NCBI RefSeq assembly: GCF_034387475.1
Contig: NZ_JAXCIL010000002.1
Coordinates: 2,294,001 to 2,358,000, forward strand
DNA: 64,000 nt
Direction: 5' to 3'
From: Pseudomonas sp. Teo4
GTDB taxonomy: Bacteria > Pseudomonadota > Gammaproteobacteria > Pseudomonadales > Pseudomonadaceae
A model generated the notes under the pieces. It had not been told where the DNA came from. It did not search any database and worked only from the letters and a program-made list of their open reading frames with translations. Below are positions 1 to 64,000 of the stretch, piece by piece. The translations under genes were made by a program, and so were the position numbers. Positions within the stretch are counted from its first letter, which is position 1, and each line of letters starts with the position of its first letter.

Positions 1-197
1 TCCTCGCGGATTTTGTCGCGGGGCATTTCCGGGCCGATGCTGATCAGGCGCAACTGGCCGATCTTTTCGGCTTCGGTCATCTGGCTGATCAGATGGTTGA
101 TGAACGCCTGCTTGTCCTCAAGGGGCGGGGCGGTGGGGGCGGCGAGGGCCGCCTGACTGGCAAGGCCCATGGCCAGGCCCAGCAAAGACAGTTTCAT
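1..197 (-). CDS. bglX: Periplasmic beta-glucosidase, GH3 family (5' part only)
   Basis: Only the N-terminal 65 or so residues lie in the window; the gene runs off the left edge. The protein starts MKLSLLGLAMG and has a clear Sec signal peptide ending near ALA-AP. The mature part (DKQAFINHLISQMTEAEKIG, then QLRLISIGPEMP) is the typical start of a BglX-type GH3 enzyme, which releases glucose from beta-linked oligosaccharides in the periplasm. Start: ATG at 197 has GGA 7 nt upstream; an ATG directly before it at 200 would be too close to that GGA. The gene is divergent from the TPM gene. Family assignment rests on the N-terminus alone. Confidence 0.85.
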   Translation of the reverse strand, partial: MKLSLLGLAMGLASQAALAAPTAPPLEDKQAFINHLISQMTEAEKIGQLRLISIGPEMPRDKIRE

Positions 198-297
198 CAT
201 CAATTCCGTTGTCGAGGCCTTTGCCGTATCCACGGTGATACGCGCGCGGCCGAAGTTTTCAGGCGGCTATTGTTGTACAGTTTGCAAGGATGACTTC

Positions 298-332
298 CAG
301 CGGCGGATTATGCCTGAATATGTCAGCCGCTG
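298..332. repeat. Inverted repeat in the bglX / TPM intergenic region
   Basis: CAGCGGC at 298-304 is matched by GCCGCTG at 326-332, with a 21-nt AT-richer loop. It sits between the divergent bglX and TPM genes and could be an operator or an mRNA hairpin. No regulator is implied by the sequence. Confidence 0.35.
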
Positions 333-387
333 ATGAGCACCCGTATGCCGGGACAACAACTATAAGAACGATCGAGAGCTCCAAGGC

Positions 388-1005
388 ATGACCCTTCTCA
401 ATGAATATGACCAGCGCCGCGTCGCCGAGGCCATTGCCCGTGCCGAAAAGCGAACCGACGCCGAGCTGGTCACCGTGCTGGCGCGCCGCGCCGATGACTA
501 TGCCTACCTGCCACTGTTCTGGTCCGCCGTGCTGGCGTTGGCCGTGCCTGGCCTGTTGCAGCTGCTGGTCGGCTGGCCGGGCATGCGCGGGCTGCTGGTG
601 GCCAACGTGCTGATGTTCGTCGGCCTGTGCCTGTTGCTGCGCAGCCCGCGCCTGGCGGGTTGGTTGATTCCGCGTGGGCTGCGTCGCTGGCGGGCTTCGC
701 GCCTGGCCCGGCAGCAGTTTCGCGAGCAGAACCTGCAACGCACGGCCGGTGGCACTGGTGTACTGATTTTCGTCAGCGAAGCCGAGCAGCATGTCGAGAT
801 TCTGGTCGACCGTGGCGTCAGTCAGCACCTGGACGCCGCCGCCCGCGCCGCCATCGTCGAGCGTTTTGCCGAGCAGGTGCGCCAAGGCCGCACCTTGCAG
901 GGCTTTGTCGAGTGCATCGAAGCCTGTGGCGAGCTGCTGAGCGAGCATGTGCCGTCGACCCACACCCGCAACGAGCTGCCCAACCGTCTGGTGATCCTCG
1001 ACTGA
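388..1005 (+). CDS. TPM domain membrane protein
   Basis: This 205-residue protein belongs to the TPM (TPM_phosphatase) domain group. Two hydrophobic segments, about residues 42-62 and 68-90, are inserted in the domain. The N-terminal part (AEAIARAEKRTDAELVTVLA) precedes them. The C-terminal part (GVLIFVSEAEQHVEILVDRG, residues about 125-145) has the beta-alpha pattern of TPM proteins. Such proteins are usually encoded near LemA-like or photosystem-repair proteins and their biochemical role in bacteria is not settled. The ATG at 388 has a weak purine-rich site upstream. It is followed by the methyltransferase gene 83 bp later on the same strand. Confidence 0.75.
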   Translation: MTLLNEYDQRRVAEAIARAEKRTDAELVTVLARRADDYAYLPLFWSAVLALAVPGLLQLLVGWPGMRGLLVANVLMFVGLCLLLRSPRLAGWLIPRGLRRWRASRLARQQFREQNLQRTAGGTGVLIFVSEAEQHVEILVDRGVSQHLDAAARAAIVERFAEQVRQGRTLQGFVECIEACGELLSEHVPSTHTRNELPNRLVILD

Positions 1006-1088
1006 TCCGCTCCCACGGGGTCGGCGCGGCACGGTAGAATGCGCCCATTGCGCACCGCGCTTCCCGCTATTCGAGGCACCCCTTCTCC

Positions 1089-2321
1089 ATGTCTGCTCGT
1101 CCTTCCGCTTCTTCCGCGCCGGATGCGCGTGCCCAGTTCCTTGAGCTGCTGGGCGCCGCCATTCACGGCAATACCTTGGTCAAGCTGGTGCTGGCCCGCC
1201 ATGTGGGGGCCGACCAGACCTTGCAGCGGATCATCGCCAAGCCGGTACAGGTGAAAGGGCAGCCCAATCTGTCGCTTGTGTACCGCCATCAGACTCGTGA
1301 CATCACCCGTAACGTGCCACTGGACCAGGCCCTGACGCTGGTTGCCGAGCTGTTGCCGGAGAGTTTTCGCAATGCCCACCTGTTCGATGGCGACGGCGAA
1401 GTACAGCTGACCTTCAGCAAGAAGGGCAAGCCGATGCTGCAGCGCCATGGCGCCCAGGCACCACGGGAAACATCGGTGAGCACTGGCCATGATCGGGAGA
1501 AGAAGCGTTACCTTGAGTTGTCGCGTCCATTTCTGCGTGATCTGGGCGTAACCGATGCCCAAAGTGCACTGATCCCGTCCATGTCGCGTAAGTGGAAGCA
1601 GATCAACAAGTTCATCGAAGTCTTCGATCACGCCCTGGCCAATGCGCCGGTATCGGCAGAGCAGTTGTTGCGGGTGGCCGACTTCGGTTCGGGCAAGGGT
1701 TACCTGACCTTCGCCATGCATGACTACCTGCGCAATACGTTGGGCCGTGAGGCTCAGGTGACGGGCGTGGAGTTGCGTCAGGACATGGTCGACCTGTGCA
1801 ATGGCGCGGCTTCACGCCTGGAGCATCCGGGCCTGGAGTTCCAGTGCGGCGACGTCCGCAGTGTGGTGCCGGAGGCCATCGAAGTGATGATTGCCCTGCA
1901 TGCGTGCGACATCGCCACCGACTACGCCATTCACACCGGTATCCGCTGCAATGCCGCGATCATCATGTGCTCGCCGTGCTGCCACAAGCAGATCCGCCCG
2001 CAACTGCACAGCCCGGGGCTGCTGCAGCCGATGCTGCAATATGGCCTGCACCTGGGGCAGCAGGCCGAGATGCTCACCGACAGCTTGCGTGCGTTGTATC
2101 TGGAAGCCTGTGGCTATGAAACCAAGGTGTTCGAATTCATCTCGTTGGAGCACACCAACAAGAACAAGATGATTCTTGCGGTGAAGCGCCAGCAGCCGGT
2201 GGACAATGGCGCGTTGCTAGAGAAGATCGCGCAGCTCAAGGCGTTCTATGGGGTGCAGGAGCATTGCCTGGAGACGTTGTTGAAGGCGGATGGCCTGATA
2301 GACCTTGGTGCCAATAACTAA
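1089..2321 (+). CDS. SAM-dependent methyltransferase (Methyltransf_32-like)
   Basis: This is a 410-residue class I methyltransferase. Motif I is clear (VADFGSGKGYLTFAMHDYL, about residues 196-214), followed by an acidic residue ending strand 2 (VTGVELRQDMVDLC). A Cys pair in SPCCHKQIRPQL (about residues 297-308) is characteristic of the METTL25/GSTCD-like family, whose members are predicted RNA or protein methylases. The N-terminal 130 residues form a separate basic region of unknown function. The substrate cannot be deduced. The gene is alone on its transcript or follows the TPM gene; nothing in its context points to a pathway. Confidence 0.75.
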   Translation: MSARPSASSAPDARAQFLELLGAAIHGNTLVKLVLARHVGADQTLQRIIAKPVQVKGQPNLSLVYRHQTRDITRNVPLDQALTLVAELLPESFRNAHLFDGDGEVQLTFSKKGKPMLQRHGAQAPRETSVSTGHDREKKRYLELSRPFLRDLGVTDAQSALIPSMSRKWKQINKFIEVFDHALANAPVSAEQLLRVADFGSGKGYLTFAMHDYLRNTLGREAQVTGVELRQDMVDLCNGAASRLEHPGLEFQCGDVRSVVPEAIEVMIALHACDIATDYAIHTGIRCNAAIIMCSPCCHKQIRPQLHSPGLLQPMLQYGLHLGQQAEMLTDSLRALYLEACGYETKVFEFISLEHTNKNKMILAVKRQQPVDNGALLEKIAQLKAFYGVQEHCLETLLKADGLIDLGANN

Positions 2322-2432
2322 GTGGCATCGAGCATTACTCTCTGATTCACGTAGGAACCTTCCCAACTTTAGTGTTCGGCCGTTTTGGACTTCGAGTGTT
2401 CTGTAGTGTGGGTGTCTTTCGTTAGCTGTCTT

Positions 2433-2450
2433 GGTTGTCACTTGACAACC
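2433..2450. promoter_or_regulatory. Perfect palindrome, candidate operator of the 2484-3271 gene pair
   Basis: GGTTGTCA, a 2-nt spacer, then TGACAACC: an exact 8-bp inverted repeat centred 42 bp before the first start codon of the pair. A TTGACA hexamer lies within it (2442-2447), so a bound protein would block a promoter there. Downstream the second gene encodes a DNA-binding protein. Autoregulation by it is an inference. Confidence 0.55.
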
Positions 2451-2483
2451 TGGCTGTCGATGGCCCACTCTGGAGAGAAGCTG

Positions 2484-2762
2484 ATGTCACGTCCCAGTCA
2501 TGCCAAGAAAGAGGTTGAGCAGGCCTTGAGGCACGCTGAGTCGAAGGGCTGGAAAGTCGTAGTCGGTGGTGGGCATTGTTGGGGGAAGTTGTACTGTCCG
2601 TTCAACGATGCCGAATGCCGCTGCGGGGAGTTTTGCATTACCAGCGTCTGGAGCACTCCAAGAAACCCTGGCACTTTTGCTCGTCAGCTTCGGCGTGTCG
2701 TTGACCGTTGTTCAGGCGGCACGTTGACCAAAGGGATATCCAGTGCTGGTGAGGAGCAGTAG
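2484..2762 (+). CDS. Small HicA-like hypothetical protein (candidate toxin)
   Basis: The gene encodes 92 residues with no family name I can give with certainty. The start at 2484 is chosen because GGAG lies 8 nt upstream. The predicted layout is helix (KKEVEQALRHAESKG), strand (WKVVVGGGH), strand (WGKLYCP), then strand plus helix (CITSVWSTPRNPG, ARQLRRVVDRC). This order, with a glycine-histidine turn after the first strand, resembles the dsRBD-like fold of HicA mRNA-cleaving toxins, in which the GSH histidine is catalytic. Four cysteines (in YCP, ECRCGEFC) are unlike HicA and could bind metal. It lies 2 nt upstream of the HTH gene, which fits a toxin-antitoxin pair. The toxin role is inferred from fold pattern and layout only. 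Confidence 0.5.
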   Translation: MSRPSHAKKEVEQALRHAESKGWKVVVGGGHCWGKLYCPFNDAECRCGEFCITSVWSTPRNPGTFARQLRRVVDRCSGGTLTKGISSAGEEQ

Positions 2763-2764
2763 CG

Positions 2765-3271
2765 ATGGAATATGAGTTCACCCTCAAGTATCAACTGCTT
2801 GATGAAGTCGACACCGATACGCTTCTGGAACAGTTGGCCGAAGCAGGATGCGATGATGCGCTTGTCGGTGTAGGCCAGCCAGGCCGCCTGGCGCTGGATT
2901 TTGCTCGAGAGGCTACATCTGCCCGAGAGGCCATCGAGAGCGCGCTCAAGGACGTTCACAGTGTTTTACCAGGGGCGCAATTGATCGAGGCAACGCCAGA
3001 CCTCGTAGGGCTTACCGATGTGGCGGAAATGGTGGGGGTGTCGCGTCAGAACATGCGCAAACTGATGCTTGCCCACATACGTAGCTTCCCGGCCCCCATC
3101 CACGAAGGCAGCACTTCGCTCTGGCACCTTGCGGATGTTCTGCTCTGGTTACAGGCACGAGGAAGCTATTCAGTGGCCCAGGAGACTCTGGAACTGGCTC
3201 GAGTAGCGATGACGGTCAATGTATCCAATTTGCACGCGCGTGTTTTCGGGGGGGCGCAGCGTTTGGTCTAG
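2765..3271 (+). CDS. HTH DNA-binding protein (candidate antitoxin)
   Basis: This is a 168-residue protein in two parts. Residues 1-80 form a small alpha/beta domain (EFTLKYQLL, ALVGVGQPGRLALDF, then a helix REAIESALKDV) that could contact the partner protein. Residues about 82-135 form a MerR/AlpA-like winged helix-turn-helix (LTDVAEMVGVSRQNMRKLML followed by SLWHLADVLLWLQARG). A GGAG site 8 nt before the ATG overlaps the end of the upstream gene, so translation is probably coupled. The arrangement of toxin-like gene, DNA-binding gene and upstream palindrome matches an autoregulated toxin-antitoxin module. It could instead be a simple regulator. Confidence 0.55.
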   Translation: MEYEFTLKYQLLDEVDTDTLLEQLAEAGCDDALVGVGQPGRLALDFAREATSAREAIESALKDVHSVLPGAQLIEATPDLVGLTDVAEMVGVSRQNMRKLMLAHIRSFPAPIHEGSTSLWHLADVLLWLQARGSYSVAQETLELARVAMTVNVSNLHARVFGGAQRLV

Positions 3272-3295
3272 TGATGCTGGTTGCTCACGTGCCGC

Positions 3296-4318
3296 TCAAT
3301 GGCGCGAAGGAGGCACCTCTATCGCCAATTCCGCCAGCCCCATCGGGTGGGTGCTGGCATCGAAGAAGTACACTTCAGTCCCTGGCAAGTCACCGAACTT
3401 GTCCATGAAATGCTGCTTCTGATTGATCACTGATGCTTCACTGAGCGGCCGGATGGCAATCGACAGATGCGCCGGCCGTGCCTGGCGAATGGCTTCGAGC
3501 AAATGCTGGTCGGTACTGTCCAGGTGTTGCCCGAACAGGCATAGGCCTTGGCTTTCCTGCGCCAGTTGCGACAGGCACCAGCCGAGGTAGTCCGAGTTGC
3601 GGATGGCGCGCAGTTTTTCGTCGCTGCGTTCTTCGTTGACGAACAGTGGCACTTCACCTGGAATATTCACGGCAAAACCGTCGAGCAGCTCGGCGCATTC
3701 GGCGCTGCGCTGGCGGGTGCTGCCGTCAGGCAGCTTGAGCAGGTGCAGGCCGCCGTGCAGGTGCATCACCCGGGTGCCTTCGCTGCGGGTACGGCGCAGG
3801 TCGAAGAAGCCTTGCTCATCGAACAGCGCAGCGAAGCCTTGCGGGGCGTGTTGCATGGCCCACGGCAGAACAAGGTCGTAGTTGCTGGTGTAGACGCTGC
3901 GGTATTGGCGCAAGGCCAGGTTGATCGAAGCCTGCGTGGTCGTTGGCATCAGCGGCCAGGGCAGGTGCACGGTGCGCACTGCGTGGATCAGTGCTTCCTT
4001 GATCGAGTAATAGCGGTTCAGGGGCGCAGTGGAGTTGATCGCCAGGGCGGCGTTGGCCCGAACGGTATGGTTGAGGGTGCTGAGCACCGGCTCGAACAGT
4101 TCCGTGCCGAGGGACTTGAACAGGGCCTGGTCGCTGACGCCAAGACCTTTCTTGCGACCCGCGCGTTGGGCTTCCTCGAACAGCGAAAAGTAGCCGAACG
4201 GTTTCCACAGTGCACGGCTGGCACCGTTCCCCAACAGCAGGGCGTCGCAGGGGTGGCGTTGGTTGAGATCGGGCCAGGTGGCAAGGTGGGCGTCGAGTGC
4301 GGGCATGCGAAAGTCCAT
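3296..4318 (-). CDS. DUF4917 protein with SIR2-like motifs
   Basis: This is a 340-residue protein that I recognise as DUF4917. It shows the motif order of SIR2-like Rossmann proteins: LLLGNGASRAL near the N-terminus (dinucleotide binding), YTSNYDLVLPWAM near residue 145 (compare NYD in SIR2_2 proteins), VMHLHGGLHLL near residue 190 (the HG of the catalytic loop) and LFGQHLDSTDQHLLEA near residue 260. Stand-alone SIR2-like proteins are often NAD+-consuming effectors in phage defence, but no function is shown for this one. Two starts are possible: ATG at 4318, or ATG at 4306, which has GGA 7 nt upstream. It is convergent with the candidate toxin-antitoxin pair, 24 bp apart. Confidence 0.7.
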   Translation of the reverse strand: MDFRMPALDAHLATWPDLNQRHPCDALLLGNGASRALWKPFGYFSLFEEAQRAGRKKGLGVSDQALFKSLGTELFEPVLSTLNHTVRANAALAINSTAPLNRYYSIKEALIHAVRTVHLPWPLMPTTTQASINLALRQYRSVYTSNYDLVLPWAMQHAPQGFAALFDEQGFFDLRRTRSEGTRVMHLHGGLHLLKLPDGSTRQRSAECAELLDGFAVNIPGEVPLFVNEERSDEKLRAIRNSDYLGWCLSQLAQESQGLCLFGQHLDSTDQHLLEAIRQARPAHLSIAIRPLSEASVINQKQHFMDKFGDLPGTEVYFFDASTHPMGLAELAIEVPPSRH

Positions 4319-4396
4319 TCGGTGGAGCGGGGGCGGGGCGACTTTAGCATGTCATGCACTGCGAGGGTTGGTGGTTACCCGAAGGACTTTGGCTGG

Positions 4397-4424
4397 CCCA
4401 ATCGCCGGCTTGCCGGCGATTGGG
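4397..4424. repeat. REP palindrome, family 1 (single copy)
   Basis: CCCAATCGCCGGC and its reverse complement form a nearly perfect hairpin around TT. It carries the family-1 core GCCGGCTTGCCGGC but lacks the GTGGGA tail seen in the other copies. It lies between the DUF4917 start and the end of the SulP gene and could also act in transcript termination. Confidence 0.8.
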
Positions 4425-4452
4425 CTGGATAGCAGCCCTTTACAGCTGATAT

Positions 4453-6162
4453 TCATTCGGCAACGTGGTTCTGTTGCCCCTTCCGACTCCTGTTCCGCCA
4501 CAACCGATACGCCCGAATCCCCGCCCGTACCGAGCCAAACAGCAACTTGTCCTCCATCTCCCGCGCCATTCCCGAGCGCACCAGCATACGCAGGAACGTG
4601 CCGCGAGCGCGGGCGATGGCGAAGTGGATGCCCTGGGCTGCAAGGGTGTCGCGCACCTCGCGCAGGGCCGCGACGCCGCTGACGTCGATGCTGGTCACCG
4701 CTTCTGCATCGAACAGCACGGCTTTGGGTTCGGCCTGGCTCTGCACCGCTTCGAGCAGACGCATCTTGAAGTAGTCGGCGTTGAAGAACAGGATCGCGTC
4801 ATCGAAACGGTAAACCACCAACCCCGGCACGGTGCGGGCCTCTTTGTGGTGGCGGATGTCGACCTGGCCTTCGGTGCCCGGCAGCCAGCCGAGCACGGCG
4901 TCGGTGGGTTGGTAGATGCTGTACAGCAAACGCAGGATCGCCAGGGTCACGGCGAACACGATGCCTGGCAGCACGCCCAGGCCCAGCACGCCGACCGTAG
5001 TCAGCAGGCACAGCCAGAACTCGAAACGGCTCAGCTTTTTGATACGACCCAACGACTTGATGTCGATCAGTCCCCAACCGGCCATGAGCAGGACCGCGCC
5101 CAGCGCAGCTTGTGGAATCCAGGCCATGGGCGCGGTGAAGAACAGCAGGATCAAGGCGATCACCAGGGCGGCGATGATACCCACCAGCTGGCTCTTGCCG
5201 CCGACCATGTCGTTGACCGCGGTGCGCGAGTCCGCGCCACTGATGGCAAAGCCCTGGGAAATGCCGGCGGCCAGGTTGCTTACGCCCAAGGCGACGAATT
5301 CATGGTTGGCGTTGATCGCATAGCCGTGGCGTGCGGCGAAACTGCGGGCGGTCAGCATGGCGCTGCAGAAGCTGACGGTGGCGATACCCAGGGCGTCGCG
5401 CAGCAGGCTCTTGGTTTCCGCCAGGTTGCTTTGCGGCCAGGCTAGATGCGGCATGCCGGAAGGCACCGGGCCAAGGATGGCAACGCCAAAACGGTCCAGT
5501 CCGAACGCCCCCACCAGCAGGGTGAAGACCGCCACGGTTACCAGTGCTGCTGGCAAACGCGGGTAGCGGCGCGGCAGCCAGATCAGCAATGCCAAGCCAG
5601 CCAGGCCGATCAGCAGTGTGAGCCAGTGGATCTCGTTCAGGCGCTGGAAAAAGTTGATCAGGCTGAGGATGAAGCCATCGCCTTCGATCTTGAAACCCAC
5701 CACCTTCGACATCTGCCCAGCGATCAGGCTAAGACCGATGCCGTTGAGGTAGCCGATCAGGATAGGTCGTGAGAAGAAGCTGGCAATGAACCCGGCCCGG
5801 GCAAGCCCGGCGCCGATCAGCATCACCCCCACCAGCACCGTGACGATCACCGACAGTTCGGCGATGCGTTGCGGGTCGCCCATCGCCAAGGGCGCCACGG
5901 CGCCCGCGATCATGGCGCAGGTGGCGGCGTCGGGGCCGACCATCAGCTGGCGCGAGCTGCCGACCAGGGCGTAGACCATCATTGGCAACACGCAGGCATA
6001 CAGGCCGTATTGCGGCGGCAGGCCGACAATCTGCGCGTAGGCGATGGCGATGGGAATCTGGATCGCCGCCACCGACAAGCCCGCCTGCAAGTCGGCGTGG
6101 AACCACTCTCGGCGGTAATGCATAAGGTTGGCGAGGCCCGGCAGCCAACGGGAGAGAAACAT
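4453..6162 (-). CDS. SulP family inorganic anion transporter
   Basis: The 569-residue protein has an N-terminal SulP membrane domain of 10 or more hydrophobic segments (signature QIPIAIAYAQIVGLPPQYGL, about residues 34-53) and a C-terminal cytoplasmic STAS domain (about 430-540, with VLFDAEAVTSIDVSGVAAL). The family moves sulfate, bicarbonate, dicarboxylates or similar anions by proton or sodium coupling; the substrate here is not evident. The ATG at 6162 is chosen because AGGA lies 6 nt upstream; longer reading frames start at 6177 or 6195 without a site. The gene is downstream of tRNA-Gly on the same strand but separated by its terminator. Confidence 0.9.
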   Translation of the reverse strand: MFLSRWLPGLANLMHYRREWFHADLQAGLSVAAIQIPIAIAYAQIVGLPPQYGLYACVLPMMVYALVGSSRQLMVGPDAATCAMIAGAVAPLAMGDPQRIAELSVIVTVLVGVMLIGAGLARAGFIASFFSRPILIGYLNGIGLSLIAGQMSKVVGFKIEGDGFILSLINFFQRLNEIHWLTLLIGLAGLALLIWLPRRYPRLPAALVTVAVFTLLVGAFGLDRFGVAILGPVPSGMPHLAWPQSNLAETKSLLRDALGIATVSFCSAMLTARSFAARHGYAINANHEFVALGVSNLAAGISQGFAISGADSRTAVNDMVGGKSQLVGIIAALVIALILLFFTAPMAWIPQAALGAVLLMAGWGLIDIKSLGRIKKLSRFEFWLCLLTTVGVLGLGVLPGIVFAVTLAILRLLYSIYQPTDAVLGWLPGTEGQVDIRHHKEARTVPGLVVYRFDDAILFFNADYFKMRLLEAVQSQAEPKAVLFDAEAVTSIDVSGVAALREVRDTLAAQGIHFAIARARGTFLRMLVRSGMAREMEDKLLFGSVRAGIRAYRLWRNRSRKGQQNHVAE

Positions 6163-6247
6163 GTGCAGTCCTTTCATGATGTTTCGCGAATCCATTGAGC
6201 ATATGCGCTACAAACAGAGCCGCTGGCAAGCGAAAGGGGCAGAAACG

Positions 6248-6267
6248 AAAAAAGGAGCCAAGGCTCC
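6248..6267 (-). terminator. Rho-independent terminator of tRNA-Gly
   Basis: On the minus strand GGAGCC, TT, GGCTCC is followed by a run of six T. It lies 48 bp after the tRNA 3' end and separates it from the SulP gene. Confidence 0.85.
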
Positions 6268-6314
6268 TTTTGACAGCGATGACGTTACCGGAACGCCATG
6301 CGGGGAATGCGATG

Positions 6315-6388
6315 TGGAGCGGGTAGAGGGAATCGAACCCTCGTCGGAAGCTTGGGAAGCTACTGTTCTACCATTAAACTATACCCGC
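6315..6388 (-). tRNA. tRNA-Gly (CCC anticodon)
   Basis: This is a 74-nt cloverleaf with the encoded CCA end at 6317-6315. The acceptor stem GCGGGTA pairs with TACCCGC, the T arm contains GGTTCGATTCC, and the anticodon loop reads TTCCCAA, giving anticodon CCC, which reads GGG. The anticodon stem (GTAGC/GCTTC) has one T-T mismatch at its second pair, compared with a fully paired stem in the E. coli homologue. It is transcribed alone and followed by a clear terminator at 6248-6267. Confidence 0.95.
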
Positions 6389-6499
6389 TTAGTCGGTCGA
6401 CTTTTTACCAGAACCCTCCTTCCTTGAGAAGCCCAAGTTATAAAAAAGCTGTCGGCGGCCCATAACCTGCGGGTGAAGGGCTACAGGACGCCGATGCAT

Positions 6500-7384
6500 T
6501 CAGATGGCCAGTGCATGGTGCCCCTGTACGTATTGGAAGCGTTGGCGGGGCTCACGCGTGGTTGGTTTGAGGAAGCCCAACATGGCATCGCGGGTTTCCT
6601 CGCAGGCGGCTTTGTGCTCCATGTCGAGGAAGTGGCCAGCATCGCGGATCACGCTGAACTGGCTCTTGCCCACGTGCTGGCTGAAGTGCCGGGCATCTTC
6701 GACAGTGGTGTATTCGTCACGGTCACCGTTGATGAACAGCACCGGGATGTCGATGTTGACCGCGGACTTGAGCGCTCGCTCCAGGTCATGCTGCAGCACT
6801 TCGTTGATGTGGAAGTGCATCTGCGCGTACTCGTGGCTGTCCAGGCTGCTGACGTGCCGGTAATTGAAGCGCTTGAACAGCGACGGCAGGTGCTTGCCGA
6901 TGGTGTCGTTGACCAGGTTGCCGACCTGGTAACGGTCGCAGGCAGCCAGGTACTTGCAGCCGCGTTCCAGGTAGTCGCGCATTGGCTCGTTGATGATCGG
7001 CGAGAACGAACTGACCACTGCCTTTTTCACCCGACGCGGCTGTTGCGCCAGCGCCAGCAGGGTGCCGGCACCGCCCCAGGAGAACGACATCACGTGGTCG
7101 GCCTGGAAGTGCTCGATCAGCTCAAGGAGGATGTGCGCCTCGGTCTCCTTGGTGATCAGGCGTTCCTGGCGGTTGTGTGGCTTCGACTTGCCGGCATACG
7201 GCTGGTCGTACAGCACCACGTTGAATTGCGGGTGCAGGTTGCGCACCGTCTGGGCGAACGAGGCCGTGGTGGCCAGCGAACCGTTGATCAGGATGATCGT
7301 CTTCTCGGCCGCTTCCGCGCGATAGAACTCCGTGTAAACCCGATACTGACCTTGGATATCAAGTACAGCAATTTCTGGCCTCAT
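6500..7384 (-). CDS. phaG: (R)-3-hydroxyacyl-ACP thioesterase/CoA transacylase PhaG
   Basis: The 294-residue alpha/beta hydrolase-fold protein closely matches P. putida PhaG as I remember it. PhaG takes (R)-3-hydroxyacyl groups from acyl carrier protein in fatty acid synthesis and feeds medium-chain polyhydroxyalkanoate synthesis when cells grow on sugars or gluconate. Visible catalytic features are the nucleophile Ser102 in FSWGG, Asp221/Asp223 in FINGDRDE, His251 in DAGHF, and the HX4D motif (His177-Asp182) shared with RhlA. AGGAG lies 8 nt before the ATG. RhlA is the nearest alternative, but no rhlB follows. The pha synthase genes are not in this window. Confidence 0.93.
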   Translation of the reverse strand: MRPEIAVLDIQGQYRVYTEFYRAEAAEKTIILINGSLATTASFAQTVRNLHPQFNVVLYDQPYAGKSKPHNRQERLITKETEAHILLELIEHFQADHVMSFSWGGAGTLLALAQQPRRVKKAVVSSFSPIINEPMRDYLERGCKYLAACDRYQVGNLVNDTIGKHLPSLFKRFNYRHVSSLDSHEYAQMHFHINEVLQHDLERALKSAVNIDIPVLFINGDRDEYTTVEDARHFSQHVGKSQFSVIRDAGHFLDMEHKAACEETRDAMLGFLKPTTREPRQRFQYVQGHHALAI

Positions 7385-7798
7385 GTCTTCGACTCCTGGC
7401 GCAAAAAGGGTGTTCGCGTCACCTAGGGTGCACGTTCTTTATGACAGGTAGGCATACGCCTGAAGAGAAACCGGGGGGCCCTGTGTCGATCCTTGGCACA
7501 TGTGTCGACGGTATTGTTTTTTGCGGGCAATTCGCCGTGCCCCAAGGCATCTAGGCCCTGGGTAGCCGGCAAAAGGCGTCTTGGACTGCGGGCGTGACTA
7601 CCAAGTCACATGCAGACTGACGATTTGGATTCAAGCAGCAGGTTGGGGATCCCGCAAGTGCCGTTGGTGGAAAAATGTGACTTGCACCGCCAAGCGGTCG
7701 TATGACGACCTCTTGTGGTCCGCTTACCGCAGTGATCTCAATAAGGTCGAGGTCGTTGTGGGAGCCGGCTTGCCGGCGATGAGGCACGAACAGGCGGC
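7385..7798. other. Intergenic region upstream of phaG with inverted repeats
   Basis: This is a 414-bp stretch between the rsuA 3' end and the phaG start, both on the minus strand, so it should hold the phaG promoter and leader. I see no convincing gene. It contains a perfect 10-bp inverted repeat (CAAGTCACAT at 7602-7611 and ATGTGACTTG at 7675-7684), a nested hairpin GGTCGT-ATG-ACGACC at 7696-7710, a wider AAGCGG/CCGCTT pair (7692-7697 and 7720-7725) and one REP copy at 7757-7784. Promoter hexamers are not clear. Confidence 0.5.
7757..7784 (+). repeat. REP palindrome, family 1 (single copy)
   Basis: TGTGGGAGCCGGCTTGCCGG followed by CGATGAGG: the full family-1 unit in plus orientation with no inverted partner nearby. 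The preceding GATCTCAATAAGGTCG resembles the linker found inside the REP pairs near 12.9 kb and 47.2 kb, so this may be half of a decayed pair. Confidence 0.85.
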
Positions 7799-8491
7799 CT
7801 AGACGGTGGCGATTTCCTCGGCCGTCAGCGCCCTGAACGCCCCTGGTTGCAGAGCTGGGTCCAGTTGGATCAGCCCCATGCTCTCGCGGTGCAACCCCAC
7901 CACCTTGTTGTCGAAGTGTCCGAACATGCGCTTGACCTGGTGATAGCGCCCTTCGACGATCGCCAGCCGGGCCTGACGTGGGCCGAGAATGTCCAGTTGG
8001 GCGGGCAGGGTGGTGAGGTCTTCGAAGGCGAAGTAGAAGCCCTCACGAAACTTGGCGACATAGTGCTCGCCGATCTCGTCCTCGGTCTCGACCAGGTAGC
8101 GCTTGGGCAGCTTGGTCCTGGGCTGGGTCAGGCGTCGCGACCACTGGCCGTCATTGGTCAGAATCAGCAGGCCGGTGGTGTTGTAGTCCAGCCGCCCGGC
8201 GATGTGCAGGTCGTCCCGCAGTTCAGCAGGCAGCAGGTCCAGCACGGTGCGGTGCTGAGGGTCCTGGGTGGCACTGACGCAGCCTTCGGGTTTGTGCAGC
8301 ATCAGGTAGCGAGCTGGGCGGCCGGCTTGAAGCAACTGCTCGTCCACTTCGATGCGGCTGAATTCGTTCACTTCAAACAGCGGGTCGACCACAACCTCAC
8401 CATTTACCCGGACGCGTCGCTGCACCAGCAGCAGGCGCACTTGCTGGCGGTTGTAGCAGGGCAGGTTGGCGAGGAAACGGTCAAGACGCAT
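7799..8491 (-). CDS. rsuA: 16S rRNA pseudouridine synthase RsuA
   Basis: The 230-residue enzyme aligns along its length with E. coli RsuA, which converts uridine 516 of 16S rRNA to pseudouridine. An S4-type RNA-binding segment covers residues 1-50 (MRLDRFLANL, RRVRVNGEVV). The catalytic Asp102 sits in AGRLDYNTTGLLILTNDG, and EGRYHQVKRMFG near residue 195 is the second family motif. An upstream extension of the frame to 8662 has no ribosome binding site or homology, so ATG 8491 is used. Other RsuA/RluB/E/F family specificities are less likely given the similarity to RsuA. Confidence 0.88.
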   Translation of the reverse strand: MRLDRFLANLPCYNRQQVRLLLVQRRVRVNGEVVVDPLFEVNEFSRIEVDEQLLQAGRPARYLMLHKPEGCVSATQDPQHRTVLDLLPAELRDDLHIAGRLDYNTTGLLILTNDGQWSRRLTQPRTKLPKRYLVETEDEIGEHYVAKFREGFYFAFEDLTTLPAQLDILGPRQARLAIVEGRYHQVKRMFGHFDNKVVGLHRESMGLIQLDPALQPGAFRALTAEEIATV

Positions 8492-8526
8492 GACGGCACG
8501 GCAGAGGATGACAGCGGGCGCGCAGT

Positions 8527-8748
8527 CTAGCGCGTTGGGGTGACGGGCGCTGCATCGAGTTGCGCCTGCACCCCGGCGCAGCGTGGGCACAGGCAGGCCT
8601 GGTCGCGCAGCTCGGCGGGCAGGGCCTGAAGCACGGCGGGGTCGATGGTCACGCCAAAGCACCAGCAGGCCTGGGTGGCGTTGGCTGGCTCAGCCAAGGT
8701 GCACTGGTTGCGGGCGCCACAGGCGGGGCAGTGTTGGTTGTCAGGCAT
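8527..8748 (-). CDS. Cysteine-rich CWC family protein
   Basis: This is a small 73-residue protein with paired cysteines: CPAC near residue 8, C17, CWCF near residue 31 and CLCPRC near residue 55. It matches the cysteine-rich CWC family, thought to bind zinc, of unknown function. Its start at 8748 overlaps the last 8 bp of the upstream diguanylate cyclase gene, so the two are probably translated together. This start gives the length usual for the family; an upstream in-frame start at 8814 would overlap the cyclase by 74 bp. Confidence 0.75.
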   Translation of the reverse strand: MPDNQHCPACGARNQCTLAEPANATQACWCFGVTIDPAVLQALPAELRDQACLCPRCAGVQAQLDAAPVTPTR

Positions 8749-10231
8749 GTTCGGGTCCAGGTGATTCACTGCAGACGCGGTTGCGGCCGGCCTGCTTGGC
8801 GCGATAGAGCGCACGGTCGGCGCGGGTCAGCAGAGCGTGCAAGGTGTCGCCCGGCTGGAGGTTGCCCAGGCCGATACTGGTAGTCAGTCGTAGCGGTTGG
8901 TCTTCGTAGTTGAACGTCAATTGCTCGGTGCGCCGACGGATCTTTTCGGCCACTTCGATGGCCTGACGGCCGTTGGCCTCGCGCAGCAACACGATGAACT
9001 CCTCACCGCCCCAGCGACAGATTATATCTGACTGGCGCAGGCTGCCCTGCAGCACTTGGGCGAACTGGCGCAACACTTCGTCGCCTGCCAGGTGGCCGTG
9101 GGTGTCGTTGAGCGCCTTGAAGTTGTCCAGGTCGATCAGCAATGCCACCAGCGGCACCCGGTCACGCACGGCTTCCTGCAACGCCTGGGCGGCCAGCAGG
9201 TCGAAGCTGCGCCGGTTGGGCAGGCCGGTGAGGCTGTCGAGCGTGGCCAGCGCGGTGGTGCTTGCCTGGTGCCGCTGGAGCATGGCATTGAGCAGCGACA
9301 GCACCACCAGGGTGATCATCGCGCAGATCGCCAGGTTCAGGTAAAGGGAATGGCGGACGCGGTCCAGCACGCCGGTCTCACGCTTGTCCACCAGCAGGTA
9401 CCAGTCCAGCTCCGACAATTGACGGACGTTGAGGAAATGACTGTGTCCGGCGGTGTCCTGATACTCGTGGCTGCCTTGGTCAGGCACTGGCCCCTGCGTC
9501 AGTACTGCATCGAAGTCGCCGGTGTCGCTAAGCGTCTGGCCGACGCGCAGGCCATGGGGGCCGCCGTCGGAGCCGGTGAGCAGGACCTTGCCCTGGGCGT
9601 CGGTAAAGAACACCGAACGTTGGTAGCGCCGTTGGTAATCGTCGATCAGCTTGACCACGGACGCCACGCTCAGCCCCACACCGGCAGCACCGATGAAGCG
9701 CTGCTGATAATCCAGCACCCGATAGTTGATGAACACCGTGAGGCTGTCCTGGTTGGCCATGTCCAGGTCGACGTTGATCTCGTACGGTGCCTTGAGCTCG
9801 CGCAGGCGGAAATACCAGGCATCGCGCCAGGTGCCTGGCTGGACCTGCTTGAGTACACCCTTGGCCTGGTAGTAGGTCAGGCTGCGGTCGGAGACGAAGA
9901 ACGAGGTGCAGGTGTCCTGCTTGCCCATCACCTCGCCGAGGTAACGGGTAATGCGCCGGGTGTCCTGTTCGCCGGATAGCACCCAGTCGCGCAGGAAGGT
10001 GTCCTGGGCCATCATCGAGGCGATCAGCACTGGGCGAATCAGGTCTTTCTGGATTTCCGAGTAGACCGTGTCGGAGGTCAGTGGCAGCTCGGTATTGATG
10101 ATGCCGTCGCGGATGGCGCCGCGCGATGCGTAGTAGCTGAGCAGGGACGTGGCAAGGAAGCCGCAGGCCAGTAACACCAGCAGGGTGAGGATCAGCGAGC
10201 GCTGTGACAACAGGGCGGAGCGTGAAGGCAT
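8741..10231 (-). CDS. Membrane diguanylate cyclase with Cache-type sensor
   Basis: The 496-residue protein makes cyclic di-GMP from two GTP. A transmembrane segment at about residues 13-35 and another at about 297-318 flank a periplasmic double-Cache-like sensor (YYQAKGVLKQVQ, then VFINYRVLD). The C-terminal GGDEF domain starts at about residue 333 (DSLTGLPNRRSF). The active site is GGEEF, and RQSD five residues before it is an intact inhibitory I-site, so product inhibition is expected. No EAL domain is present. The ligand of the sensor is unknown. It overlaps the CWC gene by 8 bp and is divergent from the lipoprotein gene at 10444. Confidence 0.9.
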   Translation of the reverse strand: MPSRSALLSQRSLILTLLVLLACGFLATSLLSYYASRGAIRDGIINTELPLTSDTVYSEIQKDLIRPVLIASMMAQDTFLRDWVLSGEQDTRRITRYLGEVMGKQDTCTSFFVSDRSLTYYQAKGVLKQVQPGTWRDAWYFRLRELKAPYEINVDLDMANQDSLTVFINYRVLDYQQRFIGAAGVGLSVASVVKLIDDYQRRYQRSVFFTDAQGKVLLTGSDGGPHGLRVGQTLSDTGDFDAVLTQGPVPDQGSHEYQDTAGHSHFLNVRQLSELDWYLLVDKRETGVLDRVRHSLYLNLAICAMITLVVLSLLNAMLQRHQASTTALATLDSLTGLPNRRSFDLLAAQALQEAVRDRVPLVALLIDLDNFKALNDTHGHLAGDEVLRQFAQVLQGSLRQSDIICRWGGEEFIVLLREANGRQAIEVAEKIRRRTEQLTFNYEDQPLRLTTSIGLGNLQPGDTLHALLTRADRALYRAKQAGRNRVCSESPGPEHA

Positions 10232-10443
10232 GATCGTCCCGTGATGTGTGCCGAGCTGACCATTCTAGTGAGATGACCGAAAAATGACTGCATATTTTTT
10301 AGGGTTAATCCGACCTGTTTCAAATTATTGCAGAAATGGCACTGCACCGAGGCGCAACGGTCTTATTCATTGTCGATGAACGCTTCGTCGTCGACGCTCG
10401 CCAGCGCCGCTGTTCGGGCACCCCTGCGGTCCAGGAGGCCGCC

Positions 10444-10905
10444 ATGTCCTATCGAATTCTGTTGATCGCCCTGTTGGGTCTGATGACGTCAGCCTGTGTC
10501 CCTTACTACGAGAGTGGGGGCTATTACCGCTCGGATTATTACACCACCGATCGCTATGTTTCGCCGGGGTACTACCGCTATGACCGCTACTATGTAACGC
10601 CGCAACCGCGCTACTACTACCAGCCGGCTCCTCGCTATTACCAGCCTGCGCCCCGTTACTACCGGCAGGCGCCGGCACCGCATTACAAGCCTCATCCGCA
10701 GCCGGGGATGAACCAGTGGCATGGCAACCCGCGATATGACTATGGCAACCGCCAGCGTTACGACTACGGGCGGGACCGAGATCGTCATGATTATCGCAAT
10801 GACAGCAAGCGCTACCAGAATGATCGGTGGCATTCGAACGGGCGCGGGGATCGTGACCGGCGTCCGGACGGTGGCCGGGGAGGTGACCGCAACTGGCAGC
10901 GGTGA
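10444..10905 (+). CDS. Tyrosine/arginine-rich lipoprotein, hypothetical
   Basis: The 153-residue protein begins MSYRILLIALLGLMTSAC, an N-terminal hydrophobic segment ending in a lipobox-like TSAC, so it is probably a lipid-anchored envelope protein. The rest is low complexity: tandem units such as PRYYQPA and PRYYRQA (residues about 52-80), then a basic tail rich in Arg, Asp, Tyr and Gly (DRDRHDYRND). AGGAGG lies 5 nt before the ATG at 10444. No enzyme motif is visible. An intrinsic terminator follows directly. Confidence 0.7.
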   Translation: MSYRILLIALLGLMTSACVPYYESGGYYRSDYYTTDRYVSPGYYRYDRYYVTPQPRYYYQPAPRYYQPAPRYYRQAPAPHYKPHPQPGMNQWHGNPRYDYGNRQRYDYGRDRDRHDYRNDSKRYQNDRWHSNGRGDRDRRPDGGRGGDRNWQR

Positions 10906-10914
10906 TGGGTAAGG

Positions 10915-10942
10915 CGGGGCTGCATGGCAGCCCCGTTTTTTT
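10915..10942 (+). terminator. Rho-independent terminator after the lipoprotein gene
   Basis: CGGGGCTGC, ATG, GCAGCCCCG forms a 9-bp perfect stem followed by seven T. It ends 7 bp before the stop codon of the convergent hydratase gene. Confidence 0.92.
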
Positions 10943-10948
10943 GGCGTT

Positions 10949-12055
10949 CTACTCCAGGTCAGCCAGCGGATGGCGGCCTTCCCACACTTTGGCGAAATGG
11001 GCTTCGACCACCGCCGAGGGCACCTGGGCGATGTCCGGCCAATGCCAGCGCGGCTGGTTGTCCTTGTCCAGCAGCCGGGCACGCACCCCCTCGCTGAACT
11101 CCGGATGCCGGCAGCAGTTCAGGCTCATGGTGTATTCCATCTGGAACACCTGGGCCAAGGACAGATGGCGCGCCCGGCTGATCTGCTCCCACACCAGGTG
11201 CGCGGTCAGTGGACAGCCCTCGTGCAGGCGTTGGCCGGCCTCGGCCAGCAGCGGGTCCTGATGCTGTTTCAGGCTTTCAAGCGCGCGCCAGGCGCCGACC
11301 GGGTCGGCCACGTCGAGAAGGTCGTCGATCATCCGGCGTCGTGGCAGCCACTGCGCCTCGGGCATTTCAGCCCAGGCACGGTGCTGTTCGGCTTTCAGCA
11401 GGCTGTTCAACTGCAGCTCGGTCTGTTCCTGCCAGTTCAACTGCAGCAGCTCTTCGATCAAGGCCTCCTGCTGTTGCTCACCCAGGAACCGATCGGCCAA
11501 TCCCAGATCGATGGCATCGCGGGCATTGATCGGCGCGCCAGTTAGCCCCAGAAACAACCCCAGCTTGCCCGGCAGCCGGGCAAGGAACCAGCTGGCGCCA
11601 ACGTCTGGATACAAGCCGATGCTGATTTCCGGCATCGCCAGGCGGCTACTGGGGGTGACGATACGTACCCCGGCCCCTTGCAGCAGCCCCATGCCACCGC
11701 CCAGCACGTGGCCGTGGCCCCAGCACAGCAGGGGCTTGGGGTAGGTGTGCAGCAAGTAGTCGAGGCGGTACTCGGCGGCAAAGAAGGTTGCCGCCAGTGG
11801 TGGGACACTGCCCGGGTGGTCGCGGCAAGCCTGGGCCAGTGCTCGCACATCGCCCCCTGCGCAGAACGCCTTGGCGCCGCTGCCGCGCAGCAAAACGCAG
11901 ACCACGCCCGGGTCGTTGGCCCAGGCATGCAGCTGTTCGCCCAGGACCTCGATCATCGGCAGATTGAGCGCATTGAGCGCCTTGGGGGCATCCAGTGTGG
12001 CAATGCCGATGCGGGCGCCATCGGCGCCGGTGAGTACCTCGCATTGAATGGACAT
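10949..12055 (-). CDS. Enoyl-CoA hydratase/isomerase family (3-hydroxyisobutyryl-CoA hydrolase-like)
   Basis: The 368-residue crotonase-fold protein is longer than a typical enoyl-CoA hydratase (about 260) and matches the 3-hydroxyisobutyryl-CoA hydrolase (HIBCH) type. Oxyanion-hole segments are visible at FCAGGDVRALAQ (about residue 67) and GHVLGGGMGLLQGA (about 115), then MPEISIGLYPDVGAS (about 141) with the acidic residues used by HIBCH. The C-terminal extension contains MEYTMSLNCCRHPEFSEGVR, a HIBCH signature. That enzyme acts in valine degradation. GAGG lies 5 nt before the ATG at 12055. No other valine pathway gene is adjacent. Confidence 0.8.
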   Translation of the reverse strand: MSIQCEVLTGADGARIGIATLDAPKALNALNLPMIEVLGEQLHAWANDPGVVCVLLRGSGAKAFCAGGDVRALAQACRDHPGSVPPLAATFFAAEYRLDYLLHTYPKPLLCWGHGHVLGGGMGLLQGAGVRIVTPSSRLAMPEISIGLYPDVGASWFLARLPGKLGLFLGLTGAPINARDAIDLGLADRFLGEQQQEALIEELLQLNWQEQTELQLNSLLKAEQHRAWAEMPEAQWLPRRRMIDDLLDVADPVGAWRALESLKQHQDPLLAEAGQRLHEGCPLTAHLVWEQISRARHLSLAQVFQMEYTMSLNCCRHPEFSEGVRARLLDKDNQPRWHWPDIAQVPSAVVEAHFAKVWEGRHPLADLE

Positions 12056-12126
12056 GGCTACCTCGCACAAGTCATCGCACAAGTATGGCTCGCCTGGCCG
12101 ATCATGCCGGTCGCCGGTCGGACTGA

Positions 12127-12155
12127 TTGACAAGGGGGGGCGGCTTACCTAGTGT
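12127..12155 (+). promoter_or_regulatory. Candidate sigma-70 promoter of ung
   Basis: TTGACA at 12127-12132 and TAGTGT at 12150-12155 are 17 bp apart, 25 bp before the ung start codon. The -35 is perfect and the -10 is weak. Confidence 0.45.
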
Positions 12156-12180
12156 CGCGCCATTGTTTACGGATGGCCCC

Positions 12181-12873
12181 ATGACTGACGACGATCGCAT
12201 CAAACTCGAACCCAGCTGGAAGGCCGCATTGCGCGCCGAGTTCGACCAGCCCTACATGCACCAGCTACGCGAGTTCCTGCGTCAGGAATACGCTGCCGGC
12301 AAGGAAATCTACCCGCCGGGGCCGCTGATTTTCAACGCGCTCAATTCCACCCCGCTGGAGCAGGTCAAGGTAGTGATCCTCGGCCAGGACCCTTACCACG
12401 GCCCGGGCCAGGCCCATGGCTTGTGCTTCTCGGTGCAGCCAGGCGTGCCGACACCGCCGTCACTGGTGAACATTTACAAGGAGCTGCAGCGCGACCTGAA
12501 CATCGACATCCCCAATCACGGCTACCTGCAAAGCTGGGCCGAGCAGGGGGTGCTGCTGCTCAATACCACCATGACCGTGGAACGTGCCAACGCCGCTTCG
12601 CATGCCAAGAAGGGCTGGGAATTCTTCACTGACCGGATCATCCAGGTGGTGAGCGAGCAGTGCCCCAATGTGGTGTTCCTGCTGTGGGGCGCGCATGCCC
12701 AGAGCAAGCAGAAGCTGATCGACGGCACCAAGCACCTGGTGCTCAAGTCGGTGCATCCATCGCCGCTGTCGGCGTACCGCGGCTTCCTCGGATGTGGGCA
12801 TTTCAGCCGTGCCAACAGCTTCCTCGAGCAGCGTGGGCTGGCGCCGATCAACTGGGCGTTGCCGCCGCTCTAA
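12181..12873 (+). CDS. ung: Uracil-DNA glycosylase
   Basis: The 230-residue protein is a family 1 uracil-DNA glycosylase that removes uracil from DNA to start base excision repair. The water-activating loop [18 protein letters not shown] contains the catalytic Asp70, and the DNA-intercalating loop [11 protein letters not shown] follows near residue 195. The length is normal for the family. The start at 12181 is chosen over an in-frame start at 12127 because the latter falls in the promoter region. It is divergent from the hydratase gene and followed by a REP pair. Confidence 0.97.
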
Positions 12874-12881
12874 GCGTTGCT

Positions 12882-13016
12882 TCATCGCCGGCAAGCCGGC
12901 TCCCACAGGTATCGCGCAAGCTTTTAGATATTGAGCAAGGCAGTTGCACCCACAGGTACTGCCGTGATCTCAAGATTGTCGCGGTCCTTGTGGGAGCCGG
13001 CTTGCCGGCGATGAGG
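12882..13016. repeat. REP pair, family 1, inverted
   Basis: A minus-orientation copy at 12882-12908 and a plus-orientation copy at 12988-13016 face each other across about 80 bp. The linker contains GATCTCAAGATTGTCGCGGT, similar to linkers near 7.7 kb and 47.2 kb. It lies between the convergent ung and AbrB-like genes. Confidence 0.9.
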
Positions 13017-13027
13017 CCCATGCGGTC

Positions 13028-14050
13028 TCAATCCTTCCACAACCTGAACAACGGCTCTGCCAGAAACAGCACGAACAGCAAGCGCATCACCTGCAATGCA
13101 GTCACCAACGGCACCGACAGTTGCAAGGTCTCAGCCGTCAAACTCATCTCGGCAATGCCCCCGGGCATCATCCCCAGGGTCAGCGAGCGCAAGTCCAGCC
13201 CGGTCATCACGCTCAACCCCCATGCGGCACTGCCGGCAATCAACATGCACAGCGCCGTGGCAATCAACGTGCGCCCGAGAAACGACGGTGCTCGACGAAA
13301 GAACGCCCGGTTGAAGTGGCAGGCCAGGCCGCTGCCGATCAGCCATTGACCAATCTGGCTGGCGCCATTGGGCAGGGCGATTTGCAGGTTGCCTGCCAGG
13401 CTCACTGCCGCGGCAACCAGCAAGGGCCCGAACAACCACGGGTTGGGCTGACGCAAGCGCTGCCAGATCAGTGCAGTGATTACGCCGGCAGGCGCGATCA
13501 ACGCCAGCCAACCCCAGTTCACGCTGCCTGCGTGGTTGAGCGGCACGCCGTCACCCAGCAGAAACTTGAACAGTGCCGGCACGCACAGCACCACCGCCAG
13601 CACCCGCAGACTTTGCGCCGCAGCGACCTGACTGAGCACCGCACCATTGCGCGCTCCCAGGTTGACCATCTCTCCTGAACCACCTGGCATGCTGGCGAAG
13701 AAGGCTGTGGCGCGATCCTCGCCAGTACGGCGCAACAACCAAACGCCAATCACGCTGGACAGCGTGGTGACCAAGGCACCGAAGAAGATCAGCGCAAAAT
13801 GGCTGCCCACCTGCTCGACCACTGCGGGCGTGAAGTGCAGGCCGATGCCGATGCCGATGATGCACTGGCCGCATTTGCGGCCATTGGGGATTTCCGACAG
13901 CTGCCATGGCGTCAGGCAGCGCACCAGGATGATCGCCAGCAATGAGCCGACCATCCACGGCAAAGGCCAGCCGACCTTGCTGGCGAGAAACCCGCCAGCA
14001 AGGCCGACTAGCCCGGTCGCCCAGAACAGAGGCAGAGGCCGATCAGGCAT
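13028..14050 (-). CDS. AbrB family membrane protein (putative transporter)
   Basis: This is a 340-residue very hydrophobic protein with about ten membrane segments. It matches the AbrB / ammonia monooxygenase-like family, with two repeats of a GxxxPGGxxEM motif: SMPGGSGEMVNLGA near residue 120 and MMPGGIAEMSLTAE near residue 295. The family's transport substrate is not established. Its start overlaps the tctA stop codon by 8 bp, so it is co-translated with the tricarboxylate transporter and may help in carboxylate uptake or efflux; this is inference from position. Confidence 0.8.
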   Translation of the reverse strand: MPDRPLPLFWATGLVGLAGGFLASKVGWPLPWMVGSLLAIILVRCLTPWQLSEIPNGRKCGQCIIGIGIGLHFTPAVVEQVGSHFALIFFGALVTTLSSVIGVWLLRRTGEDRATAFFASMPGGSGEMVNLGARNGAVLSQVAAAQSLRVLAVVLCVPALFKFLLGDGVPLNHAGSVNWGWLALIAPAGVITALIWQRLRQPNPWLFGPLLVAAAVSLAGNLQIALPNGASQIGQWLIGSGLACHFNRAFFRRAPSFLGRTLIATALCMLIAGSAAWGLSVMTGLDLRSLTLGMMPGGIAEMSLTAETLQLSVPLVTALQVMRLLFVLFLAEPLFRLWKD

Positions 14051-15557
14051 CGGCCATGGCCCGGCGTTGCAGGCTGCGTTTACGCCAGATGCGCATCAGC
14101 GGCAGGGCCAGCATGCACACCACCAGCACCCAAACGCCCATGCTGATCGGGCTCGACCAGAGGATGCCCAGCTCACCGTTGGAGATCGACAGCGCGCGGC
14201 GCAGGTTCTGCTCCATCAGCCCGCCGAGAATGAAGCCGAGCAGGATCGGCGACAGTGGGAAGTCGAGCTTGCGCAGGATGTAACCCATGATGCCGATGCC
14301 GACCATCAGGAACAGGTCGAAGGTGGTGGCGTGCACGGCATACACACCGATCGCGGTGATGATCGCGATCACCGGCACCAGCGCCCAGTTCGGCACGGCA
14401 AGGATGCGGGTGAAGATGCGGATCATCGGGATGTTCAGGATCACCAGCATGATGTTGGCGATGAACAGCGAGGCGATCAGGCCCCAGACGATGTCGGGTT
14501 GCTGCTGGAATAGCAGCGGGCCAGGGGTGATGTTGTACAGGGTCAGCGCACCGATCATCACTGCCGTGGTGCCCGAACCCGGTACACCCAGGGTCAGCAT
14601 GGGCACCAGTGCGCCACAGCACGAGGCGCCGATTGCAGTTTCCGGGGCGGCCAGGCCACGGGCGTCGCCCTTGCCGAACTTGCCCGAGGTGCCCGCGATG
14701 CGCTTTTCAGTCATGTAGGCCACCGCACTGGCCAGGGTTGCGCCAGCGCCTGGCAGCACGCCCATGACGAAGCCAAGCAGCCCGCAACGGATGTTGACTA
14801 CGAACACCGAAGCGGCTTCCTTGAAGTTGAACAGCATGCGCCCGGTGGCCTTGACTGCCGCATGGCCATGGTGGGTCTTTTCCAGCAGCAGAAGAATCTC
14901 GCTGATCGAGAACAGGCCCAGCACCAGCACCACGAACTGGATGCCGTCGGCCAGGTGCACGCTGTCGCCGGTGAAGCGGTAGACACCGCTGTTGGCGTCG
15001 ATGCCGACCGCCGACAGGAACAGACCGATCAGCGCCGCGATGAAGGTCTTCAGCGGTTTGTCACCGGCCATACCGCCCAGGGCGACGATGGCGAACACCA
15101 TCAGCACGAAGTACTCCGCCGGCCCGAAGGCGATGGCCCATTTCGCCAGCAACGGCGCGAACAGCACCATGCCGCAGGTGGCGATCAGGGCGCCGATGAA
15201 CGAACTCCACGCCGACAGCGACAGGGCCACGCCGGCCAAGCCCTGGCGGGCCATGGGGTAGCCGTCGAGGGTGGTCATGACGGTGGACGCTTCGCCCGGG
15301 ATGTTCAGCAGGATCGAACTGATCCGACCGCCGTATTCGCAGCCCAGGTACACCGCGGCCAGCAGAATCAGCGCCGACTCTGGCGGCAGGCCGAGGGCGA
15401 AGGCAATCGGAATCAGCAGGGCCACGCCGTTGATCGGGCCCAGGCCCGGCAGCAGGCCGACCACGGTGCCGATCAGGGTGCCGGTGAGGGCGGTGACCAG
15501 GTTGTACGGGCTCAGGGCCACGCCGAAGCCCTGGCCCAGGTAGCTCAAGGTATCCAT
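14043..15557 (-). CDS. tctA: Tripartite tricarboxylate transporter, large permease TctA
   Basis: The 504-residue inner membrane protein is the large 12-helix subunit of a TctABC citrate-type transporter. Family motifs are GTVVGLLPGLGPINGVALLI (about residue 30) and its repeat GVLPGAGATLASAVAYM (about 265). GGAG lies 9 nt before the ATG at 15557, inside the last codons of tctB, and the two genes are 3 bp apart. It works with TctB and the periplasmic binding protein TctC, whose genes follow upstream in the same direction. Confidence 0.93.
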   Translation of the reverse strand: MDTLSYLGQGFGVALSPYNLVTALTGTLIGTVVGLLPGLGPINGVALLIPIAFALGLPPESALILLAAVYLGCEYGGRISSILLNIPGEASTVMTTLDGYPMARQGLAGVALSLSAWSSFIGALIATCGMVLFAPLLAKWAIAFGPAEYFVLMVFAIVALGGMAGDKPLKTFIAALIGLFLSAVGIDANSGVYRFTGDSVHLADGIQFVVLVLGLFSISEILLLLEKTHHGHAAVKATGRMLFNFKEAASVFVVNIRCGLLGFVMGVLPGAGATLASAVAYMTEKRIAGTSGKFGKGDARGLAAPETAIGASCCGALVPMLTLGVPGSGTTAVMIGALTLYNITPGPLLFQQQPDIVWGLIASLFIANIMLVILNIPMIRIFTRILAVPNWALVPVIAIITAIGVYAVHATTFDLFLMVGIGIMGYILRKLDFPLSPILLGFILGGLMEQNLRRALSISNGELGILWSSPISMGVWVLVVCMLALPLMRIWRKRSLQRRAMADA

Positions 15558-15560
15558 GTG

Positions 15561-16019
15561 TCAGTTCTCCAGTACGTCGAGCAGGCCGAGGGGCAGGGGC
15601 ACGTCCATCACGCGGTCGAACAACCAGTAGAGAAACAGGCTCATGCCCACCACCACGATGGCGCTGTGCAGCCAGCGGCCGCCGTACAGGCGGGCCATGG
15701 GAATGCCGACCAGAATGGCGCTGAGGATGAAGCCCAAGGCTTCGAAAGTGGCGGCGAAGACGACCAGCAGTCCGACGCAGAGGCTGATCTTGGTCAGGGT
15801 CTCGCGGTCCAGCTCGGGTTCATCGTCCTTGCGTACGATGGGCGTCGGGCGGATCGCCAGGTACAACAGGCCAGCGCCCATCAGGCCCAGCATCAGCAAG
15901 GGGTAGGCGCGCGGGCCGACCGGTTCGTAGGAAAACGCGGCCTGGTAGGGCCAGGCCATTACGGCCAGGGCGGCGCACACCGCCAGCAGGGCCAGGGCGA
16001 AAATGCGTTGCAGGATCAT
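15561..16019 (-). CDS. tctB: Tripartite tricarboxylate transporter, small permease TctB
   Basis: The 152-residue protein has four hydrophobic segments, as expected for the small membrane subunit of TctABC systems. It is weakly conserved in sequence, as is normal for TctB, so the call leans on size, topology and position before tctA. The ATG at 16019 has GGA 7 nt upstream; a TTG codon directly before it is less likely. A REP pair separates it from tctC. Confidence 0.88.
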   Translation of the reverse strand: MILQRIFALALLAVCAALAVMAWPYQAAFSYEPVGPRAYPLLMLGLMGAGLLYLAIRPTPIVRKDDEPELDRETLTKISLCVGLLVVFAATFEALGFILSAILVGIPMARLYGGRWLHSAIVVVGMSLFLYWLFDRVMDVPLPLGLLDVLEN

Positions 16020-16055
16020 CAAGGAGTCCTCGGTGAGGGTGCTAAGGCTGTAATG

Positions 16056-16133
16056 GCCTCATCGCCGGCAAGCCGGCTCCCACAGTGAGAGCACTGCAGT
16101 ACCTGTGGGAGCCGGCTTGCCGGCGATGAGGCC
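16056..16133. repeat. REP pair, family 1, inside the tct gene cluster
   Basis: Copies at 16056-16085 (minus) and 16104-16133 (plus) are separated by a short linker with GCACTGCAGTACCTG. The pair lies between tctC and tctB, which read in the same direction, so the message would carry a strong double hairpin that could set the ratio of binding protein to permease. Confidence 0.9.
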
Positions 16134-16140
16134 CAGAGGC

Positions 16141-17121
16141 TTACTGGATCAACCCAAATTCCTTGGCCAGCGCCTTGTAGTCAGCCACCTGCTTCTTCAC
16201 GTAGACGTCCAGCTCTTCACCGGTCATGGCGAACGGGAACAGCTCGCGCTGGTCGCGCAGCTTGGCGAAGTCTTCGGATGCCAGCATCTTGTCGAACGAT
16301 GCTTTCCACCAGGCATAGTCTTCGTCACTGACCTTCGGCCCGAGGTAGAAGCCGCGCACCACCGGCCAGACGATGTCGTAGCCCTGTTCCTTGGCGGTGG
16401 GGATGTCTTTCATCTCGGGCTCGTCCAGGCGGTTTTCGGCGAATACCGCGAGGATGCGCATGTCACCGCTCTGGATATGCGGCATGGAGTCGGAAATGTC
16501 GGTGGAGCCAACCTGGATGTGGCCACCCAGCAGCGCGGTGGCGATCTCGCCGCCACCCTCCAGGGCCACGTAGCGCAGGTCGCGCGGGTTGATACCGGCC
16601 GCCTTGGCAATCAGCGCGGTCTGCATCCAGTCCTGGCTGCCGACGGTACCGCCGGAGCCGATCACCACCTTGCTCGGGTCCTTCTTCAGGGCCGCGACCA
16701 GGTCATCGAGGGTTTTGTAGGGCGAATCGCTTTTCACCGCGATGGCACCGTAGCTGGTACCGACCGCTGCCAGCCACTTCACCGCGTTCTCGTCGAAGCG
16801 GCCGAACTTGCCTTGGGCAAGGTTCAGCAGCGAGCCGCTGGACCATGCCACCAGCGTGCCGGCGTCGGCCGGGCGCTGGGCGACCACGGCGTTGTAGGCC
16901 ACCGCACCGACGCCACCGGGCATGTAGGTCACGCGCATGGGCTTGCTGAGGATTTTCTCCTGGACCAGGGCGCTCTGGACCAGCTTGCAGGTCAGGTCGA
17001 AGCCACCGCCTGGCGAGGCCGGGGCGATGCATTCAGGGCGTTTGGGTTCGGCGGCGAGGGCATTGCCGGCCAACAGCAGGCAGCCGGTGGCCAGGACTAG
17101 GCGGCGCAGTGAAAAGGTCAT
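16141..17121 (-). CDS. tctC: Tricarboxylate-binding periplasmic protein TctC
   Basis: The 326-residue protein is a Bug/TctC solute-binding protein. A signal peptide ends near LAGNALA. The ligand loop region shows APASPGGGFDLTCK (about residue 34) and VIGSGGTVGSQDWMQ (about 155), the two loops that hold the carboxylate in this family. It delivers citrate-like acids to TctAB. ATG 17121 is preferred to 17127 because GGAG is 7 nt from the former. An AACAACAA motif at 17140-17147 overlaps the translation start region and suggests control by Crc/Hfq. Confidence 0.92.
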   Translation of the reverse strand: MTFSLRRLVLATGCLLLAGNALAAEPKRPECIAPASPGGGFDLTCKLVQSALVQEKILSKPMRVTYMPGGVGAVAYNAVVAQRPADAGTLVAWSSGSLLNLAQGKFGRFDENAVKWLAAVGTSYGAIAVKSDSPYKTLDDLVAALKKDPSKVVIGSGGTVGSQDWMQTALIAKAAGINPRDLRYVALEGGGEIATALLGGHIQVGSTDISDSMPHIQSGDMRILAVFAENRLDEPEMKDIPTAKEQGYDIVWPVVRGFYLGPKVSDEDYAWWKASFDKMLASEDFAKLRDQRELFPFAMTGEELDVYVKKQVADYKALAKEFGLIQ

Positions 17122-17139
17122 CGTCATTCTCCGTGAGCA

Positions 17140-17147
17140 TTGTTGTT
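17140..17147 (-). promoter_or_regulatory. Crc/Hfq catabolite-repression motif before tctC
   Basis: AACAACAA on the minus strand, 19 nt before the tctC start and just upstream of its GGAG. It is an exact match to AAnAAnAA, the A-rich sequence bound by Hfq with Crc in pseudomonads to block translation of non-preferred catabolic genes. Confidence 0.6.
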
Positions 17148-17152
17148 ATGGG

Positions 17153-18442
17153 TTACCACAGAGCCACGCTGTAGCTCACCAGCAGCCGCACTTCGTCGGC
17201 ATCGCGAGCGAAGTTGGAGCGGAAGGTGGCGTTGCGCAGGCGCACGGCGACGTTCTTCAACGGGCCGCTTTGTACCACGTACTTGAACTCGGTGTTGCGT
17301 TCCCACTCCTTGCCCTCGCTGCCATCGGCGCGGCTGACGTTGTCGCCGTTGATGTAGCGGGTCATGAAGGTCAGGCCGGGGAGGCCCAGCGCCGCGAAGT
17401 TGTAGTCGTAGCGCACTTGCCATGAGCGCTCGTCGGCGCCGGCGAAGTCGTTGATCTGAACGAAGTTGACCAGGTACGGGTCAGCGCCGTCGACGTAAGG
17501 GAAGGCGCTGTCCCCGGACAAGTGCTGATAGGCCGCGCTCACCTTGTGCCCACCCAGGGCATAGCTGAGCATGCCGTTGACGGTGGTGTTGTCGATGTTG
17601 CCGGCCTTGGCCGCACCCTGGTCGTCACTCACTGCCAGGCGCAGGTCGGCGCCGAAAGTACCTGGCCCCCAGGGCTGGGTCGCGACCATTCCGAGGAAGT
17701 GCTGGCGGTAGATGTCGTCGAGCTGGGCGTAGTGGTAGCTGCCGGTGATGCGATCGGTGAACTGGTAGTCCAGGCCGGCGAGGTCGAAGTTGTCCGCTGC
17801 GAAGGTACCGCCAAAGCGGCCGTTCTTGTTGTTGAGGGCGAGGTCTTCCCAGTTGGTGTCGTTGCGGTCTTTGGCCTTTTCCAGGCGGCCGCCGGTGAAC
17901 GTCAGGTTGTTGATCTCTTTCGAGGTCAGCAGCCCACCTTCGAAGGTCTGCGGCAGGATCCGCCCGTCGTTGGGCTGCAGGGTTGGCAGTTCCGGTATCA
18001 GGGTGCCGACCTTCAGCTCGGTCTTCGACACCTTGATCTTGCCGGTCAGGCCGAGCTTGGAGTATTCGTCGGCGGCCTTGCCGTCGTCATGGGTGGGCAG
18101 CAGGCCGGTATCGGTGCGGTCAGGGCTGGAGTCGAGCTTGACCCCGAGCATGCCAAGGGCATCCAGGCCAAAGCCCACGGTGCCTTCGGTGTAGCCGGAC
18201 TCGAAGTTGAGCATGAAGCCCTGGGCCCATTCGTCGCGCTTGGATTGTTGCGCGCTGGTGCCATCGCGAAAGTCGCGGTTGAAGTACATGTTGCGGGTTT
18301 CGAATGTAGCTGTGCTGTCTTCGAAGAAGGCGGCCTGGCTCATCGGTGCGACACCAGCAAGCGCAAGTGCGCTGGCGATGGCAGAAGGGCGTGCGGACAG
18401 GGAACGGGTAGGCGCGAACGCCTGCGGCTGCGTTGACAGCAT
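17153..18442 (-). CDS. opdH: OprD-family porin for tricarboxylates (OpdH-type)
   Basis: The 429-residue outer membrane protein starts with a signal peptide ending near APMSQA-AFFEDS and belongs to the OprD substrate-specific porin family (ATFETRNMYFNRDFRDG at the start of the mature protein, last residues LLVSYSVALW forming the final beta strand). The location next to tctCBA and tctDE is the same as for opdH of P. aeruginosa, which lets tricarboxylates such as cis-aconitate through the outer membrane. The exact substrate here is inferred from context. An AACAATAA motif lies 15 nt before the start. Confidence 0.88.
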   Translation of the reverse strand: MLSTQPQAFAPTRSLSARPSAIASALALAGVAPMSQAAFFEDSTATFETRNMYFNRDFRDGTSAQQSKRDEWAQGFMLNFESGYTEGTVGFGLDALGMLGVKLDSSPDRTDTGLLPTHDDGKAADEYSKLGLTGKIKVSKTELKVGTLIPELPTLQPNDGRILPQTFEGGLLTSKEINNLTFTGGRLEKAKDRNDTNWEDLALNNKNGRFGGTFAADNFDLAGLDYQFTDRITGSYHYAQLDDIYRQHFLGMVATQPWGPGTFGADLRLAVSDDQGAAKAGNIDNTTVNGMLSYALGGHKVSAAYQHLSGDSAFPYVDGADPYLVNFVQINDFAGADERSWQVRYDYNFAALGLPGLTFMTRYINGDNVSRADGSEGKEWERNTEFKYVVQSGPLKNVAVRLRNATFRSNFARDADEVRLLVSYSVALW

Positions 18443-18457
18443 CGAGGATGACTCCGT

Positions 18458-18465
18458 TTATTGTT
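18458..18465 (-). promoter_or_regulatory. Crc/Hfq catabolite-repression motif before opdH
   Basis: AACAATAA, an exact AAnAAnAA match, sits immediately before the GGAG of opdH. Binding there would block ribosome access. Confidence 0.6.
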
Positions 18466-18475
18466 CTTATCGGCT

Positions 18476-18496
18476 GCACCTTGCTGGTGCTTTTTT
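18476..18496 (+). terminator. Terminator-like hairpin before tctD
   Basis: GCACC, TTGCT, GGTGC followed by six T on the plus strand. The stem is only 5 bp. It lies upstream of tctD in the divergent region and could stop antisense transcription from opdH or attenuate a long tctD leader. Confidence 0.35.
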
Positions 18497-18534
18497 CGGC
18501 GCGTGGAGCGACCGTGGTGCGATGCTAGGTAACG

Positions 18535-18566
18535 AACCTTTCGCTAACCTTTCAGCGTGAAAGGTT
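18535..18566. promoter_or_regulatory. Tandem repeat, candidate TctD binding site
   Basis: AACCTTTCGCT at 18535-18545 is followed directly by AACCTTTCAGC at 18546-18556, an 11-bp direct repeat, and then by an inverted GAAAGGTT at 18559-18566. Tandem repeats at 10-11 bp are the usual target of OmpR-type response regulators such as TctD, and the site lies between opdH and tctD. Confidence 0.6.
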
Positions 18567-18642
18567 TGTGATTGGGGGCTTCACAGGCCGTCCGACGGCG
18601 GTACACTCCGCGCCACCGTCCCACCCGAGCAGGGAGAATCCG

Positions 18643-19314
18643 ATGCGTGTGCTGCTGGTCGAAGACCACCTGCAACTGGCCGAAAGCGTGGCTCAGGCCT
18701 TGAAGAGCCAAGGCCTGACCGTGGATGTTTTGCACGATGGCGTGGCCGCCGACCTGGCCCTGGCCAGCGAGGAATACGCAGTTGCCGTGCTTGATGTCGG
18801 CCTGCCACGCATGGACGGCTTCGAGGTGCTGGCGCGCTTGCGCAGCCGTGGCAAGACCGTGCCCGTGCTGATGCTCACTGCTCGCAGCGATGTGAAAGAC
18901 CGGGTCCACGGGCTGAACCTGGGCGCTGACGATTACCTGGCCAAACCGTTCGAGCTGACCGAGCTGGAGGCGCGGGTCAAGGCCTTGCTGCGACGCAGTG
19001 TGCTCGGTGGCGAGCGTCAGCAGCGTTGCGGGCCGTTGGTCTACGATCTGGACACCCGGCGCTTCACCTTGGGTGGGGACAACCTGACCCTGACCTCGCG
19101 GGAACAGAGCGTGCTGGAAGCGCTGATCGCCCGACCGGGTCGGGTGATGAGCAAGGAGCAACTGGCCGCACAGGTTTTCGGCCTGGACGAAGAGGCCAGC
19201 CCCGACGCCATCGAGATCTACATCCACCGCTTGCGCAAGAAGCTCGATGGCCATCCGGTGGCCATCGTGACCTTCCGCGGCCTGGGCTATCTGCTTGAGC
19301 ACCGCGATGCGTGA
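18643..19314 (+). CDS. tctD: Response regulator TctD (OmpR family)
   Basis: The 223-residue regulator has a receiver domain (residues 1-115; acidic pocket VEDH, phosphorylated Asp51 in VLDVGLP, Lys101 in YLAKPFEL) and a C-terminal winged helix (about 128-220, ending EIYIHRLRKKLDGHPV, FRGLGYLL). It most likely switches on the divergent opdH-tctC-tctBA genes when tricarboxylates are present. GGGAGA lies before the ATG at 18643. Its last codons overlap the start of tctE. Confidence 0.93.
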   Translation: MRVLLVEDHLQLAESVAQALKSQGLTVDVLHDGVAADLALASEEYAVAVLDVGLPRMDGFEVLARLRSRGKTVPVLMLTARSDVKDRVHGLNLGADDYLAKPFELTELEARVKALLRRSVLGGERQQRCGPLVYDLDTRRFTLGGDNLTLTSREQSVLEALIARPGRVMSKEQLAAQVFGLDEEASPDAIEIYIHRLRKKLDGHPVAIVTFRGLGYLLEHRDA

Positions 19315-20686
19315 CAATGGCAGCCTGCGTGGCCGGCTGCTGGGCAACCTGGCCTTGCTGCTGGTGGTGCTGATGCTGGCCAGCGGACTGAGCGCCTACT
19401 GGAACGGCCGCGAAGCCGCCGACACCGCCTACGACCGCACCTTGCTGGCTTCGGCGCGGACCATCGCCGCCGGTTTGTCCCAGCGCGATGGCTCGCTGAG
19501 TGCCGACGTGCCCTATGTGGCCTTGGATACTTTCGCCTATGACAGTGCCGGGCGCATCTACTACCAGGTGCTGGATATCCAGCAACGATTGATCTCCGGT
19601 TACGAAAACCTGCCGCCACCGCCGCCGGGTACGCCACGAACCGACGACTACCCGGCGCTGGCGCGATTCTACGATGCCACCTACCTGGGCCAGGACGTGC
19701 GCGTGGTCAGCCTGCTCAAGGCGGTCACCGAGCCGAACATGAACGGCATGGCCGAGATCCGCGTGGCCGAGACCGAAGAAGCGCGGGTACGCATGGCGCG
19801 CGGTCTGATGGCCGATACCTTGCTGCGCCTGGGCATGCTCGCGCTGGGGGCGCTGGTGATGGTCTGGTTCGCCGTCAGTGCCGCGCTGCGCCCACTGGAG
19901 CGTTTGCGCACGGCGGTGGAAGAGCGCCAGCCCGACGATCTGCGAGCATTGCCGGTGGTGCAGGTTCAGCGGGAACTGAGCCCGCTGGTACGGGCGTTGA
20001 ACCACTTTACCGAGCGCTTGCGAGGGCAGTTCGAGCGCCAGGCGCAGTTCATCGCTGACGCTGCCCATGAATTGCGCACGCCGTTGGCGGCGCTCAAGGC
20101 CCGGGTCGAGCTGGGGCTGCGCTCGCAGCAGCCGGAGGAGTGGCGCCAGACTTTGGAGTCCGCTGCCCAGGGCACCGACCGTCTGACCCATCTGGCAAAC
20201 CAGTTGCTGTCACTGGCGCGAGTGGAAAACGGCGCCAGGGCCATTGCTGAAGGCGGTGCGCAGCGACTGGACCTCAGTCAATTGGCTCGCGAACTCGGCA
20301 TGGCCATGGCGCCGTTGGCGCACAATCGTGGGGTGGCGCTGGCACTGGAGGCCGAGGCGCCGGTCTGGCTCAAGGGCGAGCCGACCTTGCTCAACGAACT
20401 GCTGAGCAACCTGGTGGACAACGCACTGGCCCACACGCCGGAAGGCGGTAATGTCATTTTGCGGGTGCTGGCGCCGGCGGTGCTCGAGGTGGAGGATGAC
20501 GGGCCGGGGATTCCCGAGGCCGAACGTGAGCGGGTGTTCGAGCGGTTCTATCGGCGTAGTGCCCAGGGTAGTGGCCTGGGGCTCGCGATTGTCGGGGAAA
20601 TCTGTCGTGCGCATCTTGCGCAGATCAGCCTGCATGATGGCGAGAATGGTGGGTTGAAGGTTCGGGTGAGTTTCATCGCGGATTGA
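19307..20686 (+). CDS. tctE: Sensor histidine kinase TctE
   Basis: The 459-residue kinase has a membrane segment near residues 10-30, a periplasmic tricarboxylate-sensing region to about residue 165, a second membrane segment (about 167-190), then HAMP, dimerisation and ATPase domains. The phosphorylated His is in FIADAAHELRTPLAALKA (about residue 250); N box LVDNALAHTPEGG and G boxes VEDDGPGIP and GSGLGLAIV are intact. The ATG at 19307 overlaps the tctD stop by 8 bp, so both partners are co-translated. It phosphorylates TctD. Confidence 0.93.
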   Translation: MRDNGSLRGRLLGNLALLLVVLMLASGLSAYWNGREAADTAYDRTLLASARTIAAGLSQRDGSLSADVPYVALDTFAYDSAGRIYYQVLDIQQRLISGYENLPPPPPGTPRTDDYPALARFYDATYLGQDVRVVSLLKAVTEPNMNGMAEIRVAETEEARVRMARGLMADTLLRLGMLALGALVMVWFAVSAALRPLERLRTAVEERQPDDLRALPVVQVQRELSPLVRALNHFTERLRGQFERQAQFIADAAHELRTPLAALKARVELGLRSQQPEEWRQTLESAAQGTDRLTHLANQLLSLARVENGARAIAEGGAQRLDLSQLARELGMAMAPLAHNRGVALALEAEAPVWLKGEPTLLNELLSNLVDNALAHTPEGGNVILRVLAPAVLEVEDDGPGIPEAERERVFERFYRRSAQGSGLGLAIVGEICRAHLAQISLHDGENGGLKVRVSFIAD

Positions 20687-20705
20687 TGGGTACTGGAGCT
20701 GGTCT

Positions 20706-20790
20706 TATCGCCGGCAAGCCGGCTCCCACAAGTACAGCGCCACCCTCATGGGCAGTGATGGGCCTGTGGGAGCCGGCTTGCCGGCGATGG
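20706..20790. repeat. REP pair, family 1, inverted
   Basis: Copies at 20706-20730 (minus) and 20764-20790 (plus), between the convergent tctE and HDOD genes. Confidence 0.9.
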
Positions 20791-20811
20791 GGGCAATTCA
20801 GTTCCCAGACC

Positions 20812-21618
20812 TCAGCGCAACATGCTCCGCGCTTCGAGCAACTCGCCCAACTCCAGTTCCGTCCCTGGGGGCAACCCCAGGTGGCGATAGGCAGGCAGCG
20901 CGGTCAGCGGCAGGTTACGTCCGCGAAGGCTCAGGGCGCGGGCGATCTGCACGATGTCGATGTAGTCGACCTTGTCGGTCTGTCGCTCCAGGTCCTGAAC
21001 CTGGCTCGGCAGGTTGACCAGTTGTTCGGGGAACTCCCACGACGTGAGGATCTTGTCGCCCAGCGCGGGCTGGATCTGTTCGATCACGTAGTGCAGGCAC
21101 ACCGGGTCGGACAGCAGCTCGTTGTGCTCTTCGGCATAGATCAGTACCGGCAGTGCGCCGATCTGGTGAACCAGCCCGCCCAAGGTGGCCTGGTCTGCTT
21201 TCAGTTGCGTGTAGCGGCGGCACAGCTCGTAGCTGATGCCCGCAACTTCCAGGCTGTTAGCCCAAATATCGCGCAACTTCTGCTCTACGGCAGGTGAGCG
21301 GGCGTGGAATATCTGCTCGATCACCAGTCCGATGGCCAGGTTGCAGCTGTAGTTGATGCCCAGGCGGGTGATAGCGGTATGCAGGTCGGTGACCTCGACC
21401 GCCGCACGCAGCAGCGGGCTGTTGACCACTTTGATCAAGCGCGCCGAGAGCGCGGCATCGCGGCCAATCACCTTGCTCAGGGCGGCAACACTGATCTCGG
21501 TGTCCTCGGCCGCCTCGCGGATGCTCAGGGCAACCTCGGGCAAGGTCGGCAGGACCAGGTCGTCGTTGTCGATGGCATCGAGCAGTTGTGCTTGAACCAT
21601 CTCGGCCAGCTTGTTCAT
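20812..21618 (-). CDS. HDOD domain protein
   Basis: The 268-residue protein is a stand-alone HDOD domain: VLPTLPEVALSIREAAED near residue 22, then SLSARLIKVVNSPLLR-type helix (ALSARLIKVVNSPLLRAA, about 55-72), with ITRLGINYSCNLAIG near residue 83. HDOD domains resemble HD hydrolases but usually lack the metal ligands, and they act in signalling, often with cyclic di-GMP or chemotaxis partners. No partner domain is present here. The ribosome site is weak. It is followed 55 bp upstream by ygfZ on the same strand. Confidence 0.85.
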   Translation of the reverse strand: MNKLAEMVQAQLLDAIDNDDLVLPTLPEVALSIREAAEDTEISVAALSKVIGRDAALSARLIKVVNSPLLRAAVEVTDLHTAITRLGINYSCNLAIGLVIEQIFHARSPAVEQKLRDIWANSLEVAGISYELCRRYTQLKADQATLGGLVHQIGALPVLIYAEEHNELLSDPVCLHYVIEQIQPALGDKILTSWEFPEQLVNLPSQVQDLERQTDKVDYIDIVQIARALSLRGRNLPLTALPAYRHLGLPPGTELELGELLEARSMLR

Positions 21619-21673
21619 GGGCTTTTCTACCGCAGTGGTGGTGCGGCCCCGCCAGCAAGGCGGGGCGGGCTGG

Positions 21674-22615
21674 TCAGCGTTGGATTTCCCTGTCGCGGTC
21701 CAGTGTGTAAGGCAGGTCCAGCAGGGTCAGGCGTGGCCCTTCCAGGCCACCCAGGTGCAGGTTGTCGTCCTCGACCGCTTCGGCGCTCAGCACAGCGAGC
21801 AGTTCGCAGCCTTGGTCGGTGTTGGCGGCGATCACTACCTCACCGACCGACGAGCCATGGGTGGGCGAGAAGATTTCGGCACCCGGTGCGGGGGCCTCTT
21901 GCTGATCGAGCGCCAGGCGGTACTGACGACGCTTGAGCTTGCCCAGGTACTGCATGCGGGCGACGATTTCCTGGCCGGTGTAGCAGCCTTTCTTGAAGCT
22001 GACGCCGTCAACGGCTTGCAGGTTGATCATCTGCGGGATGAACAGCTCGCGGGTCGGCCCCGTGACCTGACCGATGCCGGCACGGATCTGGCCCAGCAGC
22101 CAGTCGTTGACACTGCCTTCGGGCAGGGCGGCGGCCAGTTGTTCGCGCACGGCGTCAGCCTGCTCAGCCGGAACCCAGAGTTCGACACGGTCTGTGGACA
22201 CGCCGATGGCGATCAGCCGCTCATGGCGGACCGTCGCGCCAGCCGTAGCCGGCTGCGCCATGCCCAGCGCGTCCAGCGCCGCAGCGCCGCCCTGCAGGCC
22301 GAAGCGCGCCCAGGCGGCGCTTTCATCGGTCAGCGTCGCCTTGGAGAACACGGCGTACTTTTTCAGGTCGGCCAATTGCGCTTCAAGCAACTCGCTGGCC
22401 ATGGCAAGCAGGTAGCCATTGCCTTCGGGAAGGATGCGGAAGCTCGACTGCATGCGCCCCTTGACCATGCAGCGGGCGCCGAGGCTGGCGTGTTCAGGGC
22501 TCAGGTAGTTGATGTTGCAGGTCAGTTGGCCCTGCAGGAACTTGCCGGCGTCGGAGCCGCGGACGGCGAGGATGCCCTCGTGGGACAGGGGACTGAAGAA
22601 AGCGGAATCGGCCAT
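21674..22615 (-). CDS. ygfZ: Folate-binding Fe-S cluster maintenance protein YgfZ
   Basis: The 313-residue protein is a YgfZ/GcvT-like tetrahydrofolate-binding protein that helps repair or assemble iron-sulfur enzymes. The signature KGCYTGQEIVARMQYLGK (about residues 215-232) with its redox-active Cys is intact, and GKFLQGQLTCNINYL is near residue 24. It is divergent from sdhE, which flavinylates succinate dehydrogenase, an Fe-S enzyme; the pairing is common in gammaproteobacteria. Confidence 0.93.
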   Translation of the reverse strand: MADSAFFSPLSHEGILAVRGSDAGKFLQGQLTCNINYLSPEHASLGARCMVKGRMQSSFRILPEGNGYLLAMASELLEAQLADLKKYAVFSKATLTDESAAWARFGLQGGAAALDALGMAQPATAGATVRHERLIAIGVSTDRVELWVPAEQADAVREQLAAALPEGSVNDWLLGQIRAGIGQVTGPTRELFIPQMINLQAVDGVSFKKGCYTGQEIVARMQYLGKLKRRQYRLALDQQEAPAPGAEIFSPTHGSSVGEVVIAANTDQGCELLAVLSAEAVEDDNLHLGGLEGPRLTLLDLPYTLDRDREIQR

Positions 22616-22748
22616 GGGTCATCGCGGTGGCTAAAGACTGGCGGCCATCATAGAACGCCGGTAACAAAATAGGTAGGTGACTAGACCAACGCCCGGTGCC
22701 GCTTCGTGCATCGCGCTGTATACTGGCGGGCCATTCGAGGAGGGCCCC

Positions 22749-23003
22749 ATGGTCGAACAAACTGAACTCAACCGGCTTTTCTGGCACAGCCGCCGCGGCA
22801 TGCTGGAACTGGACGTACTGCTGGTGCCATTCACCCAGGAGGTCTACCCGACCCTGAGCGAAGCCGACCGCGAGCTCTATGTTCGCCTGCTGAGCTGCGA
22901 GGATCAGGACATGTTCGGCTGGTTCATGGAGCGCACCGAATCGGAAGACCCGGAGCTGCAACGCATGGTCCGCATCATTCTGGATCGTGTCCAGCCCAAG
23001 TGA
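22749..23003 (+). CDS. sdhE: Succinate dehydrogenase assembly factor SdhE
   Basis: The 84-residue protein matches SdhE/CptB (Sdh5 family), which promotes covalent FAD attachment to SdhA. The conserved core [16 protein letters not shown] with the RGxxE motif (Arg-Gly-Met-Leu-Glu) is visible at residues 10-25. GAGGAGG lies upstream of the ATG at 22749. It overlaps the start of ygfX, the usual partner gene. Confidence 0.93.
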
Positions 23004-23445
23004 GTGTTTCGAGTGCCGTTGGCAGGGCTCACCGCTGCTGCTGACGGCCTATCTGCTCTGCCAGGTGATGGCGTGGGTCGTCCTATGGATGATCGCGCTG
23101 CCCTGGTGGCTGTCTCTTCTGGCTGTTGTCGCCTGCCTTGCCCACGCTGGCTGGGTAATTCCCCGACGTATCCTGTTGAGCCATCCGCGCGCCGTTACCG
23201 GGCTGCGCCGTGATGTGCATGGCTGGCGGCTGTTCAGTGCCGAGCAGGGGTGGCAACCGGTGCGCTTGTGTCGGGATAGTGTGGCGCTACCGGGTTTGGT
23301 GGTGCTGCGCTTTATCAGGGAAGGGCGCTGGGTCGGTGAAAGTCAGTGTATCCCGAGGGATGCGCTGGAGGCTGACCAGCATCGGCGATTGCGGGTGAGG
23401 CTGAAATTCAGTCGTCGCCGTTGGGCTGAAATTCCGATGCAATAG
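22987..23445 (+). CDS. ygfX: YgfX-type membrane protein (CptA)
   Basis: The 152-residue protein begins with GTG at 22987, inside the last codons of sdhE (17-bp overlap). It has two membrane helices (about residues 18-35 and 38-58) followed by a soluble beta-rich tail, as in YgfX. In E. coli the YgfX-SdhE pair (CptA/CptB) was described as a toxin-antitoxin-like pair that affects cytoskeletal proteins; in other bacteria YgfX is linked to SdhE function. Sequence conservation is low in this family, so the call rests on topology and on the sdhE overlap. Confidence 0.78.
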
Positions 23446-23464
23446 CCATGCATCAGGGTGTACC

Positions 23465-23550
23465 CATCGCCGGCAAGCCGGCTCCCACATGGATCTCGCC
23501 AATCCTGAGATCACTGCAATACCTGTAGGAGCCGGCTTGCCGGCGATAGG
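23465..23550. repeat. REP pair, family 1, inverted
   Basis: Copies at 23465-23489 (minus) and 23523-23550 (plus, with TGTAGGAGCC in place of TGTGGGAGCC). The linker holds GATCACTGCAATACCTG, close to the linker at 56.8 kb. Confidence 0.88.
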
Positions 23551-23551
23551 G

Positions 23552-25156
23552 TCAGACCGGACTCAGGATCGTATCCTTGGCCTCTTCCAGCATCCCCGGA
23601 TAATCCAGGGTGTAGTGCAGCCCACGGCTCTCCTTGCGCTGCATCGCCGAGCGAATCATCAGCTCCGCCACCTGCGCCAGGTTGCGCAACTCGATCAGGT
23701 CGCGGCTGACCTTGTAGTTGCTGTAGAACTCGTCGATCTCGTCCAGCAGCATGCGTACCCGGTGCTGGGCGCGCTGCAGGCGCTTGCTGGTTCGCACGAT
23801 GCCGACATAGTCCCACATGAAGCGCCGCAGTTCGTCCCAGTTGTGCGCAATGATGACGTCTTCGTCCGAGTCGGTGACCTGGCTGGCATCCCAGCAGGGC
23901 AGGGCCTTGGGCATGGCGACCTCGTCGAGGTGCGCCTGGATGTCGGCGGCGGCGGAGCGGCCATAGACAAAGCATTCGAGCAGTGAGTTGCTCGCCATGC
24001 GGTTGGCGCCGTGCAGGCCGGTGAAGCTGGTCTCGCCGATGGCATACAGGCCCGGCACGTCGGTGTGGCCGCGATCATCGACCATCACCCCGCCGCAGGT
24101 GTAGTGGGCCGCTGGCACCACCGGAATCGGCTGACGGGTAATGTCGATGCCGAAGGTCAGGCAGCGCTCATAGACAGTGGGGAAATGGCTCTTGATGAAA
24201 TCGGCGGGCTTGTGGGTGATGTCCAGATAGACGCAATCCACGCCCAGGCGTTTCATTTCATGGTCGATGGCGCGGGCCACGATGTCGCGGGGGGCCAGTT
24301 CCTCGCGAGGGTCGAAGCGTGGCATGAAGCGCTCGCCGTTGGGCAGGCGCAACAGGGCGCCCTCACCGCGCAGGGCTTCGGTCACCAGGAAGCTCTTGGC
24401 CTGTGGGTGATACAGGCAGGTGGGGTGGAACTGGTTGAATTCCAGGTTCGCCACGCGGCAACCGGCGCGCCAAGCCATGGCGATACCATCACCGCAAGCC
24501 CCGTCGGGGTTGCTGGTGTAGAGATAGACCTTGGCCGCTCCGCCAGTGGCCAGCACGGTGAAGCGCGCACCGAAGGTGTCCACCTCGCCAGTGTTGCGAT
24601 CCAGCACATAGGCGCCCAGGCAGCGATCCCCCGGTAAGCTCAGGCGGCGCTCGGTGATCAGGTCGACCGCGACGCGCTGCTCCAGCAGGTCGATGTTCGG
24701 GCGTTGGCGGGCTTGGGCCAGCAACGTCGTGAAAATGGCTGCTCCGGTGGCGTCCGCGGCATGGATGATGCGCCGATGGCTATGGCCGCCTTCGCGGGTC
24801 AGGTGAAATTCAAAGCCGCCGTCGTCGACGCTGTAGTGTTCGTCGCGGGTAAACGGCACGCCTTGTTCGATCAGCCACTGGATGGCTTCGCGGCTATGCT
24901 CGACGGTGAAGCGCACGGCTTCTTCATTGCACAGGCCGCCGCCGGCATTGAGGGTGTCCTCGACATGGGACTGCACGGTATCGGTATCGTCGAGCACCGC
25001 AGCGACTCCCCCCTGGGCCCAGAAGGTCGAGCCGTTGGCCAGGTCGCCTTTGCTCAGCACGGCAATTCGCAGGTGGCCAGGGAGGTTAAGTGCCAGGCTG
25101 AGACCGGCGGCACCGCTGCCGATCACCAGGACATCATGTTGGAATTGTTGGCTCAT
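23552..25156 (-). CDS. nadB: L-aspartate oxidase
   Basis: The 534-residue flavoprotein oxidises L-aspartate to iminoaspartate, the first step of de novo NAD synthesis. The FAD-binding [14 protein letters not shown] (about residues 13-26), [18 protein letters not shown] (about 44-61) and the conserved HFPTVYERC and [12 protein letters not shown] (about 350) identify the succinate dehydrogenase/fumarate reductase flavoprotein family, and the length matches NadB. It is divergent from algU, as in other pseudomonads. Ribosome binding site is poor. Confidence 0.96.
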
Positions 25157-25590
25157 GTCGGGACACTAGTAATCTTTGGAAGGGGCGCGGCACAATAGTC
25201 ACGCACAGATGGCATTGTGAAACTATCGTGAAACGTAGCCGGGCTGCCTTTATAGCAGCCCCCGGTGGCCAATTTCCATGCCACTTGCGCGGTGCGTTCA
25301 GCTTTGTGGGAACTTTCCGACACGGTGGGAAATCCTATGAAGGCTGCCCGCACGCCATAATATGTCGCGGCGACGCAGGGCGGTGGCTCTATCCGGGCTA
25401 GCCTCTGCGTATTCGAAACCCGATTATCGACGCAGCCGGCCGTGACCGCGCTGCGTCTTTCGTGCGAGCCGACCAAGGGCCGCAGGAAACTTGCTTGGAG
25501 GGGAGAACTTTTGCGTAAAGCCCGAGTCTATGGTTGCAAGCCCGAACAAAGGCTGTTGCAACGCTCCTTCGAGTTCACTGAGGAGTGTTC
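25157..25590. other. nadB-algU intergenic region
   Basis: A 434-bp divergent region with no gene that I can support. It holds the algU promoter at 25505-25532 and a second, weaker AlgU-like sequence at 25310-25338 (GAACTT, 17 bp, TCCTAT). The rest includes the unassigned nadB promoter. Confidence 0.6.
25505..25532 (+). promoter_or_regulatory. AlgU (sigma-E type) promoter of algU
   Basis: GAACTT at 25505-25510, a 16-bp spacer, and TCTATG at 25527-25532. This matches the GAACTT-N16-TCTGA/TCTAA type recognised by AlgU and supports autoregulation of the sigma factor operon. Confidence 0.75.
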
Positions 25591-26172
25591 ATGCTAACCC
25601 AGGAAGAGGATCAGCAGCTTGTCGAGCGCGTGCAGCGCGGTGACAGGCGAGCGTTCGATCTGTTGGTGCTGAAGTATCAGCACAAGATTCTCGGGTTGAT
25701 CGTGCGGTTTGTCCATGACACCCACGAAGCCCAGGATGTGGCGCAGGAAGCCTTTATCAAGGCCTACCGTGCGCTTGGAAACTTTCGCGGTGACAGTGCG
25801 TTTTATACCTGGCTGTACCGCATCGCCATCAACACGGCGAAGAACTACCTGGTGTCCCGTGGAAGACGGCCGCCAGACAGCGATGTGAGCTCCGAGGATG
25901 CGGAGTTTTACGACGGCGATCATGGTCTCAAGGATCTCGAGTCCCCAGAGCGCTCGTTGTTGCGGGATGAAATCGAAGGCACTGTCCATCGCACCATCCA
26001 GCAACTGCCCGAAGACCTGCGCACGGCTCTGACCCTGCGTGAGTTCGACGGGTTGAGTTACGAGGACATTGCCAGCGTCATGCAATGTCCGGTGGGTACC
26101 GTGCGCTCCCGAATCTTCCGCGCTCGGGAGGCCATAGACAAAGCCCTGCAACCGTTGTTGCAGGAATCCTGA
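25591..26172 (+). CDS. algU: RNA polymerase sigma factor AlgU/RpoE
   Basis: The 193-residue ECF sigma factor is AlgU (AlgT, RpoE), which directs the envelope stress and alginate regulon. Region 2 (QHKILGLIVRFVHDTHEAQD, TWLYRIAINTAKNYLV) and region 4 (LREFDGLSYEDIASVMQCP, GTVRSRIFRAREA) are complete. The ATG at 25591 has TGAGGAG 5 nt upstream; an upstream in-frame GTG at 25585 overlaps that site and is rejected. It is followed 31 bp later by its anti-sigma factor mucA. Confidence 0.97.
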   Translation: MLTQEEDQQLVERVQRGDRRAFDLLVLKYQHKILGLIVRFVHDTHEAQDVAQEAFIKAYRALGNFRGDSAFYTWLYRIAINTAKNYLVSRGRRPPDSDVSSEDAEFYDGDHGLKDLESPERSLLRDEIEGTVHRTIQQLPEDLRTALTLREFDGLSYEDIASVMQCPVGTVRSRIFRAREAIDKALQPLLQES

Positions 26173-26203
26173 GACAGCGGCGATAGCCAAGAGAGGAACC
26201 GCC

Positions 26204-26794
26204 ATGAGTCGTGAAGCTTTGCAGGAATCGCTGTCCGCGGTAATGGACAACGAAGCGGACGAACTGGAACTGCGTCGGGTGTTGAATGCCGTTGACGATG
26301 CCGAAACCCGTGCCACCTGGTCGCGTTATCAGGTAGCTCGTGCAGCCATGCACAAGGAGCTGCTGCTGCCCAAGCTCGATATCGCCTCGGCGGTGTCCGC
26401 CGCGCTGGCTGACGAGGCCGTGCCGGTCAAGGTCAAGCAAGGCCCTTGGCGCAGCATCGGTCGCCTGGCGGTTGCCGCCTCGGTGACCGTGGCGGTGCTT
26501 GCTGGTGTCCGTCTGTACAACCAGGACGAGATCACCGGTGCCGAGCTTGCGGCCCAGCAACCTGCCCAGCAGGGACTGAGCATGCCACAAAGCCAAGGCC
26601 CGGCTGTTTTGGCAGGCTATAGTGAGAGCAGTGAGCAACCGACCGGGCCGATGGCCAACGGCGTGCTGCAGAACCAGGCCGGCTGGGATCAGCGTCTGCC
26701 AGGCTACCTGCGTCAGCATGCCCAGGAATCCGCGCTCAAGGGCACCGATACCGCTTTGCCCTACGCACGCGCCGCCAGCCTGGAAAACCGCTAA
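26204..26794 (+). CDS. mucA: Anti-sigma factor MucA
   Basis: This is a 196-residue single-pass inner membrane protein. The cytoplasmic RseA_N-like domain (residues 1-80, ESLSAVMDNEADELELRRVL) binds AlgU, the membrane helix is at about 86-105, and the periplasmic tail (to 196) contacts MucB. Its regulated cleavage releases AlgU. The frame is intact, with no truncation of the mucA22 kind known from mucoid isolates, so a non-mucoid state is expected. Confidence 0.95.
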   Translation: MSREALQESLSAVMDNEADELELRRVLNAVDDAETRATWSRYQVARAAMHKELLLPKLDIASAVSAALADEAVPVKVKQGPWRSIGRLAVAASVTVAVLAGVRLYNQDEITGAELAAQQPAQQGLSMPQSQGPAVLAGYSESSEQPTGPMANGVLQNQAGWDQRLPGYLRQHAQESALKGTDTALPYARAASLENR

Positions 26795-26806
26795 GTAAGG
26801 AGGATC

Positions 26807-27772
26807 ATGCGCGCGCTACCTCTCCTGTCGCTGCTGATAGGCAGCTGGATGACGGTGCCAGCATTGGCAGCCAACTCCTCGCCTGAGGCGAGCGAGTGGC
26901 TGAGCAAGCTGGCCCAGGCCGAGCAGAAGCAGAGTTACCAGGGCTCCTTCGTCTACGAACGTAACGGCAGCTTTTCTTCCCACGACATCTGGCATCGTGT
27001 TCAGGACGGCAAGGTCAGCGAGCGGTTGTTGCAGCTCGATGGCGCCGCCCAGGAAATCGTGCGCGTGGATGGCAAGGTGCAGTGCGTCAGTGGTGCCTTG
27101 GTCAGCGGTATCGGTACGCCGCCCGACGCCTCTGCCCGTGTGCTTGATCCCCTGAAGCTGATGAGTTGGTACGACTTGAGCGTGGCGGGCAAGTCGCGAG
27201 TTGCCGGTCGCGACGCTGTGGTCATCGCCCTGACGCCACGAGATCAGCATCGCTACGCCTTCGAACTTCATCTTGATCGTCACACCGGCCTGCCGCTTCG
27301 TTCGTTGATGATCAACGACAAGGGGCAGTTGCTGGAACGTTTCCAGATGACGCGTCTGGACACCGACGACCTGCCGAGCGATGACGACCTGCGTCCCAGC
27401 GTTGCCTGCAAACCGGTCGAGCGGGTGGCCAGCACCGACAGCGAAACGGTAGCCGGGTGGCGTTCGGACTGGTTGCCAGCGGGCTTCGAGCTGATCAACA
27501 GCTCGGTTCGTCGCGACCCCAAGCGAAACAGTTCAGTCAGCAGCCTGATGTATGACGATGGCCTGGCACGTTTTTCGGTTTTCCTGGAACCGGTCAATGA
27601 CAGCTCCGGTGCTGATGTCCGCACCCAGCTCGGCCCGACCGTGGCAGTGTCACGCCGTTTGAACACCCCCAAAGGCAAGGTGATGGTCACGGTGGTCGGT
27701 GAAATTCCGCTGGGTACCGCCGAGCGCATCGCGCTGTCGATGCGGCCTCAGGACAACCAGGCGCGCCAGTGA
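26807..27772 (+). CDS. mucB: Periplasmic regulator MucB (RseB-like)
   Basis: The 321-residue protein has a signal peptide ending near PALAANS and an RseB/MucB fold with an N-terminal LolA-like lobe (YQGSFVYERNGSFSSHDIWH, about residues 45-64) and a C-terminal lobe. It binds the MucA periplasmic tail and protects it from the AlgW protease until lipid or lipopolysaccharide signals remove it. It follows mucA after 12 bp. Confidence 0.94.
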   Translation: MRALPLLSLLIGSWMTVPALAANSSPEASEWLSKLAQAEQKQSYQGSFVYERNGSFSSHDIWHRVQDGKVSERLLQLDGAAQEIVRVDGKVQCVSGALVSGIGTPPDASARVLDPLKLMSWYDLSVAGKSRVAGRDAVVIALTPRDQHRYAFELHLDRHTGLPLRSLMINDKGQLLERFQMTRLDTDDLPSDDDLRPSVACKPVERVASTDSETVAGWRSDWLPAGFELINSSVRRDPKRNSSVSSLMYDDGLARFSVFLEPVNDSSGADVRTQLGPTVAVSRRLNTPKGKVMVTVVGEIPLGTAERIALSMRPQDNQARQ

Positions 27773-27859
27773 CGACGCGCCTTGCGCATGGCCCAAGGAC
27801 ACGCGGCTGAAATGAAATTAAAGCATTGTCATTTGCAATCCATCGTTAAATTTTCTATA

Positions 27860-27886
27860 GGTCAGGCTTCTTGGAGCCTGACCTTT
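27860..27886 (+). terminator. Strong hairpin between mucB and mucD
   Basis: GGTCAGGCT, TCTTGG, AGCCTGACC is a 9-bp perfect stem followed by TTT and then C. The short T run makes it a weak or partial terminator. It could separate mucD transcription from algU-mucAB. Confidence 0.5.
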
Positions 27887-27939
27887 CCTGCATTTGCAGG
27901 TGGTCTTTCTAACTTACGCTCGTTTGTGACGGGAGCCGT

Positions 27940-29373
27940 ATGTCAATACCACGCTTGAAATCCTACCTAACGATGTTCGCCGCCGTGCTGATGCTCGGTC
28001 AGGTGCTCACCGCCCAGGCCGAGGAAGCCCTGCCGGACTTCACGACGCTGGTCGAGCAGGCCTCGCCGGCCGTGGTCAACATCAGTACCAAGCAGAAACT
28101 GCCGGACCGCCGCGTCGCCGCCGGGCAGATGCCGGACCTGGAAGGCCTGCCGCCGATGTTCCGCGAGTTCTTCGAGCGCAACATCCCCCAGCAGCCGCGC
28201 TCGCCCCGTGGCGACCGCCAGCGTGAGGCCATGTCGCTGGGCTCGGGCTTCATCATTTCCAGCGATGGCTATGTGCTCACCAACAACCACGTGGTCGCCG
28301 ATGCTGACGAGATCATCGTCCGCCTGTCGGACCGCAGCGAGTTGCAGGCCAAGTTGATCGGCACCGACCCGCGCACCGACGTGGCCTTGCTGAAAGTCGA
28401 GGGCAAGAACCTGCCGACCGTGAAGCTGGGCGATTCGGAAAAACTGAAAGTCGGTGAGTGGGTGCTTGCCATCGGTTCGCCATTTGGTTTCGACCACTCG
28501 GTGACCAAAGGTATCGTCAGCGCCAAGGGGCGTACCCTGCCTAACGACACCTACGTGCCGTTCATCCAGACTGACGTGGCCATCAACCCCGGTAACTCGG
28601 GCGGTCCGCTGTTCAACATGAAGGGTGAAGTCGTGGGTATCAACTCGCAGATCTTCACCCGTTCGGGTGGCTTCATGGGGCTGTCCTTCGCCATCCCGAT
28701 CGACGTGGCGATGGATGTTTCCAATCAGCTGAAGAAAGACGGCAAGGTCAGCCGCGGCTGGCTGGGTGTGGTCATTCAGGAGGTCAACAAGGACCTGGCT
28801 GAGTCCTTCGGCCTCGACAAGCCGGCCGGCGCCCTGGTGGCCCAGGTGCTGGAAAACGGCCCCGCAGCCAAGGGCGGCCTGCAGGTGGGCGACGTGATCC
28901 TGAGCATGAACGGCCAGCCAATCATCATGTCGGCTGATCTGCCGCACCTGGTGGGCAGCCTCAAGGATGGCGAGAAAGCCAAGCTTGAGATCATTCGTAA
29001 CGGCAAGCGTCAGAACCTGGATATCACCATCGGCGCAATGCCCGATGACGATGCCGAGATCGAAGCCAGTGCCCAGGGCGGCGCCGAACGCAGCAGCAAT
29101 CGCTTGGGTGTGTCCGTAGCGGACCTGACCGACGAGCAGAAGAAAACCCTTGAGCTCAAGGGTGGCGTGGTCATCAAGGAGATTCAGGACGGCCCGGCAG
29201 CCTTGATCGGCCTGCGTCCGGGTGACGTCATCAGTCACCTGAACAACCAGGCGATCACTTCGTCCAAGCAATTCACCGAAATTGCCAAGGAACTGCCGAA
29301 GAACCGTTCGGTTTCCATGCGCGTACTTCGTCAGGGGCGAGCAAGCTTCATTACCTTCAAGCTGGCCGAATAA
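27940..29373 (+). CDS. mucD: Periplasmic serine protease MucD (DegP family)
   Basis: The 477-residue HtrA-type protease/chaperone has a signal peptide ending near LTAQAEE, a trypsin-like domain with the complete triad (His117 in NNHVV, Asp147 in RTDVALLK, Ser220 in GNSGGPLF) and two PDZ domains (about 265-360 and 375-470). It degrades misfolded envelope proteins and dampens AlgU signalling. GGGAG lies 4 nt before the ATG. A clear terminator follows. mucC, found between mucB and mucD in P. aeruginosa, is missing here. Confidence 0.96.
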   Translation: MSIPRLKSYLTMFAAVLMLGQVLTAQAEEALPDFTTLVEQASPAVVNISTKQKLPDRRVAAGQMPDLEGLPPMFREFFERNIPQQPRSPRGDRQREAMSLGSGFIISSDGYVLTNNHVVADADEIIVRLSDRSELQAKLIGTDPRTDVALLKVEGKNLPTVKLGDSEKLKVGEWVLAIGSPFGFDHSVTKGIVSAKGRTLPNDTYVPFIQTDVAINPGNSGGPLFNMKGEVVGINSQIFTRSGGFMGLSFAIPIDVAMDVSNQLKKDGKVSRGWLGVVIQEVNKDLAESFGLDKPAGALVAQVLENGPAAKGGLQVGDVILSMNGQPIIMSADLPHLVGSLKDGEKAKLEIIRNGKRQNLDITIGAMPDDDAEIEASAQGGAERSSNRLGVSVADLTDEQKKTLELKGGVVIKEIQDGPAALIGLRPGDVISHLNNQAITSSKQFTEIAKELPKNRSVSMRVLRQGRASFITFKLAE

Positions 29374-29394
29374 GCTGGTTTTGATGTGGGAAAG

Positions 29395-29416
29395 GGCAGC
29401 TTAGGCTGCCTTTTTT
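29395..29416 (+). terminator. Rho-independent terminator after mucD
   Basis: GGCAGC, TTAG, GCTGCC followed by six T, 21 bp after the mucD stop codon. Confidence 0.92.
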
Positions 29417-29447
29417 CATAAGATTTCATGTTTCTCTGCATTGGCCC

Positions 29448-29523
29448 TATCGCCGGCAAGCCGGCTCCCACAAGTCTTGGGTGCGCCTGCGGCCCTATGG
29501 GAGGCGGCTTGCCGGCGATAGGG
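29448..29523. repeat. REP pair, family 1, inverted
   Basis: Copies at 29448-29473 (minus) and 29496-29523 (plus, with GAGGCGGCTTG in place of GAGCCGGCTTG). Between mucD and lepA. Confidence 0.88.
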
Positions 29524-29667
29524 CCAGTGCAGGCAACCCGGCCGATTTGCATTCTTGCGCAACAATGTCAGCCGATCAGGAATCTCCCATATCCCTGCAG
29601 CTTGAGGTACAATTCCCGGCTATTTTTCGGCGGGCGTCCGGCTCGCAGCCTTTTCGAGTGTTGACCC

Positions 29668-31467
29668 GTGAGTGATTTGAGTCATATCCGCAATTTCTCC
29701 ATCATCGCCCACATCGACCATGGTAAGTCGACGCTGGCCGACCGTTTCATCCAGATGTGCGGTGGCCTGTCGGCACGCGAGATGGAAGCCCAGGTCCTCG
29801 ACTCCATGGACCTTGAGCGCGAGCGCGGGATCACCATCAAAGCCCACAGCGTCACGCTGCACTACAAGGCGCAAGACGGCAAAACCTACCAGCTGAACTT
29901 CATCGACACCCCAGGCCACGTCGACTTCACTTACGAAGTCTCGCGTTCGCTGGCGGCTTGTGAGGGCGCGCTGCTGGTGGTCGATGCTGGTCAGGGCGTC
30001 GAGGCCCAGTCCGTCGCCAACTGCTACACCGCCATCGAGCAGGGCCTCGAGGTCATGCCGGTCCTGAACAAGATGGACCTGCCTCAGGCCGACCCGGACC
30101 GCGTCAAGGACGAGATCGAGAAGATCATCGGTATCGACGCCACCGACGCCGTTGCCTGCAGTGCCAAGAGCGGCATGGGCGTCGACGAGGTGCTCGAACG
30201 CCTGGTGCAGACCATTCCTGCCCCTGAAGGCGAGATTGACGCGCCTCTGCAGGCACTGATCATCGACTCCTGGTTCGACAACTATCTGGGCGTGGTCTCC
30301 CTGGTGCGCGTGCGCCAAGGCCGCGTCAAGAAAGGCGACAAGATTCTGGTCAAGTCCACCGGCAAGGTGCACCTGGTCGACAGCGTGGGTGTATTCACCC
30401 CGAAACACACCCAGACCGCCGACCTCAAAGCCGGTGAAGTGGGCTTCATCATCGCCAGCATCAAGGACATTCACGGTGCGCCGGTCGGTGACACCCTGAC
30501 CCTGTCCACGACTCCCGAGGTCGAGGTACTGCCTGGTTTCAAAAAGATCCAGCCGCAGGTTTACGCCGGCCTGTTCCCGGTCAGCTCCGACGACTTCGAA
30601 GACTTCCGCGACGCCCTGCAAAAGCTGACGCTCAACGACTCGTCGCTGCAGTACATGCCGGAAAGCTCCGACGCCCTGGGCTTCGGCTTCCGTTGCGGCT
30701 TCCTCGGCATGCTGCACATGGAGATCATCCAGGAGCGCCTGGAGCGCGAATACGACCTGGACCTGATCACCACCGCGCCAAGCGTGATCTACGAGCTCGA
30801 GCTCAAGACCGGCGAGACCATCACCGTCGACAACCCCTCGAAGCTGCCTGACGTTTCGGCGGTCAACGACTTCCGTGAGCCGATCGTTACCGCGACCATC
30901 CTGGTACCGCAGGAACACCTGGGCAACGTCATCACCCTGTGCATCGAGAAACGTGGCGTTCAGCGCGACATGCAGTTCCTCGGCAGCCAGGTTCAGGTAC
31001 GTTACGACCTGCCGATGAACGAAGTGGTACTGGACTTCTTCGACCGTCTGAAGTCGACCAGCCGCGGTTACGCGTCGCTGGACTATCATTTCGACCGCTA
31101 CCAGTCGGCCAACCTGGTCAAACTGGACGTGCTGATCAACGGTGACAAGGTCGATGCCCTGGCCCTGATCGTGCACCGTGACAACGCGGCCTACAAAGGC
31201 CGTGCGTTGACCGAGAAGATGAAGGAGCTGATTCCTCGGCAGATGTTCGATGTGGCGATCCAGGCGGCCATTGGCGGCCAGATCATCGCGCGGACTACCG
31301 TCAAGGCACTCAGAAAGAACGTACTGGCCAAGTGCTACGGCGGTGACGTCAGCCGTAAGAAAAAGCTGCTGGAGAAGCAGAAGGCCGGTAAGAAACGCAT
31401 GAAACAGGTAGGTAACGTGGAGATTCCACAAGAAGCCTTCCTCGCCGTGCTCAGGTTGGATAGCTAG
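29668..31467 (+). CDS. lepA: Elongation factor 4 (LepA)
   Basis: The 599-residue translational GTPase acts on ribosomes, in back-translocation or in 30S assembly. G motifs are intact: [14 protein letters not shown] (residue 14 on), [12 protein letters not shown] (about 79) and NKMDLPQAD (about 132). The C-terminal LepA-specific domain ends with [19 protein letters not shown]. The start is GTG at 29668 without a good ribosome binding site. lepB follows after 5 bp. Confidence 0.97.
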
Positions 31468-31472
31468 GTCCT

Positions 31473-32327
31473 ATGTCGCTAAATTTCCCGCTGTTGCTAG
31501 TCATCGCCGTCTTCGTCTGCGGTCTGCTGGGCTTGATCGACCTGCTGTTCCTGGCGCCTCGCCGGCGGGCAGCGGTCGCCAACTACCAGGGTAGTGTCAG
31601 CCAGCCTGAGATGGCCGTGGTCGAACGCCTGAACAAGGAGCCGTTGCTGGTCGAGTACGGCAAGTCGTTCTTCCCGGTGCTGTTCATCGTGCTGGTGCTG
31701 CGCTCGTTCCTGGTAGAGCCGTTCCAGATCCCTTCGGGGTCGATGAAGCCCACCCTGGAAGTGGGTGACTTCATCCTGGTGAACAAGTTCTCCTACGGCA
31801 TTCGCCTGCCGGTGATCGACAAGAAGGTCATCGAGGTCGGTGACCCGCAACGCGGTGATGTCATGGTGTTCCGCTACCCAAGCGACCCGAACGTCAATTA
31901 CATCAAGCGTGTGGTTGGCCTGCCGGGCGACCAGATTCGCTACACCAACGACAAGCGTCTGTTCGTCAACGGCCAGCCGATTGCCGAACAGTTGGTCGGA
32001 ACCGAGCCGGGCACCCTGGGCAGTGCGCAACTGTACAAGGAGAAGCTGGGTGAGGCTGAACACCTGATCCGCAAGGAGATGAGCCGTTATCGCATGCCGC
32101 CGGACCAGCAATGGACCGTACCGGCCGGCCATTACTTCATGATGGGCGACAACCGCGACAACTCCAACGACAGCCGCTACTGGGACGATCCGAACATTCC
32201 CAAGGAACTGCACGGCATGGTTCCGGATCGGAACATCGTCGGCAAGGCCTTCGCGGTCTGGATGAGCTGGCCAGAGCCCAAGCTCAGCCACCTGCCCAAC
32301 CTGTCGCGTGTCGGCCTGATCCATTGA
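31473..32327 (+). CDS. lepB: Signal peptidase I
   Basis: The 284-residue inner membrane protease removes signal peptides from exported proteins. Two N-terminal membrane helices (about 5-27 and 64-82) are followed by the catalytic Ser90 in IPSGSMKPTL and Lys145 in YIKRVVGLPGD, the Ser-Lys dyad, and then GDNRDNSNDSRYWD near residue 225. It is encoded just after lepA, the standard order. Confidence 0.97.
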   Translation: MSLNFPLLLVIAVFVCGLLGLIDLLFLAPRRRAAVANYQGSVSQPEMAVVERLNKEPLLVEYGKSFFPVLFIVLVLRSFLVEPFQIPSGSMKPTLEVGDFILVNKFSYGIRLPVIDKKVIEVGDPQRGDVMVFRYPSDPNVNYIKRVVGLPGDQIRYTNDKRLFVNGQPIAEQLVGTEPGTLGSAQLYKEKLGEAEHLIRKEMSRYRMPPDQQWTVPAGHYFMMGDNRDNSNDSRYWDDPNIPKELHGMVPDRNIVGKAFAVWMSWPEPKLSHLPNLSRVGLIH

Positions 32328-32335
32328 TACCCATC

Positions 32336-32430
32336 GGCGCTGTCCATCAGACAGCGCCGAATGCATTTCTGACATAGGCTGTGTTCTCAGGGATGGAGAG
32401 ATTCGCCGCTTGCGGCGACGGACCACAGCC
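32336..32430 (+). promoter_or_regulatory. Structured leader before rnc, candidate RNase III target
   Basis: Two hairpin units precede rnc. The first is GGCGCTGTC, CATCA, GACAGCGCC at 32336-32358 (9 bp, no T run). The second is a long stem closed by GGCTGTG (32377-32383) and CACAGCC (32424-32430) with an inner TCGCCGC-TT-GCGGCGA hairpin at 32403-32418. In E. coli RNase III cuts its own leader to lower its expression; the same is inferred here. Confidence 0.5.
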
Positions 32431-32488
32431 AAACAGTCTTTCAGGATGTTGATTTGAACAACGCGTTGAACAACGAGCGGGTGGCTGC

Positions 32489-33178
32489 ATGAGTGCTTCC
32501 CTGACCCGTCTGGAGCGAAAGCTCGGATACACCTTCAAGAACCAGGAGCAGATGCTGCTGGCCCTGACGCATCGCAGTTACGCCGGGCGCAACAACGAGC
32601 GCCTGGAGTTCCTCGGTGACGCCATCCTCAACTTCGTGGCGGGCGAGGCGCTGTTCGAGCGCTTCCCCCAGGCCCGCGAAGGCCAGCTGTCGCGCCTGCG
32701 CGCCCGCCTGGTCAAAGGTGAGACCCTGGCCCGCCTGGCGCGTGGCTTTGACCTGGGCGAGTACCTGCGACTGGGTTCGGGTGAACTCAAAAGCGGCGGT
32801 TTCCGCCGCGAGTCGATCCTGGCCGATGCCCTGGAAGCGCTGATTGGCGCAATCTACCTGGATGCGGACATGCAGACCGCCCGGGAGCGCATCCTGGACT
32901 GGCTCACCGACGAGTTCGATGGCCTGACCCTGGTCGACACCAACAAGGACCCCAAGACTCGTTTGCAGGAGTTCCTGCAATCGCGTGCCTGTGAGCTGCC
33001 GCGTTACGAAGTGGTGGACATTCAGGGCGAACCGCACTGCCGGACGTTCTTCGTCGAATGCGAAGTGGTGCTGCTGAACAACAAGAGCCGTGGCCAGGGC
33101 GTGAGTCGGCGTATCGCCGAACAGGTCGCCGCTGCCTCTGCATTGATCGCCCTGGGCGTGGAGAATGGCAATGACTGA
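32489..33178 (+). CDS. rnc: Ribonuclease III
   Basis: The 229-residue enzyme cuts double-stranded RNA, including rRNA precursors. The catalytic signature [15 protein letters not shown] (residues about 35-49) and the second acidic site [16 protein letters not shown] (about 110) are intact, followed by a dsRNA-binding domain (about 155-225, [12 protein letters not shown]). Its last 8 bp overlap the era start. The DUF4845 gene that sits between lepB and rnc in P. aeruginosa is absent here. Confidence 0.97.
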
Positions 33179-34073
33179 GAACAACCCGACCCGTTGCGGC
33201 TATGTCGCCATCGTTGGTCGTCCCAACGTGGGCAAGTCGACCCTGCTCAACCACATCCTTGGGCAAAAGCTGGCGATTACTTCGCGCAAGCCGCAGACCA
33301 CCCGTCACAACATGCTCGGTATCAAGACCGAAGGTGACGTGCAAGCGATCTACGTTGACACGCCGGGCATGCACAAGGCCAACGACAAGGCTTTGAACCG
33401 CTACATGAACCGCAACGCATCGGCCGCCCTGAAGGACGTCGATGTGGTTATTTTCGTGGTAGATCGTACCCGTTGGACCGACGAGGACCAGTTGGTGCTC
33501 GAACGTGTGCAGTACGTTACTGGCCCGGTCATTCTGGCGGTCAACAAGACCGACCGTATGGACGAAAAGGCCGAGCTGATTCCGCACCTGCAATGGCTGC
33601 AGCAGCAGTTGCCGAATGCCGAGATCGTGCCAATCTCCGCGCAGCAGGGGCATAACCTGGAATCGCTGGAAGCACTGATCGCCAAGCACTTGCCGGAGAA
33701 CGAGCACTTCTTCCCGGAAGACCAGATCACCGACCGCAGCAGCCGCTTCCTGGCCGCCGAACTGGTTCGCGAGAAGATCATGCGCCAACTTGGCGCGGAG
33801 CTGCCGTACCAGATCACCGTCGAGATCGAGGAGTTCAAGCAGCAGGGCCATGTACTGCACATCCATGCGCTGATTCTGGTCGAGCGGGATGGCCAGAAGA
33901 AAATCATCATCGGCGACAAGGGCGAGCGCATCAAACGCATCGGTTCCGACGCACGCAAGGACATGGAAGTGCTGTTCGACGCCAAGGTGATGCTGAACCT
34001 CTGGGTCAAGGTCAAGGGCGGCTGGTCCGACGACGAACGCGCCCTGCGCTCGCTGGGCTACGGCGACCTGTAA
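33171..34073 (+). CDS. era: GTPase Era
   Basis: The 300-residue GTPase binds 16S rRNA during 30S maturation. GTP motifs are [17 protein letters not shown] (about residue 15), DTPGMH (about 62) and NKTDRMD (about 124). A C-terminal KH domain (about 200-300) contains [22 protein letters not shown] 33171 is preferred over 33165 because GGAG is 7 nt from it. It overlaps rnc by 8 bp, a common coupled arrangement. Confidence 0.97.
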
Positions 34074-34097
34074 CCCCACCAGTCGGTCAACACCTCT

Positions 34098-34171
34098 CTG
34101 TGGGAGCGGGTTTACCCGCGAAAGCGTCAGTGGATTCACTGCAGCATTCGCGGGTAAACCCGCTCCCACAG
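34098..34171. repeat. REP pair, family 2, inverted
   Basis: Plus copy at 34098-34123 (TGTGGGAGCGGGTTTACCCG then CGAA) and minus copy at 34146-34171. This second family has core GCGGGTTTACCCGC and differs from family 1. It lies between era and recO on the same strand. Confidence 0.9.
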
Positions 34172-34197
34172 GCATTTCTGGCCTGTAGAGATCTTTG

Positions 34198-34881
34198 ATG
34201 GAACAACCTGCCGCCCAGCCAGCCTATGTGTTGCACAGTCGCGCTTACAAGGAAACCAGCGCACTGGTCGACTTCTTCACCCCGCAAGGGCGTATGCGCG
34301 CTGTGCTTCGCCGTGCACGAGGCAAGGGTGGTAGCTTGGTGCGCCCGTTCGTGCCGCTGGAAGTGGAGTTGCGCGGACGGGGCGAACTGAAGAATGTCGG
34401 GCGTCTGGATACTGTTGGCGTCGCGGCCTGGCTGCATGGCGATGCGCTGTTCAGTGGCTTGTACCTCAACGAGCTTCTGATGCGCCTGTTGCCAGCCGAA
34501 GCCCCGCAACCCGAACTGTTCGAACATTACGCCCTGACCTTGCAGGCGCTGGCCGCCGGGCGCCCGCTCGAACCGCTGCTGCGGTCATTCGAGTGGCGCC
34601 TGCTCGAAGATCTGGGTTATGCCTTCGCACTGGACCACGACGTCAACGACGACCCCATCGTTGACGATGGTTATTACCGGCTGCGGGTGGATGCTGGCCT
34701 GGAGCGGGTGTACCTGGTGCAGCCTGGCTTGTTCAATGGCAACGAACTGCTGGCCCTGGCCCAGGCCGACTGGGAGGCACCGGGTGCGCTTCTGGCGGCC
34801 AAGCGCCTGATGCGCCAGGCCCTGGCTGTGCATCTGGGGCCAAAGCCGTTGGTTAGCCGGGAACTGTTTCGCAAGCGCTAA
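34198..34881 (+). CDS. recO: DNA repair protein RecO
   Basis: The 227-residue protein loads RecA with RecR and anneals single strands in gap repair. The N-terminal OB domain ([20 protein letters not shown], residues about 9-28) and the helical C-terminal domain are recognisable, and the length is right. The family's zinc-finger cysteines are absent, as in many gammaproteobacteria. The start is ATG 34198. It belongs to the rnc-era-recO-pdxJ order. Confidence 0.93.
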
Positions 34882-34924
34882 GCACGTCGTATGCTGTGTG
34901 GCTAAATCTTCAGGAGAGCCTTTC

Positions 34925-35665
34925 GTGACTCACAGCAACCGCATGCTTCTTGGCGTCAACATCGACCATGTGGCGACCCTGCGCCAAGCCCGGGGCACGC
35001 GCTACCCAGACCCGGTCAAGGCCGCACTGGACGCCGAAGAGGCGGGCGCCGACGGTATCACCGTGCACCTGCGCGAAGACCGCCGGCATATCCAGGAGCG
35101 TGACGTGCTGCTGCTCAAGGACGTGCTGCAGACCCGCATGAACTTCGAGATGGGCGTCACGGAAGAGATGATGGCCTTTGCCGAGAAGATCCGTCCGGCG
35201 CATATCTGCCTGGTGCCTGAAACCCGTCAGGAATTGACCACCGAGGGCGGCCTGGATGTGGCCGGCCAAGAGGCGCGCATCAAGGCCGCCGTCGAACGAC
35301 TGGCGCGCACCGGTGCTGAAGTGTCGCTGTTCATCGATGCAGACGAGCGGCAGATCGAAGCCTCACGTCGAGTCGGCGCCCCGGCCATCGAGTTGCATAC
35401 CGGCCGTTATGCCGATGCCGAAACCCCGACCGAAGTGGCCGAGGAGCTCAAGCGCATCGTCGACGGTGTTGCCTTTGGGGTTGGCCAAGGGCTGATCGTT
35501 AACGCAGGCCATGGCTTGCACTACCACAACGTCGAAGCGGTGGCGGCGATCAAGGGCATCAATGAGCTGAACATTGGCCATGCGCTGGTGGCCCACGCGT
35601 TGTTCGTCGGCTTCAAGGCCGCCGTGGCGGAGATGAAGGCACTGATCGTCGCGGCTTCGCGCTGA
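34925..35665 (+). CDS. pdxJ: Pyridoxine 5'-phosphate synthase
   Basis: The 246-residue TIM-barrel enzyme condenses 1-deoxyxylulose 5-phosphate with 3-amino-2-oxopropyl phosphate in vitamin B6 synthesis. Signature segments are [18 protein letters not shown] (residues about 8-25), [17 protein letters not shown] (about 41) and [12 protein letters not shown] (about 195). The GTG start at 34925 is chosen because AGGAGA lies 7 nt upstream; an upstream frame extension to 34898 has no site. Confidence 0.96.
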
Positions 35666-35683
35666 TTCATCGCTAACGTCCAC

Positions 35684-35776
35684 TGGCCCAATCGCCGGCA
35701 AGCCGGCTCCCACAGTGCCCCACTGAATTCAAGCGCGGTGGGGTACCTGTGGGAGCCGGCTTGCCGGCGATCGGGC
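35684..35776. repeat. REP pair, family 1, inverted
   Basis: Copies at about 35684-35715 (minus) and 35747-35776 (plus), between pdxJ and the candidate small RNA. Confidence 0.9.
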
Positions 35777-35786
35777 CTGTATGGTT

Positions 35787-35897
35787 AACCTTTGACTCGG
35801 CTCGAAACACCCGAGTTGGCAAAGGATTGACAGTAGGTGCCTGCGCCTGTCCGCTCCGTGCCGCAAGTGAATTCGGGCGCCCAAGGGCGCCTTTTTT
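35787..35897 (+). ncRNA. Candidate small RNA or structured pdxJ 3' UTR
   Basis: About 110 nt with three successive hairpins and no frame. Hairpin 1 is CCTTTG-ACTCGG (35789-35800) paired with CCGAGT and CAAAGG (35811-35816, 35820-35825) around a 3-nt bulge. Hairpin 2 is closed by GACAG (35829-35833) and CTGTC (35847-35851). Hairpin 3 is the terminator at 35876-35897. A possible -10 (TATGGT, 35780-35785) lacks a good -35, so the RNA may instead be cut from the pdxJ message. I cannot match it to a named RNA. Confidence 0.45.
35876..35897 (+). terminator. Rho-independent terminator, plus strand
   Basis: GGCGCCC, AA, GGGCGCC is followed by six T. It points toward cmoB and touches its stop codon. 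It ends the candidate small RNA or the pdxJ transcript. Confidence 0.85.
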
Positions 35898-36852
35898 ATT
35901 TGCGCGCCAGCAGCGTCGCCCGGCGGGGGGCGGGCAGGCCCTCGATGGTCTTGCTGTGGTCGTTCGGGTCGAGGAAGTCGCCCAGTGACTGATAACGCAT
36001 CCACTCGGTGCTGCGCTGTTCTTCAATGCTGGTCACGCTGACATCGACGCAGCGCACATCACTGAAGCCAGCCCGGCGCAACCAGCGCTCCAGAGCCGGT
36101 ACCGACGGCAGGAACCAGACGTTTCGCATTTGCGCATAGCGGTCTTCGGGTACCAGCACCTGCTGCTCATCACCTTCGACCACGAGTGTTTCCAGCACCA
36201 GCTCACCGCCTTTGACCAGGCAGTCCTTGAGCGCCAGCAAGTGCTCGATGGGGGAGCGGCGGTGGTAGAACACGCCCATGGAGAACACCGTGTCGAACCC
36301 TTCCAGGTTGGCGGGCAGGTCTTCCAGGGCGAATGGCAGGTGCCAGGCTGGAAGGTCTGGCAGGTACTGCTGCACGGCCTGGAACTGGCAGAAGAACAGC
36401 CAATTGGGGTCGACACCAATCACCAGGTCAGCGCCCGCGCCGAGCATGCGCCACTGGTAGTATCCGTTGCCACAGCCTACATCCAGTACGCGCTTGCCGT
36501 TCAGGTCCAGGTGCGGGCTGACCCGTGACCATTTCCAGTCCGAGTGCCATTCGGTGTCCACATGCACGCCAAACAGGTCGAATGGCCCTTTGCGCCAAGG
36601 CGACAGGCCCATCAGTGCGCTACGCATCTGCGCCCGAGTGGCATCGTCGCAGGCGCAGTCCAGGCGCAGGCCATCGACCAGGTCGATTTCGGTTGGCTGC
36701 AGGGCTGGCAAGGCTTCAAGTGCACCACGCCAGCGGTCGAGGTCACCGTGGCCTTTTTCCAGCTTGGCCTCCAGTTGTGCTTGCAAGCCCTGGGACCAGG
36801 CGGCGAGGGGCGTACCCGCCAGACGGCGGACGAGGGGGGACAGATCGATCAT
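35896..36852 (-). CDS. cmoB: tRNA U34 carboxymethyltransferase CmoB
   Basis: The 318-residue enzyme transfers a carboxymethyl group from carboxy-S-adenosylmethionine to 5-hydroxyuridine 34 of tRNAs. The SAM-fold motif [20 protein letters not shown] (about residues 124-143) and [16 protein letters not shown] (about 190) match CmoB. The start at 36852 gives the usual family length; the frame extends upstream to 36894 inside cmoA. It overlaps the cmoA stop by 4 bp. Confidence 0.95.
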
Positions 36853-37592
36853 GGCAGGGCTATCAGCGAGGCAAAGTTGAGGCATTGGAACCAAGGCACG
36901 ACTTTGGAGAAGCCGGCGGCATGCAGGCGCTCTTGGTGAGCTTGCAGTGTGTCGGGCTTCATCACGTGCTCGATGGCACTGCGCTTCTGGGCAATTTCCA
37001 GTTCGCTGTAGCCATTGGCCCGTTTGAAGTCCAGATGCAGTTCGTTGAGCAGGGTCTGCTCTTCATCGTCGGCAAAGCGCAGTTTCTCCGAAAGAATCAG
37101 CGCGCCGCCCGGCAGCAGGGCTTGGCGAATACGGGTGAGCAGCGCCAGACGCTGATCGGGGGCAATGAACTGCAAGGTGAAGTTCATGGCAACCACCGAG
37201 GCAGGCTCCAGTGACAAGGCGAGGATATCGGCTTCGAGCACCTGAACCGGCAGCAGCTCCTGGAACATCGAGTCCTGGGCTGTGAGGTACTGGCGGCAAC
37301 GCTCGACCATGGCCTCGGAGTTATCGACAGCGATTACCCGGCAGCCATCGCTGCGCACGTGGCGGCGCAGGGATTGGGTCACTGCGCCCAACGATGCGCC
37401 GAGGTCGTACAGCGCGGTGTGCGGCTGGGCGAAGCGCGCGGCCAGCACGCCGAGGTTTTCGACAATGGTCGGGTAGCCGGGCACCGAGCGCTTGATCATG
37501 TCCGGGAACACCCGCACGACGTCTTCGTTGAAGGCGAAGTCGGGGACTTGCTCCAGGGGTTGGGCGAATAGGCGGTCGGGCGTCTGTGTCAC
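36849..37592 (-). CDS. cmoA: Carboxy-S-adenosyl-L-methionine synthase CmoA
   Basis: The 247-residue enzyme makes the carboxy-SAM cofactor used by CmoB from SAM and prephenate. It matches along its full length: [20 protein letters not shown] (residues 18-37), [17 protein letters not shown] (about 63) and [16 protein letters not shown] (about 137). The start is GTG at 37592; the next in-frame ATG is at residue 32 and would cut conserved sequence. No strong ribosome binding site is seen. Confidence 0.95.
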
Positions 37593-37835
37593 GTCAGGCT
37601 CAGGCGAGGAAAAAGGGAAATTATTTTAGCGAAACCTGCAGGGGCTGACCATGAGTATTGGCCCTGACGCTCTCGTTATTCGACCGCTGACAGTACTTCC
37701 AGTTGCGTGTGATTCTTGCTGTTGATAGCGACAATTCTTGCGTGCGAGGGCCTTATTGTCTGACGTTAATGCGGTGTTGTTTTCGGTAGTTTTCCTGAAC
37801 GTCGTGCTGAAGAAGCGATGTTTGAGAGGAAACTT

Positions 37836-38990
37836 ATGTTGAAAGAATCGAAAACGTTTGCAGAGCTGAGTGAGGGTGAGCGGGCGGAATATGTGCCTGA
37901 GCAATGGTTAGGCCATGGGCAAGAGGCCCCGGCATTTATTTTTACAAGCGAAAATTTAGGGACGATAAAACGCTATGAAAAGGCAGTGCGTGCCCTGCCT
38001 GCAGATCACCATGCATTGAGTAAAACGCTGGATTTCGATGTTGTAGGGCTCGATATAATGGAGGTGCTAGAGTTCCACGATGGCTTGCGTTCGCATGTAA
38101 ATAGTTGGGGGGGTGTGGAGAGGTCCTGTAAAAAAATGGCGGTGAATCTTCAGACGTTTGCTGGCAATTTATTGCAGGACGGATGGGCCCTGCTAGAAGT
38201 CATTGAAGGGACTGACGCGTGGAAGACGTCGAAAGAAAATAACACGTTGAATGAGGTGGATTTAAATCAGATAGTCCGTGCTCCGCTTTCTTTGGCGGAT
38301 GTCAATACAGTGAAGGCAGGCGTAGACATCTACCTGCGCGCAATATTGCAGGACATTGAGGAGCGGTTGAAGGATATTGAGGGTGTCTCGAACCTGGTCA
38401 ACGCTTTCATCAGTACGATCACGACGGAACTCAAACCCAAGGTAGACCAGTTGGTGGTCAAAGTTGCCAACAGGGAGCTGGCTGGCCAATTAGCGGCGCT
38501 TGAGGAGCAAATTGCGGCAGCGGATATACACATTGAGGCGCTGCTTCAACAATACAAAAAGCTGGTGGGGGTCTCCTTCTCAGGCGTGGCATTCGGTCCG
38601 TTGGGTTTGATAATTACCGGCGGTATATTTGGCAGTAAGGCCGAAAAAGTGCGTGCTGAAAAAAACCATCAAATTCGTAATCGTGATCTGCTCTCGGCAA
38701 AGCGAGCAGGGATCATTGCTCACGTCGGTGGTTTTAATGACTTCAAGGGGATCATCAATGATCTGCAGTTCAGGCTGGTTGATGTCCAGGTAGCGGCTAC
38801 CTATCTCTGGGATGTTTGGCTCGCGCTTGAAACGTTTGCAGAAACATCGATACAAAAGCTGAGTTATGTGGATACGAATGTGGCGCTCGTGTCGTTTGGG
38901 GAAAGTTTTAAACGCGTCATTAAACCCTGGCGTCAGATAAAGGGTTTTTCGGAAAATGTCTCCAGGTTGTTCAATCAGGCTATTAGGTGA
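37836..38990 (+). CDS. Alpha-xenorhabdolysin-like binary toxin, subunit A
   Basis: The 384-residue protein resembles subunit A of the XaxAB/YaxAB alpha-pore-forming toxins. It is mostly long helices with a hydrophobic hairpin at about residues 244-265 (VGVSFSGVAFGPLGLIITGG), where the XaxA foot region enters the membrane, followed by charged FGSKAEKVRAEKN. No signal peptide is visible, as in XaxA. The start at 37836 has AGAGG 6 nt upstream, better than ATG 37818. GC content and codon choice are clearly lower than in neighbouring genes (many AAA, ATA and TTA codons), suggesting transfer. Subunit B follows 10 bp later. Activity is inferred. Confidence 0.72.
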   Translation: MLKESKTFAELSEGERAEYVPEQWLGHGQEAPAFIFTSENLGTIKRYEKAVRALPADHHALSKTLDFDVVGLDIMEVLEFHDGLRSHVNSWGGVERSCKKMAVNLQTFAGNLLQDGWALLEVIEGTDAWKTSKENNTLNEVDLNQIVRAPLSLADVNTVKAGVDIYLRAILQDIEERLKDIEGVSNLVNAFISTITTELKPKVDQLVVKVANRELAGQLAALEEQIAAADIHIEALLQQYKKLVGVSFSGVAFGPLGLIITGGIFGSKAEKVRAEKNHQIRNRDLLSAKRAGIIAHVGGFNDFKGIINDLQFRLVDVQVAATYLWDVWLALETFAETSIQKLSYVDTNVALVSFGESFKRVIKPWRQIKGFSENVSRLFNQAIR

Positions 38991-39000
38991 GGAGGTGAAT

Positions 39001-39939
39001 ATGGAAGGTGCAAGTCAAAAAATTCCAGACATTTCTGTTTTGCTAAGGGCTGCAACTGAAATAGAAGATTTCTTCAGTAGCGACGGCCAATCGCTCTTGC
39101 CTGCCATACGCGAAAAATTACAGGTATTGAGCCGGTCAATGAATGTTGCTGGTGGGGTATTTCGTAAAAAAGTGCTAAGCGCTTTGGTCGCAGTCAATGC
39201 GGTGTTGCAAGAGATGGATGAAGGGGGGAGTAGCGTTGCGGGCATTAACGATGAGCTTGTGCGTACTCGTAAAGCATTGGCAGCCTGTCTCGCGACGGCG
39301 CGCAGTGCAGTGGTCACAGTCGAAGTACAGCGCTTTCCGGCCAAAAGCAATGCTCAGCGTCTGCACGAGCAAAGCCTTGAAAGCCAGCGTAATGCCGTCG
39401 CTAGATTGGAAGAGACGTTGAAACAAAGCCGTCAGCGTCTCGCGGACCTCAACAGCCTCTTGGAACAGCTACAGCAACCGTCCGTGGCTACGGCCCTACG
39501 AAGCTTGATTCCCGAGACGAAAGATATCGACACCGTGCTGGCAGCTATCAAAGACCCCACGGTCACGGTGGAGTTGGTGAAGGCGGCGATCGTCAAGTTC
39601 AATAGCCATCTGGACCTCGTGGTAGAGGGGAGGAGGTTTGTGGATGTGTTACGTATCAAAAACAGCCTTATCGGTTTGATCAGTCAAGAGGAAGCTACGC
39701 TGAGCGTGTTGAAGCAGGGGCTCGCCGAAACACAGGAGGCGTTTTCCCAGTACACGCGGTTGGCCGCGTTGGAGGCTTCTCGTGAACAGTGGTTGGAGCA
39801 GGCCAACCTGCTCATCGACGGCTGGCAGAACGTGCAGAGCTCGATTGCATTGATGGCTGAGCCGGCACAGTTGTTGGCTGGGCTGAGGACGCACCGTGAC
39901 TATCTGCTCGCAGTGCGCAGGCGTTTTGAACGAGCCTGA
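39001..39939 (+). CDS. Alpha-xenorhabdolysin-like binary toxin, subunit B
   Basis: The 312-residue, almost entirely helical protein has long heptad-like stretches (NAVARLEETLKQSRQRLADL near residue 135) and no signal peptide. Position, size and pattern match XaxB/YaxB, the partner that binds subunit A to form the pore. GAGGAGG lies before the ATG at 39001. No obvious immunity gene follows. Lower GC than the neighbourhood, as for subunit A. On its own the protein would be hard to assign; the pairing raises confidence. Confidence 0.68.
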   Translation: MEGASQKIPDISVLLRAATEIEDFFSSDGQSLLPAIREKLQVLSRSMNVAGGVFRKKVLSALVAVNAVLQEMDEGGSSVAGINDELVRTRKALAACLATARSAVVTVEVQRFPAKSNAQRLHEQSLESQRNAVARLEETLKQSRQRLADLNSLLEQLQQPSVATALRSLIPETKDIDTVLAAIKDPTVTVELVKAAIVKFNSHLDLVVEGRRFVDVLRIKNSLIGLISQEEATLSVLKQGLAETQEAFSQYTRLAALEASREQWLEQANLLIDGWQNVQSSIALMAEPAQLLAGLRTHRDYLLAVRRRFERA

Positions 39940-39945
39940 TCGCGT

Positions 39946-40338
39946 TCACTGTACCCGTATTGCGCAATCGAACGTCTGGACTGGGCGTACTTCCGGTGCC
40001 CAAGGTTGTTGATAGATCAGGATCAGGTGGCCTTCACCCGTGGCCTGAGCCTGGAAACGCCAGGTGGAAATGCCTGCACTGCCTACCAGGCCTGCATCTT
40101 CGGGTGCGCTGTAAACTTCGGGACCAAGGCTGCGTAGGATGTTTGAGGCCGGGTTCTGCACCAGCCAGCGGTAACCGGTGGTGGGGTTGCTCGGGAGCGT
40201 CAGGGTAAGGGCTTGGCCCACCTGTAGCCGCTTGGGGCATTCGCTGTCGGCGTCCAGTTCGACGGTTTGCTTCGGTTGCTGGGCGCAGGCGGCGAGCAGG
40301 GCGAGGCTCAGGGGAACGAGCAGACGAGGGGCAGTCAT
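39946..40338 (-). CDS. Protease inhibitor I42 (chagasin) family lipoprotein
   Basis: The 130-residue protein starts with a lipoprotein signal (SLALLAACAQ, lipobox LAAC). The rest has the chagasin pattern: SNPTTGYRWLVQN with the NPTTGY loop (about residues 55-60), then a GSAG-containing loop and YQQPWAP in place of the RPW loop near the end. This family inhibits papain-like cysteine proteases. GGAG lies 5 nt before ATG 40338. It is convergent with the toxin B gene, 6 bp apart, and may guard the cell envelope against foreign proteases. Confidence 0.82.
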   Translation of the reverse strand: MTAPRLLVPLSLALLAACAQQPKQTVELDADSECPKRLQVGQALTLTLPSNPTTGYRWLVQNPASNILRSLGPEVYSAPEDAGLVGSAGISTWRFQAQATGEGHLILIYQQPWAPEVRPVQTFDCAIRVQ

Positions 40339-40411
40339 GGTGGCTCCGAAGGCTGGCGATGGCCTGAGGATAACCGATGCCGTCAAGCTTTTGTGTTGCT
40401 TGTGCGGGCCT

Positions 40412-40496
40412 ATTCGCGGGTAAACCCGCTCCCACAGATACCCCACCGAGACAGACGTCAGTGGAGTATCTGTGGGAGCGGGTTTACCCGCGAATA
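40412..40496. repeat. REP pair, family 2, inverted
   Basis: Copies at 40412-40437 (minus) and 40471-40496 (plus), between the inhibitor gene and lon. Confidence 0.9.
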
Positions 40497-40507
40497 GGCC
40501 GTATTGA

Positions 40508-42928
40508 TCAGAACAGCACTTTTGCTACATCGGCAAAGCGCTTGGCGAAATGCACGGTCAGGCCTTCACGCAAGTACTCCGGCAACTCCTCGAAGTCTCC
40601 GCGGTTGGGTTCCGGCAAAATCAGCTCGAAGATCTTCTGCCGCCGCGCCGCGATCACTTTCTCGCGTACGCCGCCGATGGGCAGTACCTGTCCGGTGAGG
40701 GTCAGTTCACCGGTCATCGCCACACCTTTCTTCGGTGCCTGGTCGCGGGCCAGTGACAACAGGGCGCTGGCCATGGTGATACCGGCACTTGGGCCATCTT
40801 TGGGCGTGGCGCCTTCCGGTACGTGCAGGTGAATGAAGGCTTCATTGAAGAAACCTGGGTCACCGCCGAATTGCTTCAGGTTAGAACTGACGTAGCTGTA
40901 GGCAATTTCGGCGGACTCTTTCATCACATCGCCCAGCTTGCCAGTCAGCTTGAATCCGCGGTTCAGGGTATGGATGCGGGTGGCCTCGATTGGCAGCGTC
41001 GCGCCGCCCATGCTGGTCCAGGCCAATCCTGTGATCACGCCCTTGCCAGCCAATACCTGCTCACTGCGGAACACCGGCATGCCCAGCGCGGGTTCCAGAT
41101 CTTTGTTGCCGATCTTCAGCTTGGCATCGGGGTTGTCCAGCAGCTTGACCACCGCCTTGCGCACCAGCTTGCCCAGTTGCTTCTCCAACTGTCGTACACC
41201 AGCTTCGCGGGCGTAGCCTTCGATCACGGTTCGCAGGGCGCTGTCGCTGATGCTCAGGCTGGTCTTGGCCACGCCGGCTTTTTCCAGCTGCTTGGGCCAG
41301 AGGTGGCGTTTGGCGATGGCCAGTTTTTCCTCAGTGATGTAGCCGGACAGGCGAATCACTTCCATACGGTCGAGCAGTGGGCCGGGGATAGAGTCCAAGG
41401 TGTTGGCGGTGCAGACGAACAGCACCTTGGACAAGTCCAGGCGCAGGTCCAGATAGTGGTCGAGGAAGTCGACATTCTGCTCTGGGTCGAGGGTTTCCAG
41501 CAGCGCCGAGGCCGGGTCGCCCTGGTAGCTCTGGCCCATCTTGTCGATCTCGTCGAGCATGATCACCGGGTTCATCACCTCGACCTCTTTCAAGGCCTGC
41601 ACCAGCTTGCCCGGTTGGGCGCCGATGTAGGTGCGGCGGTGGCCCTTGATCTCCGCCTCATCGCGCATACCGCCGACGCTGAAGCGGAAGAACGGCCGCC
41701 CGAGGGATTCGGCGATGGACTTGCCGATGCTGGTTTTGCCCACACCCGGTGGGCCTACCAGCAGGACGATGGAGCCGCTGATTTCACCTTTCCAGGCACC
41801 GACGGCGAGGAATTCGAGAATGCGTTCCTTGATGTCGTCGAGACCTGCATGGTGCTGGTCCAGGACCTTGCGGGCGTGCTGGAGGTCGAGCTTGTCCTTG
41901 CCATACACGCCCCAAGGCAGGGCAGTGGCCCATTCCAGGTAATTGCGAGTGACGGCGTACTCGGGCGAGCCGGTTTCGAGAATCGCCAGCTTGCCCATTT
42001 CTTCGTCGATGCGCTTCTTGGCCTGCTCGGGCAGGGTCTTACCTTCAAGGCGCTGTTCGAACTGCTCCAGATCGGCACTGCGATCGTCCTTGGTCAGGCC
42101 CAGTTCCTGCTGGATGACCTTGAGCTGCTCCTTGAGGAAGAACTCGCGCTGATGCTCGCCGATCTGCCGGTTGACCTCGGCGGAGATCTCGTTTTGCAGG
42201 CGGGCGACCTCGACTTCCTTGCGCAGCATGGGCAGGACTTTTTCCATGCGCTTGAGCATGGGCACGCAGTCCAGTACTTCCTGCAGCTGATTGCCGGTGG
42301 CGGAGGTCAGCGCTGCGGCGAAGTCGGTGAGCGGCGACGGGTCGTTTGGGCTGAAGCGGTTGAGGTAGTTCTTCAGCTCTTCGCTGTACAGCGGATTGAG
42401 TGGCAGCAGCTCCTTGATCGCATTGATCAGGGCCATGCCGTAAGCCTTCACTTCGTCAGTTGGCTCGGTCGGCTGGTGCGGGTACTCGACCTCGACTAGA
42501 TACGGTGGGCGGTGGTGCTTCAGCCAGGTGCGAATGCGTACCCGGGTCAGGCCCTGGGCGACGAATTGCAGCTTGCCGTTTTCGCGGCTGGCGTGGTGCA
42601 CCTTGACCAAAGTGCCGTACTGCGGCAGGGCGGAGGTGTCGAAGTGGCGGTGGTCTTCGGGTGGGGTGTCCATGAAGAACAGCGCCAGTGAGTGGTGCTC
42701 AGTCTTGGCTACCAGATCGAGTGTTTCCGCCCAAGGTTCCTCGTTGACGATCACCGGCAGGACCTGGGCCGGGAAGAACGGGCGGTTGTGAATCGGGATT
42801 ACGTAGACTTTGTCCGGCAGTTGCTGGCCGGGCAAGGCAAGGGCGTGGCCGGGCTCGGCCTGTGTCTGGAGGTGTTCGACTTCGCTGTGTTCGTCGGGTT
42901 GTTCGGGGAAATCCTGCTGGTTGCTCAT
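40508..42928 (-). CDS. lon: ATP-dependent protease Lon
   Basis: The 806-residue protease has an N-terminal LON substrate-binding domain (about residues 40-240), AAA+ module with Walker A GPPGVGKTSIGKSIAES (about 394) and Walker B MLDEIDK, and a C-terminal Ser-Lys protease domain (catalytic Ser in KDGPSAGIT near residue 720). It degrades misfolded and regulatory proteins. ATG 42928 is the start; an upstream frame extension runs into the REP repeats. P. putida has two Lon paralogues, and this one sits next to gcd. A heat-shock promoter precedes it. Confidence 0.96.
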   Translation of the reverse strand: MSNQQDFPEQPDEHSEVEHLQTQAEPGHALALPGQQLPDKVYVIPIHNRPFFPAQVLPVIVNEEPWAETLDLVAKTEHHSLALFFMDTPPEDHRHFDTSALPQYGTLVKVHHASRENGKLQFVAQGLTRVRIRTWLKHHRPPYLVEVEYPHQPTEPTDEVKAYGMALINAIKELLPLNPLYSEELKNYLNRFSPNDPSPLTDFAAALTSATGNQLQEVLDCVPMLKRMEKVLPMLRKEVEVARLQNEISAEVNRQIGEHQREFFLKEQLKVIQQELGLTKDDRSADLEQFEQRLEGKTLPEQAKKRIDEEMGKLAILETGSPEYAVTRNYLEWATALPWGVYGKDKLDLQHARKVLDQHHAGLDDIKERILEFLAVGAWKGEISGSIVLLVGPPGVGKTSIGKSIAESLGRPFFRFSVGGMRDEAEIKGHRRTYIGAQPGKLVQALKEVEVMNPVIMLDEIDKMGQSYQGDPASALLETLDPEQNVDFLDHYLDLRLDLSKVLFVCTANTLDSIPGPLLDRMEVIRLSGYITEEKLAIAKRHLWPKQLEKAGVAKTSLSISDSALRTVIEGYAREAGVRQLEKQLGKLVRKAVVKLLDNPDAKLKIGNKDLEPALGMPVFRSEQVLAGKGVITGLAWTSMGGATLPIEATRIHTLNRGFKLTGKLGDVMKESAEIAYSYVSSNLKQFGGDPGFFNEAFIHLHVPEGATPKDGPSAGITMASALLSLARDQAPKKGVAMTGELTLTGQVLPIGGVREKVIAARRQKIFELILPEPNRGDFEELPEYLREGLTVHFAKRFADVAKVLF

Positions 42929-42958
42929 GGGGCACCTGCGTAAATGACTATGGTGCTT

Positions 42959-42987
42959 AGATGGGGCGGGGGGGGGATGGGTTTCAA
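42959..42987 (-). promoter_or_regulatory. Heat-shock (sigma-32) promoter of lon
   Basis: On the minus strand TTGAAA at 42987-42982, a 15-bp C-rich spacer, then CCCCATCT at 42966-42959. This matches the sigma-32 pattern CTTGAAA-N11-16-CCCCATnT, apart from T in place of C before the TTGAAA. It lies about 30 bp upstream of the lon start. Confidence 0.7.
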
Positions 42988-43031
42988 TGGTAGACGAAGG
43001 GCGCAGGAGGAGGGTTTCATCTTGCCGGCTT

Positions 43032-43115
43032 CTTCGCGGGTGAACCCGCTCCCATAGATACAGCACTGGTCTTCAGGGCAGCGCCATATCTGTGGGAGCG
43101 GGTTCACCCGCGAAT
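43032..43115. repeat. REP pair, family 2, inverted
   Basis: Copies at 43032-43057 (minus) and 43090-43115 (plus), each with a TGAAC/GTTCA core variation, between lon and gcd. Confidence 0.9.
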
Positions 43116-43128
43116 GCGGCAGTGAGGG

Positions 43129-45540
43129 TTACTCAGCCAGTTTGTAAGCGATGATGTAGTCGCCCATCTTGGTGCCCAGCGAACCGTGGCCACCAGCAGT
43201 CACCAGCACGTACTGCTTGCCATCCTTACCGGTGTAGGTCATCGGCGTGGCCTGGCCACCTGCTGGCAGGCGGGCTTTCCACAGTTCCTTGCCGTTGTTG
43301 GTGTCATAGGCGCGCAGGTACTGGTCCAGGGTGCCGCTGAGGAAGCCGACGCCACCGGCGGTGACAATCGAGCCGCCCATGCTTGGCACGCCCACCGGCA
43401 TGCCAATCGGCACCGGAGTGCTGTCACGGGTGGTGCCGTTCTTGTGTTTCCACACGACCTTGTTGGTGAACAGGTCGATGGCGGCTACATAGCCCCAGGC
43501 CGGTGCCTGGCACGGTACGCCCAGAGGCGACATGAACGGGTGCATGGTCACTGCGTACGGTGCGCCAGTGTTCGGCTGCACGCCGCTGGTTTCGCTCTCG
43601 CGCTTGCTGCCGGCGGCAACCTGTTCGCGTGGCACCATCTTCGAGACGAAGGCCATGTAGTTGGGCGAGGTGAACAGCAATTGGCGCACTGGGTCGACGG
43701 ATACGCTGCCCCAGTTGAACACGCCGACGTTGCCCGGGTAGACCAGCGAGCCCTGCTCGGACGGTGGGGTGTACTGGCCTTCGTAACGCAGTTCGCGGAA
43801 CTGGATACGGCACAGCATCTGGTCGAACGGGGTGGCGCCCCACATGGCCTGTTCGGTCAGCTCGGGGCCGAGCAGGTTGAGGTCCGAACGTGCCTGGGTC
43901 GGTGCGGTGTGGTCACCCTTGACTGCGCCTTGTGGTACCGGAATCTCGCGGATCGGCACGATCGGGGTGCCGTCGCGGCGGTCCAGGACGTACAGGCTGC
44001 CCTGTTTGGTCGGCACGATCACCGCAGGCTTCACGCCGTCCTTGGTTTTCAGGTGGATCAGGGTCGGCTGGCTGCCCACGTCCATGTCCCACAGGTCGTG
44101 GTGGGTGAACTGGTAGTTCCAGCGTGCCTGGCCGGTGGCCAGGTCCAGGGCGACGATACCGGCGCTGTACTTCTCGGCACCTGAGGTACGGTCGGCACCC
44201 CACTGGTCGGGGGTCTGGTTGCCCAGTGGCAGGTAGATCATGCCAAGGTCTTCATCGACGCTGGCGATCGACCACATGTTGGCCGAGTTGCGGCTGTAGG
44301 TCTTGCCGGGGGCCAGTGGCTTGGTGTCGTCCGGGTTGTTGCTGTCCCAGTTCCACACCAGATGGCCGTCGTGCACGTCGTAGGCGCGAATCACGCCCGA
44401 CGGCTCGTTGGTCGACTCGTTGTCGGTGACGTGGCCGCCGATGATCACCAGGTCACGGGTGATGGCCGCGGGCGAGGTGGAGTAGTAGCCGCCAGCGGTG
44501 AACGGGCCGATGCCGGTGGTCAGGTCGATCACGCCCTGGTTGGCGAAGCCTTCGCACACCTTGCCGTTGTCGGCGTTGATGGCGATCAGGCGGGCGTCGG
44601 CGGTCGGCAGGTAGAGCCGGCGTGGGCACGCTTGGGCAACGACCTGGCCTGCGTCCGAGATTTTCGGCGCCGGGCTGCCGTCGCGGCTGACGTAGCGATT
44701 TTCGTCATAGTACGAAACGCCACGGCAGGTCATGTGGGCAAAGCCCTTGAAGGTGCCCACCGGGCTTTTCACCTGCGGGTCGAAACGCCAGATTTCAGCG
44801 CCGGTATCCGGGTCCAGGGCCAGCACCTTGCTGTGCGCGGTGCAGGCATAGAGCATGCCGTTGACCTTCAGCGGCGTGTTCTGGTTGGTCAACTCCACCG
44901 GGTCGTTTTCCGTCGGCAGATCGCCGGTACGGATACGCCAGGCTTCTTCCAGGCGATAGGCGTTCTGCGGGGTAATCTGGCGCAGCGGCGAGTAGCGGTC
45001 GCCATGCTCGGTGCGGCCGTAGGCCTGCCATTCACCGTCGGGCATGTCGGGCGCGGCGCTGGCCATCTCGCTGCTTTCACGGCCAATTTCGCCGAACACT
45101 TCACCTGGGTGAGTGAATTGGCTGGCCAGGGCACAGGCGCCCGAGGCCACGACCGCGACGCTGAGCAGGGCAGTGTTGGCTTTCGCCGCCGGGCCGGTCA
45201 GCGGGCGGCGGGCCCACGGCAGCAGCAGGACCACGCCGATGGCGAACCAGATGGCCAGGCGTGGCACCAGTTGCCACCAGTCCAGGCCGACTTCCAGCAG
45301 CGCCCACACGGTGCTGCCCAGCAGCACCAGGCCGTACAGGCCCAGGGCGATGCGGCGTTGGGCCAGCAGCAGGACGCCGGACAAGGCGAAACCGATACCG
45401 GCAATCAGGTAATAGAGCGATCCGCCCAGCTGGCTCAGCTTGATGCCGCCTGCCAGCAGAGCCAGGCCCATCAGCAACAGCAGCACACCCATGAGGCGTG
45501 GCAGCCGGCGGGTTCCATTCTTGGCACCTTCAGTGCTCAT
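43129..45540 (-). CDS. gcd: Membrane-bound PQQ-dependent glucose dehydrogenase
   Basis: The 803-residue enzyme oxidises glucose to gluconate in the periplasm and passes electrons to ubiquinone. Five N-terminal membrane helices (about residues 14-150) anchor a PQQ-binding eight-bladed propeller (EWQAYGRTEHGDRYSPLRQI near residue 165, ACTAHSKVLALDPDTGAEIW near 232, YTRN-type core after). GGAG lies upstream of the start. It is encoded 43 bp downstream of the glucose porin oprB in the same direction, giving a glucose entry and direct oxidation unit. Needs PQQ made elsewhere. Confidence 0.97.
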   Translation of the reverse strand: MSTEGAKNGTRRLPRLMGVLLLLMGLALLAGGIKLSQLGGSLYYLIAGIGFALSGVLLLAQRRIALGLYGLVLLGSTVWALLEVGLDWWQLVPRLAIWFAIGVVLLLPWARRPLTGPAAKANTALLSVAVVASGACALASQFTHPGEVFGEIGRESSEMASAAPDMPDGEWQAYGRTEHGDRYSPLRQITPQNAYRLEEAWRIRTGDLPTENDPVELTNQNTPLKVNGMLYACTAHSKVLALDPDTGAEIWRFDPQVKSPVGTFKGFAHMTCRGVSYYDENRYVSRDGSPAPKISDAGQVVAQACPRRLYLPTADARLIAINADNGKVCEGFANQGVIDLTTGIGPFTAGGYYSTSPAAITRDLVIIGGHVTDNESTNEPSGVIRAYDVHDGHLVWNWDSNNPDDTKPLAPGKTYSRNSANMWSIASVDEDLGMIYLPLGNQTPDQWGADRTSGAEKYSAGIVALDLATGQARWNYQFTHHDLWDMDVGSQPTLIHLKTKDGVKPAVIVPTKQGSLYVLDRRDGTPIVPIREIPVPQGAVKGDHTAPTQARSDLNLLGPELTEQAMWGATPFDQMLCRIQFRELRYEGQYTPPSEQGSLVYPGNVGVFNWGSVSVDPVRQLLFTSPNYMAFVSKMVPREQVAAGSKRESETSGVQPNTGAPYAVTMHPFMSPLGVPCQAPAWGYVAAIDLFTNKVVWKHKNGTTRDSTPVPIGMPVGVPSMGGSIVTAGGVGFLSGTLDQYLRAYDTNNGKELWKARLPAGGQATPMTYTGKDGKQYVLVTAGGHGSLGTKMGDYIIAYKLAE

Positions 45541-45583
45541 CGTAGGTTCTCCGTTAGGTCAAAAAGTGATGCAAACGCGTGAA

Positions 45584-46918
45584 TCAGAAACTGCTTTGAA
45601 TCTTCAAGCCGCCGACCAGCGCGTCGTCGACCTGCGACACCCCGCCCGGATGGCGGATGTACTGCAGGTTCGGGCGCACCGTGAGCCAGTCGGCCAGGTG
45701 GATGCCGTAGTACAGTTCGGCGCTGTATTCGGTGTCCTGCACAGGCAGGAAATTCGGGTTGTCGTAGTCATCGATGCCGGCTGCCTGGTTGGCCAGTCGG
45801 GCGTTCTTGCGGTAGCCGGGGTTGACGTGCACGCGGGCGAGGGCGAAACCGATGTCGTCCTTGGCGCGGGCGTCGAAGGGGCCTTTGTAAACCAGCCCTG
45901 CCTGAACATAGTTGTCGATGGCATTGGTTTTCTTGTCGTGCATCGTTGCGTTGGCGAACAGGCTCAGGCCGCGCGACTGGTCGGACGCCAGCGAAGTCAC
46001 CTGCTGTTGCACGCCGAGCCACAAGCCATGCTTGCTCGAACTGCTGCGGTAGGCGGCGCCACTGATGGCTGCCGGCTGGCCGTTGCTGTCCTTTAGAACA
46101 TCTTGTGCCTTGGCATTACTGTAGTAGTAGCCGGCGCGATATTCCCCTTTCAGGCCATTGATGCGTGGGCTCCATACCAGTTCGACGGGCATCACCGCGC
46201 CTTGGGTGCCGCTGCCGCTGAGCTTGAAGCCATTGCCAGACTCGAGGTTCGAAGGGTTCTGTTCGAACACGCCGACCTGGGCGTAGAGCTCGCTATTGAG
46301 GTTGTAGCGTACGCGCAAGGCCCACTGGCTGACGGGCCAGTTGTACCAGATGCCACCCACCCAGTTGCCCACCTGCGAGCCGCAGAACGCCAGGTTCTGG
46401 AAGTCGCAAGGGAAGCTGTTGAAGTCTTCGCCTTCACCGAAACGGCCGAATTTCACGTCCAGGGCGCCGTCGAAATATTTCTGCTTGATCCACATCTGGG
46501 TCAGGCGCCAGGTTTCACCACGGCCCCAGACTTCCTGGGCAGAAGTGAAGCCGCCGACGCGTGGGTCGTTGATGCGGTCGTTGCTGATGTTGTCGCCATG
46601 GCGTTCGGTGACGGTCAGTTGGAACTCGGTGTCGTTCCAGCCGAGCACCTTCTGCAGGTCCATGTTCACGCCGAAGGTGAACTGGTCGCTGTAGCGTGCG
46701 GTGCGGTCGTGGTCGTAGCCGCCGTGCAGGTTGCTGCCCATCTCACCGGTGTAGCCGAGGGTGAAGTCGTAGCCTTTTTCCAGCAGTTCCGTGCGGGTGC
46801 CTCCCCAGTCTCCCAGCATCCAGGGGGAGTCGCTGGCGAACATTTCGCTGGCGCAGGCGTTGCTCGCGAGCGCGGTGAGGGCGAGGCCGATGTAACAATT
46901 TTTGGGCAGTTGGAGCAT
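45584..46918 (-). CDS. oprB: Carbohydrate porin OprB
   Basis: The 444-residue outer membrane protein has a signal peptide ending at NACA-SEMFAS and matches OprB (SPWMLGDWGGTRTELLEKGY at the start of the mature protein), the glucose-selective porin of pseudomonads. The C-terminus ends GLKIQSSF with terminal Phe, as in porins. It lies upstream of gcd. The start region has no clear ribosome binding site; a 14-bp palindrome lies there instead. Confidence 0.93.
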   Translation of the reverse strand: MLQLPKNCYIGLALTALASNACASEMFASDSPWMLGDWGGTRTELLEKGYDFTLGYTGEMGSNLHGGYDHDRTARYSDQFTFGVNMDLQKVLGWNDTEFQLTVTERHGDNISNDRINDPRVGGFTSAQEVWGRGETWRLTQMWIKQKYFDGALDVKFGRFGEGEDFNSFPCDFQNLAFCGSQVGNWVGGIWYNWPVSQWALRVRYNLNSELYAQVGVFEQNPSNLESGNGFKLSGSGTQGAVMPVELVWSPRINGLKGEYRAGYYYSNAKAQDVLKDSNGQPAAISGAAYRSSSSKHGLWLGVQQQVTSLASDQSRGLSLFANATMHDKKTNAIDNYVQAGLVYKGPFDARAKDDIGFALARVHVNPGYRKNARLANQAAGIDDYDNPNFLPVQDTEYSAELYYGIHLADWLTVRPNLQYIRHPGGVSQVDDALVGGLKIQSSF

Positions 46919-46919
46919 G

Positions 46920-46933
46920 AGATAGCGCTATCT
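46920..46933. promoter_or_regulatory. 14-bp palindrome at the oprB ribosome entry region
   Basis: AGATAGCGCTATCT is perfect and begins 2 nt before the oprB start codon, in the place where a Shine-Dalgarno site would be. It could form a hairpin in the message or bind a regulator. Confidence 0.45.
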
Positions 46934-47143
46934 TTTGATTATTGAAAAAACGACAAGCGCACCAAAGGGCGGGCCCTTCGATGGGGATGGCAACAGGGTT
47001 CGATAGATGAAGCGATTCAGCGTGCGGGGTGGAGGATATAGGGGAAGTTGTAAGAAAAAAAGACAAATTGTCGCAGTTGATTGTTGTCGGTTACGTAACA
47101 GTCCGGATACAAAGTTCCTTGAGGTCCTGTCTCGACTTTGCTG

Positions 47144-47237
47144 GCCTCATCGCTGGCAAGCCAGCTCCCACAGGTGCTGCAGCGATCTCAAGGTCGTCGC
47201 AGTCCACCCTGTGGGAGCTGGCTTGCCGGCGATTGGG
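47144..47237. repeat. REP pair, family 1, inverted
   Basis: Copies at 47144-47173 (minus, variant GCTGGCAAGCCAGC) and 47209-47237 (plus). Linker has GATCTCAAGGTCGTCGCAGT, almost identical to that at 12.9 kb. Confidence 0.88.
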
Positions 47238-47259
47238 GCGCAAGGCGCCCCTCGCGAAA

Positions 47260-49296
47260 TCAGAATGAAGTCCGCAATCCTACTTCCACGCTACGCCCAG
47301 GCGCCGGTGCGATATCCCGCAGGATCGAGCTGGCATAGCGCACGGTCTGGTCCGTCAGGTTCTCACCACGGACGAAGGCCAGCCACTGGCTCTGCCCGAT
47401 ATCGAAGCGATAGCCGACGCTCGCGCCCAGTGTCGTGTAGCCATCGGTGCTGGTTTCGTTGGCTGGTTTGCGATGTTGCGAAGCGGCATGTTGCACATCG
47501 ACCCGCGCCTGCCAGCGGTCCAGTTCCCATACCAGGCCGCTGTTCAAGCGCAGCGGTGCGATGCGTGGCAGGGGTTCGCCGCTGTCGAGATTCTTGGCGC
47601 GAGTGTAGTCACCGGACAGTTCAAGGGCGAAGCTGCCGTAGCGGTTCTCAGCCAGTTGCCAACGATCCTGGGCTTCGATGCCGTAGAACCGCGCCCTTAC
47701 GCCTTGGTACTGGTACTCGGGCAAGCCCTCGTCGTGATCATGATCATCGTCATCATGATCGTGGTCATGGCCTTCGCGCAGGTTACCCGTGCCGATCAGG
47801 CCGATGTAGTTGCGGAAGTGGCTATAGAAAACACCGACGCTGCCCTTGTGGGTGCCATTGTCGAAGCGCAGGGCCAGGTCGGCGGAAATGGCTTTTTCCT
47901 TGTTCAGGTCGGCATCGCCAACTTCGAAGGCACCGGTGGCGACGTGGGCTCCATTGGCGTACAGCTCGTAGAACGTCGGGGCGCGCTCGGTGTAGGCAAG
48001 GTTCGTGGCCAGCGACCAGACCGGGTCGAGTTGGTAGACCGCGCCCGATGATAGGCTGAAGGCATTGAACGTGCTGGCGCTGTCGGCAGTGGCAAAGTTG
48101 TCGTTGCCCTTGGCATCCGGGTCGACCCGGGTGTGTTCCAGGCGTGCGCCCAAGCTCAGGTTGAGGCGTTCGGTGGCCTGCCATTGTTCGAGCATGAACA
48201 GCGCCAGGCTGTCGGTATCGGTGTGGGGGACGAAGGCTTCTTCACCCAGGGCAGAGAACTCGTTGCGGCTCACTTGCGCGCCGATCACGCCTTCGACCGG
48301 GCCGATGGGTTGATGGCGGGCCTCGATTCGCGCTTCGTAGCCTTTGTTCTTGAAGGTAGTGTGCACCTCGCCTTCTTCGATCTCGCTGTGTTCGTAGTCG
48401 GTGTAACCGGCATCGACCTTGACCGAGCTGAATGGGCCTTCCAGGTCGCGCAACTCTGTTTCAAAGCCGTAATGATCCTGTTTCATGTCCAGGCGCACGC
48501 CGGACTCGGCCACCGAGCCGTAATTGCTGTCGTAACGGCTATAGGACAGGCCGGTGTAGCCGTGATCCCAATGGTAGGCACCACCGATGGCTCCGCCGTC
48601 CTGGCGCCCGTCGCTGTTTTCCAGGCGGTGGCGGCTGCCGGGGTCGTCGCTGTCCCGGACTTTGGAACTGCGCGCATAACCAGGAATGCGCAGGTCGTTG
48701 AACTGGCGGCTGCTGGCATCCAGGTGCAAGGCGAAGGCGCCGTCGCCGGCCTCCAGCTTGCCGGCGCTGCTGCGGGTGGTGTCAGCGCCGCCGTAGCGCA
48801 ACTCGCCAGCGCCATGGATACCTTCGATGGGGGCGTCGGGGATGCGGTTGTCGAAGGTGTTGACCACGCCACCGATGGCGTTGCCGCCGTAGAGCAGGGC
48901 GGCGGGGCCGCGGACGATTTCGACGCGCTCGACGTTCACCGGGTCCAGCGGCACGGCGTGGTCGTAGGACAGCGACGAAGCATCCAGGGCGCCTACACCA
49001 TTACGCAGGATGCGAATGCGGTCACCATCCAGGCCTCGAATGACCGGGCGGCTGGCGCCGGGGCCGAACCAAGTCGAGGCAACGCCCGGCTGTTTGTTCA
49101 GTGTTTCACCGAGGCTGCCGTGCTGCTGTTGCAGCAGCGTGTCGCCTTCGAGGACGGTGCTGGGGGCAGCCAGTTGCTGATTGCCGAGGGGGTTGGCGGT
49201 AATGACCTGAGGTTCGAGTTCTACCGCGTGGCTGGAAGTAGAAGCCAGCCAGAGCGCGGCGGCGAGAGGGGTGAGACGTACGGGTGAATACAGCAT
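47260..49296 (-). CDS. znuD: TonB-dependent receptor, zinc type (ZnuD-like)
   Basis: The 678-residue outer membrane receptor has a signal peptide (to SSHAVE), a plug domain ([40 protein letters not shown] near residue 130) and a 22-strand barrel ending EVGLRTSF. An exposed loop near residue 515 is a run of alternating His and Asp, a metal-binding signature seen in ZnuD zinc receptors. A Zur-like palindrome precedes the gene. Zinc as the substrate is inferred from these two features; no TonB or zinc ABC transporter genes are nearby. Confidence 0.85.
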
Positions 49297-49321
49297 GGGA
49301 AAATGACGTTCCTTGGCAGAT

Positions 49322-49346
49322 AACGTTATTGTTACTTTATAACGTT
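49322..49346. promoter_or_regulatory. Zur-like operator of the TonB receptor
   Basis: AACGTTAT (49322-49329) and ATAACGTT (49339-49346) form a perfect inverted repeat. Within it, read on the minus strand, GTTATAAAGTAAC matches the gammaproteobacterial Zur box GTTATAATATAAC at 11 of 13 positions. It lies 26 bp before the receptor start codon. Confidence 0.65.
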
Positions 49347-49451
49347 TCTATTTCATCATGGGACGCCATGGTCTGGCTAGCGCTATGTGCGGGCTGCCGT
49401 GGCCACTACACTCGTGTAAGGTGCGCATCTTTCCAACGCTGGAGCACTGGC

Positions 49452-49673
49452 ATGAGCACGGCCCAACACAACGCGCTGCACGGCAAGACCCTGGAGCAGA
49501 TCCTTACCGAGCTGGTAGCTCACTACCAATGGCAGGGCCTGGCCGAGCGCGTGGATGTGCGCTGCTTCAAGAGCAACCCGAGCATCAAGTCGAGCCTGAC
49601 CTTCCTGCGCAAAACCCCGTGGGCACGGGAAAAGGTCGAGCAGCTGTATGTGAAACTGCAGCGCCAGGCCTGA
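49452..49673 (+). CDS. VF530 family DNA-binding protein
   Basis: The 73-residue protein matches the VF530 (DUF2132) family: [20 protein letters not shown] at residues 6-25 and [20 protein letters not shown] near residue 44, which is the conserved core. The Vibrio member VF530 has an alpha-helical fold proposed to bind DNA. The ATG at 49452 has GGAG 9 nt upstream. It is divergent from the zinc receptor and 1 bp before the Pr6Pr gene, so co-transcribed with it. Confidence 0.82.
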
Positions 49674-49674
49674 C

Positions 49675-50316
49675 ATGCCGCGCCATCCCTGGTTGACCCT
49701 GGCGGCGGTGCTCGGCTGGGTGGGCCTGTCGGTGCAGGTGCACCTGGTGCTGCTGGCGCGCTGGCAGGAACAGGCCAGCCTGATTGGCGGCCTGGTCAAT
49801 GTGTTCGGCTATTTCACGGTATTGACCAACACGTTGGTGGCGACGGTGCTCAGCTATTCGGCCTTCGGCCGTGAGTCAGGCGCCAAGCGTTTCTTTCTGT
49901 CGCCGTCGGTGAGTTCCGCAGTGGCGGCCAGCATCGTGCTGGTTGCAGTCGCCTACAGCCTGCTGCTGCGCCATCTGTGGCAGCCCGAGGGCTGGCAATG
50001 GTTGGCGGATGAGTTGCTGCACGACGTGATGCCGCTGCTGTTCGTGCTGTATTGGTGGTTCGAGGTGCCCAAGGGCACTCTGCGGCTCTGGCATCTTGTC
50101 GCCTGGGCGTTGTACCCGGCGGCTTACTTCGCCTATGCCTTGTGGCGGGGGAACGAGATCGGGGTCTATCCCTATCCCTTCATCGATGTGGCCAGCCTGG
50201 GGTATGGGCAGGTGATGTTGAATGCGTTGGGGGTGTTGGCGGGGTTCTGGGCTATTGGCCTGGTAGTGTTGGGGATTGATCGCTGGCGCGGGCGGCGGTT
50301 GGCGGCGGCTGCCTAG
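49675..50316 (+). CDS. Pr6Pr family membrane protein
   Basis: The 213-residue protein has about six membrane helices and matches the Pr6Pr (FAR-17a/AIG1-like) family: FGYFTVLTNTLVATVLSYSA near residue 44, LLHDVMPLLFVLYWWF near 118 and GVYPYPFIDVASLGY near 163. The conserved Asn (LTNT), His (LHD) and second Asp suggest enzymatic activity; eukaryotic relatives hydrolyse fatty-acid esters of hydroxy fatty acids. Function in bacteria unknown. Confidence 0.8.
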   Translation: MPRHPWLTLAAVLGWVGLSVQVHLVLLARWQEQASLIGGLVNVFGYFTVLTNTLVATVLSYSAFGRESGAKRFFLSPSVSSAVAASIVLVAVAYSLLLRHLWQPEGWQWLADELLHDVMPLLFVLYWWFEVPKGTLRLWHLVAWALYPAAYFAYALWRGNEIGVYPYPFIDVASLGYGQVMLNALGVLAGFWAIGLVVLGIDRWRGRRLAAAA

Positions 50317-50340
50317 GGGGGCTGGCGTTTGCACCGGCCT

Positions 50341-50400
50341 CTTCGCGGGTAAACCCGCTCCCACAGGTATCATCCCTGTGGGAGCGGGTTTACCCGCGAA
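50341..50400. repeat. REP pair, family 2, inverted
   Basis: Copies at 50341-50366 (minus) and 50376-50400 (plus) with only a 9-bp linker, between the convergent Pr6Pr and siderophore-interacting genes. Confidence 0.9.
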
Positions 50401-50423
50401 GAGGCCAGGTTGGCCAGTACTGA

Positions 50424-51182
50424 TCACTCGTCGTCAGCAGTCCCATCGGCCCGCCAGTACGCCGCAGCTTTCAATGCATCTTCTTTAACGCCTTTTTCCA
50501 GCAACATCGCCTTGGCCTGTCGGGTCAGCGATTTCTCCAGAGCAACCCAGCTGTACAGCTTGCCTTCAGGCAAGGTCAGGCCCTCGACTCGCGCAAGCAG
50601 GTCCTCTTCTCGACGCACCCACATCACCTCGACCTGCGCCTTGCTCGGCAGTGCCTGCCGTTCCTGTTCGTCTTCGACCTGGATCACCGCCAGTACCTTG
50701 CGCCCGGCTGGCAATTCCTCCAGTCGTCGGCCGATGGCGGGAATGGCAGTCTCGTCACCGATCAGCAAGTAGCTGTCGAAGATATCCGGCACCACCATCG
50801 ACGCCCGTGGGCCGGCAATGTTCAGCTCCTGGCCAGGGGCTGCCTGTGCTGCCCAGGTGGAAGCAGGGCCATCCCCGTGCAGGACGAAGTCGATGTCCAG
50901 TTCGTTGTTCACCAGGTCGATGCGCCGTGGCGTGTACTCGCGCATGGTTGGCCGGGCGCCGCCGTCGCGTCCCAGGTTGCGGGCGTCGATGGCTTGCTGT
51001 TGCTCGGCATTCTCGGCGAACAGCAGCTTGATGTGGTCATCGCTGCCAAGGCTGGTGAAGCCCTGCAGCTCATCGCCGCCGAGCGTGATGCGGCGCATGC
51101 GCGGGGTCAGGTCGGTCACCCGCAGGACTTGCAGGCGGCGTTGGCGGATTTCGTGGTTGACGCGGTGAATGGTGTCACTCAT
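50424..51182 (-). CDS. Siderophore-interacting protein (ferric reductase, YqjH-like)
   Basis: The 252-residue flavoprotein (SIP family) reduces ferric siderophores in the cytoplasm using NAD(P)H. The FAD-binding RXYS-like motif is TMREYTPRRID (about residue 79), followed by HGDGPASTWAAQA (about 103) and LLIGDETAIPAIGRRLEEL (about 140). The upstream overlapping gene encodes a PadR regulator; the E. coli pair yqjH-yqjI, a ferric reductase and a nickel-responsive PadR protein, has the same components. Overlap with the regulator is 4 bp (ATGA). Confidence 0.9.
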   Translation of the reverse strand: MSDTIHRVNHEIRQRRLQVLRVTDLTPRMRRITLGGDELQGFTSLGSDDHIKLLFAENAEQQQAIDARNLGRDGGARPTMREYTPRRIDLVNNELDIDFVLHGDGPASTWAAQAAPGQELNIAGPRASMVVPDIFDSYLLIGDETAIPAIGRRLEELPAGRKVLAVIQVEDEQERQALPSKAQVEVMWVRREEDLLARVEGLTLPEGKLYSWVALEKSLTRQAKAMLLEKGVKEDALKAAAYWRADGTADDE

Positions 51183-51721
51183 GGGTGGTTCTCCGTGACG
51201 GGGTCGGCAGGCCCCGAGGCGATGGCCTTGGCCGTGTCGTTGAGCAAATTGCGCACACGTTCGATTTCTTCCGCGGTCCAGCGGCCACTGTGCATGTGCA
51301 GGGCGTGGCGCAGGTTGCCGACGGCTTCGTGAATTTCGGGCGGGCGGTCATGGCCGCGCAGGGCGCGTTTGCTGACTTCGATGCGCATGCGCACGCCGTC
51401 CAGGGCGATGGCCTGCTCGGTCAGGGCGTTGCGACCGGCTTCGGTGATGACGTACAGGCGCTTGCTACCTGCGACCTGGCCGTGGATGAGTTCAGCTTCT
51501 TCGAGGAAGTTGAGGGTTGGGTAGATTACGCCCGGGCTTGGGCTGTAGTTACCGTCGAACAGGTTCTCGATCTGGCGGATCAGGTCGTAGCCGTGGCCTG
51601 GTTGCTCGGCCAGCATCGACAGCATCAGCAGCTTGAGGTCGCCGGGGGCGAACACCCGGGGGCCGCGTTCGCCGCGGCCGGGGCGGCGCTCGAAAGGGTC
51701 ATGGGCAGCAGTGTCGCGCAT
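51179..51721 (-). CDS. PadR family transcriptional regulator (YqjI-like)
   Basis: The 180-residue regulator has a PadR winged helix (about residues 26-105: LKLLMLSMLAEQPGHGYDLI, SPGVIYPTLNFLEE, KRLYVITEAG) and a helical C-terminal dimerisation part (about 120-170). The N-terminal 25 residues are His/Arg-rich (AAHDPFERRPGRG) and could bind metal, as the longer N-terminus of E. coli YqjI does with nickel. It most likely represses itself and the downstream reductase through the GATAT repeats just upstream. Confidence 0.88.
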   Translation of the reverse strand: MRDTAAHDPFERRPGRGERGPRVFAPGDLKLLMLSMLAEQPGHGYDLIRQIENLFDGNYSPSPGVIYPTLNFLEEAELIHGQVAGSKRLYVITEAGRNALTEQAIALDGVRMRIEVSKRALRGHDRPPEIHEAVGNLRHALHMHSGRWTAEEIERVRNLLNDTAKAIASGPADPVTENHP

Positions 51722-51743
51722 GAAAGGTGGCTCCGTCTGTTTC

Positions 51744-51775
51744 GATATATCGCAAGATATTACTCAAGATATATC
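51744..51775. promoter_or_regulatory. Phased GATAT repeats, candidate PadR operator
   Basis: GATATATC at 51744-51751, GATAT at 51756-51760 and GATATATC at 51768-51775 are spaced exactly 12 bp apart, starting 23 bp upstream of the PadR gene start. The region is also AT-rich enough to contain the promoter. Confidence 0.55.
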
Positions 51776-51840
51776 TAAAGACAAGACGAAAAATGCGGAT
51801 GGTTATCATCTAAAGCTTCGATTGATCCGCTCTACCACCT

Positions 51841-54800
51841 TCAGGGTTGGCCATGCACCGCCACTTGCGGCGGCTTGCATTCGTTGGGGTTACCTGGCTC
51901 CAGGTAAGGCATGAGAATCGGTGCCATGCCTTTGAGCACCTGTACCGGCAGCGCCGAAGTGAATTTGAACGCCTCTGCCGAGCGCCCCGGCACGAAGGCG
52001 GTGAGGGTGCCGAAGTGGTTGTCGCCGAGGAAGAACACGAACGTGGCGGTGCGGTTCAACGAACGCGAGCCGATCAGCCGGCCGCCTGCGCCAAAACTCT
52101 CGATGCGGTTGTCGCCGGTACCGGTCTTGCCGCCCATCACCAACGGAGTGCCGTCATGCAGCTTGAAACTGCCGGAAATACGCCGTGCGGTGCCTGCGTC
52201 CACCACCTGTGACATGGCACCTTTGAGTGCGCGGGCAACTTCAACCGGCAAGATCCGCTGACCGCGATCCGGGTCGCTGATCAGCTTGGTTTCGTATGGT
52301 GTGTTGGCGGCGAAGTGCAGGGTGTCGATACGCAAGGTCGGCAGCCGTACCCCGTCGTTCTGGATGATGCCGACCAGTTCCGAAAGCGCCGCTGGACGGT
52401 CGCCGGAGCTGCCGATGGCGGTGGCCAGCGATGGCACCAGGTGATCGAACGGGTAGCCCACGCGCTTCCAGCGCTGGTGAATGTCGAGGAAGGCCTCGAT
52501 TTCGACCATGGTGCGGATGCGGCTGTCCCGGGCGCCCTGGTGGCGGCTCTTGAACAGCCAGCCGTACACCTCCTGGCGCTCGAAACGGCTGGCATTGGCC
52601 ATTTCCGTTGGCGTTGCGCTCGGGTGTTTCAGCAGATAACCCAGCAGCCACAGGTCCAGTGGGTGGACCTTGGCGATGAAGCCCTGGTCGGGCAGGTCGT
52701 ACTTGCCGGGGCCATAGGCTTCGTACATCTCCACCAGCCGGCTGTCGGTAAGCTTGGCCATGGCCTTCTTGTCTTCCTTGCTGTGGGCGCGAACGAAGGC
52801 ATTGAAGGTTTCCTGGCCGGCTTCCGGGAACAGGTAGCGGTGTACCGCGGCCAGCCGCTGGGGGGTGATGCGCATGCTGTCGAGGAAGGTGTCCAGGCGT
52901 TGCTGTGACGTCTTGCGCTGGTATTTCTTCCAGAAGCGCATCAGGTAGTTGGTGCCTTCCTTGTCGGCGAAGCGAGCCAGGTACTCCTGGCGCCGTGGGT
53001 CGGCGTCATCCTTGAGCAGCGCCACGCGGTTGAATGGTTGCTGGTAGGTCACGTAACGCACCAGGTCGCGCATCAGGCGGATGAACGGCAGGTTGATCGA
53101 CTCGCGCAGGGCTTCTTTGAGAGTCGGGTTGCGGCTGTTGTCTTCCTTGCGGAAGTTGTTGAACACGTGCATGCCGCCACCGGTAAAGAACGCCTCGCCC
53201 GTGTTGGCCGAATACTTGCGTTCAAGGGCTGCGTCGAGCATGGCGTCGAGGCTCTGGTTCTTCTGGTTGAGCATCAGCCACTCCAGCGACCACTGGGTGA
53301 TGCGGTCCAGCTCCGCCACCTCGACCTTCTTCAGCTCGGCAGCAGGTTTGCCGGCGTACTTGTCGTGCAGCTCGGCGATGATTTCCAGGTAGGTGGTGAG
53401 CACACGAAGCTTGGCCGTCGAGCCCAGTTCCAGCTTGCTGCCTTCGTTGATGTCGAACGGCTGGTCGGTGCTGTCGGTCTGCACCCGCACCCGCGAGCCG
53501 TCGGCGGTGCGTTCGAACAGGGTAAAGCTGTAGCGCACCTGGTCGGTGGTCTTGGAGGTCAGCAGGCGCTCGCCGATCAGGCCGATCTGTGCGGCGAACT
53601 CAGGGTCGGAAAGGTTCTTCAGATACTGGCTGGCTTGCATCTGCAAGTCGGCTTGCAAGGTGCTGGTGGCCGACAGGTCGAGGCGGTCGAGGTCGTATAG
53701 CGGGCGGTTGAGCATGGCCGCCAGGCGATTGCGGGCCAGGCTGATGCCTTTGTTGGTGATGATCGGCACGATGGTCGGTTGCGCCACCCAGTCGCGGTAC
53801 ACCGCCTTGCTGGCCAGGGCGGCGTCGGCGGTCTTGCGATCGATCACGCCGTTGGCGGCCAGCACGCGGATGTGCGAGTCGGTCAGTTCGGCCAATTCCA
53901 CCCGGCCCTTGGACAGGTAATGGGACGGACGGCGCTGGGCGATCATCAACGACAGTACCTGACGCAGGGCCAGGCCACGTGCGGCCATGCTGTCAGGGTC
54001 GCTGGCGGTGGAGTTCAGGGCCTGGTTCACCTGATCGAAATCGGCGCCGTACCAAACCCGCAGGCCTTCGGCCATGCCATGCACTTCGCCATGGCCAGGC
54101 ACGGCCGACAGCGGCACGCTATTGAGGTAGTCGCGCACGATGCGCTGGCGGGCTTCGGTGGTGTCCGGGCCACCTTGGTAGGCCCGCACGCTGGCAGAAA
54201 TCATCTGGCGGATTTTTTCGGCGCCGGAGACGGTCAGGCCGTCGGGGGAGTGCCGGTATTTTTCCAGCTGGGTCGCCAGGGTGCTGCCGCCAGCCGATTG
54301 GCCGGGCAAGGCCAGGTACTTGGCCAGCTGGCTGTAGGCGGCTTTGGCAAAGCGTGGCCAGTCTACTGCCGGGTTGTTGCGTGGGTCCTTGGCGTCGAGC
54401 AGGTCGCGGTTCTCGATGAACAGCAGGCTGTTGACGATGACCGGCGGGATCGAGCCGAAGTCCGGGTACAGGTGTTGCGGGTAGTTGTACTGGTACAGCG
54501 TGTCGCCGCGGCAGTCGGTGATCGACAGGCCGGCCTGGATCTTCTCGATGTAAGGCGCGAACAAGCCATGGTCGACATAGTTCATCAGCGCTGGCGAGAA
54601 CTGCACCTGCTGGCTGATCAGGTAGTCGCGCTTGAGCAGGCGTGGCAGGAATTCACCCATTGCGCTGTAACCCAGGCGCTTGTCGAACGGGCCTTCACCG
54701 GGATAGACGATGGCATCGCTGGGGCCAGGTTGCAGCGAGTAGGTGAGGGTGGCAGCCAGCTTGCTGAATTCCCGGGACTGCAGGTTCGAGGTACGGAACT

Positions 54801-54966
54801 CGTCATAGGCGGCGAAGCCGATGGCAATGAGCGCCACCAGCAGGATCAGCAGGATCAGCCGCCACCACAGCCGGCGCTGACGTGGGGGCTTTATCTGTGG
54901 CGTCTCGGCCAGAGGTGTTTCGGGTGCTTCCGTTCTGGGTTGTTCCGATTGCCACAGTGCGCCCAT
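51841..54966 (-). CDS. Class A penicillin-binding protein (transglycosylase/transpeptidase)
   Basis: The 1041-residue protein is longer than usual PBP1 enzymes. A membrane anchor at residues 33-53 is followed by a GT51 glycosyltransferase domain (FIENRDLLDAKDPRNNP near residue 183 with the catalytic Glu; GGSTLATQLEKYRHSP near 227) and a transpeptidase domain with all three motifs: Ser-x-x-Lys in LELGSTAKLRVLT, Ser-x-Asn in RESINLPF and Lys-Thr-Gly in MGGKTGTGDN near the C-terminus. It should polymerise and cross-link peptidoglycan. ATG 54966 is the likely start. The domain order is standard, but I cannot assign it to PBP1a, 1b or 1c. Confidence 0.88.
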   Translation of the reverse strand: MGALWQSEQPRTEAPETPLAETPQIKPPRQRRLWWRLILLILLVALIAIGFAAYDEFRTSNLQSREFSKLAATLTYSLQPGPSDAIVYPGEGPFDKRLGYSAMGEFLPRLLKRDYLISQQVQFSPALMNYVDHGLFAPYIEKIQAGLSITDCRGDTLYQYNYPQHLYPDFGSIPPVIVNSLLFIENRDLLDAKDPRNNPAVDWPRFAKAAYSQLAKYLALPGQSAGGSTLATQLEKYRHSPDGLTVSGAEKIRQMISASVRAYQGGPDTTEARQRIVRDYLNSVPLSAVPGHGEVHGMAEGLRVWYGADFDQVNQALNSTASDPDSMAARGLALRQVLSLMIAQRRPSHYLSKGRVELAELTDSHIRVLAANGVIDRKTADAALASKAVYRDWVAQPTIVPIITNKGISLARNRLAAMLNRPLYDLDRLDLSATSTLQADLQMQASQYLKNLSDPEFAAQIGLIGERLLTSKTTDQVRYSFTLFERTADGSRVRVQTDSTDQPFDINEGSKLELGSTAKLRVLTTYLEIIAELHDKYAGKPAAELKKVEVAELDRITQWSLEWLMLNQKNQSLDAMLDAALERKYSANTGEAFFTGGGMHVFNNFRKEDNSRNPTLKEALRESINLPFIRLMRDLVRYVTYQQPFNRVALLKDDADPRRQEYLARFADKEGTNYLMRFWKKYQRKTSQQRLDTFLDSMRITPQRLAAVHRYLFPEAGQETFNAFVRAHSKEDKKAMAKLTDSRLVEMYEAYGPGKYDLPDQGFIAKVHPLDLWLLGYLLKHPSATPTEMANASRFERQEVYGWLFKSRHQGARDSRIRTMVEIEAFLDIHQRWKRVGYPFDHLVPSLATAIGSSGDRPAALSELVGIIQNDGVRLPTLRIDTLHFAANTPYETKLISDPDRGQRILPVEVARALKGAMSQVVDAGTARRISGSFKLHDGTPLVMGGKTGTGDNRIESFGAGGRLIGSRSLNRTATFVFFLGDNHFGTLTAFVPGRSAEAFKFTSALPVQVLKGMAPILMPYLEPGNPNECKPPQVAVHGQP

Positions 54967-55332
54967 AGTCTTCAATCCGGCCAGGTTTTTTCGTCTTGCT
55001 TGCCTGAAGCTTAGACGTTGACCGGGTGAGGTGAAAAATTTGTAGGAAGAACATAAAGCTGCCGTGGGAATGCGGCTTTGGTGGCGCATTCGTTTCAGGC
55101 CGATATTGCTATGGTGGCTGCGCGAAAGGGCCAACGAGCACCTGCCATCGACGGAAGTTTTCCCCAAATCTTCCGTTTTTATAGTGAAAAGCCCTACGAC
55201 AGCCTTCCTATACTGCTCGACCCTTCGCCCTGCCGGCCGCTCTATTCCGGCACACGGGCCGGCTCACAAGGCCAGCCCGGCAAGCGACGCCACGCCTATC
55301 GGCATGGCTGATGCTGCACGAAGGTCAAATCC

Positions 55333-55340
55333 AATAACAA
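55333..55340 (+). promoter_or_regulatory. Crc/Hfq catabolite-repression motif before the amino acid permease
   Basis: AATAACAA matches AAnAAnAA exactly and precedes the GAGG of the permease gene, 18 nt before its ATG. Confidence 0.6.
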
Positions 55341-55357
55341 AATGAGGTTGTATTGCT

Positions 55358-56776
55358 ATGCCAGTCGGCAACCACCCTGCCCACGGCGAGACCGCCCAAG
55401 GCGGCCCGCTCAAGCGTGAACTGGGCGAACGGCACATCCGTCTGATGGCGCTGGGCGCCTGTATCGGTGTCGGTCTTTTCCTCGGTTCGGCCAAAGCCAT
55501 CGAAATGGCCGGCCCTGCCATCATGCTCTCCTACATCATTGGCGGCCTTGCGATCCTGGTGATCATGCGCGCCCTCGGCGAAATGGCCGTGCACAATCCC
55601 GTCGCCGGCTCCTTCAGTCGTTACGCCCAGGATTACCTCGGCCCCTTGGCGGGTTTTCTTACCGGCTGGAACTACTGGTTCCTGTGGCTGGTGACCTGCG
55701 TTGCGGAAATCACAGCGGTGGCCATCTACATGGGCATCTGGTTCCCGGATGTGCCGCGCTGGATCTGGGCCTTGGCGGCCTTGGGCAGCATGGGCGCGGT
55801 CAACCTGATCGCGGTCAAGGCATTCGGTGAGTTCGAATTCTGGTTCGCCCTGATCAAGATCGTCACCATCATCGCCATGGTGCTGGGCGGCATTGGCGTC
55901 ATTGCATTCGGTTTCGGCAACGACGGTGTGGCGGTGGGTATTTCCAACCTGTGGAGCAACGGCGGCTTCATGCCTAACGGCGTGACGGGTGTGCTGATGT
56001 CGCTGCAGATGGTGATGTTCGCCTACCTGGGCGTGGAAATGATCGGACTGACCGCCGGCGAAGCACGCAACCCGCAAAAGACCATTCCACAGGCCATCGG
56101 CTCGGTGTTCTGGCGCATCCTGCTGTTCTATGTCGGCGCACTGTTCGTCATCCTGTCGATCTACCCATGGAGCGAGATCGGCAGCCAAGGCAGCCCGTTC
56201 GTCATGACCTTCGAGCGCTTGGGGATCAAGACCGCCGCGGGCATCATCAACTTCGTGGTCATCACCGCTGCGCTGTCATCGTGCAACGGCGGCATTTTCA
56301 GCACCGGCCGCATGCTCTACAGCCTGGCGCAGAATGGCCAGGCCCCGGCGGCCTTTGCCAAGACCTCGAGCAACGGGGTACCGCGCAATGCCTTGCTGTT
56401 GTCCATCGGTGCGCTGCTGCTGGGTGTGTTGGCCAACTATCTGGTGCCAGAGAAGGTGTTCGTCTGGGTGACGTCGATTGCCACGTTCGGTGCGATCTGG
56501 ACCTGGGTGATGATCCTGCTGGCGCAGATCAAGTTCCGCGCCGGGCTGTCCACGGCTGAGCGCAAGGGCCTGAAGTACCGCATGTGGCTGTGGCCGCTGA
56601 GCTCCTACCTGGCGCTGGCCTTCCTGGTGCTGGTGGTGGGCCTGATGGCGTACTTCGAGGATACCCGGGTGGCGTTGTACGTCGGGCCGGCGTTCCTGGT
56701 GCTGCTGACGGTGTTGTATTACACCTTGCGGTTGGCACCGAAAGAGGAGCACGGCGCGGTCAGTACGGCGTCTTGA
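55358..56776 (+). CDS. Amino acid permease, AAT family (ProY-like)
   Basis: The 472-residue protein has twelve membrane helices and matches the AAT family of the APC superfamily: LKRELGERHIRLMALGACIG (about residues 18-37) and GLFLGSAKAIEMAGPAIMLS form the family signature, with GLTAGEARNPQKTIP near residue 230. Related permeases carry proline, histidine or other amino acids; substrate not deducible from sequence alone. GAGG is 10 nt before the ATG, with the Crc motif just upstream, which fits a nutrient under catabolite control. It is divergent from the PBP gene. Confidence 0.87.
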   Translation: MPVGNHPAHGETAQGGPLKRELGERHIRLMALGACIGVGLFLGSAKAIEMAGPAIMLSYIIGGLAILVIMRALGEMAVHNPVAGSFSRYAQDYLGPLAGFLTGWNYWFLWLVTCVAEITAVAIYMGIWFPDVPRWIWALAALGSMGAVNLIAVKAFGEFEFWFALIKIVTIIAMVLGGIGVIAFGFGNDGVAVGISNLWSNGGFMPNGVTGVLMSLQMVMFAYLGVEMIGLTAGEARNPQKTIPQAIGSVFWRILLFYVGALFVILSIYPWSEIGSQGSPFVMTFERLGIKTAAGIINFVVITAALSSCNGGIFSTGRMLYSLAQNGQAPAAFAKTSSNGVPRNALLLSIGALLLGVLANYLVPEKVFVWVTSIATFGAIWTWVMILLAQIKFRAGLSTAERKGLKYRMWLWPLSSYLALAFLVLVVGLMAYFEDTRVALYVGPAFLVLLTVLYYTLRLAPKEEHGAVSTAS

Positions 56777-56804
56777 TCTGAAGTATCCGGGGCCGCTGTG
56801 CGGC

Positions 56805-56890
56805 CCATCGCCGGCAAGCCGGCTCCCACAAGGACCGCGCCGACCTTGGGATCACTGCAGTACCTGTGGGAGCTGGCTTGCCGGCGATGG
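56805..56890. repeat. REP pair, family 1, inverted
   Basis: Copies at 56805-56831 (minus) and 56864-56890 (plus, GAGCTGGCTTG variant). Linker includes GATCACTGCAGTACCTG. Confidence 0.88.
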
Positions 56891-56913
56891 GCTGCTTAGC
56901 AGCCCCAATGGCC

Positions 56914-58533
56914 TCAAGCTACCGCCTGAGCATGCGGCTCGAAGCTGTCTGCCCTGGCCATCTGCCACATCCGCGAATAGAACTGGCCATTCACCTCACC
57001 GGTAAGCAACTCCCCCGGCTTGAGGAACACATGCATCTGCGAGAACAGCTTGATCTCGGTGGCCGACACGCGCCGCACCAAGTGCTTGGCCTCCAGTTGT
57101 GCAGGGTGCTCCAGCCCCGCCGCAGCCAGCATCTCGGCCAGGGCGCGCAGTGTGTTGTGATGGAAGTTCAACACCCGCTGGGCCTTGTCCGGCACCACCA
57201 GGGCGCGCTGGCGCAGGGCATCCTGGGTCGCCACCCCGGTCGGGCATTTGTTGGTGTGGCAACTTTGCGACTGAATACAGCCGATGGCGAACATGAAACC
57301 GCGTGCCGAGTTGGCCCAGTCGGCGCCGATGGCCAGCACGCTGGCGATATCGAACGCACTGACGATCTTGCCGCTGGCGCCCAGTTTGATCTTGTCCCTC
57401 AGGTTCAGGCCAACCAGGGTGTTGTGCACGAACAACAGGCCCTCGCGCAGCGGTACCCCGATGTGGTCGGTGAACTCTACAGGGGCGGCGCCGGTGCCAC
57501 CTTCCTTGCCGTCGACGACGATGAAGTCTGGAAGTATGCCGGTCTCCAGCATGGCCTTGGCGATGCCCATGAACTCCCACGGGTGGCCCAGGCAAAACTT
57601 GAACCCCACCGGTTTGCCGCCGGACAGCTCGCGCAGGCGGGCGACGAACTGCATCAGTTCTATTGGGGTCGAGAAGGCGCTGTGGCGGGACGGTGAGATG
57701 CAGTCCTCACCCATCAGCACGCCACGGGTCTCGGCGATCTCCTGGGTAACCTTGTGCTTGGGCAGGATGCCGCCATGGCCAGGTTTGGCGCCCTGGCTCA
57801 TCTTGATCTCGATCATCCGGACCTGCGGGCTTCGCGCCTGCTCGGCGAAGCGCTCCGGGTCGAAGCGGCCATCGGCGGTGCGGCAACCGAAATAGCCGCT
57901 GCCCAGTTCCCATATCAGGTCACCGCCGTGCTCGCGGTGATACGGGCTGATACTGCCCTCACCGGTGTCGTGGGCGAAGTTGCCCAGCTTGGCCCCTTCG
58001 TTCAGGGCGCGGATGGCGTTCGCGCTGAGTGCACCAAAGCTCATGGCCGAGATATTGAAGATCGACGCCGAATAAGGCTGGCTGCACTGTGGGCCACCGA
58101 CGGCGATGCGAAAACCCGCAGGGTCTGCCAGTGGCGCCGGGCGCATGGAGTGACCGATGAACTCGAAACCGGATTCGTACACGTCGATCAAGGTGCCGAA
58201 GGGTTTGTCCGAGGCCTCGTTCTTGGCCCGGGCATAAACCAGCGAGCGCTGGGCGCGGGAGAAGGGCAGGGCGTCGCTGTCGGCTTCCAGCAGGTACTGG
58301 CGAATCTCCGGGCGGATGGCTTCGACCAGGTAACGGATATTGCCGAGAATCGGGTAATTGCGGCGCACTGCGTGGCGTTGCTGCAGTAGGTCGACCAGGC
58401 CGATCAGGCTGAGCACGCCGGTGGCAAGGGTGAACGGCCAGAGCCACTCGTGGTGCAGGAAGGGCAAGCTCGCCAGGGTGAACAACACACAGGCGGCGAA
58501 GAAGGCATAACGGCTGAGAAGTGACAGGCTCAT
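56914..58533 (-). CDS. FMN-binding glutamate synthase family protein
   Basis: The 539-residue protein has two N-terminal hydrophobic helices (about residues 5-50) and a glutamate synthase central/FMN barrel domain with NISAMSFGALSANAIRALN (about 165), EGGTGAAPVEF (about 345) and a Fe-S cluster motif CIQSQSCHTNKCPTG (about 430). There is no amidotransferase domain, so it cannot use glutamine by itself and is not a full glutamate synthase. Stand-alone members of this family have unclear substrates. AGGA is 6 nt before the ATG. Encoded 47 bp downstream of lhr. Confidence 0.9.
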   Translation of the reverse strand: MSLSLLSRYAFFAACVLFTLASLPFLHHEWLWPFTLATGVLSLIGLVDLLQQRHAVRRNYPILGNIRYLVEAIRPEIRQYLLEADSDALPFSRAQRSLVYARAKNEASDKPFGTLIDVYESGFEFIGHSMRPAPLADPAGFRIAVGGPQCSQPYSASIFNISAMSFGALSANAIRALNEGAKLGNFAHDTGEGSISPYHREHGGDLIWELGSGYFGCRTADGRFDPERFAEQARSPQVRMIEIKMSQGAKPGHGGILPKHKVTQEIAETRGVLMGEDCISPSRHSAFSTPIELMQFVARLRELSGGKPVGFKFCLGHPWEFMGIAKAMLETGILPDFIVVDGKEGGTGAAPVEFTDHIGVPLREGLLFVHNTLVGLNLRDKIKLGASGKIVSAFDIASVLAIGADWANSARGFMFAIGCIQSQSCHTNKCPTGVATQDALRQRALVVPDKAQRVLNFHHNTLRALAEMLAAAGLEHPAQLEAKHLVRRVSATEIKLFSQMHVFLKPGELLTGEVNGQFYSRMWQMARADSFEPHAQAVA

Positions 58534-58580
58534 GCGGGATCCTTTCGATGGCTCGGTCTACAACCCCGACCATAGCCCGG

Positions 58581-62870
<4,290 letters not shown>

Positions 62871-62946
62871 GTGTTGGTTATGGAGGGTCGGCAGCGGCTT
62901 GGCAAGGGGCCGTTCGTCGCGGATCTTCTGTAGACTGTTCCGTCCC

Positions 62947-63012
62947 TATCGCTGGCAAGCCAGCTCCCACAGGTATCGTACAACCTGTGGGAGCCGGCTT
63001 GCCGGCGATGAG
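62947..63012. repeat. REP pair, family 1, inverted
   Basis: Copies at 62947-62973 (minus, GCTGGCAAGCCAGC variant) and 62984-63012 (plus), in the divergent region between lhr and the NUDIX gene. Confidence 0.88.
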
Positions 63013-63060
63013 GCCGATACAGACGGCACTTCATTTGCACCTTTCTCAGCGAGCCCTTCA

Positions 63061-63474
63061 ATGTCCAACACCATCCGCATCGCCGCAGCCCTGCTGATCG
63101 ACCCGCAAGGCCGTACCCTGCTGGTGCGCAAGCGCGGCACCCTGGCCTTCATGCAGCCAGGTGGCAAGATCGACGCAGGCGAGTCGCCGGCCCAGGCACT
63201 GGTGCGCGAGCTTCATGAAGAGCTGGGCCTGCGGGTCGATCCTGTGGACATCCTGCACATGGGGCGCTTCAGCGCTCCGGCGGCCAACGAGCCGGGGTTC
63301 GAGGTACAGGCTGAGTTGTTCCGCGTTGACTGCGCCGAGGTTGTAGCCCCGGCGGCGGAAATCGAAGAAGTGGTGTGGCTGGCGGCAGAGGAGGCCACGG
63401 CGTTGAACCTGGCGCCACTGACCCGCGACCTGATCCTGCCGCTGTGGCGCGAGAGCCTCAACGCACCGCGCTGA
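63061..63474 (+). CDS. NUDIX hydrolase
   Basis: The 137-residue protein carries the full Nudix box GGKIDAGESPAQALVRELHE then ELGL (about residues 36-59, with REx2EE metal ligands). It hydrolyses a nucleoside diphosphate linked to another group; the substrate, for instance a damaged nucleotide or a coenzyme, cannot be fixed from sequence. ATG 63061 follows a weak purine site. It is convergent with metR and overlaps it by 17 bp at the ends. Confidence 0.9.
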   Translation: MSNTIRIAAALLIDPQGRTLLVRKRGTLAFMQPGGKIDAGESPAQALVRELHEELGLRVDPVDILHMGRFSAPAANEPGFEVQAELFRVDCAEVVAPAAEIEEVVWLAAEEATALNLAPLTRDLILPLWRESLNAPR

Positions 63475-64000
63475 CCCCATCGAGGGTGGCGAACGAAGTG
63501 TCCTTGGCGGTCAGCAGGAAGTCGCGCATGTACGGAGCATCGAGCATGTCGGTGCGGACCGCCGCGTAAAGCGTGGCGAACAGGCCCTTTTCGCCCAGGC
63601 GCTTGCCTTTCACATAGCCCCGCGAGCTGTATTCGTGCAGCGCCCAGTGCGGCATGCCGCAGACACCACGGCCGCTGGCCACCAGCTGCATCATCATGAC
63701 CGTCAGCTCTGAGGTGCGAACGGCAGCCGGTTCGATGTCGGCAGGCTCCAGGAAGCGGGTGAAGATGTCCAGGCGGTCGCGTTCGACCGGGTAGGTGATC
63801 AGCGTTTGCTCGATCAGGTCCTGTGGCACGATGTAGGGCTTGCTGGCCAGCGGGTGCTGGTTGGCCACGGCAAGCATGGCCTCGTAGGTGAACAGCGGCA
63901 CGTAGGTGATGCCAGCCAGGTCCACCGGGTCGGACGTCACCACCAGGTCGAGGTCGCCACGGGCCAGCGCTGGCAACGGTGCGAAGGCAAAGCCCGAGGC
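63458..64000 (-). CDS. metR: LysR-family regulator MetR (C-terminal part)
   Basis: The last 180 residues of a LysR-type regulator; the N-terminal helix-turn-helix and the start lie beyond the window. The visible part is the periplasmic-binding-like effector domain, with ARGDLDLVVTSDPVD and VASGRGVCGMPHWALHEY, which match MetR, the homocysteine-responsive activator of methionine synthesis genes. The stop codon at 63458 lies 17 bp inside the NUDIX gene. The assignment relies on recognised sequence; target genes are not in the window. Confidence 0.8.
   Translation of the reverse strand, partial: ASGFAFAPLPALARGDLDLVVTSDPVDLAGITYVPLFTYEAMLAVANQHPLASKPYIVPQDLIEQTLITYPVERDRLDIFTRFLEPADIEPAAVRTSELTVMMMQLVASGRGVCGMPHWALHEYSSRGYVKGKRLGEKGLFATLYAAVRTDMLDAPYMRDFLLTAKDTSFATLDGVSAVR

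Follow-up and report, generated by a model that had tools for sequence, protein, structure and literature searches.

A linked gene pair of Pseudomonas sp. Teo4 and of mobile elements is probably an autoregulated, HicAB-like toxin–antitoxin module with a different antitoxin

Two adjacent genes, A and B, in the 64,000-nucleotide stretch of Pseudomonas sp. Teo4 DNA that we analyzed (the window) probably form an autoregulated toxin–antitoxin module that works in the manner of HicAB with a different antitoxin. We favor this reading because the genes are tightly linked across genomes, decay unequally and lie behind a conserved operator, results that support the toxin–antitoxin architecture and operator proposed in a first-pass annotation of the sequence.

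Gene A (positions 2484–2762, plus strand) runs from ATG to TAG and encodes 92 amino acids, and is followed after 2 nt by gene B (2765–3271, plus strand, ATG to TAG, 168 amino acids). Checked on the sequence, these coordinates, lengths and spacing agree with the first-pass annotation, as do its perfect palindrome and internal TTGACA upstream of A. The pair is flanked by a methyltransferase gene upstream (1089–2321, plus strand) and a DUF4917 gene downstream (3296–4318, minus strand). In a relative from the same genus (G003, locus L180), whose methyltransferase is 84% identical, the methyltransferase directly adjoins DUF4917 and the pair is absent; because L180 has both neighbors without the pair, A and B are accessory at this chromosomal place. 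The DUF4917 gene was recognized by Pfam (E = 4.5e-32), has a weak SIR2-like match and corresponds to PADLOC candidate PDC-S21 (E = 2e-107). Beyond it lies an intergenic, perfect 14-bp inverted repeat with a 2-nt center (GCCCAATCGCCGGC/GCCGGCGATTGGGC, 4396–4425), and a tRNA-Gly (CCC) at 6315–6388 (minus strand) was the only tRNA found in the 64-kb window.

The pair had been described as unnamed, which is no longer tenable, as database labels exist. The PADLOC profiles (PADLOC-DB 2.0.0) PDC-M06A and PDC-M06B matched A (E = 8e-46) and B (E = 4e-76), respectively, and with both profiles matched by adjacent genes the window pair is a member of PDC-M06, a defense candidate whose PADLOC entry carries no functional description. 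PHROGs places A in phrog_5923 (unknown) and B in phrog_2620 (excisionase and transcriptional regulator). Phages SSU5 and Cyrano also carry the pair, and the Cyrano record labels it HicA toxin and putative antitoxin HicB. Our literature searches found no paper naming PDC-M06 or PDC-M06A, none joining AlpA, HicA, excisionase and antitoxin that was about the pair by title or abstract start, and no RNase, growth-arrest or anti-phage assay of the pair. In P. putida, one listing gives 13 toxin–antitoxin loci, two of them unnamed (PMC7280312). What the present analysis adds to the PDC-M06 label is the operator, the decay pattern, the folds and the mobile setting.

The predicted fold of A follows the alpha-beta-beta-beta-alpha order of HicA and dsRBD-like proteins. 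HicA-type chains occupied ranks 1, 4, 7, 11, 13 and 15 in its structural neighbor list, as weak matches, and HicA-like phage proteins occupied ranks 3 and 4 in the viral structure list; a Foldseek search of the PDB found no match for A at E = 0.001, and sequence searches of solved structures returned nothing credible for A. Fold prediction and fold search of the 2484–2762 product came out in favor of HicA, and the HicA-like fold suggested earlier from the letters is supported by the strand and helix order and by the HicA chains among the nearest folds. His31 is invariant (70 of 70 aligned rows), and a profile alignment sets it on the HicA histidine (P = 0.00035, with a probability of just 37%); a 14-protein version of this alignment outscored all 200 column shuffles (21.3 versus 21.1 at best). 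By alignment, A therefore has the conserved histidine that follows the first strand in HicA, and its catalytic role is presumed. Pfam HicA (PF07927) was matched neither by A at E up to 10 nor by 20 family members at E up to 1. Of 3,397 candidates in a profile search, 3,165 were clustered relatives of A, with no Pfam domain among the 120 listed. Taken together, several individually weak, agreeing lines support the prediction that A is HicA-like. Elsewhere in this genome, beyond the window, lies a separate match to Pfam HicA (G000:C1:3410795-3410938, L230; 30.8 bits, cut-off 27), which is of the GSR rather than the GSH type.

The first-pass annotation had also pointed to a GGH turn and four cysteines in A. 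The turn stood, as GGGH at residues 28–31; the count did not, since A has six cysteines (residues 32, 38, 45, 47, 51 and 76). C76 is invariant, and C38, C45, C47 and C51, the cluster that the annotation meant, are kept in 69, 66, 64 and 68 of 70 aligned rows, respectively. Distant relatives have lost C45, C47 and C51 and retain H31, T58, P59 and C76.

The model of B consists of a ferredoxin-like N-domain (beta-alpha-beta-beta-alpha-beta), an AlpA/excisionase-type winged helix (residues 83–132) and a long C-terminal helix. Like HicB, whose DNA-binding domain is of the HTH or RHH type, B is thus modeled with a C-terminal DNA-binding part, though one of excisionase type. We ruled out B as a HicB, as its model lacks the HicB topology outlined in PMC10865869. 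With three parts and 168 amino acids it also departs from AlpA, a small single-domain winged-helix protein, and Phage_AlpA matched 6 of 14 members with a best E of only 0.084. No credible hit to B over its whole length came from sequence searches of solved structures (excisionase 8c3t at E = 0.19). A PADLOC MTase_I match of B (E = 0.001) was taken as chance.

To describe its distribution, we located A in 9 of 95 relatives (own genome counted), all within the genus, in a phylum-level sample (18 of 299 genomes, one with only a 20-residue contig-end fragment), in a class-level sample (17 of 369 genomes) and on 154 of 72,556 plasmid records. Four of these plasmids were examined: B follows A directly in the cyanobacterial, alphaproteobacterial and enterobacterial ones, and in the planctomycete plasmid the gene after A encodes 97 amino acids and does not credibly match B. 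Scanning viral contigs yielded one locus, in which both genes are intact. The genome-contig scan returned 163 loci, and linkage was examined in the best 80 of these: B lies directly downstream of A in 79, and the remaining locus is cut off by the edge of its contig, so that the co-occurrence on which the earlier reading depended is present and the genes behave as the tightly linked two-gene operon typical of type II toxin–antitoxin systems. Where both genes are intact (89 loci), the modeled B start most often lies 4 nt after the A stop (63 loci) or at a distance of -1 nt from it (11 loci).

Integrases adjoin many of these loci. An integrase-cluster gene is present in the fetched flank of 56 of the best 80 loci and ends less than 600 nt before A in 49 of the 80 (median, 64 nt); both cluster members that we checked are tyrosine integrases. 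Of the 56 integrase loci, 34 have a guaA-cluster gene and 34 an AlpA-cluster gene, with one member of each cluster checked (AlpA member: Phage_AlpA, E = 4e-13). A guaA island with its own alpA, GIsul2, is described in PMC9376610. The pair also occurs without an integrase, on the Pseudomonas chromosome, plasmids and phage-plasmids.

Upstream of A lies the putative operator, GGTTGTCA-CT-TGACAACC (2433–2450), a perfect palindrome of 8+8 bp. Such a palindrome alone is not rare, with about one expected per 64 kb by simple counting, and a repeat search of the window needing arms of 12 did not include it among its matches; what lifts it above chance is that it recurs before A and is a single site in its own genome. 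Upstream sequence of 150 nt was available for 153 of the 154 loci with A and reduced to 103 distinct regions. GTTGTC-N4-GACAAC precedes A in 91 of the 103, starting 48 nt before A in 67 of the 91, and the exact TTGTCA-NN-TGACAA is found in 78 of the 103. In the 6.5-Mb genome, one operator site was found at up to one mismatch (control, 0). The distant members L108, L151 and L012 have other palindromes at a similar distance upstream.

The right arm of the operator contains TTGACA (2442–2447, plus strand), the presumed -35 box, which is in place in 37 of 43 clustered upstream regions; 21 of these 37 have at least four of six matches to TATAAT at a spacer of 17, compared with 0–4 at the other spacers tried. 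The usual string in relatives is CATACT, immediately GGAG, 7 nt and ATG. The window has CACTCT at the -10 position (2466–2471, plus strand), a poor match that is abutted by GGAG (2472–2475, plus strand), the presumed ribosome-binding site of A. Transcription typically starts 6–8 nt after the -10 hexamer. Because this hexamer directly abuts the GGAG, the transcript in many relatives would start ~3–5 nt before the ATG of A and leave the GGAG out. A promoter scan of the window listed none, and, given this and the CACTCT, the operator promoter may be weak in the window itself. The arrangement expected of type II autoregulation, an operator at the promoter, is therefore present as conserved sequence, and B is its presumed ligand.

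The two genes also decay unequally. At nine genome loci (L016, G171, G350, G500, G564, G702, G083, the second copy of G281, and G045) an intact B accompanies a broken or lost A, and among the genome loci checked for frame integrity none had a broken B with an intact A. L016 has an in-frame stop in A; G045, at the window's chromosomal place, is missing the front of A together with half of its operator; and the stop in G564 is a TGA, at a position that holds Trp in most rows, and may be read as something other than a stop. Part of the observed damage may also be sequencing error in drafts. The nine-to-none count leaves aside contig-edge cases (L062, G387 and G345, with B cut by the edge in the first two), genomes with both genes damaged (G546 and G650) and three plasmid loci: L241 lacks A and has B shortened at the front, A is short in L242, and in L243 it lies in two frames. 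It also leaves aside L154 (G549) and L155 (G582), where frames match the ferredoxin-like half of B alone with no A nearby, and short HTH-only matches (G325, G172, G175, G724 and G513) were excluded as B. The shortened B of L241 (2456–3016) lies on an SSU5-like E. coli plasmid, where SSU5 has both genes. Intact copies of both genes occur in 15 phylum-sample genomes, 9 further class-sample genomes, 8 other relatives and 78 of the best 80 of 163 genome loci, sets that may overlap. Since B is almost twice as long as A, neutral damage should strike B more often; loss of the toxin while the antitoxin stays, and not the converse, is what a toxin–antitoxin pair predicts.

The pair resembles type II HicAB of class 3, in which HicB has a C-terminal HTH (Gerdes 2024, PMC10865869), in that the toxin candidate, with its conserved histidine, is encoded first and the gap is short, B ends in a DNA-binding part, and a palindromic operator sits at a promoter near the toxin start. 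It differs in the long cysteine-cluster insert between strands 2 and 3 of A and in the excisionase-type winged helix and long C-terminal helix of B. We rejected membership in standard HicAB on the topology of B and the missing Pfam HicA match of A, in line with the first-pass annotation. Compared to the AlpA/excisionase proteins of guaA islands (GIsul2, 8c3t), B has an extra ferredoxin-like N-domain and the long C-terminal helix, and sits behind A, with a separate AlpA-cluster gene coexisting in 34 loci. The Cyrano HicA/HicB and SSU5 pairs are the same genes in the same order (A 42–44% identical, B ~33–35%); unlike the window pair, they have largely lost the cysteine cluster and have a different palindrome upstream.

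In the mechanism we propose, A would be the toxin, most likely a translation-stopping RNase with His31 as its presumed catalytic residue, and B would bind and silence it, probably through the ferredoxin-like domain. A dimer of B, held by the long C-terminal helix, would repress the promoter through its winged helix at the 2433–2450 palindrome. As a transcript lacking the GGAG of A should yield mostly B upon derepression, expression of the module is perhaps antitoxin-biased, as for the E. coli hicAB promoter P2, where derepression yields mostly antitoxin according to a secondary account (PMC6957337, citing original work). The likely benefit is that islands, plasmids and phage-plasmids bearing the pair are maintained.

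Two alternatives deny A the role of toxin. According to one, the pair controls excision of integrative islands, with B as an AlpA-type excisionase or integrase regulator, A as a small helper and the palindrome as a regulatory or recombination site. Three observations make this improbable: 34 of the 56 integrase loci (best 80 of 163) hold a separate gene of the AlpA cluster, some copies of the pair are integrase-free, and A is lost repeatedly while B stays; an excision cassette as the sole explanation was rejected on the separate AlpA gene and the integrase-free copies. A is very improbably a metal-binding or regulatory partner of B whose cysteine cluster holds metal and tunes the repressor: the near-complete conservation of C38, C45, C47 and C51 fits such a role, but three of these are lost in distant relatives that keep H31, T58, P59 and C76, a single operator in the genome leaves no wider regulon, and a needed partner would not be expected to disappear repeatedly while B is kept.

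A third alternative keeps the toxin–antitoxin machinery, and is compatible with our preferred explanation, but takes the selected role to be abortive infection against phages rather than carrier maintenance. PADLOC lists the pair as PDC-M06 and the neighboring DUF4917 gene as PDC-S21, a HicA domain is presented as newly validated in defense in another system (PMC13092281), and Gerdes 2024 argues for a defense role of HicA domains. On the other hand, most PDC entries are called unvalidated candidates in one source (PMC12988326), two other PDCs are given as inactive in one test (PMC12409345), and carriage by plasmids and phage-plasmids fits maintenance equally; we regard a defense role as possible but rather doubtful.

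Returning to the autoregulated toxin–antitoxin reading, a bolder version is that an excisionase-type protein turned antitoxin by way of a ferredoxin-like toxin-binding domain, that its operator-embedded, almost leaderless promoter makes antitoxin and hardly any toxin upon derepression, convergently with E. coli hicAB P2, that the module has spread to islands, plasmids and phage-plasmids across several phyla, and that, directly behind a guaA-island integrase, it could tie island excision to toxin release; as a whole, we consider this unlikely. If the toxin–antitoxin reading itself is right, it would add an antitoxin architecture next to HicB, account for cargo that integrative islands and phage-plasmids commonly carry, and provide a clear-cut way to test whether promoters biased toward the antitoxin arose more than once, all for a pair that is known by database label only.
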